A stretch of DNA of 38,073 nucleotides, taken from positions 1-38,073 of the forward strand of contig SVGO01000011.1 in assembly GCA_015056305.1 (NCBI GenBank). The letters are read 5' to 3'. Source of the DNA: Clostridiales bacterium. GTDB taxonomy: Bacteria > Bacillota > Clostridia > Christensenellales > Aristaeellaceae. Made by a program: the position numbers and the translations under genes. Positions within the stretch are counted from its first letter, which is position 1. Every line of letters begins with the position of its first letter. Positions 1-38,073 of the stretch are shown piece after piece. The notes beneath the pieces are model-generated. The model saw only the letters and a list, made by a program, of their open reading frames with translations, had not been told where the DNA came from and searched no databases.

Positions 1-12
1 GCCGTATAAAAT

Positions 13-88
13 TGGTGGGCCTTCAGGGTTTCGAACCCCGGACCGAGCGGTTATGAGCCGCCTGCTCTGACCACTGAGCTAAAGGCCC
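13..88 (-). tRNA. tRNA with CAT anticodon (Ile2 or elongator Met)
   Basis: Reverse complement GGGCCTTTAGCTCAGTGGTCAGAGCAGGCGGCTCATAACCGCTCGGTCCGGGGTTCGAAACCCTGAAGGCCCACCA folds as a cloverleaf; 7-bp acceptor, encoded CCA, anticodon loop CTCATAA. Body resembles lysidine-type Ile2. Confidence 0.93.
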
Positions 89-111
89 CTGAAGAACCAG
101 CAAAAAGAAAA

Positions 112-186
112 TGGTGACCCCGAGGGGAATCGAACCCCTGTTATCGCCGTGAAAGGGCGGTGTCTTGACCTCTTGACCACGGGGCC
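112..186 (-). tRNA. tRNA-Glu(TTC)
   Basis: Reverse complement GGCCCCGTGGTCAAGAGGTCAAGACACCGCCCTTTCACGGCG...GGTTCGATTCCCCTCGGGGTCACCA; anticodon loop CTTTCAC. Confidence 0.95.
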
Positions 187-209
187 GTATCACCTGAGCC
201 CAAGAAAAT

Positions 210-286
210 TGGTCGGAGTGAAGGGATTCGAACCCCCGACCCCATGCTCCCAAAGCACGTGCGCTACCAAGCTGCGCTACACTCCG
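210..286 (-). tRNA. tRNA-Pro(TGG)
   Basis: Reverse complement CGGAGTGTAGCGCAGCTTGGTAGCGCACGTGCTTTGGGAGCATGGGGTCGGGGGTTCGAATCCCTTCACTCCGACCA; anticodon TGG. Confidence 0.95.
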
Positions 287-452
287 ATGGAAGACCTGCT
301 CTCTCAAGCACGAGGTTTATTATACACGAAAGCCCTCCATCTGTCAACCACTTTTTTTGCAAATTTGGTTGACATTGTTTTCTCCTTTTGCTATGCTGTT
401 CCCCGTGTGAATCATTTCTTATTGGTATGACTGAAAAAACGAGGGACGCATC

Positions 453-1736
453 ATGATCGACAACATGAAAATGTATACCCAGCTCGGCATCTCCGAGCAG
501 GTTTATCGCTATGGCGAGGACATCCTTTCCTCCCTGCGCGCGCGCTTTGACGAGATCGACCAGGTCGCCGAGTACAATCAGGCGAAGGTCATCGCCGCCA
601 TGCAGAAAAACCGCGTGAACGCCGGCTGCTTCGCCGGCACCACCGGCTACGGCTACAACGACGTGGGCCGTGACACGCTCGAGCGCGTGTATGCCGACTG
701 CTTCCATACCGAGGCGGCGCTCGTCCGCCCGAACATCGTCTGCGGCACGCATGCGCTTGCCGTCGCGCTGAGCGCGAACCTGCGCCCCGGCGACGAGCTC
801 CTCTCCCCCGTCGGCCGCCCGTATGACACGCTCGAAGAGGTCATCGGCATCCGTCCGAGCGCCTGCTCGCTGGCGGAATACGGCGTGACCTACGACGAGG
901 TCGCGCTCCTGCCGGACGGCACTATCGACTACGAGGGCGTGCGCGCGAAGATCAAGCCGCAGACGAAGATGTGCACCATCCAGCGCTCCAAGGGCTACGC
1001 CACCCGCCCGACGCTCTCCGTCACGGAGATCGGCAAGCTGATCGCCTTCATCAAGGGCATCCGCGCCGACATCATCTGCATGGTCGACAACTGCTACGGC
1101 GAGTTCGTGGATGTCATCGAGCCCAGCGATCTCGGCGCGGACATGATCGTCGGCTCCCTGATCAAGAATCCAGGCGGCGGCCTGGCGCCCATCGGCGGCT
1201 ACATCTGCGGCACGCAGGCGTGCGTCGATCGCTGCGCGTATCGTCTCTCCGCGCCGGGTCTGGGCCAGGAGGTCGGCGCAAATCTGGGCCTGATGACCAG
1301 CCTGTATCAGGGCTTCTTCCTCGCGCCGACGGTCGTCTCCGGCGCGCTCAAGGGCGCGATCTTCGCCGCAAACATCTACGAGAAGCTCGGCTTCCGCTGC
1401 GTGCCCAACGCCTCCGGGCCGCGCCACGACATCATTCAGGCCGTCGAGCTGGGCAGCGAAGCCGCGATGTGCGCCTTCTGCGAGGGCATTCAGGCTGCTG
1501 CGCCGGTGGACAGCTATGTGACCCCGGTGCCGTGGGACATGCCTGGCTACGACAATCAGGTCATCATGGCCGCGGGCGCGTTCATTCAGGGCAGCTCCAT
1601 CGAGCTCTCCGCCGACGGCCCGATCCGCGAGCCCTACGCTGTCTATTTCCAGGGCGGCCTCACCTGGGTGCACGCCAAGCTCGGCATCCTCATGAGCCTG
1701 CAGAAGCTCGTGGATGCGGGGATTGTGACGCTGTAA
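453..1736 (+). CDS. Methionine gamma-lyase family / aluminium-resistance-like PLP protein (YnbB-like)
   Basis: 427 aa; PLP-lyase features (GTHALAVAL, MVDNCYGEFVD, GSLIKNPGGGLAPIGGYICG) typical of PF06838-type proteins. Confidence 0.88.
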   Translation: MIDNMKMYTQLGISEQVYRYGEDILSSLRARFDEIDQVAEYNQAKVIAAMQKNRVNAGCFAGTTGYGYNDVGRDTLERVYADCFHTEAALVRPNIVCGTHALAVALSANLRPGDELLSPVGRPYDTLEEVIGIRPSACSLAEYGVTYDEVALLPDGTIDYEGVRAKIKPQTKMCTIQRSKGYATRPTLSVTEIGKLIAFIKGIRADIICMVDNCYGEFVDVIEPSDLGADMIVGSLIKNPGGGLAPIGGYICGTQACVDRCAYRLSAPGLGQEVGANLGLMTSLYQGFFLAPTVVSGALKGAIFAANIYEKLGFRCVPNASGPRHDIIQAVELGSEAAMCAFCEGIQAAAPVDSYVTPVPWDMPGYDNQVIMAAGAFIQGSSIELSADGPIREPYAVYFQGGLTWVHAKLGILMSLQKLVDAGIVTL

Positions 1737-1825
1737 GGGGGACGTTAGGGCTGCCGCCCTAAAACCCGCCTGGGGACCAGTCCCCAGACCCCTTCTTCGC
1801 TTCGCGTTGTTTGAAGAAGCCTATA
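1737..1825 (-). repeat. Modular palindromic intergenic repeat, locus 1 inverse arm
   Basis: Minus-strand CGCGAAGCGAAGAAGGGGTCTGGGGACTGGTCCCCAGGCGGGTTTTAGGGCGGCAGCCCTAACGTCCCCC; same scaffold as 15723-15800, 21350-21428, 33303-33380. Confidence 0.85.
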
Positions 1826-1834
1826 TATGAATTC

Positions 1835-1866
1835 GGACGCAGGAAATATCCTGCGTCCATTTTTAT
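1835..1866 (+). terminator. Rho-independent terminator
   Basis: GGACGCAGG-aaatat-CCTGCGTCC followed by ATTTTTATT. Confidence 0.85.
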
Positions 1867-1879
1867 TGCTTTCTCTCTT

Positions 1880-2056
1880 AAAGCCGCCGCGAAGCGGAAA
1901 AGGGAGTTTGAGGGATGAAATCCCTCAAGCAGGTCTTCGGGGACCGAAGCCTGCCGCGCCCAGTGGGCGAAACAGGCAGGCGGAGCGTCGGGAATCGCAA
2001 GGAGCAGCAGAATGCTGCGACTATGCGAGTTCCCCGGATGGCAGCCCTATCGTTCC
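1880..2056 (+). repeat. Long form of the modular palindromic repeat, locus 1 outward arm
   Basis: AAGCCGCCGCGAAGCGGAAAAGGGAGTTTGAGGGATGAAATCCCTCAAGCAGGTCTTCGGGGACCGAAGCCTGCCGCGCCCAGTGGGCG...GCAGCCCTATCGTTCC; near full-length homolog of the reverse complement of 15487-15663. Confidence 0.88.
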
Positions 2057-2057
2057 T

Positions 2058-2822
2058 TTAAATCGTCATCCCGCCGTCCACGACGATGTTCGCGCCGGTC
2101 ATGAAGCCGATGCCCTGCGCCGCGGCAAAGACGATGGCTTTGGCGACCTCGTCGCTTGTGCCAAGACGGCCCAGCGGCTGACGGGCAACGAAGTTCTGGA
2201 GCGCCTGCACGGGATCGGCGGTCTTGTCGATGCGCCCCTGCAGGGACGGAGAGAGGACTGTACCGGGACTCACGCAGTTGATGCGGATACCTTCGCCGAC
2301 GTATTCCGCCGCCATGGACTGCGACAGGGCGATCATCGCGCCCTTGGTCGCGCTGTAAATCGCGCGATTCTTCACGCCCTTGATCGCCACGACCGAGGCG
2401 ACATTGACGATGCTGCCGCGCGTCTTGCGCAGATAGGGCATGGCCAGACGGCTGAGCATGAACACGCTCTTGACATTCGTGTTCATCGAGCGGTCCCAGT
2501 CGTCCATATCGGCTGTCTCCACGCTGCCGTCCACAACAATGCCGGCAGCATTCACCAGCACGTCGATCCTGCCGAATCTTTCCACGGTCTCGCCGATGAT
2601 CGCCTCGCAGCCCGCCATCGTGCCCACGTCCGCGCGGACGGCGATCACGCTGCCGCCTGCGGCTTCGATCTCCTCTCGCGCGCTTTCGCAGGAATCGGAC
2701 AGGGAATTGACGACGACATTCGCACCATAGGCGGCAAAGAGCTTCGCCGCCTCGCGGCCCATGCCCGCACCGGAGCCGGTGACGATCACGGTCATATCGC
2801 TGAAATCAAACATGGATATCAT
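2058..2822 (-). CDS. SDR family NAD(P)-dependent oxidoreductase
   Basis: 254 aa; TGSGAGMGREAA Rossmann motif, NAAG, YSATKGAM catalytic YxxxK, C-terminal VVDGGMTI. Confidence 0.95.
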   Translation of the reverse strand: MISMFDFSDMTVIVTGSGAGMGREAAKLFAAYGANVVVNSLSDSCESAREEIEAAGGSVIAVRADVGTMAGCEAIIGETVERFGRIDVLVNAAGIVVDGSVETADMDDWDRSMNTNVKSVFMLSRLAMPYLRKTRGSIVNVASVVAIKGVKNRAIYSATKGAMIALSQSMAAEYVGEGIRINCVSPGTVLSPSLQGRIDKTADPVQALQNFVARQPLGRLGTSDEVAKAIVFAAAQGIGFMTGANIVVDGGMTI

Positions 2823-2877
2823 CTCCTCTTTTTTCTACGATACCATATTCCGGATGCAAAAACAAGCGGGAGAACAC

Positions 2878-3044
2878 GGGACGTTGGGGCCTCAGCCCCA
2901 AACCCCGACAAGGGACTTCGCCCCTTGACCCCATGTTCTAGGTCGCTTGCATAGTTGCGCAAGCGCTCCTTGCAGCTCCCGACGCTCCGCCTGCCTGCTT
3001 GCGTCACTGGCGGCGGCAGGCTCCAGTCTCGCGGCGGCTTGAAG
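2878..3044 (-). repeat. Modular palindromic repeat, rearranged/degenerate copy (locus 2)
   Basis: Minus strand shares GCCTGCCGCCGCCAGTG..GCAAGCAGGCAGGCGGAGCGTCGGGA..GCAAGGAGCGCTTGCGC with the long form, joined to a short-form scaffold (GGGGTCAAGGGGCGAAGTCCCTTGTCGGGGTTTGGGGC...GCCCCAACGTCCC). Confidence 0.82.
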
Positions 3045-3058
3045 CAGCATAGAAATAG

Positions 3059-3091
3059 AAAAACACCCCTGCGGAAATCCGCAGGGGTGTG
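3059..3091 (-). terminator. Rho-independent terminator of the 3105-4436 gene
   Basis: Minus strand CACCCCTGCGGATTTCCGCAGGGGTG followed by TTTTTCT. Confidence 0.88.
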
Positions 3092-3104
3092 ATGATATTA
3101 CCGA

Positions 3105-4436
3105 TTACGCGTTGAACACGTTCTCGTCGAGCTTGCCCTCGCTCTTGGCGATGGCAACGGCGGCGACGGAGTCGCCCACGCAGTTGAGGGAGGTAACCAG
3201 CATCTCGATCGGACGGTTGATCGCCAGGATCAGCGCGTAGCCCATCATGGTCGCCTCGCCGGTGAAGCCCATGCCGGAAAGGATGGTGAAGAGGATGACC
3301 GCGCCCGCGCCCGGAGCAGCCGGGGTGCCGACGGAGGCGATCAGCGCCAGAACCATGATCACCACGAGGTTGAGCAGGGTGACCTCATAGCCGCCCACGC
3401 CGGCCAGGAACAGGGTCGCAACGACCTGCATGATCGCAGTGCCGTCCATGTTGATGGTCATGCCCAGCGGCAGAACGAAGGACGCGATCTGATTGTCCAC
3501 GCCCAGATCCCTGACGTTGGTCTCGGTGTTCAGCGGCAGCGTCGCAGCGCTGGAGCTGGTGGAGAAGCCGAAGACGACGACCTTGAAGATCTTCTTGATG
3601 TAGGTGACCGGGTTCATCTTGGCGGCGATCGCAATGTAGAGCGGGTAGCCGATGAACAGGTAGGCAAGCAGCAGCGCGACGGTCAGGATGACGTAAGCGG
3701 CGGCCGGCTTGAGATAGTCGATGCCGTAGGTGGCAAAGGTGCGGGAGAGGAGCATGAAGACGGCGATCGGGCCGAACTTGTTGACCACAAAGTTCAGGAA
3801 CACGACGACGACGTCGCTGAGCTCCTTGCACAGGCGGTTGATCACGCTCTCCTCACCATAGCCGTTCTTGTTCAGGCTCAGGCCGATGACGATCGCCAGG
3901 AAGATCAGAGAGAGCACCGCGTTATTGACAGAGAAGGAAGCGGCGATGTTGCTCGGAACGATATTGAGGATCACGTTGAGCGGGTTCGCGCCGGTGGAGC
4001 CGGTCGCAGCGGCGAGGCCCTCGATCGTGGTGTTGAAGATGCCCATGTTGTAGCAGCCCAGCGCCACGGCGCCCGCCAGAACCAGCGCGACGGTCGTGGT
4101 CATCAGGAACCAGCCGAAGGTCTTCGCGGACACGCGGCCGAGGGTCGCGGCGTCGCGGATGGTGCCGATCGCCAGCACGATGGAGGTGAAGACCATCGGG
4201 ACGATAACCAGCTGCAGCGCCTTGACGAAGAGCTGACCGCCGATATAGAACAGACCGATGGCCTTCTCCGCGCCGGCAGCGGTGATATCCTGGAAGAGCA
4301 GGTTGTTGATCGTCTGCCAAACCGCGGAAGACGCGCCCACAGCCTCACGGATCGCCATGAAGACGAGGCCCGCCGCAATACCGGCGACCATGGAGATCAG
4401 CATCTTGACCGCAAGACGATTGCTGTTGTTTTTCAT
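3105..4436 (-). CDS. Dicarboxylate/amino acid:cation symporter (DAACS family)
   Basis: 443 aa; multi-TM; SSSAATLPLNTE, MTINMDGTAIMQV and NRPIEMLVTSLNCVGDSVAAV are DAACS signatures. Confidence 0.95.
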   Translation of the reverse strand: MKNNSNRLAVKMLISMVAGIAAGLVFMAIREAVGASSAVWQTINNLLFQDITAAGAEKAIGLFYIGGQLFVKALQLVIVPMVFTSIVLAIGTIRDAATLGRVSAKTFGWFLMTTTVALVLAGAVALGCYNMGIFNTTIEGLAAATGSTGANPLNVILNIVPSNIAASFSVNNAVLSLIFLAIVIGLSLNKNGYGEESVINRLCKELSDVVVVFLNFVVNKFGPIAVFMLLSRTFATYGIDYLKPAAAYVILTVALLLAYLFIGYPLYIAIAAKMNPVTYIKKIFKVVVFGFSTSSSAATLPLNTETNVRDLGVDNQIASFVLPLGMTINMDGTAIMQVVATLFLAGVGGYEVTLLNLVVIMVLALIASVGTPAAPGAGAVILFTILSGMGFTGEATMMGYALILAINRPIEMLVTSLNCVGDSVAAVAIAKSEGKLDENVFNA

Positions 4437-4548
4437 CGCTTTTTCCTCCTGTAGAAGATGTCCTATTTATTTTTTCCCAAATCTTCGATATTGTAACAGA
4501 TAAGCAGCGATTTGACAAGTGGAGTTTTTCGATTTTACGTATGTTATA

Positions 4549-6000
4549 TTAACTTTTTTTCGCGCCGTTTTTCCATTTTCCGGAGAAATAGAACCACAAG
4601 CCGATAAAGAACGGCGTAAAGCCTGCCAGCGCGTCGCCCAGCCAGAATCCGTAGTGCCTCATATCCAGCACAAGGCCGAGCAGCACGGCAAGGCCGATGC
4701 GCATGACGATGCCGTCGAGGATCGCCGTCGCAAAGTTCATGCGGTAATCGCCACTGCCATTGATCAGCGCATTCATGATCGCGCGCATCGCAGCGCCCGC
4801 AAAGAGCAGCACCGCGATGGGCACGTACTTTTCGCCGATCGCCAGCACGGCGGCGTCCTTGGTAAAGACGGAAAAGACCACATCCGGAAAGAAGACGATC
4901 ACCGAGGAGAACGCCGCCGCCACGCTCAGCGTGATCATCGCCAGCCGCACGAGGATCTTCTTCACACGCTCATACTCGAGCGCTGCGATATTCTGGCCGA
5001 CCATCGTGGAACCCGCCGTGTTCATCGCATTGGACACGAGATTGGCCACGCTGGAGAGCTTGTTGGCGATACCCGCGAAGGCCGAAACCGCGATGCCGTA
5101 GGAATTGATCCAGGAATTGACAAAGAGCTTGGAGATCTGGATCGACGCGCTCTTGATCGCCATGGGCAAACCAAGTCGGACGAGGTCCAGAAGCATCGCC
5201 CGATCCCAGTGAATAAAGTCGACCGGGCGCATATCCAGCACAAACTCCCTGCGCCGCACAGCCAGGAAGACGACGCAGCTGACAAAGCTGACGCCCTGGG
5301 AGATCACCGTCGCCAGCGCAGCGCCGCCGGGCCCCATGTCCAGCCCCATCACAAACAAGACGTCCAGCGCGAGATTGAGCACGGCGGCAATGCTGATGAA
5401 GACGAACGGATGCTTTGAGTCGCCCATGCCGCGCAGCACGGCAGAGACGATGTTGTATCCATAGATGAACACAAGGCCTGCCATGCACACGCATGAATAC
5501 GCCAGCGCACCGGCAAACGCCTCCTGCGGCGTATTCATCAGGCGGAGAATCCCCTCGCGGAAGACAAAACTCAGAAGACTCAGCAAAGCGGCGCAGAGCA
5601 TCAGAAAGCCGCTCATCGTGCCGACAAAGCGCCCCAGCTTCTCCCGCTGGCCGGAACCGATGAGCCTGGCGATGAGCACCTGCCCCGCCGCGGAAAAGCC
5701 CATCGCCACAAACGTAAGAAAATGCGATACGTCGCCGCCGACAGACACGGCAGAGATGCCCGCCTTGCCCAGATGATTGCCGACGATGATCATGTCGACC
5801 ATGTTGTAGACCACCTGCAGCAGATTCGACAGGAACAGCGGCCATGCAAACACCAGCAGCTGCTTTGTGATATTGCCCCGGGTAAAATCCCGGATCTGCG
5901 TCTTTTCCACGTCTGTCACACACCTGCTTCGTTTGAGAAAAAGCGTCGGATCACCGGTTCCATTTTCAGGACGGCTCCGCCGCTTCATGTTCATCTTCAT
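4549..6000 (-). CDS. MATE family efflux transporter
   Basis: 483 aa; TRGNITKQLLVFAWPLFLSNLLQVVYNMVDMIIVGNHLG; 12-TM pattern. Start may be internal (VEKTQIRD). Confidence 0.94.
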   Translation of the reverse strand: MKMNMKRRSRPENGTGDPTLFLKRSRCVTDVEKTQIRDFTRGNITKQLLVFAWPLFLSNLLQVVYNMVDMIIVGNHLGKAGISAVSVGGDVSHFLTFVAMGFSAAGQVLIARLIGSGQREKLGRFVGTMSGFLMLCAALLSLLSFVFREGILRLMNTPQEAFAGALAYSCVCMAGLVFIYGYNIVSAVLRGMGDSKHPFVFISIAAVLNLALDVLFVMGLDMGPGGAALATVISQGVSFVSCVVFLAVRRREFVLDMRPVDFIHWDRAMLLDLVRLGLPMAIKSASIQISKLFVNSWINSYGIAVSAFAGIANKLSSVANLVSNAMNTAGSTMVGQNIAALEYERVKKILVRLAMITLSVAAAFSSVIVFFPDVVFSVFTKDAAVLAIGEKYVPIAVLLFAGAAMRAIMNALINGSGDYRMNFATAILDGIVMRIGLAVLLGLVLDMRHYGFWLGDALAGFTPFFIGLWFYFSGKWKNGAKKS

Positions 6001-6871
6001 TTATGCTTTGCGTAAACGGGTCGGGAATCTCCAGCAGCTCATAGAGCAGCGCCCGGTTCCTTTCCATGCTGAATTCCAGACCGGAAGCGCCATGATGATC
6101 CTGCGTATAGCGGAACGTGCCCGCAGCCGGAATGGAATGTGTCTGCACATTCGCGCCGCGCAGCGCGATCGCCTTGATCGCCAGCTCAAACTGCGCGCCG
6201 ACGGACAGATCCGTTCGATACATGCCCAGCAAATCATCCACCAGCAGCAGCGCGCGCAAGGGCGTGATATCCGACAGCCCAGCGATCATCGCGCGCAGCG
6301 CCTTGCCCTGACGGCCCTGGCGGCCAAAGTCATTGTCCAATTCGCGGCAGCGCATATAGTAGAGCGCCTGCGCGCCGTTGAGCCGGCAGACGCCCTCCTG
6401 CAGCGGATAGCCGTCATAACGCCCGGCCACGCGATCGATATAATGGACTTCCGCCTGCGAAAGCTCAACGTCGACGCCGCCGACGGCGTCAATCACATCC
6501 ACCGCGCCCGAAAAATTGATGATGAAACGGCCGCGGATAGGTATGCCGAAGGCCTCCTCGATATAGCGCACCAGCGCCTGCTCGCCCTCCTCCGAGCGCA
6601 CCAGGGTATTGATCTTGACCATGCCCTTGCGATAGGAGGGCTGAACAAGGCTGTCGCGCGCAAAGGAGGTGAGCGTAATCCGATCCCGGCCGTAGTCCAG
6701 CGAAGCCAGGATAATCGCGTCGCTGCGCGCGCCGCCCTCCTGATTTCTGCCCCAGCCATCCGCACCGACAAGAAGATAATGCTCCATATCGATTTCTTCC
6801 GTCTGCGCACCGGCGGAAAACGCCGGCAGCAGGCACAGACACAGCAGCATGACAAACAGTCCCTTTCGCAC
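5966..6871 (-). CDS. LCP (LytR-CpsA-Psr) family protein
   Basis: SDAIILASLDYGRDRITLTSFARDSLVQ, INTLV, GAQALYYMRCRELDNDFGRQGRQ; signal-like VRKGLFVMLLCLCLLPAFSAGA. GTG start at 6871 preceded by AAAGGAGGG. Confidence 0.92.
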   Translation of the reverse strand: MRKGLFVMLLCLCLLPAFSAGAQTEEIDMEHYLLVGADGWGRNQEGGARSDAIILASLDYGRDRITLTSFARDSLVQPSYRKGMVKINTLVRSEEGEQALVRYIEEAFGIPIRGRFIINFSGAVDVIDAVGGVDVELSQAEVHYIDRVAGRYDGYPLQEGVCRLNGAQALYYMRCRELDNDFGRQGRQGKALRAMIAGLSDITPLRALLLVDDLLGMYRTDLSVGAQFELAIKAIALRGANVQTHSIPAAGTFRYTQDHHGASGLEFSMERNRALLYELLEIPDPFTQSINEDEHEAAEPS

Positions 6872-6998
6872 GGTGTTCTCCCTCCTTTGTCCAATTCGCA
6901 CATTGGGGTTTATTTCGACGGTTTTTTCCCGTCTCCTGCATATACGGCCAAATATAAGAAAGCCCTGCCCGCAGGCAAGGCTTCTCATATGCTTTTGA

Positions 6999-7829
6999 TC
7001 AGATTTCCCTGACGACCTGAATCGCCACGCAGGACGGGCCGCCCTGCGTGATAAACGCCGGGGTCAGCGTGTAGGTTTCAATCGTCGCCTCGGGGAAGGC
7101 TGCCTCCATCTCCGCCTTCGCTTCCAGCATGCGCGACTCATGCACGGCATGCGTGATGTAGATGCGCCAGCCCTTGCCCACGCCATGCTCGGCAAGCTTC
7201 TTGGCGACATGCACAAGCGCCTGCTTGTAGCTGCGCTTCACGGCGGACATCACCAGCTGGCAGCCATCTTCACTCTGGGTGAGCACGGGCGCGAGCCTGA
7301 TCGTCTTGCCCACCAGAGAGACCAGCGGAGAAAGGCGTCCGCCGCGGCGCAGATAGTCAAAATCCGCCGGCATGAGGAAGCTGAGGTCGGTCGCCATCAT
7401 TTGCTCCAGCGCATCGAGAATCTCCTGCTTGGCTGCGCCTTGCGCTGCCAGCTTCGCCGCGGTCTCAACCATGTAGCGATGCGGACCACAGAGCGTCGTG
7501 GTATTGACGACGGTGATATTCTCCGCGCCCTCGGCGGCGGCGACGGCGCTGTGATAGGTGCCGGAGAGGCCCTCGGCCATGGCGATATTGATGATCTCCT
7601 CGCCTGCAAACTCCTGATACAGGTCCATCACCTCGCCGATGGCCGGCTGGCTCGAGGACGGCATGTGTCCCTGATTGATGATCTCCACGAACTGCTCGGC
7701 GGTCATCTCATCAAGTTCGCGATAGTTCTGTCCCGCGATGGTGACAGCCAGCGGAGAAACGGCAAAGCCGGCCTCGCGCGCCTGCCGCGTGGAATAGAGC
7801 GTGGATGTATCGGAAACAATGCGGACCAT
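6999..7829 (-). CDS. DegV family protein
   Basis: MVRIVSDTSTLYSTRQARE, SSSQPAIGEVMDLYQ, GLSGTYHSAVAAAEG, LRRGGRLS. Confidence 0.95.
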   Translation of the reverse strand: MVRIVSDTSTLYSTRQAREAGFAVSPLAVTIAGQNYRELDEMTAEQFVEIINQGHMPSSSQPAIGEVMDLYQEFAGEEIINIAMAEGLSGTYHSAVAAAEGAENITVVNTTTLCGPHRYMVETAAKLAAQGAAKQEILDALEQMMATDLSFLMPADFDYLRRGGRLSPLVSLVGKTIRLAPVLTQSEDGCQLVMSAVKRSYKQALVHVAKKLAEHGVGKGWRIYITHAVHESRMLEAKAEMEAAFPEATIETYTLTPAFITQGGPSCVAIQVVREI

Positions 7830-7989
7830 ATGATAACTCTCCTTCAATATGTATTGATAAAATGCAAAAATGTTTGTATATACATAACTGAACAGGAATT
7901 ATACAGGAGAATTGTTGCTCAAATGTTGCAAAGTTCTTCAGATCTTGTTTCAATATCCTTCCTTCATTCAGAGCGTGTTAAGAATATAG

Positions 7990-8018
7990 AAAAGAAGCTC
8001 CGCGGTGCGGAGCTTCTC
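7990..8018 (-). terminator. Rho-independent terminator of the 8029-9225 gene
   Basis: Minus strand AGAAGCTCCGCACCGCGGAGCTTCTTTTC hairpin plus short T-run. Confidence 0.75.
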
Positions 8019-8028
8019 TGATATCCGA

Positions 8029-9225
8029 TTAGTCGTTGGTGTAGTTATCGAAGTAGCCCTGGATATAGATGATCGGGGTGCCCTTGTCGCCGGAGCCGGA
8101 GGTCAGGTCGCACAGGGAACCGATCAGGTCGGTCAGGCGGCGCGGGGTCGTGCCCTGAGCGGCCATGTTGCCCACGAGGCTGCTGCCATCCTTCTGCTGG
8201 ATCTTGCCCTTGATCGCGTCGCGCAGCGCCTCGCCGGAGAGATCCGCGAAGTCGTTGTCCGCCAGGTACTTGAGCTTGAGCTCGTTCGGAGTGCCCTCCA
8301 GACCGGAGGTATAGGCCGGGGAGACGACCGGGTCAGCCAGCTCCCAGATCTTGCCGATCGGATCCTTGAAAGCGCCGTCGCCATAGACCATGACCTCGAT
8401 GTGCTTGCCGGTCTTCTCCAGCAGCTTGGCCTGAATCTCTTCGACCAGATCCTGGCAATCGCGCGGGAAGAGCTTCACCTTGTCCTCGGTGGACTTGTTG
8501 GAGCCCAGCAGGCCGTAGCGCTCGTTGCAGCCGCTGCCGTTCACCGGGGCGTTCATGATCTCGTCCAGACCGCAGACGCGCTCCGCGCCGGCCGCCCACA
8601 GCAGGCGCTTGGTGCGCGCGCGGGTGTGAATGTCGCAATTGAGGACATTCTTGGTATACTTGAGGATCGCGCGCGGGTCGTTGGCGAAGACAACCTCCAC
8701 CTCGGCGCCCATCTCGCGGATGAGGTTCGAATAGTACTCGACATAGTCGACGCCCGTGAACGGGTGCTTGATGTAGCCGAACAGCTCACGGTACTTCTCA
8801 AGAGAGAGCACATCGGAGTAGGGATTGACGCCCTTCTCGTCGAGCAGGTCCAGATCGATCAGGTGATTGCCGACCTCATCGGACGGATAGCTGAGCATCA
8901 GGACGACCTTCTTGGCGCCCTTGGCGATGCCGCGCAGGCAGATGGCGAAACGGTTGCGGCTGAGGATCGGGAAGATGACGCCGATGGTCTCGCCGCCGAG
9001 CTTGGCGCGCACGTCGTCGGCAATGTTGTCGACGCTGCAGTAGTTGCCCTGCGCACGGGCGACGATCGCTTCGGTCATCGCGCAGATGTCGCGGTCGCGC
9101 GGCTGGAGGCCGTCTTCCTTCATCGCTTCCAGGATGCAGTTGGTGACGATCTCAACCAGATTGTCGCCCTCGCGGATGATGGGCGCGCGAACGCCCATGG
9201 AAACAGTACCGATCATGCGGCTCAT
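8029..9225 (-). CDS. Coenzyme F420-0:L-glutamate ligase-like (CofE/FbiB domain) protein
   Basis: 398 aa; GVRAPIIREGDNLVEIV, MTEAIVARAQGNY, GNHLID are CofE-like motifs. Confidence 0.85.
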   Translation of the reverse strand: MSRMIGTVSMGVRAPIIREGDNLVEIVTNCILEAMKEDGLQPRDRDICAMTEAIVARAQGNYCSVDNIADDVRAKLGGETIGVIFPILSRNRFAICLRGIAKGAKKVVLMLSYPSDEVGNHLIDLDLLDEKGVNPYSDVLSLEKYRELFGYIKHPFTGVDYVEYYSNLIREMGAEVEVVFANDPRAILKYTKNVLNCDIHTRARTKRLLWAAGAERVCGLDEIMNAPVNGSGCNERYGLLGSNKSTEDKVKLFPRDCQDLVEEIQAKLLEKTGKHIEVMVYGDGAFKDPIGKIWELADPVVSPAYTSGLEGTPNELKLKYLADNDFADLSGEALRDAIKGKIQQKDGSSLVGNMAAQGTTPRRLTDLIGSLCDLTSGSGDKGTPIIYIQGYFDNYTND

Positions 9226-9530
9226 ATATCAACACTCCTAATCTGACTTGGTTTTACGTATTTCCGGTTCTTTTGCGTGTTTTCTCTTCGCTCTTTCACA
9301 TTCACCCAAGTATTATACAACAACTGAGCAACCTTGTAAAACAAAAACTTTATGATCCGGCCGATTTTTTTGCAATTCCCAACGACAAGCTTTCCATCCT
9401 CGGCATACGCTTTCATATTTTATATCTTTTCCAATCGTCTATACCCTTCTTCCATACTTTACATTCTCTCGCGCATCGTGGTACACTTTCTCTGTACCCC
9501 GTTATTTCAGCATGAAAGGCGGTTTATGTC

Positions 9531-11606
9531 ATGATTTCCCGCTTTGATTTTGGCTCGCCCATCGACACCGGCGCCGTGGTGCGCCAGCTTCCCGTCAGCG
9601 GCGGGTCTGTTCCCTATTTTGCGCTCTCCCGCGAGGATCATGCGCTTTGTTTTACGCTTGATCTTGCGCAGGACGACATCATCTTCGGCCTGGGCGAGGC
9701 GAACCGCGGCATCAACAAGCGCGGTCACCTCTACGCCAGCTGGAACATCGACGACGGCCTGCATACCGAGTCCAAGAATTCGCTCTATGCATCGCACAAC
9801 TTCCTGCTCTTCTTTAGCAAGGACAGGACGTTCGGCGCGTTCTTTGACGATCCCGGCAGGATCACATTCGATCTGGGCTACACAAAGACCGACGAAGCGC
9901 GCATCATCTCCGAAAACGGCGATCTGAGCCTGTACATCCTCGAGAGCGAAAGCCTCGGCGCGATCGCAGGCGACCTGCGCCGCCTGACAGGCAGCAGCTA
10001 TCTGCCGCCCAAGTGGGCCTTCGGCTACATCCAGTCCCGCTGGGGCTACAAGAGCGAGGAGGACGTGCGCAGGATCGTCTCTGAACATCGCAGGCGCCAT
10101 ATCCCGCTGGACGGCGTATGCATGGACATCGACTACATGGACGACTACATGGATTTCACCGTGGATCCCGCAGGCTTTGATGATCTCCATCGCTTCTGCG
10201 GCGAGATGGCCGAGGCGCACGCGCACATGATCCCCATCATCGACGCGGGCATCAAGGAAAAGAAGGGCTACGAGGTCTGCGACGAGGGCCTTGAAAACGG
10301 CTATTTCTGCACCTATGAAGACGGCACGCCGTTCGTCGGCGCGGTATGGCCGGGCCGCAGCTATTTCCCGGACTTCCTGCGTGAGGACGTGCGCGCGTGG
10401 TTCGGCGCGAAATACCATCGCCTGCTGGACGCCGGCGTGGACGGCTTCTGGAACGACATGAACGAACCGGCGCTGTTCTATTCCGAAAACGGCATCCGCA
10501 AGGCATTCGCTCAGGCCGAGCGCATGAAGGACATGAACGTGGGCATCCACGAGTTCTTCCATCTGCGCGAGGTCTTCGCCGACATGGCCAACAGCCCCGA
10601 CGATTATAAGAGCTTCTATCAGACCATCGGCCGCAGGCGCATCCGTCATGACAAGGTTCACAACCTTTACGGCGCATTCATGACCCGCGCGGCGGCAGAA
10701 GGCATGGCTGCGCACAACCCGGATCGCCGCAATCTGCTCTTTGCTCGTTCCTCCTACATCGGCGCACACCGCTACGGCGGCGTATGGCAGGGCGACAACC
10801 ACAGCTGGTGGAGCCATATTCTGCTGAATCTGAAGATGCTCCCCTCGCTGAATATGTGCGGCTTCCTCTACACCGGCGCAGATATCGGCGGATTCAACGG
10901 CGATGCGACCGAAGACCTGCTGCTGCGCTGGCTGCAGCTGGGCGTATTCACGCCGCTGATGCGCAATCATTCCTGCCAGGGCACGCGCGAGCAGGAGATC
11001 TACCGCTTCTCGCTGCAAAACCAGATGCGCGACATCGTTACCGTGCGCTATGCGCTGATCCCGTATCTCTACAGCGAATTCATGAAGGCGGCGCTTTCCG
11101 GCGGCTGTATGTTCCGCCCGCTGGCCTTCGATTATCCCGACGATGAGACCGCCTGCCGCGTCGAGGATCAGGTGATGCTCGGCGGGCAGTGCATGATCGC
11201 CCCGGTCTATCAGCAGAACGCCCGCGGCCGCTACGTCTATCTGCCCGAAGATATGCTTCTCGTCCGCTTCCGCTCCGCCTCGGATTATGACTGCTTCCCG
11301 CTGGAAGCCGGTCATCACTGGATCGAGCTGGAGCTTCACGAGATGCCTTTGTTCATCCGCCGTGGCTGCGTGATCCCGCTCTCGCGCGGCGGGCAGTGGG
11401 TAGACGCCGTGGACAGCACGGACCTTACGCTGCTGGGCTGGATCGGCTCCGACGCGTCCTACATGTTCTATGACGACGACGGATTGAGCACGCAGGTCGG
11501 CCTGAAAGACGGCCTGACCGAGATCGCCGTCAAGAGCAATGCGCAGGGCACGCAGGCCTTTGGCGAGGGACTGACGCTGCATGCGGGCAGGCTGATCACC
11601 GACTAA
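9531..11606 (+). CDS. Glycoside hydrolase family 31 (alpha-glucosidase-like)
   Basis: 691 aa; DGFWNDMNEPALF nucleophile region, GVCMDIDYMD, WGYKSEEDV, SYIGAHRYGGVWQGDNHSWW. Confidence 0.96.
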   Translation: MISRFDFGSPIDTGAVVRQLPVSGGSVPYFALSREDHALCFTLDLAQDDIIFGLGEANRGINKRGHLYASWNIDDGLHTESKNSLYASHNFLLFFSKDRTFGAFFDDPGRITFDLGYTKTDEARIISENGDLSLYILESESLGAIAGDLRRLTGSSYLPPKWAFGYIQSRWGYKSEEDVRRIVSEHRRRHIPLDGVCMDIDYMDDYMDFTVDPAGFDDLHRFCGEMAEAHAHMIPIIDAGIKEKKGYEVCDEGLENGYFCTYEDGTPFVGAVWPGRSYFPDFLREDVRAWFGAKYHRLLDAGVDGFWNDMNEPALFYSENGIRKAFAQAERMKDMNVGIHEFFHLREVFADMANSPDDYKSFYQTIGRRRIRHDKVHNLYGAFMTRAAAEGMAAHNPDRRNLLFARSSYIGAHRYGGVWQGDNHSWWSHILLNLKMLPSLNMCGFLYTGADIGGFNGDATEDLLLRWLQLGVFTPLMRNHSCQGTREQEIYRFSLQNQMRDIVTVRYALIPYLYSEFMKAALSGGCMFRPLAFDYPDDETACRVEDQVMLGGQCMIAPVYQQNARGRYVYLPEDMLLVRFRSASDYDCFPLEAGHHWIELELHEMPLFIRRGCVIPLSRGGQWVDAVDSTDLTLLGWIGSDASYMFYDDDGLSTQVGLKDGLTEIAVKSNAQGTQAFGEGLTLHAGRLITD

Positions 11607-11616
11607 AAAACGAAAG

Positions 11617-11653
11617 CGTCCGGCTCTCCCACAGGGAAAGCCGGACGTTTTTT
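11617..11653 (+). terminator. Rho-independent terminator
   Basis: CGTCCGGCT-...-AGCCGGACG followed by TTTTTT. Confidence 0.88.
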
Positions 11654-11659
11654 CTTTGA

Positions 11660-12475
11660 TTATAGAGATTCCACAAACGCCTCGATCAGGCTGTTTACCT
11701 GCTCCGGTGCATCGGTGTTGGCATTATGCCCCGCCCCGTGAATCCAGACCAGGCGATGGCCGTCTTCCTTCGTCCAGCGGCGGTTATAGCGCTTGGCCGA
11801 GCCTGCCGCGTCCTGATCGCCGCACAGAAGCAGCACAGGGCATTCAATCGGGTATTCTTCCCGGCTCTCCACCGCCTGCGCAAAGATCCGCATCCCATGA
11901 TCCGCCAGCGCGCAGTATTCCTTTCGCTCGTACACGCTCCACATCTTTTCCATCAGCGTGCGGCCATAAGCTGTTGTGGCCGTACCCCTCACGCCCCATT
12001 TGAGCAGCAGCTTCCACGGGATCGACAGATACATCCAGCCTGTTCGCTTGAGCAGCCACAGCTCCCACGCAGAATAATACTTTCTGCTCAGCGAGCAGGA
12101 ATCGATAGACACAAACGCACGCGCGCTGCCCGGATACAGATCCATATAGCTCTGAGCCACATAGCCGCCCAGAGATTGTCCGATGAGCACTGGATTGACA
12201 ATACCCTCTGCTTCCAGAATCCCATGCAGATATGCCGCCATATCCCGCATGGAAAACGTCAGTTCAAACGGACGAGAGCAGCCATGCGCAGGTGCATCCC
12301 ATACAAGGCAGTTATAACGCTCGGCAAAATACGCCGTCTGGCGCTCAAAGAGCGTATGATCCGCCGAAAGACCCGGAAGAAACACCAGCCACGGCCTGTT
12401 CATCTTCCCAGCGCCGACCCAATATGCAATGCTTCCCTTGTCTGTTTCAAAGCGCTTCTCCTGCATCATACACAC
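11660..12475 (-). CDS. Alpha/beta hydrolase
   Basis: 271 aa; VLIGQSLGGYVAQ nucleophile elbow (GQSLGG), LLCGDQD, HGAGHNAN. Confidence 0.93.
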   Translation of the reverse strand: MCMMQEKRFETDKGSIAYWVGAGKMNRPWLVFLPGLSADHTLFERQTAYFAERYNCLVWDAPAHGCSRPFELTFSMRDMAAYLHGILEAEGIVNPVLIGQSLGGYVAQSYMDLYPGSARAFVSIDSCSLSRKYYSAWELWLLKRTGWMYLSIPWKLLLKWGVRGTATTAYGRTLMEKMWSVYERKEYCALADHGMRIFAQAVESREEYPIECPVLLLCGDQDAAGSAKRYNRRWTKEDGHRLVWIHGAGHNANTDAPEQVNSLIEAFVESL

Positions 12476-13353
12476 TCCCCAATGGAATCCAGCAATTCCG
12501 TCCTGATCCGGTCGACCATGATGCCCGTATTCAGATAGAATGCATCGATCGGATACGCCGGCCGGACACGCTCGACATAAAACAGTTCCTTAAAATACGC
12601 GATCGCATCCTCCCGGCCGCCGCCTGATGCAAAGATCTCCCTGACCCTCTGCGCCGTCTCGACGGCCATTTTCTGAGAGTTTTCAAGAAACTCCCGTGCT
12701 TCATCGCGCTCGACCACGCCGTAATGCGGGATGAGCAGCTTTTTCGGCTCCAGCGTCTTGGCCTTTTCAAACGAATCCAGCGTCATCTGATAGCCGACGA
12801 GGTAATTCTGCAGATACAGTCCCCGGCCAAAGTACACGCCAAGCGTCTCCGTGCCCAGCAGCAATCCGTTTTCCCCCATATAGAAGCCGATCGAGCACTT
12901 GGTATGGCCCGGCAGGCCGATCACCTGGAACGTCATGTCGCCGCAGGCGATCTCGTCGCCATCGTTTACTGCGATATCAACCTTCAGTTCGTCTGTGAGA
13001 TCGTCGTATTCGCAAACGCCCTGCTTCTGCGCCGCGGAGCGGTCGAGCGCGCGCATGGTCGCGCGGGCCGATGGCTTGGAAAAGATTTTCTTCACATACT
13101 CGCCCGCGACCACCTTTGCCTGCGGATAAGACTTGAGGATATAGCACGCGCCAAGCACATGGTCATAGTGAGAATGGGTCAGCAGGATATAATCCAGCTT
13201 TCTCTTTCCCAGAATGCTTTTGATCTTTTCCGCCATGCGATAGCCGGTAAAGCCAAAGCCTGTATCGCACAGGATCGCCGTGCAGCCATTATCGATGAGA
13301 AATCCGCTGTCGCCCGGAAGGACGCGCACGTCTGTGATGCTCAAATCCATCAT
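12466..13353 (-). CDS. MBL-fold metallo-hydrolase
   Basis: 295 aa; THSHYDHVLG (HxHxDH), GLPGHTKCSIG. Overlaps the next gene by 10 bp, suggesting coupling. Confidence 0.95.
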   Translation of the reverse strand: MMDLSITDVRVLPGDSGFLIDNGCTAILCDTGFGFTGYRMAEKIKSILGKRKLDYILLTHSHYDHVLGACYILKSYPQAKVVAGEYVKKIFSKPSARATMRALDRSAAQKQGVCEYDDLTDELKVDIAVNDGDEIACGDMTFQVIGLPGHTKCSIGFYMGENGLLLGTETLGVYFGRGLYLQNYLVGYQMTLDSFEKAKTLEPKKLLIPHYGVVERDEAREFLENSQKMAVETAQRVREIFASGGGREDAIAYFKELFYVERVRPAYPIDAFYLNTGIMVDRIRTELLDSIGECV

Positions 13354-13381
13354 GGAATCACCTTAAAATAAAACGATCGTA

Positions 13382-13439
13382 AAAAACAAAAGAAGCTCTG
13401 ATTTCTCAAAGCTTCTTTTTCTGGCGCAGAAGGAGGGAT
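13382..13439. repeat. 58-bp direct repeat, copy 1 (terminator hairpin plus tRNA-Ser 3' end)
   Basis: AAAAACAAAAGAAGCTCTGATTTCTCAAAGCTTCTTTTTCTGGCGCAGAAGGAGGGAT, identical to 13543-13600 (offset 161 bp). Confidence 0.93.
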
Positions 13440-13530
13440 CTTGCCCCTCGCTGCGGCTCGGGCTGGATCGGCTCTGACGTGCCACTGGCACGTCATTCAC
13501 TCCCGATCCGTTCAAATCCCACTTCGTCCT
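13425..13530 (-). pseudogene. Truncated tRNA-Ser 3' end fused to a structured GAGTGAA-module
   Basis: Minus strand AGGACGAAGTGGGATTTGAACGGATCGGGAGTGAATGACGTGCCAGTGGCACGTCAGAGCCGATCCAGCCCGAGCCGCAGCGAGGGGCAAGATCCCTCCTTCTGCGCCA; only the acceptor/T-arm end is tRNA-like. Confidence 0.75.
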
Positions 13531-13542
13531 AAAGAAGCTCTG

Positions 13543-13600
13543 AAAAACAAAAGAAGCTCTGATTTCTCAAAGCTTCTTTTTCTGGCGCAGAAGGAGGGAT
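13543..13600. repeat. 58-bp direct repeat, copy 2 (overlaps the intact tRNA-Ser 3' end and its terminator)
   Basis: Identical to 13382-13439. Confidence 0.93.
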
Positions 13601-13674
13601 TTGAACCCTCGCGCCGCTTCACGCAGCCTACTCCCTTAGCAGGGGAGCCCCTTCGGCCTCTTGGGTACTTCTGC
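13583..13674 (-). tRNA. tRNA-Ser(GCT)
   Basis: Reverse complement GCAGAAGTACCCAAGAGGCCGAAGGGGCTCCCCTGCTAAGGGAGTAGGC...GAGGGTTCAAATCCCTCCTTCTGCGCCA; long variable arm; anticodon GCT. Confidence 0.94.
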
Positions 13675-13698
13675 AAGACCTACAAAATATGAAAGATA

Positions 13699-13787
13699 TG
13701 GCGGAGAGAGAGGGATTCGAACCCCCGGTACCTCTCGGTATCACTGGTTTTCAAGACCAGCGCCATAAACCACTCGGCCATCTCTCC
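13699..13787 (-). tRNA. tRNA-Ser(TGA)
   Basis: Reverse complement GGAGAGATGGCCGAGTGGTTTATGGCGCTGGTCTTGAAAACCAGTGATACC...GGTTCGAATCCCTCTCTCTCCGCCA; anticodon TGA. Confidence 0.95.
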
Positions 13788-13879
13788 AGTCTGCTCGAAC
13801 CAGCAGAGATATTATATGACAGCCCACCCTCTTTGTCAAGCCCTTTTTTCTCTTTTTGCACATTCTCCCACCTTTAGAT

Positions 13880-13914
13880 AAAGAAGCTCCTCCGGCCATC
13901 CGAAGGAGCTTCAT
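13880..13914 (-). terminator. Rho-independent terminator of the 13916-15466 gene
   Basis: Minus strand GAAGCTCCTTCGGATGGCCGGAGGAGCTTC followed by TTTATC. Confidence 0.75.
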
Positions 13915-13915
13915 T

Positions 13916-15466
13916 TCATCGTCTGAACGCCAGCAGCGCATTCTTGCCCGCCGGACGCAGGCTTTCCTCCCGCACGCGAAGCCTCCTCGCCGTATCCCAG
14001 CGCGATTCACCCTCAACAGGCCAGACAAGCACAAAACCATGTTCTGTCTTCTGCTCCGGCTTCTGCACGACATCTGTCACCGCCTGAACCCGCTGCACGC
14101 CATGCTGCACGGCATGCAGGCCCAGCACGCAGCGCAGCTCGGCACGGTCGCTGGTTGCCGGGCCCGTCATCGTTTCGATGGGGTATGCCTGCGCGCTCAC
14201 GCCCTCCTGCGCTTCCACAGGGAACGTCATGGAAAATGGCTCGCGCGTATGCACGGCATAAGGAATGTCCGAATCCAGCGGCAGATAGATCAGCGTCACC
14301 TGCATGATGCCCTCGGCGTCGAGCCTCCGGCCTGCGGGCGAAGCCGCCGTGACCGCCGGCTGGGCAAACGCTGAAAGCACCGTGCCGATCGGCGGCGCAT
14401 CCGGCGGCAGCGTCACCTGCAGGCGCAGGCTCTCCCGCGCGTCCATATGTGTTTCGCAGGTATGCAGATCAATCGTCTCCGTCACCGGCTCGAGCACAGG
14501 GCCCGTAAGGCTATACAGATCAGAAAGCAGCTCGATGTTTTCCTGCATGCAGCACACAAGCCGCACGCGCACCTCCGCTTCCAGGCGCAGCGTTCGGCTT
14601 TTCTCATTCTCGATCGAATCAGCCATCACGTCGGTCACCTCAGCGACCGCCTGCATCTGCGCGCCGTCGTTCATTTGTGCATCGATGCTCATCTCAAAGG
14701 GCATTTCATGCACAGTCGTCACCAGCGCATTGCCCGCTTCCTTTGAACGATGCAGCACGCGCACCTCGATCCTGCCGGACACGCCGACGCGTCCATTGCC
14801 GCCGGAGAGCTCGCACCCGCCTGCCGCTGCCGTCGCGCTGAGCACATCGCCCACACCCAGCTTCGCCGGGAGATCGAACTCCTCACGCACAAGCGTTTTA
14901 TTCTCGCCTGCCGTTTCATTCATGCAGCTGGTCGCTGTCTGTCTGCGCGCAAGGAGATTGCCCGCTTCTCCGTCCTGCGCGTCCGTGATCAGCTCACGCT
15001 CCGCGGTTTCAAACGCCTCCAGCGTCACAAGCAGCAGCGCGCGCAGCGTCATGCGGCCCGTGCCGGCCGATCCCTCTGTCTCCTGCACATAGACCGCGGG
15101 CACAAGCCGCATGCCGGTGGACAGATCCGCCATCGGCAGGGTATGCATGAAATCGCAGCTTGTCTCCAGCGCGCGCACGCGGGTCAGGTCGCCCTGCGTA
15201 TAGAGCACCTGGAAGCACACGCGTCCGCGCACGCCCGCCTCCCCGCGCCCCGCCTGCGCGCCGGTCAGATGCGCCTGCGCCTGCACGCTCAGCACGGTCA
15301 CGGCATCGCGCATGCTGCCCGGCAGCGTCGCCTCGCCCTCGATGGTCACCTGTTCCTCGCTGCGGCCCACAAATCGCTCAAAGCGCAGCGTCTCTCGCGT
15401 CAGCTTCAGTTCCACGGCGCGTCCCTCCCCTTTGTCCATTCCGTTGTCTTCCAGCCTATGCGCCAT
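13916..15466 (-). CDS. DUF3794 (SPOCS)-domain protein with C-terminal LysM-like segment; probable spore coat/cortex protein
   Basis: 516 aa; repeated beta-rich blocks (FDLPAKLGVGDVLSATAAAGGCELSGGNGRVGVSGRIEVRVLH) resemble SPOCS; C-term VLVWPVEGESRWDTARRLRVREESLRPAGKNALLAFRR is LysM-like. Confidence 0.68.
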   Translation of the reverse strand: MAHRLEDNGMDKGEGRAVELKLTRETLRFERFVGRSEEQVTIEGEATLPGSMRDAVTVLSVQAQAHLTGAQAGRGEAGVRGRVCFQVLYTQGDLTRVRALETSCDFMHTLPMADLSTGMRLVPAVYVQETEGSAGTGRMTLRALLLVTLEAFETAERELITDAQDGEAGNLLARRQTATSCMNETAGENKTLVREEFDLPAKLGVGDVLSATAAAGGCELSGGNGRVGVSGRIEVRVLHRSKEAGNALVTTVHEMPFEMSIDAQMNDGAQMQAVAEVTDVMADSIENEKSRTLRLEAEVRVRLVCCMQENIELLSDLYSLTGPVLEPVTETIDLHTCETHMDARESLRLQVTLPPDAPPIGTVLSAFAQPAVTAASPAGRRLDAEGIMQVTLIYLPLDSDIPYAVHTREPFSMTFPVEAQEGVSAQAYPIETMTGPATSDRAELRCVLGLHAVQHGVQRVQAVTDVVQKPEQKTEHGFVLVWPVEGESRWDTARRLRVREESLRPAGKNALLAFRR

Positions 15467-15486
15467 GGCTCAGAAAAAGACCGGAA

Positions 15487-15663
15487 GGGTAACGTTAGGG
15501 CTGCCATCCGGGGAACTCGCATAGTCGCGCAAGCGCTCCTTGCGATTCCCGACGCTCCGCCTGCCTGCTTCCGCCACTGGCGGCGGCAGGCTTCGGTCCC
15601 CTAAAACCTGCCTGAGGGGGCATCGCCCCTCAGACTCCCTTCTCCGCTTCGCGGCGGATTCAA
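15487..15663 (-). repeat. Long form of the modular palindromic repeat, locus 3 outward arm
   Basis: Minus strand AATCCGCCGCGAAGCGGAGAAGGGAGTCTGAGGGGCGATGCCCCCTCAGGCAGGTTTTAGGGGACCGAAGCCTGCCGCCGCCAGTGGCGG...GGATGGCAGCCCTAACGTTACCC. Confidence 0.88.
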
Positions 15664-15676
15664 GAAAGATATCCGA

Positions 15677-15707
15677 AAAATGCCCCCGGCAGAGCCGGAG
15701 GCATTTT
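15677..15707. terminator. Bidirectional-looking Rho-independent terminator
   Basis: AAAATGCCcCCGGCagaGCCGGaGGCATTTT. Confidence 0.85.
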
Positions 15708-15722
15708 ATGATATAAATTCTT

Positions 15723-15800
15723 AAAGCAGATGCGAAGCGAAAATGGGGTCTGGGGAGATATCCCCAGGCGGGGTTTGGGGCCTGCGGCCCCAACGCCCCC
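15723..15800 (+). repeat. Short form of the modular palindromic repeat, locus 3 second arm
   Basis: AAAGCAGATGCGAAGCGAAAATGGGGTCTGGGGAGATATCCCCAGGCGGGGTTTGGGGCCTGCGGCCCCAACGCCCCC. Confidence 0.85.
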
Positions 15801-15811
15801 CTTCGTCCCCC

Positions 15812-17536
15812 TTAGTCCTGAAGCTGAAAGTGGATCGCGCGCATGAACGCTGGGTGGAACTTGACAACCTTGCGGTCATAGGTCACGATGCCGTTGATCT
15901 CGTCCTCCACGTCGCTGACCTGCGTATAGACCGTAGCGGACAGGCCCTTTTCCTTGACTGGGATGATCTCGTCCTCATAGAGCTTTTTATAGGCGGCGGC
16001 CAGATCATCCAGCGAGGCGATCTTCTTATAGCCGAACGCCTTCTCGGTATTGAACAGATGGCCCTCCACCGGGAAGGAATAACCGCCGAACTCCGTGAGG
16101 ATCTCGCAGCGCTTCATCGGATCATCGCTGAACTTATACGGTTTGAAGTAGACATGCAGGCTCTTGAAATCGCCGATACCCTGATCATGCCAGCCGCTGG
16201 CATGGTCGATCGTGCGGGTCGTATCCAGCGCCTGAATGCGGCGCACGGCCTCGGCCGCGTCAAACTGACCCCAGCCCTCATTAAACGGCACCCACATAAC
16301 GATGGACGGGCAGTTATACAGATGGTGGATCATCTCGTCGAGCTCCGCGTAATACTCCGCGCGGCCCTCGGCATCCTGGCGCTTGAACCAGCGATAGTGG
16401 TGATCCTTGAGGGAGATGCCGGTGAACAGCGGCGAGGTGATCACCAGCATGTTATAGTCCTTGCGGCCGCCATTGATCATATCCTGCCAGACGAGCATGC
16501 CCAAGCGATCGCAGTGATAATACCAGCGCAGCGGCTCGATCTTGATATGCTTGCGCAGCATATTGAAGCCCATGTCCTTGGCGAGCCGGATATCGTAGAT
16601 GAGCGCTTCGTCGCTCGGCGCAGTATACAGTCCGTCCGGCCAGTAGCCCTGATCGAGCATGCCGACATGGAAATACGGCTTACCATTGAGATGCAGGCGC
16701 TTGACGCCCTGCGCGTCTTCTTTTACCTCCACGCTGCGCAGCGCAAAATAGCTGCGCACGCTGTCCTCGCCGCAGGCGGCCGCAAAGTCATACAGATGCG
16801 GCTCATCCGGGGACCAGGGCATGAACGCCTTGGGCATGACGACGATCTTCTCGCCGCTTCCTGCGCGATAGGTTTCGCCCTCAAAGGAAACGCTGACCTC
16901 GGCGGGCACGTTGGTGCTCACGATGATCTGCGTGCTCTTCTGATCAAACAGCGGGGTGATGTGCAGGCCCGTGATATAGCACGCCGGCACGCGCTCCATC
17001 CACACAGTCTGCCAGATGCCGCTCTGCGGGGTATACCAGATATTGCCGCGCTTGGTGCGCTGCTTGCCGCGGCTGTGCCAGGAAGCGTCGGTATCGTCCT
17101 GAACGCGCACGAGCAGCTCGTTTTCGCCGTCCGTCAGCGCGTCCGTAATGTCGGCGGAGAACGGCGTATAGCCGCCCATATGATCGGCAACCTTCTTCCC
17201 GTTCACATAGACGTCCGCCTGCTGATCCACCGCGCCAAAGTGCAAAAGGATCCTGCCGCCGTCCGGCTTCATATCCGGCAGCATGCGGCGATACCAGAGG
17301 AATTCGCCGGGCTTAAGCATACGATTCACGCCGGAGAGCGGCGCCTCCGGAGAAAACGGCACGAGGATCGGCTGCCACGCGCCCGGCTTTTCGCCATCGG
17401 ACGTGAAGCTTACGTCCCAATAGCCATTGAGGTTTTCATACGAATCGCGCACCATCTGCGGGCGCGGGTATTCCTTGAGCACATTCTGCGGGTCGAGATG
17501 CTCGCCCCACACGGTCGTCAGCTGATTCATGGTCAT
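15812..17536 (-). CDS. Glycoside hydrolase family 2 (beta-galactosidase/glucuronidase-like)
   Basis: 574 aa; VNRMLKPGEFLWYRRMLP, GAVDQQADVYVNGKKV, FNEGWGQFD acid/base region, LTEFGGY nucleophile region. Confidence 0.94.
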   Translation of the reverse strand: MTMNQLTTVWGEHLDPQNVLKEYPRPQMVRDSYENLNGYWDVSFTSDGEKPGAWQPILVPFSPEAPLSGVNRMLKPGEFLWYRRMLPDMKPDGGRILLHFGAVDQQADVYVNGKKVADHMGGYTPFSADITDALTDGENELLVRVQDDTDASWHSRGKQRTKRGNIWYTPQSGIWQTVWMERVPACYITGLHITPLFDQKSTQIIVSTNVPAEVSVSFEGETYRAGSGEKIVVMPKAFMPWSPDEPHLYDFAAACGEDSVRSYFALRSVEVKEDAQGVKRLHLNGKPYFHVGMLDQGYWPDGLYTAPSDEALIYDIRLAKDMGFNMLRKHIKIEPLRWYYHCDRLGMLVWQDMINGGRKDYNMLVITSPLFTGISLKDHHYRWFKRQDAEGRAEYYAELDEMIHHLYNCPSIVMWVPFNEGWGQFDAAEAVRRIQALDTTRTIDHASGWHDQGIGDFKSLHVYFKPYKFSDDPMKRCEILTEFGGYSFPVEGHLFNTEKAFGYKKIASLDDLAAAYKKLYEDEIIPVKEKGLSATVYTQVSDVEDEINGIVTYDRKVVKFHPAFMRAIHFQLQD

Positions 17537-17554
17537 CCTTCTTTCTCTATAGCA

Positions 17555-18502
17555 TCAAACGCCGTCCGGCGGCGCGACATACAGCGGCGGCGCGACGGTC
17601 AGGAAGCCATCCAGTGCGGCGCAGATTTCATCCACCTGAACCTGATCGTAAATCTTGAACATGCTGTTGGGCGAGACGCCATACTCCTCGCAAACCCCGG
17701 CAAGCCACTTAGCGCGTGTCTTCTGCCACGGCGCGGCGCAGATCGTCAGATCCCCATGCTCTCCGCTCAGCCGCTTCATCACCGCCGGAAAATCCGTTTC
17801 GCTTTCCAGCAGCAGCTCGGCCACATGGCAGCTGTCCGGATTCTTTCTCAGCGCGCCAAAGCCGGAAAATACCCCGTCCTTCATCACGGCAAACGGCTCG
17901 TTATTCCACGAGCGCAGGATATCCAGACAGGCCTCCTCGCTGCGCGCGCAGAAGCACGCCTGGCGCCCCATCAGATCAAGCGCTGCGAAGACATGCGTCT
18001 GCTCCATGGGGACGATCTCAATACTTGAATCGTCGATTTCGCGCAGCGCATGGCGGACATTATCTCGTTCGAGCTGCGCGCGCAGCTGATAGCCGCCGTT
18101 GTCAAATCCATAATACTGATAGCGCTGGCGCTGACCACCCAGCGCAGCAAACGCCGCATTCATCTCTTTTGCGCGCGCATCGACGAGCACCATCATCGCG
18201 CCCAGATAGCCCTTTCCGCGCGCGCGGGGATGCGTGCTCACCGAGCCGATGCCCAGCGTCGTGTACGCCTTGCCGCCCGCGTGCAGCGTCACCGGATAGC
18301 ACAGAAGCGTCGCGGCGATTTTCCCGTCCTCGCGCACGACGATGTGATGTCCTGCCGCGTCGCCGCGCTCGCCATAGAGCTTGGGCAGAAGCGATGCAAA
18401 GTCATGCGGCCTGTGCGCCTTGGAAAACACATAATCGATAAATTCGATGATCTCATCCTTTTCCGACGGATCGGCCCAGTATATCTTCGCCACGGCGGAC
18501 AC
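17555..18502 (-). CDS. GNAT family N-acetyltransferase (Eis-like)
   Basis: 315 aa; TLGIGSVSTHPRARGKGYLGAMM acetyl-CoA motif, GGQRQRYQYYGFDNGGYQLR. Confidence 0.9.
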   Translation of the reverse strand: MSAVAKIYWADPSEKDEIIEFIDYVFSKAHRPHDFASLLPKLYGERGDAAGHHIVVREDGKIAATLLCYPVTLHAGGKAYTTLGIGSVSTHPRARGKGYLGAMMVLVDARAKEMNAAFAALGGQRQRYQYYGFDNGGYQLRAQLERDNVRHALREIDDSSIEIVPMEQTHVFAALDLMGRQACFCARSEEACLDILRSWNNEPFAVMKDGVFSGFGALRKNPDSCHVAELLLESETDFPAVMKRLSGEHGDLTICAAPWQKTRAKWLAGVCEEYGVSPNSMFKIYDQVQVDEICAALDGFLTVAPPLYVAPPDGV

Positions 18503-18622
18503 CCTCTCTGTTTTTTGTCGAATTCATTATAGCATGCCCAAACTGCACACACAAGAGATTGAACGCCACACAGCGATATGCTACAATAGGCTTATCAAAA
18601 TACATCGCAGGAGGATATCCTC

Positions 18623-19264
18623 ATGAGCCTGAAAGAGCAGATGGAAACCGGAAAAGTCTATGTCGAATTCGGCCATTCCTCCCAGGAGGATAAGGACTAT
18701 GAGCAGGTGATCGAAGAGCAGCGCCAGATCGCCAAGGAGTTGTGCTTCGACTACAACAACACCCGTCCCATGGACGTGGAGGGCAAGGACGCGATCCTGA
18801 CCAAGCTGCTGGGCAGCCGCGGCAAGTCCGTCTGGATGGAAGCGCCGATCCACTTCGCCTACGGCAGCAACACCTACATGGGCGATCACATCTATGCAAA
18901 CTTCAACCTGACCATCGTCGACGACGGCGAGTGCCACATCGGCAATTACGTCATGTTCGCGCCCAATGTCGTCATCTCCACCACCGGCCATCCGATCCAT
19001 CCGTCCATGCGCGACAAGGGCGCGCAGTTCTCCCTGCCCGTCGTCATCAAGGATCACGTGTGGATCGGCTCCAACGTGACGATCATGCCGGGCGTGACCA
19101 TCGGCGAGAACAGCGTCATCGGCGCAGGAAGCGTCGTCACCAAGGACATCCCGGATAACGTCGTCGCCTGCGGCGTGCCCTGCCGCGTGCTGCGCGAAAT
19201 CACCGAGGAGGACGCGATCTACTACCGCCCGGGCATGAAAATCAACGAAGACTGGGACAAATAA
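18623..19264 (+). CDS. Sugar O-acetyltransferase (maltose/galactoside acetyltransferase-like, LbH hexapeptide)
   Basis: 213 aa; IHFAYGSNTYMGDHIYANFNLTIVDDGECHIGNYVMFAPNVVISTTGHPI, hexapeptide repeats. Confidence 0.95.
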   Translation: MSLKEQMETGKVYVEFGHSSQEDKDYEQVIEEQRQIAKELCFDYNNTRPMDVEGKDAILTKLLGSRGKSVWMEAPIHFAYGSNTYMGDHIYANFNLTIVDDGECHIGNYVMFAPNVVISTTGHPIHPSMRDKGAQFSLPVVIKDHVWIGSNVTIMPGVTIGENSVIGAGSVVTKDIPDNVVACGVPCRVLREITEEDAIYYRPGMKINEDWDK

Positions 19265-19377
19265 GCGGCATGCTGCCGCCTGCTTTTCCGACAAACCGAT
19301 ATAAACCTTGCATCTTGATCAGACGAGGCCGACGCTTTGCAAAAAGATTTATATCTCTGCATGGAGGACTATCCGCT
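19265..19377 (+). ncRNA. Candidate structured leader (copy 1), unassigned
   Basis: GCGGCATGCTGCCGC hairpin, TTTTCCGACAAA, closing stem ATATAAA/TTTATAT, GGCCGACGCTTTGCA; homologous to 37462-37576. Confidence 0.6.
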
Positions 19378-21318
19378 ATGAAGCATTTTGACCGCGTACC
19401 CGCGATCCCGCTGATCGCAAACGACCCATACTTCTCCGTCTGGCTTCCGGGCGATCTGCCGACCGAAGCCAACACCGTGCACTGGAGCGGCCTGCCCAAG
19501 TGGATGCGCGGCCACGCGATGATCGACGGCGTGGAATACCGCTTCCTGGGCAAGAACGGCGTGCGAATCATGAAGACCACGGGCGTAAGCATCACGCCCA
19601 CGCGCACGATCTTTGAATATGAGGCCGCGGGCGTCGCGATGACGCTCACATTCTGGTGCCCGGCGCTGCCGGACGATCTGGACTCGCTCTCCACGCCGAT
19701 CACGTTTGCGGACTTTGCCTGCCGCTCCATCGACGGTGCGGCGCACGACGTCGCTATCGAACTGATGGTGCCCAAGTCCCTTTGTTACGACGGGCCGAAC
19801 ATGCCTGAGCTGATGGAGGATACTTTCTGCGCGCAGGGCATGCAGGTCGCCTGCGTCGGGCAGAAGAACCAGAAGCTGCTGTGCCACAGCGGCGACAGGA
19901 TCACCATCGACTGGGGCTATCTGTATGTGAGCTGCGAGCAGGAAATTGGCATGAGCCGCGACTTCGTCTGCTGCAGATACGATATGCATCTGGAAAACGA
20001 GGCGCAGAACACCTCGATGATGCTGGGCTATGACGACGTCGCCTCCATCAATTATTTCGGCGTGCCCTGCCGCGCATGGTATGCACGAAACGGCAGAACG
20101 ATCATGGACGCGATGCTCGATTTTGCCGAGCGCCGCGAAGAGCTGCTGGGCAGCTGCATCGCATTGGACGAACACCTGACGGAAAAGGCGCTCGCCGTGG
20201 GCGGCGAGGATTACCGCCAGGTCGTCTGCACCGCGTGGCGGCACACGTTCGCCGCGCACAAGCTCATCGCCACGCCCAAGGGCGAGATGGCGCTGCTCTC
20301 CAAGGAAAACGACTCCAACGGCTGCATCGGAACGGTCGACCTGAGCTACCCCTCCAGCCCGATCTTCCTGCTCTTTGCCCCGGAGCTGGTGAACGCCATG
20401 TGCCGCCCCGTGCTCGAGTTCACAGGCATGCCCTGCTGGGACAAGGATTTTGCGCCGCACGACGTGGGCCGCTATCCGCATGTGCACGGACAGGTTTACG
20501 CGCTCAAGCACTATCTCCCCTGCGGCCATGTCTACCCGCCGCACTATCTCTACCCCGCCAGCGCGGACCTGTACAACGACCACAACCAGATGCCCGTCGA
20601 GGAAAGCGGCAATATGCTCGTCATGCTCGAAGCCGCCATCCATTTCGGCGCGGACGACAGCCTTGCGCAAGCGTATATGCCTACGCTGGACAAGTGGGTG
20701 AAGTATCTGGACCGCTACGGCGAGGACCCGGGCGAGCAGCTGTGCACGGACGACTTTGCCGGCCATCTGGCGCATAACATCAACCTGAGCGCCAAGGCCA
20801 TCGTCGGTATCGCCTGCTACGCGCGCCTGCTCAAGCATTTCGGCAGGAACGAAGAAGCCGAGCACTGGACAGCACGCGCCAGGGAGATGGCCAAGAGCTG
20901 GCTTGAGCGCGCAAAGGCGGAGGGCGGCACGAAGCTGACCTTTGGCGGCGGCGGATGGAGCATGAAGTATAACCTCGTCTGGGACCGCCTGCTGGATCTG
21001 GGGCTGCTGGATGAGGGTTTCTACGCCCGCGAGACAGCGAGCTATCTGCCGAGGATCAACGAATTCGGTCTGCCGCTGGATTCCCGCGCGGACTACACCA
21101 AGAGCGACTGGATCGCCTGGGTCGCCGCCATGGCGCCGGACGCAGAGGTTCGCAAGGCGCTGATCGCGCCGCTGGGTCACTATCTGAGAAACACGAAGAC
21201 GCGCGTCGCCTTCTCCGACTGGTATGACACCGTGTCGGGCGACTACGTCGAGTTCATTGCGCGCAGCGTGCAGGGCGGTCTGTATATGCCGCTGCTGTTT
21301 GAATCCGTAAACAAGTAA
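19378..21318 (+). CDS. Glutaminase-A-like protein (DUF4965/DUF5127/DUF1793)
   Basis: Start MKHFDRVPAIPLIANDPYFSVWLPGDLPTEANTVHWSG; SKENDSNGCIGTVDLSYPSSPIFLLFAPEL; DLYNDHNQMPVEESGNMLVM. Confidence 0.9.
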   Translation: MKHFDRVPAIPLIANDPYFSVWLPGDLPTEANTVHWSGLPKWMRGHAMIDGVEYRFLGKNGVRIMKTTGVSITPTRTIFEYEAAGVAMTLTFWCPALPDDLDSLSTPITFADFACRSIDGAAHDVAIELMVPKSLCYDGPNMPELMEDTFCAQGMQVACVGQKNQKLLCHSGDRITIDWGYLYVSCEQEIGMSRDFVCCRYDMHLENEAQNTSMMLGYDDVASINYFGVPCRAWYARNGRTIMDAMLDFAERREELLGSCIALDEHLTEKALAVGGEDYRQVVCTAWRHTFAAHKLIATPKGEMALLSKENDSNGCIGTVDLSYPSSPIFLLFAPELVNAMCRPVLEFTGMPCWDKDFAPHDVGRYPHVHGQVYALKHYLPCGHVYPPHYLYPASADLYNDHNQMPVEESGNMLVMLEAAIHFGADDSLAQAYMPTLDKWVKYLDRYGEDPGEQLCTDDFAGHLAHNINLSAKAIVGIACYARLLKHFGRNEEAEHWTARAREMAKSWLERAKAEGGTKLTFGGGGWSMKYNLVWDRLLDLGLLDEGFYARETASYLPRINEFGLPLDSRADYTKSDWIAWVAAMAPDAEVRKALIAPLGHYLRNTKTRVAFSDWYDTVSGDYVEFIARSVQGGLYMPLLFESVNK

Positions 21319-21349
21319 TACCGGTCTCAAACAGATTTGTATCAGGCGC

Positions 21350-21428
21350 CCCTAAGGGATGCGTTGGGCTGCCGCCCAAACCTGCTTGGGGACATCGCCC
21401 CCCCTTCTTCGCTTTGCGCCGTTTTACG
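21350..21428 (-). repeat. Modular palindromic repeat, short form (locus 4)
   Basis: Minus strand AAAACGGCGCAAAGCGAAGAAGGGGGGGCGATGTCCCCAAGCAGGTTTGGGCGGCAGCCCAACGCATCCC. Confidence 0.78.
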
Positions 21429-21457
21429 ATGCATTTTTAACAGCTTCAATCCTTACG

Positions 21458-21493
21458 AAAAAAACGCCGGTTTCCATCTCACGGAAGCCGGCT
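21458..21493 (-). terminator. Rho-independent terminator of the 21509-22720 gene
   Basis: Minus strand GCCGGCTTCCgtgagatGGAAACCGGC followed by TTTTTTT. Confidence 0.88.
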
Positions 21494-21508
21494 GTTTTGA
21501 TGACGCGG

Positions 21509-22720
21509 TTAAACCTCAATATGATGCGCGTGGCTGATGTGCTGCTGGGTATACATGACGACCTTGTCGCCCTCCTGCATGACCAGATTGCCGTTGGGGA
21601 TGAGCACCTTGCCCTTGCGCTTGACCATGACGATGATCGTCTGGCGGGAGATATCCAGATCGCGGATGTGCTCGCCGATCCAGCGGCTGTGCTTGAGCAG
21701 CACGACCTCCTTAAGGTCGATATGCTCGTCGCTGTCAAAGGGCTCTGCGCCGATGACCAGCATATCGCCCACCATCAGCTGCGTGGCGCCGCGCGGAACG
21801 ATGACCCTGCCATCCCGCTTGACCGCGGCGACGATGGTGCCCAGCGGAAGCTCAAGCTCCTTGATGGTCCTGCCGACCCAGGCGTCCTGCTCCTCCAGAT
21901 GGATCTTGAGAAAATGTACGTCCTCGGTGCGCACATATTCGCTCATGCGCTTGATGCGCGAATACTGATCGACGAAGCCTGCGGAAATAATACCGGTCGG
22001 GATGGCGACCATGCCCACACCCAGAAACGTGATGACGATGGAGAACATTTTGCCCCATGTGGTGATGGGATAGATATCGCCGTAGCCGACTGTCAGCAGC
22101 GTGGACACCGCCCACCAGATGCCGGAGAATGCATTGGTGAACACATGCGGCTGAGCTTCATTCTCCAGGCTGTACATGCACAGGCTGGAGGCAATCATCA
22201 GGACCGCAATCAGGAACACAGAGGAAAGCAGCTGCTGGCGCTTGCTGGAGATGACCTCAGTGATGACGCTCAGTGAGTCGTAGTAGGCATTGATGCGAAA
22301 GAGCCGGAAGATGCGCACGACGCGGAACATGCGGAACGCCACCGCGCCGGATGGGAAGAAGATCGGCAGATAATACGGCAGGAAGGACAGCAGATCCACC
22401 ATGCCGCCGAAGGAGAAGATATACTTGAGCAGCGCGCGCGGCTCGGAGAATTTGTCAAACTTGATCCTGGCCGTAAAGAGGCGCAGCAGATAATCCAGCG
22501 CAAAAAATGCGACGGTAACCGCCTCCACGATCAGCGCAATATGGCCGTATCGGGTTCTGAACTGTGCATAGGTATACAGAATGCTGATGGTCAGATTGAC
22601 GACGATGGCCAGCATATTGACAAAATCGTAGATGCGGCTAGGATAGTCATCCAGACTACCCACCTCGATAATCTGGAAAATGCGCTTGCGAAGGGCAGTC
22701 ATATCCTTGGTCAGGGTCAC
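21509..22720 (-). CDS. Voltage-gated potassium-channel-like protein with C-terminal TrkA_C/RCK_C domains
   Basis: 403 aa; selectivity filter TLLTVGYGDIYP, S4-like RMFRVVRIFRLFRI, two C-terminal GTIVAAVKRDGRVIVPRGAT / TIIVMVKRKGKVLIPNGNL units. Confidence 0.93.
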   Translation of the reverse strand: MTLTKDMTALRKRIFQIIEVGSLDDYPSRIYDFVNMLAIVVNLTISILYTYAQFRTRYGHIALIVEAVTVAFFALDYLLRLFTARIKFDKFSEPRALLKYIFSFGGMVDLLSFLPYYLPIFFPSGAVAFRMFRVVRIFRLFRINAYYDSLSVITEVISSKRQQLLSSVFLIAVLMIASSLCMYSLENEAQPHVFTNAFSGIWWAVSTLLTVGYGDIYPITTWGKMFSIVITFLGVGMVAIPTGIISAGFVDQYSRIKRMSEYVRTEDVHFLKIHLEEQDAWVGRTIKELELPLGTIVAAVKRDGRVIVPRGATQLMVGDMLVIGAEPFDSDEHIDLKEVVLLKHSRWIGEHIRDLDISRQTIIVMVKRKGKVLIPNGNLVMQEGDKVVMYTQQHISHAHHIEV

Positions 22721-22799
22721 AGGCTGTCACTCCTCTTTCGTATTTGACGTATTCCCAATATACCTGCTGCATCCCCCTCTGTAAATGTCGTTTCTCTGC

Positions 22800-22852
22800 A
22801 TTAACAGATTCTTAGCGATTCCTTAGCGACTTCTTTATGATATCTTAACGGT
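22800..22852. promoter_or_regulatory. Array of five 11-bp-phased direct repeats upstream of the channel gene
   Basis: ATTAACAGATT|CTTAGCGATTC|CTTAGCGACTT|CTTTATGATAT|CTTAACGGTTT; unit starts at 22800, 22811, 22822, 22833, 22844. Confidence 0.65.
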
Positions 22853-22880
22853 TTTCAAACACAGATTCCCTGTCTCATAC

Positions 22881-22910
22881 AAAAAAGGAACGGATTTCAA
22901 TCCGTTCCTT
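22881..22910 (-). terminator. Rho-independent terminator of the 22927-23508 gene
   Basis: Minus strand AAGGAACGGATTGAAATCCGTTCCTT followed by TTTT. Confidence 0.88.
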
Positions 22911-22926
22911 CTGATGTATTTTTCAA

Positions 22927-23508
22927 TCAGAGCGCCTTTTTGAGCGCGCCGTTGTCCAGGCGGATGGCGTCCTTGCCGGGATTGATCACCAGGCCCTTAT
23001 AGGGCTTGGCCATCTGGCGGGCCTCCGCAAAGGAGATGATCGTCACGCGGGTGTTCTGGCCGAAGACGGGCAGGAACCTGGTGAAATCGGTGAACAGCGG
23101 CACCCACTCCTCCTTCGTCTTGTGATAGACGATGGAACGCAGATGAATGCGGCGGGGATCCGCCTTCTTCGCCAGACGATAGCCCGGATTGCCGTTGGTG
23201 ACAATATGCTGATTGAGCGCATACAGCCGCTTTGCGCCGACGGTTGCATGCAGGTCGCGGTCGCGCGGCTGCGCATTCGGATCCTCACCCTCGTAGCACA
23301 TCGCCGCAAGGAAGAGCGTGTCGGGCAGCGCCTTGCACATCTGCTCCCAAAGCTGCGCCTTGGCCGCCTCATCCTCGCAGGCAAGGAACTGCGCGCTCAG
23401 CGTCTGAAACGCACCGATGCGGTCCGTCCTGGGCGCTTTTTCCTTTTTCTCCACGGGCTGAGCTTTGAAACCCACCATCTCGCGCAGCTTGTTCATGAAA
23501 GAAGCCAT
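22927..23508 (-). CDS. SseB family protein
   Basis: Start MASFMNKLREMVGF; C-term VPLFTDFTRF, GLVINPGKDAIRLD typical of the SseB N-terminal domain. Confidence 0.85.
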   Translation of the reverse strand: MASFMNKLREMVGFKAQPVEKKEKAPRTDRIGAFQTLSAQFLACEDEAAKAQLWEQMCKALPDTLFLAAMCYEGEDPNAQPRDRDLHATVGAKRLYALNQHIVTNGNPGYRLAKKADPRRIHLRSIVYHKTKEEWVPLFTDFTRFLPVFGQNTRVTIISFAEARQMAKPYKGLVINPGKDAIRLDNGALKKAL

Positions 23509-23586
23509 TGGTTGCACCTCATACCGATTTTGCATCATTATATCACGAAATCCATCCCCGGACAAGGCTTGCCCGCACCGCGGTCA

Positions 23587-24690
23587 TTACAGGCCGAAGC
23601 TGGCGAGCGCATAGAGCACGGCGAGGAACGCAAGATTGAGCGCAGTGAACACACCCAGATATCTGCCGGCCTTTGCGCCCGGCGCCTTCATATAGAGCTT
23701 GAAGGAGATCAGACTCGCCAGCGACGCCACCAGCGTGCCCAGACCGCCCAGATCCACGCCGCGCATGAGCGCATACGCATCTCCGGTGAAGCCCGAGAGC
23801 ATCAGCGCGGCAGGGACATTGCTGATCACCTGCGAAGCGAGAATGCCCACCTCCATCTCGCGTCCGGCAATCACGCGGCCAAGCAGCGCGCTGACCGCCT
23901 CCACGCGGCCCAGATTGCCCACGAACACGAAAAAGCACACGAACGTCGCCAGCAGCGCATAATCCACCTGAAAAAGCAGCGTGCGGTCATAGACGAGCAT
24001 GGTCGCCAGCACGAAAACGAAGCTGACCCACTTGGGCATGACGCCCAGCACGCTGAGCAGGCACACGGCAAACTGCACGCCATGCACAATGAGCGCCTTA
24101 CGGTCGATCGCGCTGCCGCTTTCCTCTCGCTTCACGGCGATCGCCTCGCGGGAGAGCAACAGGCAAGCAAACAGCACGAGCGCAAGGCTTGCAAGCGTCA
24201 GAGGCCCGACGGCGCGCAGGAAACTGCCCATCGGCATCGCATAATGCGCATAGAGATACAGATTCTGCGGATTGCCGATCGGCGTGGCCATGGAGCCCAG
24301 ATTCGCCGCGATGGTCTCGATGGTCACGGTCAGAATCAGCTGCTGCGGCTTTGCGGCGAGCAGCGCCGTCGTCAGCGGAACGAACGTGATGAGCGCCACG
24401 TCGTTTGTGACCAGCATCGCCGAGAAAAAGCATGCCAGCGACAGCGCTGTGCCAAGCATGCGCACGCTGCCCGCACGGCTGAGCAGCGCATCGCAGATAC
24501 GGTCCATCAGGCCGCAGCGCTTGAGCCCCGCCACCACGGCCATCAGCGCAAAGAGCAGCATCAGCACATGGGTATCGACATAGTCCGCATACGCCGCATC
24601 CGGCGGCACGATCAGCATGGAGACAAGCGCCGCGGCGAGCGCAGCGGTGAGTACGATTTCGCCTTGAAGATATTCCACAATCTTTTTCAT
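23587..24690 (-). CDS. ArsB/NhaD (SLC13-like) family permease
   Basis: 367 aa; ML(V)TNDVALITFVPLT, ANLGSMATPIGNPQNLYLY, SQVISNVPAALMLSGF. Confidence 0.9.
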   Translation of the reverse strand: MKKIVEYLQGEIVLTAALAAALVSMLIVPPDAAYADYVDTHVLMLLFALMAVVAGLKRCGLMDRICDALLSRAGSVRMLGTALSLACFFSAMLVTNDVALITFVPLTTALLAAKPQQLILTVTIETIAANLGSMATPIGNPQNLYLYAHYAMPMGSFLRAVGPLTLASLALVLFACLLLSREAIAVKREESGSAIDRKALIVHGVQFAVCLLSVLGVMPKWVSFVFVLATMLVYDRTLLFQVDYALLATFVCFFVFVGNLGRVEAVSALLGRVIAGREMEVGILASQVISNVPAALMLSGFTGDAYALMRGVDLGGLGTLVASLASLISFKLYMKAPGAKAGRYLGVFTALNLAFLAVLYALASFGL

Positions 24691-24871
24691 ATCAGTTCTC
24701 TTTTCCTGTCAGGTTAAAATTCCGCAGGACAGTATACTACGCACACGCGCCGTATGCAAGAAAAAAACAATGCAAAAGAAAACCTGCAAAGAACGGAAAA
24801 CCTCTCTACTTTCCGTAGGTTGCAAAAGCATCGCTTTGCGCTTATGATACTTACACAGGAGGTGCGAAATC

Positions 24872-25543
24872 ATGAATCAGTATGTGACAGGGGCCATGAT
24901 CCGGGAACTCAGGGAACGGCATCACATGACGCAGGCCGAGCTCGCCGAAAAGCTCTGCGTCTGCGACAAGACCGTTTCCAAATGGGAGACGGGCAAAGGC
25001 TACCCGGACATTTCCCTCTTGGAGCCTATCGCCAGCGTTTTCGGCATATCCGTGGCGGAGCTCCTCTCCGGCAATGCCGTGCAAAACATCAATATATCTG
25101 CCAACATGATGCGCTCCAAGTTCTATGTATGCCCCGTATGCGTCAATGTGCTGCACAGCATGGGCGAGGCGGTCATCCATTGCCACGGCGTATCGCTGAC
25201 TCCGGCGCAGGCGGAGGAAACGGACGAGCACCACAAGATCTTCATCGAAGGGGTCGAAGACGAATACTTCGTGCGCATTGAGCATGAGATGACCAAAGCG
25301 CATTTCATCTCCTTCGCTGCGGCGCTTTCTCCGGACAGGATCCAGATGGTGAAGCTCTATCCCGAAGGAAACGCAGAAGCGAGATTTCAGATGCGCGGCG
25401 TCAAGCAGATTTTCTTTTACTGCAACCGAGACGGCCTGTTCTCCGTCCGCGTCCATCCGGCGATCGACGGAAGGCCGGGGGCTTACGATGATTCTCCAGA
25501 GAGACGAACGCTGGAACAGACCGCAAAAAGGCTGTTTGGCTGA
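24872..25543 (+). CDS. XRE-family HTH regulator fused to a desulfoferrodoxin/superoxide-reductase-like domain
   Basis: 223 aa; N-term IRELRERHHMTQAELAEKLCVCDKTVSKWETGKGYPDI HTH; C-term FYVCPVCVNVLHSMGEAVIHCHG, IEHEMTKAHFISF, FFYCNRDGLF. Confidence 0.86.
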   Translation: MNQYVTGAMIRELRERHHMTQAELAEKLCVCDKTVSKWETGKGYPDISLLEPIASVFGISVAELLSGNAVQNINISANMMRSKFYVCPVCVNVLHSMGEAVIHCHGVSLTPAQAEETDEHHKIFIEGVEDEYFVRIEHEMTKAHFISFAAALSPDRIQMVKLYPEGNAEARFQMRGVKQIFFYCNRDGLFSVRVHPAIDGRPGAYDDSPERRTLEQTAKRLFG

Positions 25544-25573
25544 GCACTCATTCATCAGCTTTGGTAAATCCAT

Positions 25574-25618
25574 AAAAAACTGCGAGTCGGGACTCAAATT
25601 GCCTGACTCGCAGTTTTT
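25574..25618. terminator. Bidirectional Rho-independent terminator
   Basis: AAAAACTGCGAGTC...GACTCGCAGTTTTT. Confidence 0.88.
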
Positions 25619-25628
25619 ATTCTATGTC

Positions 25629-27041
25629 TTACGGCTGATTCGCCGCGCGTACGCCCCAGACCGCCGCGCCCGTTTCATCCAGCGCGGTAAAGCCGGTGGT
25701 GAAGACCTTCTGGCTCTCGTCATAGCCCGCCTGGATCACGCCATCGTAGGTCGTTCCTTCCAGCGTAAGGGTCAGCTTCACGCCGTCCCCGCTGCGCCAT
25801 ATGCCGGACAGATCGCCGGTCACGCTGCCGTCAGTGTTGAGCATGACGATCTTCGAGGCATGCACGTCCAGATTGATGTCGCGCTCATGAAGAATAACCT
25901 TATACACGCCCGTCTGATTCTGAGGTGCAACAGGATCAATCATCTCGCCCGCATAGCGCAGCGGCGACACCACCGGCCAGCCGGCGTCGTTCATATAGAA
26001 CTGATGGACTCGCACGCTGTAGCGCTCGCCCTGAGAGACAAAGCGGGTATGGAAGATCAGGAAATAGCGTTCGGTCTCGGCGTCATACCAGGCGGAATTA
26101 TGGCCCGGGGCCTTATAGCCCGTCGCCTTTTTGGAGTTATCCGTCTCATACGGCTCCCACTGATGGCCGCCCATGAGCTTGACGCCGTAGCCCGCGTAGT
26201 CCGGATCGTTGAAATACGAGCCATCAGAACCGCCGCAGTCGATCATATCCTGTCCCAGCGCGTCCACATACGGGCCGTCCGGATTCTTCGATCGGCAGAC
26301 GCGGATGTTATAGCCGTCGTTTGCATTCAGGCCGCCAAAGGAGAGGAACAGATAGTAGTAATCCGTCTCCTCGCTGTAAAGGATATACGGCGCTTCGATT
26401 CGGGCATGGTTTTTGCCCAGCAGCTTCTTGCCGTAGCCCTGTCCCTCCAGCGGAAAGCCGGTGTTCTCGTCCATCTCCAGGATGAAGATGCCGCCGGAAT
26501 AGGAGCCGTAGACCATCCAGAGCTTGCCGTCTTTATCATAGAAGGTATGCGGATCGATGACATTGGGCAGCTGCGTCGCGTCATAGCCCTCCATGCCGGA
26601 CTTGAGGAAGATGCCCAGATTCTGATACGGTCCCTCCGGCCTGTCGCTGACAGCCAGACCCAGCGCAGAGAGCGGCGAGGAGCCCTCGCAGGTGCAGTAA
26701 TACAGATAATAGCGGCCGTCGGCGAGCTGCTGCACGTCGGACGCCCAGAAGGTCGCCGTCCTGGCCCAGAAGAGCGCCTCCTGCAGTTCCGTCTGCACAT
26801 CCTCAAAGAGCTTGCAGCCGGACTCCGCATTGCGGGAGATGGTCTCCCAGCTCATCAGATCCTGCGAGCGCGCGGCGGCCATGTGGCTGCCGTAGATATA
26901 GAAATATCCGTCGTCCGCCAGAATCACGGACGGATCATGCACATTGGCATTCTTGAACTTGGGCGGCGCCGCCTCCTCGCCCAGCGCGCACGCGCACACG
27001 GACAGCAGCACCAGACACAGCGCAAAAAGCATCTTTTTCAT
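25629..27041 (-). CDS. Glycoside hydrolase family 43 (arabinan endo-1,5-alpha-L-arabinosidase-like), secreted
   Basis: Signal MKKMLFALCLVLLSVCACALGEE; NVHDPSVILADDGYFYIYGSHMA, NVIDPHTFYDKDGKLWMVYGSYSGGIF, RIEAPYIL, APGHNSAW. Confidence 0.93.
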   Translation of the reverse strand: MKKMLFALCLVLLSVCACALGEEAAPPKFKNANVHDPSVILADDGYFYIYGSHMAAARSQDLMSWETISRNAESGCKLFEDVQTELQEALFWARTATFWASDVQQLADGRYYLYYCTCEGSSPLSALGLAVSDRPEGPYQNLGIFLKSGMEGYDATQLPNVIDPHTFYDKDGKLWMVYGSYSGGIFILEMDENTGFPLEGQGYGKKLLGKNHARIEAPYILYSEETDYYYLFLSFGGLNANDGYNIRVCRSKNPDGPYVDALGQDMIDCGGSDGSYFNDPDYAGYGVKLMGGHQWEPYETDNSKKATGYKAPGHNSAWYDAETERYFLIFHTRFVSQGERYSVRVHQFYMNDAGWPVVSPLRYAGEMIDPVAPQNQTGVYKVILHERDINLDVHASKIVMLNTDGSVTGDLSGIWRSGDGVKLTLTLEGTTYDGVIQAGYDESQKVFTTGFTALDETGAAVWGVRAANQP

Positions 27042-27059
27042 ACGGCACATTCCTTTCCC

Positions 27060-27704
27060 TTACAGCCGATCCAGCAGATCAATCTGCGAAAAATCCTCGA
27101 TATACGCATCGCAGAGCCGCTTCATCTCCTGCGTATACTCCGCGGAGGATTCATCATACACGCCGCACACGCGCATGCCCGCCGCCTTCGCCGTCGCATC
27201 CGCGCCGAGATTGTCATCCAGAAACCAGATCTCGCCCACCGGCCTGCCGATGCGCGCAGCAGCCATATGATAGATATCGGGATTAGCCTTGGTCGTGGAA
27301 AAATCCTCGCAGGACCAAACGTTGGTGAACAGATCATACACACCCAGCCGCCTGAGGCATGGATCAAGCATCGCATGCGGGCTGGCGGTGAGCACATTCA
27401 GCTCGTCGCCGCGGGTCTTGAGCCGACGGAGCGCCTCAATCACATGCGCCTTCGCCGGGACACGATGGGTATACGCCTCCACCGCGCGCTCGGTCATCAC
27501 GGCCACGATCTCCTCCACCGGCTTATTCAGGCCCATGGAGGCAAAGAGTTCGGCGGTTTTTTGATAGCCCAGCGGCGTGGTGGTCTTGATAATATCCGGC
27601 TGGTGCGCCACGTTGTTTTCGCGAAGGATGCCCAGCATCATGGACGCATAGACGGGCATCGAATCCACCAGCGTGCCGTCAAAATCGAACAGATAGGTTG
27701 CCAT
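27060..27704 (-). CDS. HAD family hydrolase
   Basis: 214 aa; MATYLFDFDGTLVDSMPVYASM, LTASPHAMLDPCL, IWFLDDNLGADATAKAAGM. Confidence 0.95.
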   Translation of the reverse strand: MATYLFDFDGTLVDSMPVYASMMLGILRENNVAHQPDIIKTTTPLGYQKTAELFASMGLNKPVEEIVAVMTERAVEAYTHRVPAKAHVIEALRRLKTRGDELNVLTASPHAMLDPCLRRLGVYDLFTNVWSCEDFSTTKANPDIYHMAAARIGRPVGEIWFLDDNLGADATAKAAGMRVCGVYDESSAEYTQEMKRLCDAYIEDFSQIDLLDRL

Positions 27705-27914
27705 ACGCAGCGCTCCTCATCAACTCTTTGCTAAAGAAGTTATTTTTTATTATAGCACACAGATATTGGAAACGGCAAATCCCCCGCCGCAGAAAACACA
27801 GCAGTTTTTCCTTTTCAGACATGTGTCATATTTTCTTAATGCCATGCCGCTTCTGATCTTGCAGGGATCTCCGGCACATGATACAATAACAGAAATACAC
27901 AAGGAGGCAGCATT

Positions 27915-28400
27915 ATGGCATCCAAGAAAGTGGGCACACTCATCAAAGAAGCGCGCACGGGTGCTGACCTGACGCAGGAACAGCTCGCGCGCAAGATTTC
28001 CGGACTTTCCGCAAACGACATCAGCCTGGCCGAACGCGGTCAGAAGGAGCTGACGCAGGCGCAGCTCAAGCAGATCGCCAAGGTTACCGGCGTCACGCAG
28101 GCCTCCCTCATCAACGCCGCCAAGGGTTCTTCCTCCGCCAAGAGCAGCACTGCCAAGAAGGCGACCACTGCGAAGAAGACCACAGCCACCGCCAAGAAGA
28201 CGACTTCTTCCTCCGGCGCCAAGACCAGCAGCATCAAGGTGACGGCGACGGAAAAGAAACTCCTTGAGCTGTACCGCGAGGCCGATTCCGAAACCAAGAA
28301 GTCTGTCATGAGCATGCTCAAGGGCGAGGAAGACGCAACCGATTCCGTCCTTGAAAACATCCTCAGCGTCGTGCAGGACATGCTGCAGGACGGAAAGTAA
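27915..28400 (+). CDS. XRE-like HTH protein with Lys/Ala/Thr-rich H1-like linker
   Basis: 161 aa; LIKEARTGADLTQEQLARKISGLSANDISLAERGQKELTQAQLKQIAKVTGV then SSAKSSTAKKATTAKKTTATAKKTTSSSGAK; RBS AAGGAGG upstream. Confidence 0.88.
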   Translation: MASKKVGTLIKEARTGADLTQEQLARKISGLSANDISLAERGQKELTQAQLKQIAKVTGVTQASLINAAKGSSSAKSSTAKKATTAKKTTATAKKTTSSSGAKTSSIKVTATEKKLLELYREADSETKKSVMSMLKGEEDATDSVLENILSVVQDMLQDGK

Positions 28401-28422
28401 CATCACGCTGTGCAATACCGTA

Positions 28423-28457
28423 CAAGCCCGGTTCAGTACAAAACTGAACCGGGCTTG
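28423..28457. terminator. Perfect 15-bp hairpin between convergent genes (possible terminator, no strong T-run)
   Basis: CAAGCCCGGTTCAGT-acaaa-ACTGAACCGGGCTTG. Confidence 0.55.
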
Positions 28458-28463
28458 CGATAT

Positions 28464-28560
28464 CTATGGTGATTTTAAATGTCGGCGCTTCCCAGACGAA
28501 TCCAGTATCCGGCCGCTTTGCTTACAGTCTCCAATAACGAACACCTTCCGTTCGGCAGCC
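28464..28560 (-). pseudogene. Possible C-terminal remnant of an FAD/NAD(P)-dependent oxidoreductase
   Basis: Minus-strand KAAERKVFVIGDCKQSGRILDSSGKRR; the VFVIGDCKxxGRILD block resembles the C-terminal FAD-binding motif of OYE/2,4-dienoyl-CoA reductase-like enzymes. Confidence 0.35.
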
Positions 28561-29268
28561 TTATAACAGTCCTCGAGAAAGGCCTGCCAGCCTGTCAGCA
28601 TAAGCTTCTCCGTATTTCTGCGTAAGCGCCTCATGCGCCGCACGCATCCGGGTCGGTCGCCTCTGCGCATCGTGTGAATCAGTAGCAACAAAATCAACGA
28701 TTTCGTTCTTAAACCACTTTTTCAGGTGATGATCCTTCAGCAGGCCTCTCCCTTTCAGAACGGAACTGCAGTTAACCTGATAACGGACGTCATACGCATC
28801 TTTCAATCTGTATGCATGATTTCTCCGATACAGGCACTCGTAGCGCTCGATATGGGCAATAATGACGTCGTAGCCGCAGCGTTGCAGCATGCCAATTGCA
28901 GATTCCATTTCTGCATAGGAGATGTCCGGGACAAATTCCAGCAAAACATATCCGGAATCAGCCAGAGCGGGCAGCTGCCCTTCCAATGCAAAGCGCTCAA
29001 GCGCGGGGGTAAACATAATCTCTGCACCGGCATACAGATCGATCTGATAGTTCTGGGAATGACAATAGGCGCGCGCCTCATCCAATCGCGTGCTCAGCAG
29101 GTCATTATTCAGCGGCTGCACGCCCGGTGTAACATGGGGCGTAGCGCACAGAGAGGTTATGCCGTCCGCATGAGCTGCATCCAGCATAACCTCCATGTCG
29201 GATCGGGTCCGTGGACCATCGTCAATCCCATATAGAAAGTGCGCGTGAATATCCAGATATCCGCTCAC
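28561..29268 (-). CDS. cpsB: CpsB/CapC-family capsule tyrosine-protein phosphatase (PHP fold)
   Basis: 235 aa; YLDIHAHFLYGIDDGPRTRSDMEVML, CATPHVTPG, IIAHIERY, FVATDSHDAQRRP. Confidence 0.92.
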   Translation of the reverse strand: MSGYLDIHAHFLYGIDDGPRTRSDMEVMLDAAHADGITSLCATPHVTPGVQPLNNDLLSTRLDEARAYCHSQNYQIDLYAGAEIMFTPALERFALEGQLPALADSGYVLLEFVPDISYAEMESAIGMLQRCGYDVIIAHIERYECLYRRNHAYRLKDAYDVRYQVNCSSVLKGRGLLKDHHLKKWFKNEIVDFVATDSHDAQRRPTRMRAAHEALTQKYGEAYADRLAGLSRGLL

Positions 29269-30017
29269 TTTTTCGCCACCTTGTTATTCGTTTTGGTTTT
29301 TCCCCGTTTCCCATCGGTCTCTTTTTTGTCATAATGAGAATAATAGGACTTATAATACTTGCGGCTGAGATAGTTATCGAACTCAACCTTATTCAGCACT
29401 GCGCCGATGATCGGGCAGCCGGTTTGTTCGATCTGCTCTTTTACATCGATCAGTTCCTGCCGACGAACCGCATTGTAATTCACGGCGATCAATGTTCCGT
29501 CACACGATTTTGCAATCTCGGCAGCATCAATAACCAGACCAACGGGCGGAGCGTCTACCAGAACATAGTCGAAATGAGCAGCCAGATAGCTGAGCAGCTC
29601 CCCAAAGTGATCCGTGTTGAGCAGCGGCAAAGGATTGGACACTTCTCTTCCAATCGGGACAATGTATGCACCGCTGATATTCGTACTGTAGATCACGTTG
29701 CTTTTATCGGTCATGCCGGCAAGCAAATGCGCAAGGCCCCACTTGCTCTGCTCATCTTCAAACCGCAGGCCATACCTGGACGTAATGTAACTCCGTCTCA
29801 AATCCGCATCAACGAGCACGACCCGCTTGCCGTATTGGGCCATGGTGCGCATGATGTTCATCGTAAGAAACGATTTGCCCTCGGACGCATGCGAACTTGT
29901 AATCATGATTCGCTTCATGTTCGCGCCCGAAAAGGAGAGGTTGGTGCAAAGCGTATTGATTGCTTCCTGACCGGCATAACTCAGAGGGGCAAACCGACGT
30001 ATTTCAATTCTTTTCAT
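29265..30017 (-). CDS. cpsD: CpsD/CapB-family tyrosine-protein kinase
   Basis: 250 aa; Walker-A-like ITSSHASEGKSFLTMNI, VVLVDADLRR, VDAPPVG, C-terminal Tyr cluster YYKSYYSHY. 4-bp overlap with both neighbours. Confidence 0.94.
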   Translation of the reverse strand: MKRIEIRRFAPLSYAGQEAINTLCTNLSFSGANMKRIMITSSHASEGKSFLTMNIMRTMAQYGKRVVLVDADLRRSYITSRYGLRFEDEQSKWGLAHLLAGMTDKSNVIYSTNISGAYIVPIGREVSNPLPLLNTDHFGELLSYLAAHFDYVLVDAPPVGLVIDAAEIAKSCDGTLIAVNYNAVRRQELIDVKEQIEQTGCPIIGAVLNKVEFDNYLSRKYYKSYYSHYDKKETDGKRGKTKTNNKVAKK

Positions 30018-30784
30018 GATTGCCTCCTCGAGCTCTTCTTGCTGTCAGTCTCTTCTTCAATTGGCACAATGGCGATCGTCGCCAATCCTGTATACTTTCT
30101 GATGTCATCAGCGGTCTTATATTTATCATCCACAACGGAAATGACCGTCACATATGCGCACGCCAGCATTGCGCCCATCATGAATCCCAGCAGTACATTC
30201 ATCTTCTTGTTGGGGCTGACAGGATGGGTCGGCACCAGCGCCACCGACATAATGTTCGGCTTATCGGTTGCCATTGTATCCGCGATGTACTGACTGGCCA
30301 CCTTTGCATACTCATTTGCAATCGCAGCGCCTTCTTCAGCATCAGGCGATGTGATTGTAATATCAATCATGCGCGTACTCTGCTCATTCGATATTGTCAG
30401 CATGTCCTCCATATTTTCATATGTATAAGAGAGATTCAGATTCGAGATGACCTCTTCATGAACTTCCCACAGCTTGAACACTTTAATGTAGTCCGGCGTC
30501 AGGGCAGTGCCAAGCTGCAAGTCCGAGTAATTGATTGCAGAATCACTCCGATTCAGAACATATATACTGGAAGTCGCCTCATACATCGGCGTGACCAGAA
30601 ATACTGTATATGCGCCAGCAAAAATGGCCAGGATCAGCGCAGAACAGATGATCAGCTTCCAGTTCGTCAGCAGGCGATAAAACAAATCCGCCAGATCAAT
30701 AACATACGCATCGTCTCGTGCCGGCTGCGTCGATTGCGAAGTGCTTACCTGGGTTTCAAGCCTTCTCTTGCGTCTTTCAGACAT
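30014..30784 (-). CDS. cpsC: Wzz-family polysaccharide co-polymerase / kinase modulator (CpsC/YveK-like)
   Basis: 256 aa; IDLADLFYRLLTNWKLIICSALILAIFAGAYTVFLVTPMYEATSSIYVLN; PTHPVSPNKKMNVLLGFMMGAML. Confidence 0.93.
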   Translation of the reverse strand: MSERRKRRLETQVSTSQSTQPARDDAYVIDLADLFYRLLTNWKLIICSALILAIFAGAYTVFLVTPMYEATSSIYVLNRSDSAINYSDLQLGTALTPDYIKVFKLWEVHEEVISNLNLSYTYENMEDMLTISNEQSTRMIDITITSPDAEEGAAIANEYAKVASQYIADTMATDKPNIMSVALVPTHPVSPNKKMNVLLGFMMGAMLACAYVTVISVVDDKYKTADDIRKYTGLATIAIVPIEEETDSKKSSRRQS

Positions 30785-30915
30785 AACTTCACTCTCCGAT
30801 CATTTATATATTCTGTTAATCGCTACTGGATGCAAATTACAAACGTTTATTGGTAATACTTCACGGAAAATGTGTTTGTTGGCCTCGTATTCGCCGCGTA
30901 CATAAGCATGTATGT

Positions 30916-30952
30916 AGAGAAAAAGCGACTTCTGTTTCAGAAGCCGCTTCTC
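30916..30952 (-). terminator. Rho-independent terminator downstream of tRNA-Trp
   Basis: Minus strand AAGCGGCTTCTGAAACAGAAGTCGCTT followed by TTTCTC. Confidence 0.8.
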
Positions 30953-31026
30953 TGGCAGGGGCAGTAGGATTCGAACCCACAACAAAGGTTTTGGAGACCC
31001 ACGTGTTACCATTACACCATGCCCCT
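30953..31026 (-). tRNA. tRNA-Trp(CCA)
   Basis: Reverse complement AGGGGCATGGTGTAATGGTAACACGTGGGTCTCCAAAACCTTTGTTGTGGGTTCGAATCCTACTGCCCCTGCCA; loop CTCCAAA. Confidence 0.93.
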
Positions 31027-31120
31027 AAGCACCTGTTTAGTATAGCATGGACATATACACTTGTCAACGTTTTTTTCAAAGTTTTGCAAAATTGCGCGCG
31101 CCATTCCCTTGTTTTTCCTG

Positions 31121-31171
31121 TTGACAAACGACGCGTTCGGGGTATAATAATACATATAAGAACATTTGTTC
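31121..31171 (+). promoter_or_regulatory. SigA-type promoter with overlapping/adjacent LexA (SOS) box
   Basis: TTGACA (31121-31126), 16 nt, TATAAT (31143-31148); GAACATTTGTTC (31160-31171) fits the Gram-positive LexA core GAAC-N4-GTTC. Confidence 0.85.
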
Positions 31172-31196
31172 TCATTTGTATAGTGAGGTGACAAAA

Positions 31197-32444
31197 TTGG
31201 ACAGGGTGATCCTGCATTGCGACGCAAACAGCTACTATGCATCCGTCGAATGCCTGTATACGCCAGAAATTCGCCATAAGCCCGTGGCCGTAGGCGGCAG
31301 CGTCGAGGCGCGCCATGGCATCATCCTGACCAAGAATGCGCTCGCCAAGCAATATGGCGTGAAGACGGGCGAAGCCATCTGGCAGGCGAAGCAGAAATGT
31401 CCCGATCTGGTGTGCGTGCCGCCGGATTTTGAGCTCTATGTGCGCTTCAGCGGCAAGATGCGCAGGATCTACGAGCAGTATTCCTCCCGGGTGGAGTCAT
31501 TCGGGCTGGACGAGAGCTGGATCGATCTGACGCAGGCGGGCTTCACGTTCGCCGATGGCGTGGCTGTCGCCGAGGAAATAAGAAACAGAATCCGTGAGGA
31601 ACTGGGCATCACGGTGTCCGTGGGTGTGGCGGACAACAAGATCCTCGCCAAGCTGGGCAGCGATATGAAAAAGCCGGACGCGGTCACCGTGCTGCCGCCC
31701 GAGAGCTTTCGGGAAAAAATCTGGGATCTGCCCGTGCAGGAGCTGCTCTACGTCGGCCCAAGCACCACGCGCAAGCTTGCCCGGCTGGGGATCACGACGA
31801 TCGGCGGACTGGCCTGCTGCGACAGCGCGATTCTCAGCAGCCTGCTGGGCAAAAACGGCCTGACACTCAAGGCCTATGCCAACGGACAGGACCGCACGCC
31901 CGTGATGCCCGTCGATCACCACAGCTGCGTCAAATCCGTGGGCAACAGCACCACCCCGCCGCACGACCTGACGACCATGGACGACGCGCGATGCATCTAT
32001 TATCTGCTCTCAGAGTCCGTCGCCGCGCGGCTGCGCAAGGGCGGCTTCCGCGCGCGATGCATCTCCATCTCCGCCCGCACAACCGATCTGGTCACGCGTT
32101 CGCATCAGGTCATGCTCAGCCGCCCTACAAACCTGACAAGCGAACTCGCCCGCGCAGCGATGGCGCTCTTTTCCGATCGCTTTGCCAGTGGTTTGCCCTA
32201 TCGCAGCGTTGGGCTCTCCTGCAGCATGCTGACCCGGGACGACGAGCCGGTTCAGCTGGATTTCATGGGCAATGAAACACGGCGCATCCATCAGGAGCAG
32301 CTTGAGCGCTCCATCGACTCGCTGCGCAGCCGTTACGGACATCAGATCATCCAGCGCGGCGTGGTGCTGCAGGATCGCGGCTATGCAAACATCAATCCCG
32401 TTGAGGATCATACGGTTCATCCCGTACCCATGTACACAGGCTGA
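31197..32444 (+). CDS. Y-family DNA polymerase (DinB/UmuC-like)
   Basis: LDRVILHCDANSYYASVECLYTPEIRHKPVAVGG, ESFGLDESWIDLT, SVGVADNKILAKLGSDMKKPD; TTG start at 31197 after GTGAGGTGA RBS. Confidence 0.95.
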   Translation: MDRVILHCDANSYYASVECLYTPEIRHKPVAVGGSVEARHGIILTKNALAKQYGVKTGEAIWQAKQKCPDLVCVPPDFELYVRFSGKMRRIYEQYSSRVESFGLDESWIDLTQAGFTFADGVAVAEEIRNRIREELGITVSVGVADNKILAKLGSDMKKPDAVTVLPPESFREKIWDLPVQELLYVGPSTTRKLARLGITTIGGLACCDSAILSSLLGKNGLTLKAYANGQDRTPVMPVDHHSCVKSVGNSTTPPHDLTTMDDARCIYYLLSESVAARLRKGGFRARCISISARTTDLVTRSHQVMLSRPTNLTSELARAAMALFSDRFASGLPYRSVGLSCSMLTRDDEPVQLDFMGNETRRIHQEQLERSIDSLRSRYGHQIIQRGVVLQDRGYANINPVEDHTVHPVPMYTG

Positions 32445-32473
32445 TTCCTTTTGCCATCAGGAGGGCATAAACG

Positions 32474-32731
32474 ATGTCATCATTCCGAAAGAATCCAGCC
32501 AAAATCTTCGTCAAGGTCCGTGCGGATCATCTCATCGGCGGCGGCGTGCGTCCGCTGATGCTGCGCACAGAGGACGGCCCGGCCATGCGCATCGACCGGG
32601 TCACAGACGTGCGCGAAGCGCCCTCGCTCAAGGCTGGCGGGCAGGGCCTCCGCTACACCTGCATGATCGAAGACCGGCGGCTCTATCTTTTTTACGACGA
32701 TCCGCACTGGTTTATCGAGGCGGACGACTGA
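32474..32731 (+). CDS. Small conserved-looking protein downstream of the Y-family polymerase
   Basis: 85 aa; MSSFRKNPAKIFVKVRADHLIGGGVRPLMLRTEDGPAMRIDRVTDVREAPSLKAGGQGLRYTCMIEDRRLYLFYDDPHWFIEADD; RBS AGGAGG upstream, 29 nt after the polymerase stop. Confidence 0.82.
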   Translation: MSSFRKNPAKIFVKVRADHLIGGGVRPLMLRTEDGPAMRIDRVTDVREAPSLKAGGQGLRYTCMIEDRRLYLFYDDPHWFIEADD

Positions 32732-32820
32732 CGCGCACACCCCTTCTTTCAGCGGAATACGATAAAGCAGACACGCTGAAAGGAGGGAGGCGGAAGGAGC
32801 TTTCCTTCCGTCAAAACGAT

Positions 32821-33291
32821 ATGGAGAACCGCAATATGCCCGTCGTTCCGCTGCCCAATCCAGGCGAGGGCGGCGCCGTCTTCCCCGGCAATGAGAATAC
32901 CGGCGCCATACCCGTCATTCCTCTGCCCAACCCTGGTGAGGGCGGCGCCGTAAACCCCGGCGGCATCATTCAGCCGCTGCCCAATATCACCATTACTGTG
33001 CCTGTTCGCTACGCAGCGGTGCGCTTTCTGAACGCAACGCACGGCTACCCGGCCTTCCGGATCCTCATCGACGGCGTTCGCGCTGCCAATCTGCTCGACG
33101 CGGGCAGCGCCACCGGCTACATCCGCATTCCTGCCGGCAGCCGCACGATCACCGTCGCCGGACAGGACGGCTATATCTATCTTGAGCAGGCGCTCCCCTT
33201 CGCCGCATCGACCACGTCCACGGTCGCCATCATCAACCATGCAGGCGGCCTCACGCTCACGAAGATCGCGGACGCATGCCGGGTGGTGTGA
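32821..33291 (+). CDS. DUF4397-like domain protein with N-terminal PLPNPGEGGAV repeats
   Basis: ATG 32821 with upstream GGAAGGAG; MPVVPLPNPGEGGAVFPG / IPVIPLPNPGEGGAVNPG; then VRFLNATHGYPAFRILIDGVRAANLLDAGSATGYIRIPAGSRTITV. Confidence 0.75.
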   Translation: MENRNMPVVPLPNPGEGGAVFPGNENTGAIPVIPLPNPGEGGAVNPGGIIQPLPNITITVPVRYAAVRFLNATHGYPAFRILIDGVRAANLLDAGSATGYIRIPAGSRTITVAGQDGYIYLEQALPFAASTTSTVAIINHAGGLTLTKIADACRVV

Positions 33292-33302
33292 GGGGGGATG
33301 AT

Positions 33303-33380
33303 GGGACGTTAGGGCTGCCGCCCTAAGACCCGCCAAGGGACTTCGCCCCTTGACCCCATGCTTGCTTCGCGGCGGTTTTA
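33303..33380 (-). repeat. Short form of the modular palindromic repeat (locus 5 inverse arm)
   Basis: Minus strand ACCGCCGCGAAGCAAGCATGGGGTCAAGGGGCGAAGTCCCTTGGCGGGTCTTAGGGCGGCAGCCCTAACGTCCC. Confidence 0.85.
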
Positions 33381-33393
33381 AAATGTTTATGCA

Positions 33394-33424
33394 AAAACGC
33401 CTTCGGCTTTGCCGAAGGCGTTTT
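33394..33424. terminator. Bidirectional Rho-independent terminator
   Basis: AAAACGCCTTCGGC-ttt-GCCGAAGGCGTTTT. Confidence 0.88.
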
Positions 33425-33444
33425 ACAGTATAGATGTTTAATCC

Positions 33445-33605
33445 CGCTGCAAAGTGAAGAAGGGAGTCTGAGGGTTCGGATTCTCCGAACCGGGACAGGA
33501 GTGAATGACAGCTAAGCAGGGCTGTCAGAGCTGTCCTGAACGACGAGCGTCGAGCGAGGAGATAGAAATCCCTCAGGCAGAGGCTTGGGCGATAGCCCAA
33601 CGTCT
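33445..33605 (+). repeat. Modular palindromic repeat with GAGTGAA-module nested in its first hairpin (locus 5 outward arm)
   Basis: AAGTGAAGAAGGGAGTCTGAGGG-[~95 nt insert]-CCCTCAGGCAGAGGCTTGGGCGATAGCCCAACGTCTCC. Confidence 0.82.
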
Positions 33606-33607
33606 CC

Positions 33608-35182
33608 TCACCCGTTGCCATCCCAGAAGGCATGCTGAGGCACATAGCCCACTGTGCCATCTGCGCGCAGGACGATATACCAGTCGTCGCCGGAAACACC
33701 GATGATGAAATCATTCGGATTGCTTTCAAACATGCCGCAGGAATCGGCATTCCGGTTGGGCGCTGCGAGCATCAGCGCGCCACGTTCCCAATACGCCTCC
33801 CGAAGCTGCATCTGCGGGAACGCACAGGCGAGCTGCGCTTTTTCGCTTTCGTCAAAGGCGAGGTATTGGGTCATCATATAGCCCGTTATGGCGTTTTTGC
33901 CGCGGCCGATCTGCACCTTCGTCCATGTATCCCCGCGTTCGAGCACCAGCACGGGCGTGCGGTTATAAAATTTACCGTAGGAATATGCGCCCTTATCCGG
34001 CTCCGCACGCAGATGCAGGCGGTCTGCAGGGTTGGGATTATTCACCAGCGCATAGGCATTTTGATCAAGCTGCGCATACATCTCCTCATACGTCGGCGCA
34101 AGCATCATATGCTGATTGATCAGCGTTCCCCACGGCGATGAACCATAGACGTATCCGTCATTGCGGTAGACAGTTGTCTGCCCTTCAGGCGCAATATAGT
34201 CCGGTCCGAGCGCGCGCACGCCGCTGTCATCCACCCCGGTGAGCACCCAGCTGCCCTCGTCCACACGATTAAAGCTATACATCATCACGCCGGAGCCGAT
34301 AAACACCTCGCCGTCGCCTGCGTGATAGGTATCCATGACCGCATCGCCCGTAAACCAGATCGATGCGACACGCTTAAAAAACGCGCCGTCCCAGTCATCG
34401 ATGCGCAGGCAGACGCGGCCGCCCACCGCATCAAAATGCTTCGTGGAATCAAACAGCCTTGCCGCATGCACACGGGAAATATCCATATCCCGCAGCGTAT
34501 CGCCATCCTCCGCCTGCGAGCGGGCAAAGGCTTCATTCTTCGTCAGCGGATACAAGCCGTCCGTCGGATCTGCATCGAATGTATCGATGTCAAATTTCGC
34601 CAGCTCAAGGCTCTGTGCAAATTCCTCACTCACCTCAAGAGGCGCATACATCCAGCGGGCGCGGATGTTCTCATTCTCGTCTTCGTCGGTTTCCTCGTAC
34701 CAGAGCTTGCCGTCTCCTACCCAGCTCCACATGCCCGAAATCCCGTTTTCATTGGGCGAATAGGACAGCGTGCTCACCTGACCCCAGCATCCCTCAGACT
34801 TGACCGCGCCGTAATGCACGGAGGATTCATTCTCCCTGTCGTGATAGGTATACCAAAGCGAATCCCCGCCGGTATCGATGAGCAGACTGGGCAGCTGATC
34901 GCCATCATAGACGGCATTGGTGTTGTCGATGGTCAGCGTATACGAGGAATCATCCTGCGCCTTTTCGGCCATGCACAGGATATTGTCTTCACCCTGCTTG
35001 AGAATCAGCGCAAACTGACCGCAGCTCTCGTTGCCCCAGCCGTCATGCGCTGCGATTGCATATCCCGGATGGACGGATGCGCACAGATCGACCACGGCCT
35101 GCGGCAGCGCGGGGACTTCCTCGGCGCATGCACATCCGGCAGCAAAGGCAAGCATCAGCAGCAGGGTGATCAGCTTTTTCAT
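33608..35182 (-). CDS. Secreted protein with SH3-like (bacterial SH3) segment, otherwise uncharacterised
   Basis: Signal MKKLITLLLMLAFAAGCACAEE; NPADRLHLRAEPDKGAYSYGKFYNRTPVLVLERGDTWTKVQIG SH3_3-like; WYIVLRADGTVGYVPQHAF. Confidence 0.75.
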   Translation of the reverse strand: MKKLITLLLMLAFAAGCACAEEVPALPQAVVDLCASVHPGYAIAAHDGWGNESCGQFALILKQGEDNILCMAEKAQDDSSYTLTIDNTNAVYDGDQLPSLLIDTGGDSLWYTYHDRENESSVHYGAVKSEGCWGQVSTLSYSPNENGISGMWSWVGDGKLWYEETDEDENENIRARWMYAPLEVSEEFAQSLELAKFDIDTFDADPTDGLYPLTKNEAFARSQAEDGDTLRDMDISRVHAARLFDSTKHFDAVGGRVCLRIDDWDGAFFKRVASIWFTGDAVMDTYHAGDGEVFIGSGVMMYSFNRVDEGSWVLTGVDDSGVRALGPDYIAPEGQTTVYRNDGYVYGSSPWGTLINQHMMLAPTYEEMYAQLDQNAYALVNNPNPADRLHLRAEPDKGAYSYGKFYNRTPVLVLERGDTWTKVQIGRGKNAITGYMMTQYLAFDESEKAQLACAFPQMQLREAYWERGALMLAAPNRNADSCGMFESNPNDFIIGVSGDDWYIVLRADGTVGYVPQHAFWDGNG

Positions 35183-35217
35183 TTGCAATCATCTCCTTTG
35201 ATAACAAGACGTGCCTG

Positions 35218-36423
35218 TTATGCTTTTTCTTCCCTGTCCGCGCTCCTATCGATGAATTTTTCCGCAAGCCGTTCCAGCTTTTCTGCGTTCTTTTCGGCGC
35301 TGCGCTGGGCAATCATGGTGCGGATCTGCCCGGCAGCATCCTCAAACCAATCCGGCAGCGTCTCCTTGAGCGACGTACCCAGCCGCTTGAAGGAATCGAT
35401 GATGATCTCTTTTGTCTCCTCGTCCATAGAAGAGGCTGCGCGCAGGATCGCCCGGACGTTTCTTCCCTCAAACAGATCGGAAAGATTGCGTCCGTCCGAA
35501 GCGCTGAGCACGCTGTACACGCCGTCGATCACGCGCTGTCGTTCCTGATTATCCAGCGTGGAGAGCCAGTTTTTGATCGTGTCCTCCGCCAGACGGCTCT
35601 CGCGCGTGCGCTCCGGCACGGTGATAAAGCTGCCGCCCATGACCTGCCAGGTATAGGGATTATGCTGGAAGAGGCCGACCGCATCGCTTTTCACGACGAT
35701 AAACGGCTCCGCATGCCACAGCAGAATGCCGATGAGCGACGACTGCGGCACCAGCGTATGGATGCGCATATCGATCTGGTGGAATTCCCTGCTTTGGATA
35801 ATCTGCTCATTGAATCCCGGCCCGTCAAAATTATACACGCAGGCGATCCGCTCCTGCACCGCCGGCGGCGCAAAGATGCCGGCATACGCCGCCAGATTGC
35901 CGCCCTTGGAATGGCCGCCGAGAATCGCCGTCATCGGCAGAACGGACGACGCGCGCGCAATATACTCCAGCGCAGCGCCCTGCGCGGGCACCTCGCTTGA
36001 AAAGCTCATGTTGAAATCTTCCTTCCAGCCGACGACGGTGGAATCCGTACCGCGGAAAGCGACAAACGCAGGGCCGGCCGGCGGAAGGAACGTGATGGCC
36101 GAAAACTGCGTTTCTTCATTATATTGGTTCACATAGCCCGTCAGGCGTATCGTGCCGAAGCGCTCGGAATCCTTCACCGCCTCCAGCAGCAGGCAGTCCT
36201 CTTTGACGGAATCGATCATGCAGGAAGAGGACAGGCCGTGCTCCAGAAAATACTCCGCCACGTCCGCAAGCATCGCGCCTTCCCGGGAGAATTCCCCGGA
36301 TACCAGACCGTCATAAGGCATATACGACAGATAGCTGAGCACTAAAGCGTCCACCGCGCAAAGCGGCACCTGTGCAAAAGGGATATCGCCCCGCCATAGC
36401 ACATAATCGATGATATTGGCCAT
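35218..36423 (-). CDS. Mbeg1-like / DUF2974 alpha/beta-hydrolase-fold protein
   Basis: ANIIDYVLWRGDIPFAQVPLCAVDALVLSYLSYMPYDG; FRGTDSTVVGWKEDFNMSF; LGGHSKGGNLAAYAG; VYNFDGPGFNE. Confidence 0.93.
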   Translation of the reverse strand: MANIIDYVLWRGDIPFAQVPLCAVDALVLSYLSYMPYDGLVSGEFSREGAMLADVAEYFLEHGLSSSCMIDSVKEDCLLLEAVKDSERFGTIRLTGYVNQYNEETQFSAITFLPPAGPAFVAFRGTDSTVVGWKEDFNMSFSSEVPAQGAALEYIARASSVLPMTAILGGHSKGGNLAAYAGIFAPPAVQERIACVYNFDGPGFNEQIIQSREFHQIDMRIHTLVPQSSLIGILLWHAEPFIVVKSDAVGLFQHNPYTWQVMGGSFITVPERTRESRLAEDTIKNWLSTLDNQERQRVIDGVYSVLSASDGRNLSDLFEGRNVRAILRAASSMDEETKEIIIDSFKRLGTSLKETLPDWFEDAAGQIRTMIAQRSAEKNAEKLERLAEKFIDRSADREEKA

Positions 36424-36594
36424 GATTTCTCCTTCCCCATGCCGCGCCATGCGGCATGCCTATGGCTAGATTATAGGTCCGCCCTTACCATCTGTCAACA
36501 AAAGGGGGACTGACCGCCGATCGTTCAAACTGCTGTGCATGCCTGAAAACGCAATAAAAATTGAATTTTCAGGCAATTTTGCGATCCTTTTGAA

Positions 36595-36623
36595 TTGACA
36601 GACCCGCTGTCGTGTTTTATACT
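36595..36623 (+). promoter_or_regulatory. SigA-type promoter
   Basis: TTGACA (36595-36600), 17-nt spacer, TATACT (36618-36623). Confidence 0.8.
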
Positions 36624-36699
36624 TACATGCATATCTCCGCGGATGGGGTTTATTTCCTATGCACGGGATAGATCGCATGAATATCTGGGAGGCGTCAAT

Positions 36700-37461
36700 T
36701 TGCTTCACACCTGGTCTGTGACGATCCCGCAGCTGAAGCCCTTGGGGCTCAAGCGCCGCGCATACCTGTATCTGCCCCGTGCATATGACGAGGAGCCGGA
36801 TCGCCGTTTCCCCGTTCTGTATATGCTCGACGGCCAGAACGTATTTCTGGACAGTGAAGCGTCCTTCGGACGCTCGTGGCGGATGTACGACTATATGAAC
36901 TTCTCTGAGGCACCGGTCATCATCGTCGCCGTGGAGTCCAACCGCATCGGAAACAACCGCTTGTGCGAATACTCGCCCTTCACGCACACCGAGTCCAAAC
37001 TCGGCGAGATCGAAGGGCGCGGGCGCATCATGATGGACTGGATGGCGCACACGCTCAAGCCGCAGATCGACAAATACTTCCGCACGCTGCCTGACCGCAA
37101 GCACACAGCCATCGCCGGCTCGTCCATGGGCGGCCTGCTCAGCCTGTATGCAGTCTGTCAGTACAGCGATACATTCGGCCGGGCCGCCTGTCTTTCGCCC
37201 AGCCTCTGGGTTGATCCCGACAAGGTACGCCGCATGCTCAAGCGTGCGCGCATTCAGGAAGACACCATCGTCTACATGGACTACGGCTCGGACGAAATGG
37301 GCAATCATCCCGAGACGGCAGACGTTCTGCCCAGCGCATTCCAGTCCCTGTACGCCAAGGGCGTACACCTCACCTTCCGCATTGTCCCCCACGGCGTGCA
37401 CAGCGAGACCTGCTGGGAAGAGCAGGTTCCTGTCCTCATGGCGTGTCTGGGTCTTATATAA
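36700..37461 (+). CDS. Esterase family protein (alpha/beta hydrolase, putative esterase/Fes-like)
   Basis: TTG start at 36700 with GGGAGG upstream; RAYLYLPRAYDEEPDRRFPVLYMLDGQNVF; AGSSMGGLLSLY nucleophile elbow; PHGVHSETCWEEQ. Confidence 0.9.
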   Translation: MLHTWSVTIPQLKPLGLKRRAYLYLPRAYDEEPDRRFPVLYMLDGQNVFLDSEASFGRSWRMYDYMNFSEAPVIIVAVESNRIGNNRLCEYSPFTHTESKLGEIEGRGRIMMDWMAHTLKPQIDKYFRTLPDRKHTAIAGSSMGGLLSLYAVCQYSDTFGRAACLSPSLWVDPDKVRRMLKRARIQEDTIVYMDYGSDEMGNHPETADVLPSAFQSLYAKGVHLTFRIVPHGVHSETCWEEQVPVLMACLGLI

Positions 37462-37576
37462 CCGGCATGCTGCCGGGAGCATTTCCGACAAAGTACTGTA
37501 AATCTCGGACTCAGGCTCACGTGACCGATGCTTTGCAGATTTACATAACAAATCTACCTGTTAAAGGAGCTTACGA
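37462..37576 (+). ncRNA. Candidate structured leader (copy 2), unassigned
   Basis: CCGGCATGCTGCCGG hairpin, ATTTCCGACAAA, closing stem TGTAAATC/GATTTACA, GACCGATGCTTTGCA; homologous to 19265-19377. Confidence 0.6.
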
Positions 37577-38073
37577 ATGGAAATCCGTTATTTCAAGAAT
37601 TATTCCCACTGCCTCGGCCGCGACATGGAGATGAAGGTCTATGGTCATCGCGGCAAGCCGGTGCTCTTTATCCCCTGTCAGGCGGGTCGTTTCATGGACT
37701 TTGAGGCCTTCCACATGGACGACGTGTTCCGTCCGTGGATCGACGCGGGCAAGGTGATGGTCTTCTCCATCGACACCATCGACGGCGAGACCTGGGCCAA
37801 CAAGGGCGGCGACAACCGCTGGCGCATTGAGCGCCACGAGGCGTGGTTCCACTACATCGTCGACGAGGTCGTGCCGCAGATCCATCATCTGGCGGGCGAG
37901 CGCAACTGGCATCAGGAGATGATCATGACCTTCGGCTGCTCCATGGGCGCGCAGCACGCGGCGAACCTGATCTTCCGCCGTCCGGACCTGTTCGACAGCT
38001 GTCTGGCGCTTTCTGGCGTGTATGATTCCCGCGACGCCTTCGGCGGCTACATGGACGATCTGGTTTACGCCAA
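37577..38073 (+). CDS. Esterase family protein (5' part; truncated by window end)
   Basis: ATG 37577 with AAAGGAG upstream; MEIRYFKNYSHCLGRDMEMKVYGHRGKPVLFIPCQAGRFMDFEAFHMDDVF...MTFGCSMGAQHAANLIFRRPD. Confidence 0.88.
   Translation, partial: MEIRYFKNYSHCLGRDMEMKVYGHRGKPVLFIPCQAGRFMDFEAFHMDDVFRPWIDAGKVMVFSIDTIDGETWANKGGDNRWRIERHEAWFHYIVDEVVPQIHHLAGERNWHQEMIMTFGCSMGAQHAANLIFRRPDLFDSCLALSGVYDSRDAFGGYMDDLVYA

Follow-up and report, generated by a model that had tools for sequence, protein, structure and literature searches.

Six sites at which repeats and terminator-like hairpins lie close together had been pointed out in a sequence-only reading of the window (the whole stretch of 38,073 nucleotides analyzed here), the first of them between convergent genes, which Pfam matches here assign to a methionine gamma-lyase family protein and a short-chain dehydrogenase. 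Direct reading and a covariance model (R1, with 25 copies as input) revealed an arm of approximately 86 nt common to five of the six, with its head CTTAAAACCGCCGCGAAGCG toward a terminator and its tail AACGTCCCC away from it. Gene calls were trained on Pfam-supported genes. The features are listed below, with R1 scores in bits; G000 denotes the window genome and G017 a close relative.

453 to 1736, plus strand: methionine gamma-lyase family gene, upstream of site 1 (Pfam Met_gamma_lyase, E = 2e-174)
1736 to 1819, minus strand: short-form left arm of site 1, with its head toward the core and its tail at the stop codon (88.1 bits)
1820 to 1873, unstranded: site 1 core, terminator hairpin GGACGCAGGAAATATCCTGCGTCC plus T-run, of a repeated core family (C69:48384, L320:12739, and G017)
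1874 to 2054, plus strand: long-form right arm of site 1, its third hairpin holding Ins1 (a module of ~95 nt) (48.3 bits)
2058 to 2822, minus strand: short-chain dehydrogenase gene, convergent at site 1 (Pfam adh_short_C2, E = 2e-58)
2875 to 3045, minus strand: site 2 single arm, with Ins1 at the head hairpin (58.4 bits)
3062 to 3092, minus strand: terminator at site 2 belonging to the Na/dicarboxylate symporter gene downstream, locus specific and kept in G017
13382 to 13582, minus strand: site 6, duplicate of the tRNA-Ser 3' end and terminator enclosing an Ins2-like hairpin module (repeat D3, 94%)
15491 to 15667, minus strand: long-form left arm of site 3, carrying Ins1 (44.3 bits)
15668 to 15716, unstranded: site 3 core, bidirectional terminator of the AAAACGCCTCCGG..CCGGAGGCGTTTT family
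15717 to 15802, plus strand: site 3 right arm, short form (88.2 bits)
21355 to 21431, minus strand: site 4 single arm (47.6 bits)
21462 to 21495, minus strand: site 4 terminator of an ion-channel gene, locus specific
33300 to 33385, minus strand: site 5 left arm, short form (82.9 bits)
33386 to 33433, unstranded: site 5 core, bidirectional terminator of the same family as the site 3 core
33434 to 33600, plus strand: long-form right arm of site 5, its second hairpin loop holding Ins2 (14.7 bits, alone below the cutoff; Ins2 copy at 33538)

The scaffold of the arm runs from the head CTTAAAACCGCCGCGAAGCGAAGAAGGG through hairpin 2 (e.g., CTGGGGATGAAATCCCCAG), the motif GGCGGGG, and hairpin 3 (e.g., TTGGGGCCTGCGGCCCCAA) to the tail CGTCCCC; it is thus a row of perfectly paired hairpins, in which the head with CGCGAAGCG is followed by hairpin 2, hairpin 3, and a tail with AACGT. 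Rfam at gathering cutoffs identified only tRNAs in the window, and matches between 1700 and 3100 did not rise above chance level. The pairs had originally been described as lying between convergent genes. With gene strands fixed by Pfam matches, this setting was confirmed for sites 1 and 5, and site 4 is also a convergent gap, but the pair at 15487 to 15800 (site 3) lies between codirectional genes, as does the arm of site 2. The stretch from 13425 to 13582 (site 6) had been read as a related module, but it has no R1 match and contains no arm. It belongs to a duplication of the tRNA-Ser 3' end and terminator (70 nt with 94% identity, in the region 13382 to 13612) that holds a different, Ins2-like module, GAGTGAATGACGTGCCAGTGGCACGTCAGAGC, placed at the T-arm position. 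At locus L287:165 of G017, Ins2 likewise lies beside tRNA T-arm-like sequence.

To find copies beyond the window, as the sequence-only reading had proposed, R1 was run on 775 kb of G000, 723 kb of G017, and 400 kb of a further relative, G021. After overlaps were merged, 151 copies were identified in the G000 sample and 103 in that of G017 (254 in ~1.5 Mb of two species), with similar numbers in relatives; G021 yielded 20 copies in its 400 kb. If the sample is representative, a genome would carry approximately 500 copies by extrapolation. Among 60 relatives searched, R1 matches were present in 21 of 29 genomes of the genus, with at least 74 in many of them and none in others, whereas outside the genus they were found in only 2 of 31 genomes, both weak, and most genera of the same family were without arm matches. 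When GTDB genomes were searched by pattern, all matches were in Clostridia/Clostridiales metagenome-assembled genomes, many from animal guts. Genome G042, from the same order but outside the genus, gave 19 weak matches (best E value, 1.6e-5), which may represent a distant relative of the arm or a different G-rich repeat. At G000:C97:35601-35965, the arm is present in four tandem copies with a spacing of ~92 nt. A longer form, in which TGCGCGAAGCGC and the hairpin GAATCTCAGAGGAGCCGAAGGCGACAATTGAGATTC lie beyond the tail, was seen in 27 G000 and G017 copies (e.g., C92:29256 and L320:4549), and another repeat group, CACCTTCCCC..GGGGAAGG with GGGCGGATGATATCCGCCCCTACA, was located just outside the heads of ~18 arms (C82:2483, C97:27128, and C98:33382 of G000, among others).

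Terminators were called with a home-made finder at a distance of up to 65 nt from the arm end. In the window, seven of eight R1 matches have a terminator-like hairpin this close to the head and none has one near the tail, in agreement with the orientation first described. Across the 254 copies from both species, a terminator was present at the head of 58, at the tail of 15, and at neither end of 181; counted per region, 47 were head-only and 14 tail-only (P = 3e-5). The imbalance persisted when the window was excluded (30 head versus 7 tail terminators in G000 and 21 versus 8 in G017), and single arms had 35 head and 11 tail terminators, where ~11 of each would be expected at random position and orientation. 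Pairs were head to head in 37 cases and tail to tail in 6, with the tail-to-tail pairs far apart. The head-toward-terminator orientation thus holds beyond the window, and the proposal of a consistent architecture, as opposed to random repeat scatter, proved correct. Terminator adjacency is nevertheless a minority feature, so that of the association with terminators expected genome-wide the head-side bias was recovered, while most copies have no terminator within 65 nt; the window is an unusually clean sample.

Comparison of head-side sequences across copies revealed that two terminator cores recur with their flanks at unrelated loci, namely, the AAAACGCCTCCGG..CCGGAGGCGTTTT core of sites 3 and 5 and others and the GGACGCAGGAAATATCCTGCGTCC core of site 1 and others. 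One core family was present in 12 head-side segments and another in 8. As these two pair cores are repeated sequences, the terminator is carried by those composites. Approximately 30 further head-side terminators were each found at one locus alone, as at site 4. Recurrent cores of ~13, 37, 49, and 54 nt were identified in the 37 head-to-head pairs, and other pair cores consist of short spacers, a GGAGCGGC..GCCGCTCC hairpin, or a REP-like hairpin.

The near-identical copies of G021 are bounded at both ends by terminal inverted repeats (TIRs), TACTWTTCTCARATNAAA, giving a noncoding element of 185 to 365 bp in ~60 copies. A whole-genome search of G021 with the TIR pattern gave 119 matches, whereas the reversed control pattern gave 0. 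The two 3-bp flanks are identical in 11 of 22 complete TIR-bounded copies, where they always read TAA or TGA, and in 18 of the 22 a stop triplet (TAA/TGA) lies at the head end. In a second pass, 15 of these 18 stops were found to close an open frame 60 codons long or longer, compared with 40% of random TAA/TGA triplets in the same DNA. When TAA or TGA is duplicated, the stop codon is restored, and the insertion leaves the gene intact. Insertions in G021 are mostly without a terminator. In G000, TIRs are recognizable in a few copies only, with that at L324 flanked by TTA/TTA, and none were found in the window copies; as the window arms lack TIRs, it is the shared inner scaffold that points to their probable descent from a miniature inverted-repeat transposable element (MITE) like that of G021. 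A search of six genomes (incomplete assemblies) for the transposase found DDE_Tnp_1 (PF01609) loci without TACTWTTCTCARATNAAA ends, and DUF4096 (PF13340) was absent from the six genomes searched (incomplete assemblies). Some IS5 subgroups have a TNA target. The 3-bp duplications of G021 are of the T-N-A type and resemble in this respect the IS5/PIF-Harbinger superfamily, but this is a lead only, as no transposase or TIR match was found; canonical Harbinger elements generate 3-bp target site duplications (PMC12730594).

We consider it probable (approximately 75%) that the arms constitute a high-copy, noncoding, nonautonomous family of mosaic repeats, confined mainly to one genus of gut Clostridia, that was spread by transposition and is kept downstream of genes. 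Transposition is shown in G021 by the TIRs and 3-bp duplications and would apply by extension to the window genome, where most copies have no TIRs. Copies would then persist where insertion does the least harm, just downstream of genes. Although ~85% of the DNA is coding, the midpoints of 253 of the 254 copies fall outside called genes. Among gaps of at least 60 nt, copies are present in 55 of the 115 between convergent genes, in 129 of the 499 tandem ones, and in 2 of the 144 divergent ones, the last being avoided relative to all other gaps (184 of 614 occupied; P = 6e-17). This distribution fits tolerated insertion downstream of genes, the same argument with which Croucher et al. explained the placement of BOX, RUP, and SPRITE (PMC3049150). 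Where the tail faces a stop codon, its median distance from the stop is 6.5 nt, and it lies within 10 nt in 83 of 132 cases. A strict stop-codon rule and a strict terminator rule were both considered for the window genome and rejected, as each fails for most copies.

A comparison of 122 orthologous gaps between G000 and G017 (median protein identity, 88%) gave 30 gaps with copies, of which 22 had them in both species and 8 scored in one only; several of the latter hold diverged remnants, and a few appear truly empty. Cases of presence and absence include a G017 copy (R31) that is missing from the G000 gap and the site 4 arm, which is missing from the orthologous gap in G017. Since most positions are common to both species, mobility in the window genome is not recent. 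Within shared sites, hairpins have often changed on both strands at once, a core can be replaced by another core type (one orthologous pair), and the ~95-nt modules are variably present: the core of site 1 is almost identical in G017, but a simple hairpin stands in place of Ins1 in the right arm, and the site 2 arm of G017 is also without Ins1. In most copies inspected, Ins1 and Ins2 lie inside hairpin loops. The second hairpins exist in 104 distinct forms among 225, of which 180 are fully Watson-Crick paired. Covariation scored higher than in any of 500 shuffles, a control that takes no account of relatedness. Stem pairs are ~97% Watson-Crick, and because wobble intermediates are few, we favor replacement of whole hairpins over stepwise compensation. 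Wobble pairs carried no informative signal of strand-specific RNA selection (35 G-T versus 4 A-C in hairpin 2, ~21 of them apparently from one recurring hairpin, and 16 versus 9 in hairpin 3).

The same observations bear on a functional RNA element of 3' ends, in which 3'-UTR hairpins would act against exonucleases or readthrough and be kept by selection at each gene. The closeness of tails to facing stop codons, the pairing of stems kept through two-sided changes, the retention of arms plus terminator at orthologous sites, and the frequent position of arms between stop codon and terminator would all fit such an element, and the retained polarity and stem pairing could reflect selection for function. 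However, copies between tandem genes occur in both orientations (52 sense and 42 antisense), most single copies have no nearby terminator, and the near absence of wobble intermediates suggests replacement of hairpins as wholes. Moreover, the end turned toward the stop codon in G021 is the head and not the tail, and the repeat is absent from most genera of the same taxonomic family. A role at RNA 3' ends is plausible, but as the explanation of the family it appears unlikely.

Insertion targeted to terminator hairpins, with a transposase or retroelement recognizing the hairpin and the head placed inward, is more doubtful still. Group IIC introns have their 5' end facing an intrinsic terminator. 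An analogous mechanism would be consistent with the excess of head-side terminators, many of them 10 to 19 nt from the head, with elements on either side of the terminator (38 same-strand and 31 opposite-strand calls), and with the ~30 head-side terminators that are locus specific. Yet targeting, which the sequence-only reading had entertained, is not the rule, because 181 of 254 copies are without a terminator within 65 nt; in addition, two pair cores are repeated sequences, and the copies of G021 are located at stop codons and flanked by 3-bp duplications. Unlike group IIC introns, the arms show no ribozyme or reverse transcriptase, and no Rfam group II intron was found in the window.

The earlier suggestion of a BIME-like element was largely sustained. 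BIMEs and REP sequences of enterobacteria are intergenic hairpin units in alternating orientation, mosaic with internal motifs, whose palindromes are kept by paired mutations (PMC2817692). The arms share with them hundreds of intergenic copies, palindromic units in alternating orientation, mosaic composites of interchangeable modules with internal motifs, and maintained pairing. They differ in having an unrelated sequence, larger units with two or three hairpins, intrinsic terminators as some composite cores, no GTAG-type REP, and no RAYT association. At L061 (G000:C97:16924-17187), a broken RAYT-like Y1 transposase gene lies between copies of a separate REP-like repeat, GTAGGGGAGGGGCTCTGCTCCTCCC. 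Mobilization as a REP/REPIN by a RAYT (Y1) transposase, despite inverted hairpin units and a copy number resembling those of REPINs and BIMEs (PMC2817692), is very improbable and was rejected, as no GTAG-type foot was found beside a hairpin of the arm (alignment A1 and printed copies), the only Y1 gene found in the window genome (PF01797 search of genome and genus) is broken and lies next to another repeat, GTAGGGGAGGGG..CCCCTCCC, and Y1 distribution does not fit across the genus, with no match in element-rich G010, G011, G017, G019, G021, G025, G026, and G028 and several matches in G002, G004, G015, and G020, which have no elements.

In Streptococcus pneumoniae, BOX is a composite (boxA-boxB(n)-boxC) with optional inner modules, SPRITE is terminator-like, and BOX, RUP, and SPRITE are enriched between convergent genes and insert into one another (PMC3049150). 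The arm family is likewise modular, with optional inner modules, and enriched between convergent genes, but it occurs in another taxon, its sequence differs as far as compared (BOX by architecture only), its modules are housed in hairpin loops, and its outward-facing arms enclose terminator cores. As with bacterial MITEs (reviewed in PMC10969869), the G021 form is short and noncoding, with TIRs and target duplications; unlike in these, insertions cluster at stop codons, which the duplication restores, most copies in the window genome are without TIRs, and a parent IS was not found. On the best reading, the arms are a new mosaic MITE/BIME-like family that behaves like a BIME or BOX repeat and, by the tests made, not like a REPIN.

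For a repeat family spread in this way and kept downstream of genes, hairpins would be swapped as whole modules, with two ~95-nt modules able to sit inside hairpin loops. Head-to-head pairs would make up composites whose core is in many cases a built-in terminator, and this would explain why arms point outward from a terminator. Between stop codon and terminator, arms probably become hairpin-rich 3' UTRs, and they may supply termination. More tentatively, the family may be a transposon that uses stop codons as safe harbors and substitutes its hairpins (plus, in composites, its own terminator) for the 3' end of the host gene, with cassette exchange and nesting of the ~95-nt modules generating its diversity.

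Arm repeats could break or misjoin assemblies of these gut Clostridia. They occupy approximately half of the convergent gaps of at least 60 nt in the sampled genomes, and thus probably form many mRNA 3' ends in the genus. Three problems meet in the family: the means by which mobile repeats reach harmless sites (in this case the stop codon), the gain and relocation of terminators, and the maintenance of perfect pairing despite sequence turnover. If the tentative safe-harbor reading is true, hundreds of genes per genome would share mobile, interchangeable 3' ends.

Follow-up and report, generated by a model that had tools for sequence, protein, structure and literature searches.

The question raised by this locus is why two long repeats in one contig of a Clostridiales bacterium differ on both sides of their stems at once. 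The window, that is the whole stretch of 38,073 nucleotides that was analysed, holds both copies, and an earlier note had read such paired changes as the pattern expected if secondary structure is under selection, or is generated by a structure-dependent copying mechanism. The two copies are indeed related, 15491-15665 (minus strand) aligning with 1876-2057 (plus strand) at 86% identity over 179 nt by BLAST, and the three stem exchanges are all present in the sequences: TTTGAGGGAT/ATCCCTCAA against CTGAGGGG/CCCCTCAG, CGCCC-AGT-GGGCG against CCGCC-AGT-GGCGG, and GCAGCA-gaa-TGCTGC against GCGC-tt-GCGC. They do not, however, belong to a single unit. The long form combines a palindromic host repeat of ~75 nt (A) with an inner two-hairpin element of ~95 nt (B); the TTTGAGGGAT stem is part of A, whereas the other two are part of B. 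The features are collected in Table 1.

Table 1. Repeat A and element B in the window (positions of the window; P1 and P2 are the two hairpins of B).
Feature	Position	Strand	Remarks
Composite long-form copy 1	1876..2057	+	Element B inserted in the second hairpin of repeat A
5' part of A, copy 1	1877..1940	+	Includes first A hairpin, TTTGAGGGAT-gaa-ATCCCTCAA
B copy 1	1941..2037	+	117.6 bits against model R1
Sub-parts of B copy 1	P1 1942-1989, P2 1990-2034	+	3' tail CGG
Apical stem-loop (tip) of B copy 1, hypervariable	2004..2018	+	GCAGCAGAATGCTGC
3' part of A, copy 1 (ATGGCAGCCCTATCGTTCC)	2038..2057	+	Continuous with A in the empty site L168
Composite long-form copy 2 (studied repeat)	15491..15665	-	B within the second hairpin of A
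5' part of A, copy 2	15600..15665	-	Hairpin CTGAGGGG..CCCCTCAG
B copy 2	15508..15599	-	106.3 bits against R1
Apical tip of B copy 2	15527..15536	-	GCGCTTGCGC
3' part of A, copy 2	15491..15507	-	Sequence and BLAST alignment of copies
Third B copy, degraded	2938..3029	-	67 bits; within another A-like repeat, downstream part 2868-2937
A lacking B, in opposite orientation to copy 1, on the far side of a terminator-like hairpin	1741..1816	-	A match
A lacking B, in opposite orientation to copy 2, on the far side of a terminator-like hairpin	15720..15795	+	A match
A without B	21359..21425	-	A match
A without B	33305..33381	-	A match
A, partial	33438..33491	+	A match
A, partial, 3' half	33563..33605	+	A match

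Repeat A is a chain of small hairpins (GCGCGAAGCG... CTGAGGGA..TCCCTCAG ... TTTGGGC..GCCCAA-CGT) and is often solitary: eight A matches lie in the window, and 334 distinct copies were counted over all the stretches examined. At 1741-1951 and at 15589-15795 inverted A pairs flank a terminator-like hairpin. Other repeats of the window are a 70-nt direct repeat at tRNA-Ser genes (13382-13451 and 13543-13612, 94% identical) and two 54-nt repeats 72 nt apart (32836-32961, 83% identical), possibly a coding tandem repeat.

That B is a discrete insertion is directly visible from sites in which it is missing. The related genome G017 has a site orthologous to that of window copy 1 (L168) where A is intact, the flanks are nearly identical and there is no B, and one intergenic site was found in three states, with nothing in L067, A only in L257 and A plus B in L085. 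The G017 site orthologous to the degraded third copy also carries A alone. The hosts of B, again as directly observed, are mostly G-rich palindromes, among them both A hairpins, the GAAGGG stretch of A and other palindromes; of 134 copies, 129 have two or more G residues immediately to the left of B and 115 have CGG immediately to its right. With GG on both sides the insert boundaries are ambiguous by a few bases, and within that uncertainty no clean target duplication was seen. Among 56 orthologous comparisons, 23 showed neither repeat, 21 showed A only and 12 (about six sites) had B on both sides; the B-B pairs inspected had differing insertion points or subfamilies, and none of the sites inspected held a B insertion common to two species.

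B folds as two adjacent hairpins on one strand, P1 (GAC(C)-GGA-GCCTGCC-CGCCC-AGT) followed by P2 (GGGAA-TCGCA-AG-GA-apical stem-GA-CT-A-TGCGA-TTCCC). Both arms have in common a purine-rich motif, GGAGC facing GC-G(G)A, which lies beside the distal stem, and the distal stems are free in sequence provided that pairing holds. When 52 copies were aligned using MAFFT without structural guidance, standard pairs filled 97.4% of 1,634 cells, changes on both sides were seen at 22 of 32 pairs, and 18 of the 26 non-tip pairs covaried; none of 500 shuffles reached any of the measures, and sliding the 3' partners by 1-3 columns as a control left only 26-46% pairing. Essentially the same fold was returned by RNAalifold without prompting. 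We also ranked all column pairs under a tree-aware null of our own, in which the top 11 of 4,465 were all proposed base pairs; this null is conservative at the pair level (E about 0.05 or less for the top four pairs only), and we therefore rely on the ranking together with the shuffle and slid controls. Many extra copies came from a pattern scan which fixed parts of P2 and left the P1 stems and the tip free, thus the P2 stems are under-tested within the genus; P2 is variable too in the copies found by BLAST and in other families. Selection on structure, as had been proposed, fits the body stems, which are directly seen to stay paired despite sequence change, and the covariation persisted with more copies, whose divergence was large enough to reveal it.

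The tip of P2 was analysed separately. About 75 distinct tip sequences occur among 150 B copies, nearly all of them self-complementary and nearly all copies having tips of 10 to 16 nt; counting each distinct tip once, 392 of 406 tip stem positions are Watson-Crick. The other ~81 nt of B do not track the tip. Pairs of copies with identical bodies numbered 23 across genomes against 0.46 expected (~50-fold) and 10 within genomes against 0.12, the expectation being obtained by shuffling columns inside genomes with base pairs kept together; fully identical copies had been removed, hence the within-genome count of 10 says nothing on tip retention. The tip differences are directly observed to be wholesale: of the cross-genome identical-body pairs 0 of 24 had a common tip, and 75% differed by five edits or more, like random pairs. 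Within one genome, half of the identical-body copies share their tip, which indicates that tips are inherited yet replaced fast. As stepwise compensation is not expected to alter both arms and the length of a tip next to 81 unchanged nt, these patterns suggest that tips are exchanged in blocks. The second proposal of the earlier note, structure-dependent copying, fits this apical stem, and we infer it from the pattern of identical ~81-nt bodies bearing unrelated self-complementary tips. A role of the tip as target guide was rejected, its match to the element's own flanks (5.19) being like that to permuted flanks (5.20).

Could the exchanges simply reflect subfamilies that duplication and gene conversion have spread, in the absence of any selection on structure? 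Subfamily motifs do recur, A variants recur at many places, and half of the identical-body copies within a genome have the same tip; nevertheless the changes on both sides of most pairs, the poor pairing in the slid controls, the top ranking under the tree-aware null and the pairing that is also kept by relatives in other families, although the model fitted it in part, make this very improbable.

B is abundant in its own genome (G000), with at least 51 BLAST matches, and BLAST was positive in 14 of 24 further genomes from the genus and in 0 of 16 other genera sampled. Using a covariance model, clearly diverged relatives were detected in eight other genomes of the order, which represent another genus of the same family and four other families, most of them lying in other families; these relatives retain AAGGAG-stem-CGACTAT and GAAGCCGAGCGC-hairpin, and their host repeats differ. 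The carriers are Clostridia/Clostridiales MAGs, mostly from animal gut, and the compared genomes are draft assemblies in many contigs. The plasmid and phage collections searched gave 0 matches to B. One viral contig did match (L279, IMGVR_UViG_3300029305_008512): at 775-995 it has two truncated B 5' parts in tandem and then a complete B, with joints GGAG/GGAC, a hint that the tip region of B is a rearrangement hot spot.

A fold kept in this way could also belong to an RNA, B being a structured 3' UTR or small RNA whose spread is a by-product. Stem covariation and conserved purine-rich internal loops would both be expected of such an RNA, and G.U-type departures are in excess, since non-Watson-Crick departures in the B stems, in the orientation drawn, were G.T in 50 cases and A.C in 23 (p=0.002); in unpaired columns C>T exceeds G>A 1.41-fold, which accounts for part of that excess. 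B also avoids divergent intergenic regions, so most copies could be transcribed: with genes called by our own codon-usage script, 71 of all 356 intergenic regions were divergent, and the count for B was 0 of 51. On the other side, the orientation of B relative to genes is unbiased (21:16), orthologous sites can be without B, the inspected sites gave no insertion common to two species, and Rfam at the gathering threshold identified tRNAs alone in the window and no family matching B, with weak chance-level matches only at a relaxed threshold. We consider an RNA function unlikely to be the reason for the fold. Because orientation to genes is unbiased, the preferred strand is that of B itself, and a single-stranded intermediate explains the folded strand better than read-through transcripts; this is only suggestive of the folded strand being a single-stranded intermediate of B.

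An element of the IS200/IS605 type would be biased in orientation with respect to replication; as judged by GC skew (weak, and read on draft contigs), no such bias was apparent for B, with 85 of 158 copies in the genus and 6 of 12 in distant carriers. On loci over 6 kb the G-rich strand carries A in 203 of 301 copies (p about 1e-9) and B in only those 85 of 158.

Several enzymes were considered as movers of B. Y1/RAYT was rejected because neither the distribution among carriers nor the element ends fit: a Y1 transposase was not detected in the B carriers G011, G021, G089, G071, G157, G142 and G099 (94-97% complete), and B-like ends were present at 0 of 30 Y1 loci. The own genome's only Y1/RAYT is a pseudogene with its own GTAG-type REP. 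This locus, L137 (G000:C97:16924-17187), is a RAYT-like gene with an internal TAG, the REP (GTAGGGGAGGGGCTCTGCTCCTCCC) lying next to and inside the reading frame, and uninterrupted relatives of the gene are found in L152 and L163. Absence from a draft genome is weak evidence singly, yet here it is repeated in several carriers of 94-97% completeness. B might still be REP-type or derived from IS200/IS605 and owe its movement to a Y1 (HUH) transposase absent from the draft assemblies, as its two subterminal hairpins on one strand, its conserved left flank without clean target duplication and its irregular stems, of the sort that TnpA-REP and single-strand transposases read (PMC8266576), would allow. 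Given the undetected Y1 genes, the lack of matching ends, a genus RAYT that has a GTAG-type REP of its own and no apparent strand bias for B, we regard this as quite improbable.

Reverse transcriptase and IS110 were rejected too, each being undetected in key carriers: RVT_1 had no match in G000 nor in the near-complete carriers G018 and G021, and an IS110 transposase was found in 0 of 14 B carriers. Retrotransposition of an RNA copy would agree with the preference for a folded strand and with insertion without obvious target duplication; with the RVT_1 result in those genomes, it is the least credible of the readings considered.

Comparison with known systems places B outside the described GTAG and CGTC REP classes. 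REP elements are found where the neighbouring genes are co-directional or convergent and seldom where they diverge (PMC3733652), and B resembles the RAYT-moved GTAG REP/BIME/REPIN elements in being a short, intergenic, high-copy palindrome with irregular stems that is rarely found between divergent genes. It differs from GTAG REPs in its length of ~95 nt and its two hairpins in the same direction, and from GTAG REPs and REPINs in its GGAG/CGTC consensus, which has no unpaired GTAG tag at the hairpin foot, and in RAYT being undetected in several carriers. CGTC-tagged REPs are without a known dedicated transposase, and some REP dimers lie inside other palindromes (PMC3733652). B shares with them the CGTC (at the foot of P2), the lack of a known dedicated transposase and the nesting in palindromes; however, while their CGTC is unpaired, in B its GTC pairs with GAC and covaries, the stems are longer than their 8-9 bp with a 4-5 nt loop, P2 has an internal loop and bulges, and the tail is CGG instead of CCA-like. 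Specific insertion into palindromic repeats is also known for the REP-targeting insertion sequences IS1397, ISKpn1 and IS621 (PMC1525189), although B, at ~95 nt, encodes nothing and an IS110 transposase was detected in none of 14 carriers. A minimal IS200/IS605 element would have two subterminal hairpins on one strand, as B has in P1 and P2, but no partner TnpA with matching ends was found at the 30 Y1 loci. Bacterial MITEs are, like B, non-autonomous, high in copy number and structure-forming, and so are bcr1-like repeats. In contrast to a classical MITE, the ends of B (GACC.. and ..TTCCCCGG) are not terminal inverted repeats and the fold is two side-by-side hairpins; a clear target duplication is not visible, given the GG on both sides and the ambiguous boundary. 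A description of the B family was not found in the literature searched, which was limited to open-access papers.

Taken together, the B copies probably make up a new mobile-repeat family, non-autonomous, dependent on hairpins and REP-like in function. A putative trans-acting enzyme would read the folded B strand by its shape and purine motifs and insert it into the 5' arm of a further hairpin, beside a run of G residues; under such recognition the stems would stay paired and the sequence of the tip would be unconstrained. Renewal of the tip may take a single step, either through template switching among identically flanked copies or through repair of an opened hairpin that serves as its own template. 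More specifically, tips might be rewritten in one step at mobilisation through self-templated hairpin synthesis by an enzyme outside the RAYT, reverse transcriptase and IS110 classes, a tentative idea that we think rather doubtful. If it were true, each jump could create a fresh palindrome while the remainder of B stayed as it was.

Spanning several families within one order, the B copies provide a large data set that includes clean empty sites and nested targets. They amount to a natural experiment, a single hairpin tip being randomised against a fixed remainder, which separates the features read by the putative machinery (stems and purine internal loops) from the tip sequence that it ignores, and they allow hairpin-dependent mobility and the en-bloc renewal of palindromes to be tested directly.

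Follow-up and report, generated by a model that had tools for sequence, protein, structure and literature searches.

In this study, we found that a folded DNA or RNA cassette of ~75-95 letters with a single near-fixed internal loop is present in dozens of copies in a gut bacterium of the Clostridiales (assembly GCA_015056305.1) and its relatives. The stretch analysed, referred to here as the window, comprises 38,073 nucleotides of contig SVGO01000011.1. The module has at least two carriers, an intergenic hairpin repeat and a unit behind tRNA genes, and both are represented in the window. We consider it probable that small non-autonomous mobile elements of Clostridia, hairpin in form, have this module as their conserved core and its loop as a recognition site. 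The family appears to be previously undescribed and is filed here under small interspersed mobile repeats, outside any named family. One near-fixed-loop module is found both in hairpin carriers unrelated to each other and downstream of 21 or more different tRNAs, and each tRNA-linked unit has the end of its own tRNA directly copied on one flank and, in part, inverted on the opposite flank. To our knowledge, no described bacterial repeat tailors itself to a neighbouring tRNA. The new family has a clear consensus to search with, and it raises the questions of which factor reads the loop and in what way a tRNA end is copied in both orientations.

Both copies claimed in the original prediction were recovered in the window by a covariance model (R1) built on 55 different copies, at 33493-33536 on the plus strand (48.2 bits) and at 13508-13466 on the minus strand (67.4 bits). 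The window has exactly two occurrences of the pattern GAGTGAATGAC (expected 0.53 ± 0.74 at up to one mismatch) and the 2.62-Mb source genome has 17, compared with 0 for a reversed control pattern; one of the 17 matches (L008) is unrelated and ribosome-binding-site-like. The module is not confined to these two copies, since the model found 37 in the source genome and between 0 and 37 in each genome of the genus, with copies in 15 of 29 and the richest relatives being G010 (35) and G017 (23). Under stricter filters, 9 of 391 sampled members of the class had matches, the source genome counted. A scan of GTDB species genomes gave at least 117 stretches and, among the matches listed, nearly all were from uncultured Clostridia/Oscillospiraceae of ruminant and other guts. 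In other Clostridia families the copies are scattered and their presence is patchy. Matches in Boseongicola, Holophagales, Opitutales and similar taxa lack the shared context and were taken as chance, and viral spread was rejected, as only L167 is a real module among 29 viral-contig matches to the pattern. Rfam 15 detected only tRNAs in the window, and the best weak match of the module to a known structured RNA family (E=0.095) scored 19 bits, below the cut-off of 40. In the openly readable literature we found no description of such a repeat, the motif string appearing only in unrelated papers.

The core consists, in order, of stem P2 (6-8 bp), a 7-nt loop strand, stem P3 (9 bp, usually with a 3-nt loop) and a 3-nt loop strand; the outer stem P1, which encloses the core and a second hairpin (H2), is carrier sequence and not element-specific. 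The predicted covariation of the stems was confirmed in 116 copies picked by the loop motif alone (a set picked for full pairing gives inflated counts). P2 was paired at 624 of 696 positions, compared with a mean of 485 and a maximum of 505 for shuffled partners, and the inner P3 was Watson-Crick paired at 522 of 535 positions across 27 different sequences. The apparent mismatches in P2 are mostly tandem G-A/A-G pairs, found in about 25 copies in three registers. Among 113 copies, H2 takes the form CGAG...CGAG after the core in 60, and in 52 a different hairpin, of 4 bp or more, stands there.

The asymmetric GAGTGAA/GAG loop proved to be conserved, as had been proposed, but not invariant. Its consensus in copies retrieved without use of the loop sequence is NNRUGAA/GAR, that is NN[A/G]TGAA with GA[G/A], so that positions 1-2 are unconstrained; in all, two or three positions at one edge of the loop can vary. 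Among 87 matches from this loop-blind search, 83 have TGAA and GA[GA]; of the 19 in loci outside the loop-pattern set, 17 have both, one has TAAA and one is unrelated. Copies with CAA.. or AAA.. loops have GAA where others have GAG, and this paired change from GAG..GAG to CAA..GAA indicates that the two loop strands tend to vary together. In other Clostridia families the loops are TAGTGAA, AAGTGAA, TGGTGAA or CAGTGAA, each with GAG, and the TGAC foot of P3 is variable (TCCGG..CCGGA, TCAGG..CCTGA), with no change in GAG or the closing U-A pair. From this conservation it is fair to infer that the loop may be a recognition motif. By inspection, GAGUGAA/GAG does not seem to show the G-A, A-G order that comes after the 3-nt bulge between two helices in a K-turn, the site of L7Ae-type proteins. 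A small peptide read from AGGAGUGA-AUG was also considered and rejected because the length of P3 varies, which shifts the frame.

In the first carrier, the ~95-nt insert at 33.4 kb sits, as originally proposed, where other scaffold copies have a 7-nt ATGAAAT apical loop. Module-less scaffold copies read CGCGAAGCGAAGAAGGGAGTCTGAGGG-ATGAAAT-CCCTCAGGC, with GAGGG-ATGAAAT-CCCTC at the tip, and a second hairpin comes after this one; AAGGGAGTYTGAGGG has about 60 exact copies spread over the source genome. Of about 34 distinct scaffold copies, 4 have the core, together with its companion hairpins, in place of the 7-nt loop. The composite in the window lies on the plus strand and begins with the scaffold 5' half at 33444-33474 (CCGCTGCAAAGTGAAGAAGGGAGTCTGAGGG, ~60 exact copies in the source genome), which includes the P1 5' strand (33466-33474). 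An accessory hairpin, TTCGG-ATTCT-CCGAA (33475-33489; aligned over 16 copies of the source genome), forms the 5' edge of the inserted segment and is found in scaffold-type copies only. The core itself (33491-33538), identified by the R1 match and by stem covariation, comprises P2 CGGGACAG (33491-33498), GAGTGAA (33499-33505), P3 (33506-33527), GAG (33528-33530) and P2' CTGTCCTG (33531-33538). H2 (CGACGAGCGTCGAGCGAGGAGA) is at 33541-33562, and the scaffold 3' half (33570-33607), common to module-less copies, consists of the P1' strand CCCTCAGGC (33570-33578) and the second hairpin GGCTTGGGCGATAGCCCAACGT. Scaffold-type copies have no constant orientation relative to flanking genes, and no clean target-site duplication was found at their sites. 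A second nested module (ACCGAAGCC..GGCGGAGCGTCGGGAATCGCAAGGAGCAG..CTGCGACTATGCG..) occupies the scaffold's other hairpin at 1922-2054 (plus strand) and 15491-15618 (minus strand) of the window; it was also observed in L222 and, in the same genome, behind tRNA-Val in L296.

The link to tRNA-Ser in the original prediction is present and is broader than noted there: 46 units of ~150 bp, with no gene inside, lie behind tRNA genes of 21 isoacceptors and copy the 3' end of their own tRNA. Reading away from the tRNA, each contains a terminator, an inverted and incomplete tRNA 3' end, the module and then the same tRNA end in direct orientation. In 43 of the 46 the module lies 66-83 nt past the tRNA gene on the same strand, and none was found next to an opposite-strand tRNA in the fetched loci. 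Averaged over the 46 units, 11.2 of 12 positions in the direct copy agree with the upstream tRNA, compared with 7.3 for other tRNAs; for the inverted copy the value is 8.0 of 12, compared with 6.8 for other tRNAs and 7.2 for the highest shuffle. The inverted copy spans the T-loop and T-stem and in some units extends through the acceptor stem; it is only partial or short in many units, and P1 pairing reaches 11-12 of 12 bp in Trp, Val, Asn and Leu units. Among the 174 tRNA genes of the fetched loci, a module-enriched set, 38 have their own T-arm inverted downstream, and nearly all such hairpins enclose a module. Tandem arrays with one terminator per unit occur in L056, L132, L134, L140 and L302.

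The unit in the window is on the minus strand behind tRNA-Ser(GCT) (13583-13674; ARAGORN and Rfam), the 3' end of which it copies. An intrinsic-terminator-like hairpin (13548-13582) occupies the gap between tRNA and unit, and a near-identical copy (13387-13421) lies beyond the unit, the two belonging to a direct repeat (D3, 94% over 70 nt). Both resemble the terminator of the G007 locus, where the unit is absent and the loop TTTGAGAAATCA of the second copy is shared. The P1 5' strand is an inverted partial T-loop/T-stem/acceptor 3' strand (GAAGTGGGATTTGAAC, 13510-13526, 2/13 mismatches), and the P1 3' strand is the direct tRNA-Ser end including CCA (ATCCCTCCTTCTGCGCCA, 13422-13439). Between them, the core (13465-13509) consists of P2 GGATCGG, GAGTGAA (13496-13502), P3 (13475-13495), GAG (13472-13474) and P2' CCGATCC (13465-13471), and is followed by H2 CCCGAGCCGCAGCGAGGGG (13444-13462). 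In L052, a module (5025-5067) precedes a complete T-arm and CCA end (GGAGGTTCAAGTCCTCCCTCCGCAACCA) in a locus with no tRNA gene, as an orphan tRNA-end unit. In L326, tandem units behind tRNA-Trp of G008 are interrupted by a stretch of N, and the true array may exceed its assembled length. L247 (G070, another family of the order) has tRNA-Ser(GCT), a terminator, an inverted T-arm, another insert (GAGCGCGTCCGGTGGACGATGAAGCGAG..) and a tRNA-end copy, that is, the same tRNA-end architecture with a different long structured cargo.

Comparison of orthologous sites points to insertion. The tRNA-Trp gene of the window has no unit and that of G003 has one; upstream DNA is ~80% identical, and the two diverge immediately past CCA. 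Furthermore, in L112 and L309 the terminator that directly follows the unit-less tRNA-Trp of the window is found past the unit. These observations place the insertion point at the boundary of CCA and terminator, leaving the tRNA gene whole. Likewise, the composite at 33444-33607 is missing from the orthologous intergenic region of G003 and G009, although both flanking genes match. G003 keeps only an opposite-facing module-less scaffold there, the counterpart of which is found in the window at about 33303-33385 on the minus strand. Presence/absence polymorphism of the kind seen with MITEs is thus found at orthologous sites, between species of one genus rather than between strains. Alternatively, the relatives could have lost copies rather than the source genome having gained them.

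Our preferred reading, a mobile element, is based on these filled and empty sites, on the copy number of 0-37 within one genus and the patchy distribution over families, on the free orientation of scaffold-type copies, and on tRNA-specific copying, tandem arrays, covarying stems and the conserved loop. In this scenario, elements would be gained by insertion, the module into the apical loop of a two-hairpin intergenic repeat in one carrier and the whole unit immediately after the CCA end of a tRNA gene in the other. The near-fixed loop would be read by a trans-acting factor in folded single-stranded DNA or RNA, and this presumed factor would serve as the presumed mobiliser. The tRNA-type units would spread via recombination at the tRNA 3' end, and tandem arrays would expand through direct repeats made by the units themselves. 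Against this reading, no mobilising protein was found in copy-number and neighbour-gene comparisons, scaffold-type copies show no defined target-site duplication, and many units have an incomplete inverted tRNA end. When all neighbouring reading frames were compared with one another, no family occurred at more than 3 of 73 loci, draft genomes being able to conceal a partner gene.

The upkeep of the stems and the conservation of the loop across families exceed what decaying repeats need, so a host function is possible. The module may, albeit with clearly lower probability, be a functional RNA domain, whose transcribed loop would bind a host protein or ligand and stabilise, process or regulate neighbouring transcripts, and which in tRNA-linked units would regulate tRNA maturation or readthrough. 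Compensatory changes around the near-fixed asymmetric loop, the coordinated change of its two strands, the occurrence of the same motif in distant families, the constant placement on the tRNA strand and the terminators retained on both sides are all consistent with this. However, scaffold-type copies follow no fixed orientation to genes, half the genus lacks the module, no Rfam family matches it, and the terminator between tRNA and module leads one to expect little transcription. G-U pairs are also few, at 2 of 535 pairs in P3 (0.4%) and 20 of 696 in P2 (2.9%), compared with 102 of 1572 (6.5%) for the stems of tRNAs at these loci. This scarcity hints at single-stranded DNA over RNA, weakly, since the copies are related.

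Integrative elements at tRNA 3' ends, including CIME-type remnants, leave the tRNA whole, duplicate its 3' end, displace downstream DNA and can accrete in tandem, and they carry an integrase. The tRNA-linked units share this insertion geometry, with insertion exactly after CCA, a duplicated 3' end and the native terminator displaced further downstream of a whole tRNA gene, and they too accrete in tandem. They might therefore be minimal attachment-site elements integrated in trans by tyrosine integrases, the module being a recombinase arm or fold site and the scaffold-type copies a secondary spread, but we regard this as unlikely. It is in keeping with this possibility that, behind the same tRNA-Ser(GCT) in relatives (L230, L232, L233 and L235), the end of a putative integrase gene lies downstream; judging from sequence, the locus looks like an integration hotspot. 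In contrast to integrative elements, the units are only ~150 bp long, carry no integrase gene and have no recurrent neighbour gene, and their many different tRNAs would require many integrases. Neither the partial inverted tRNA end nor the folded module away from tRNAs, as in scaffold-type copies, would be explained.

It also appears quite doubtful that the tRNA-linked units are RNA-borne mobile elements imitating the acceptor/T-stem helix of a tRNA ending in CCA. Through P1 and CCA, the released RNA would then serve tRNA-processing enzymes as a substrate, and a partner protein would use the module as its handle. If this were true, a small mobile element would be tailored anew to each host tRNA.

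The original suggestion of a RAYT, in which hairpins would be mobilised by a Y1 tyrosine transposase as in REP systems, is highly improbable and, like mobilisation by a reverse transcriptase, was rejected because neither enzyme co-occurs with the copies. Short palindromic repeats in intergenic DNA, and GGTAGCGAAGC in some other carriers, would fit such a system. However, the tRNA and scaffold types have no GTAG tag, Y1 transposase (PF01797) was not found in the draft genomes of the copy-rich G010 and G017 and gave only a broken weak match in the source genome, and G020, G024 and G004, which have intact ones, have no copies. Reverse transcriptase (PF00078) was not found in the five copy-richest genomes (G000, G003, G005, G010 and G017), so a group II intron or another reverse-transcriptase element does not follow copy number either.

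Compared by description only, the BOX elements of Streptococcus are nearest in design to the mobile element proposed here, being modular with one core in different carriers. According to the available part of their description, they are intergenic repeats that fold if transcribed, with an optional and repeatable boxB core shared in S. suis by two outer carriers, and they are inserted into one another and have terminal inverted repeats and target duplications (PMC3049150). They differ in host, Streptococcus rather than Clostridia, and that part describes no copying of tRNA 3' ends (PMC3049150). Rickettsia palindromic elements are found inside the structured RNA genes for tmRNA and RNase P RNA, enter protein genes in frame and have terminal inverted repeats; they and other bacterial MITEs share with our units the ~100-150 bp palindromic mobile form (PMC2229807). 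Unlike these, our unit lies behind an intact tRNA with the tRNA end duplicated. GTAG REPs, 20-40 bp long, tagged with GTAG and frequently accompanied by a RAYT, resemble the module as many short intergenic hairpins whose stems vary by paired changes (PMC3733652). In contrast to REPs, no Y1 transposase tracks the copies here, and by inspection the GGTAG string is restricted to carriers other than the scaffold and tRNA types. A further carrier was observed in other genera (L031, L034, L101, L167, L360 and others), where the module lies in repeats of the type GGCTCCCC..AAGGGG-AGCTGTC..GACTGAGGGG and is preceded by (GG)TAGCGAAGCG.
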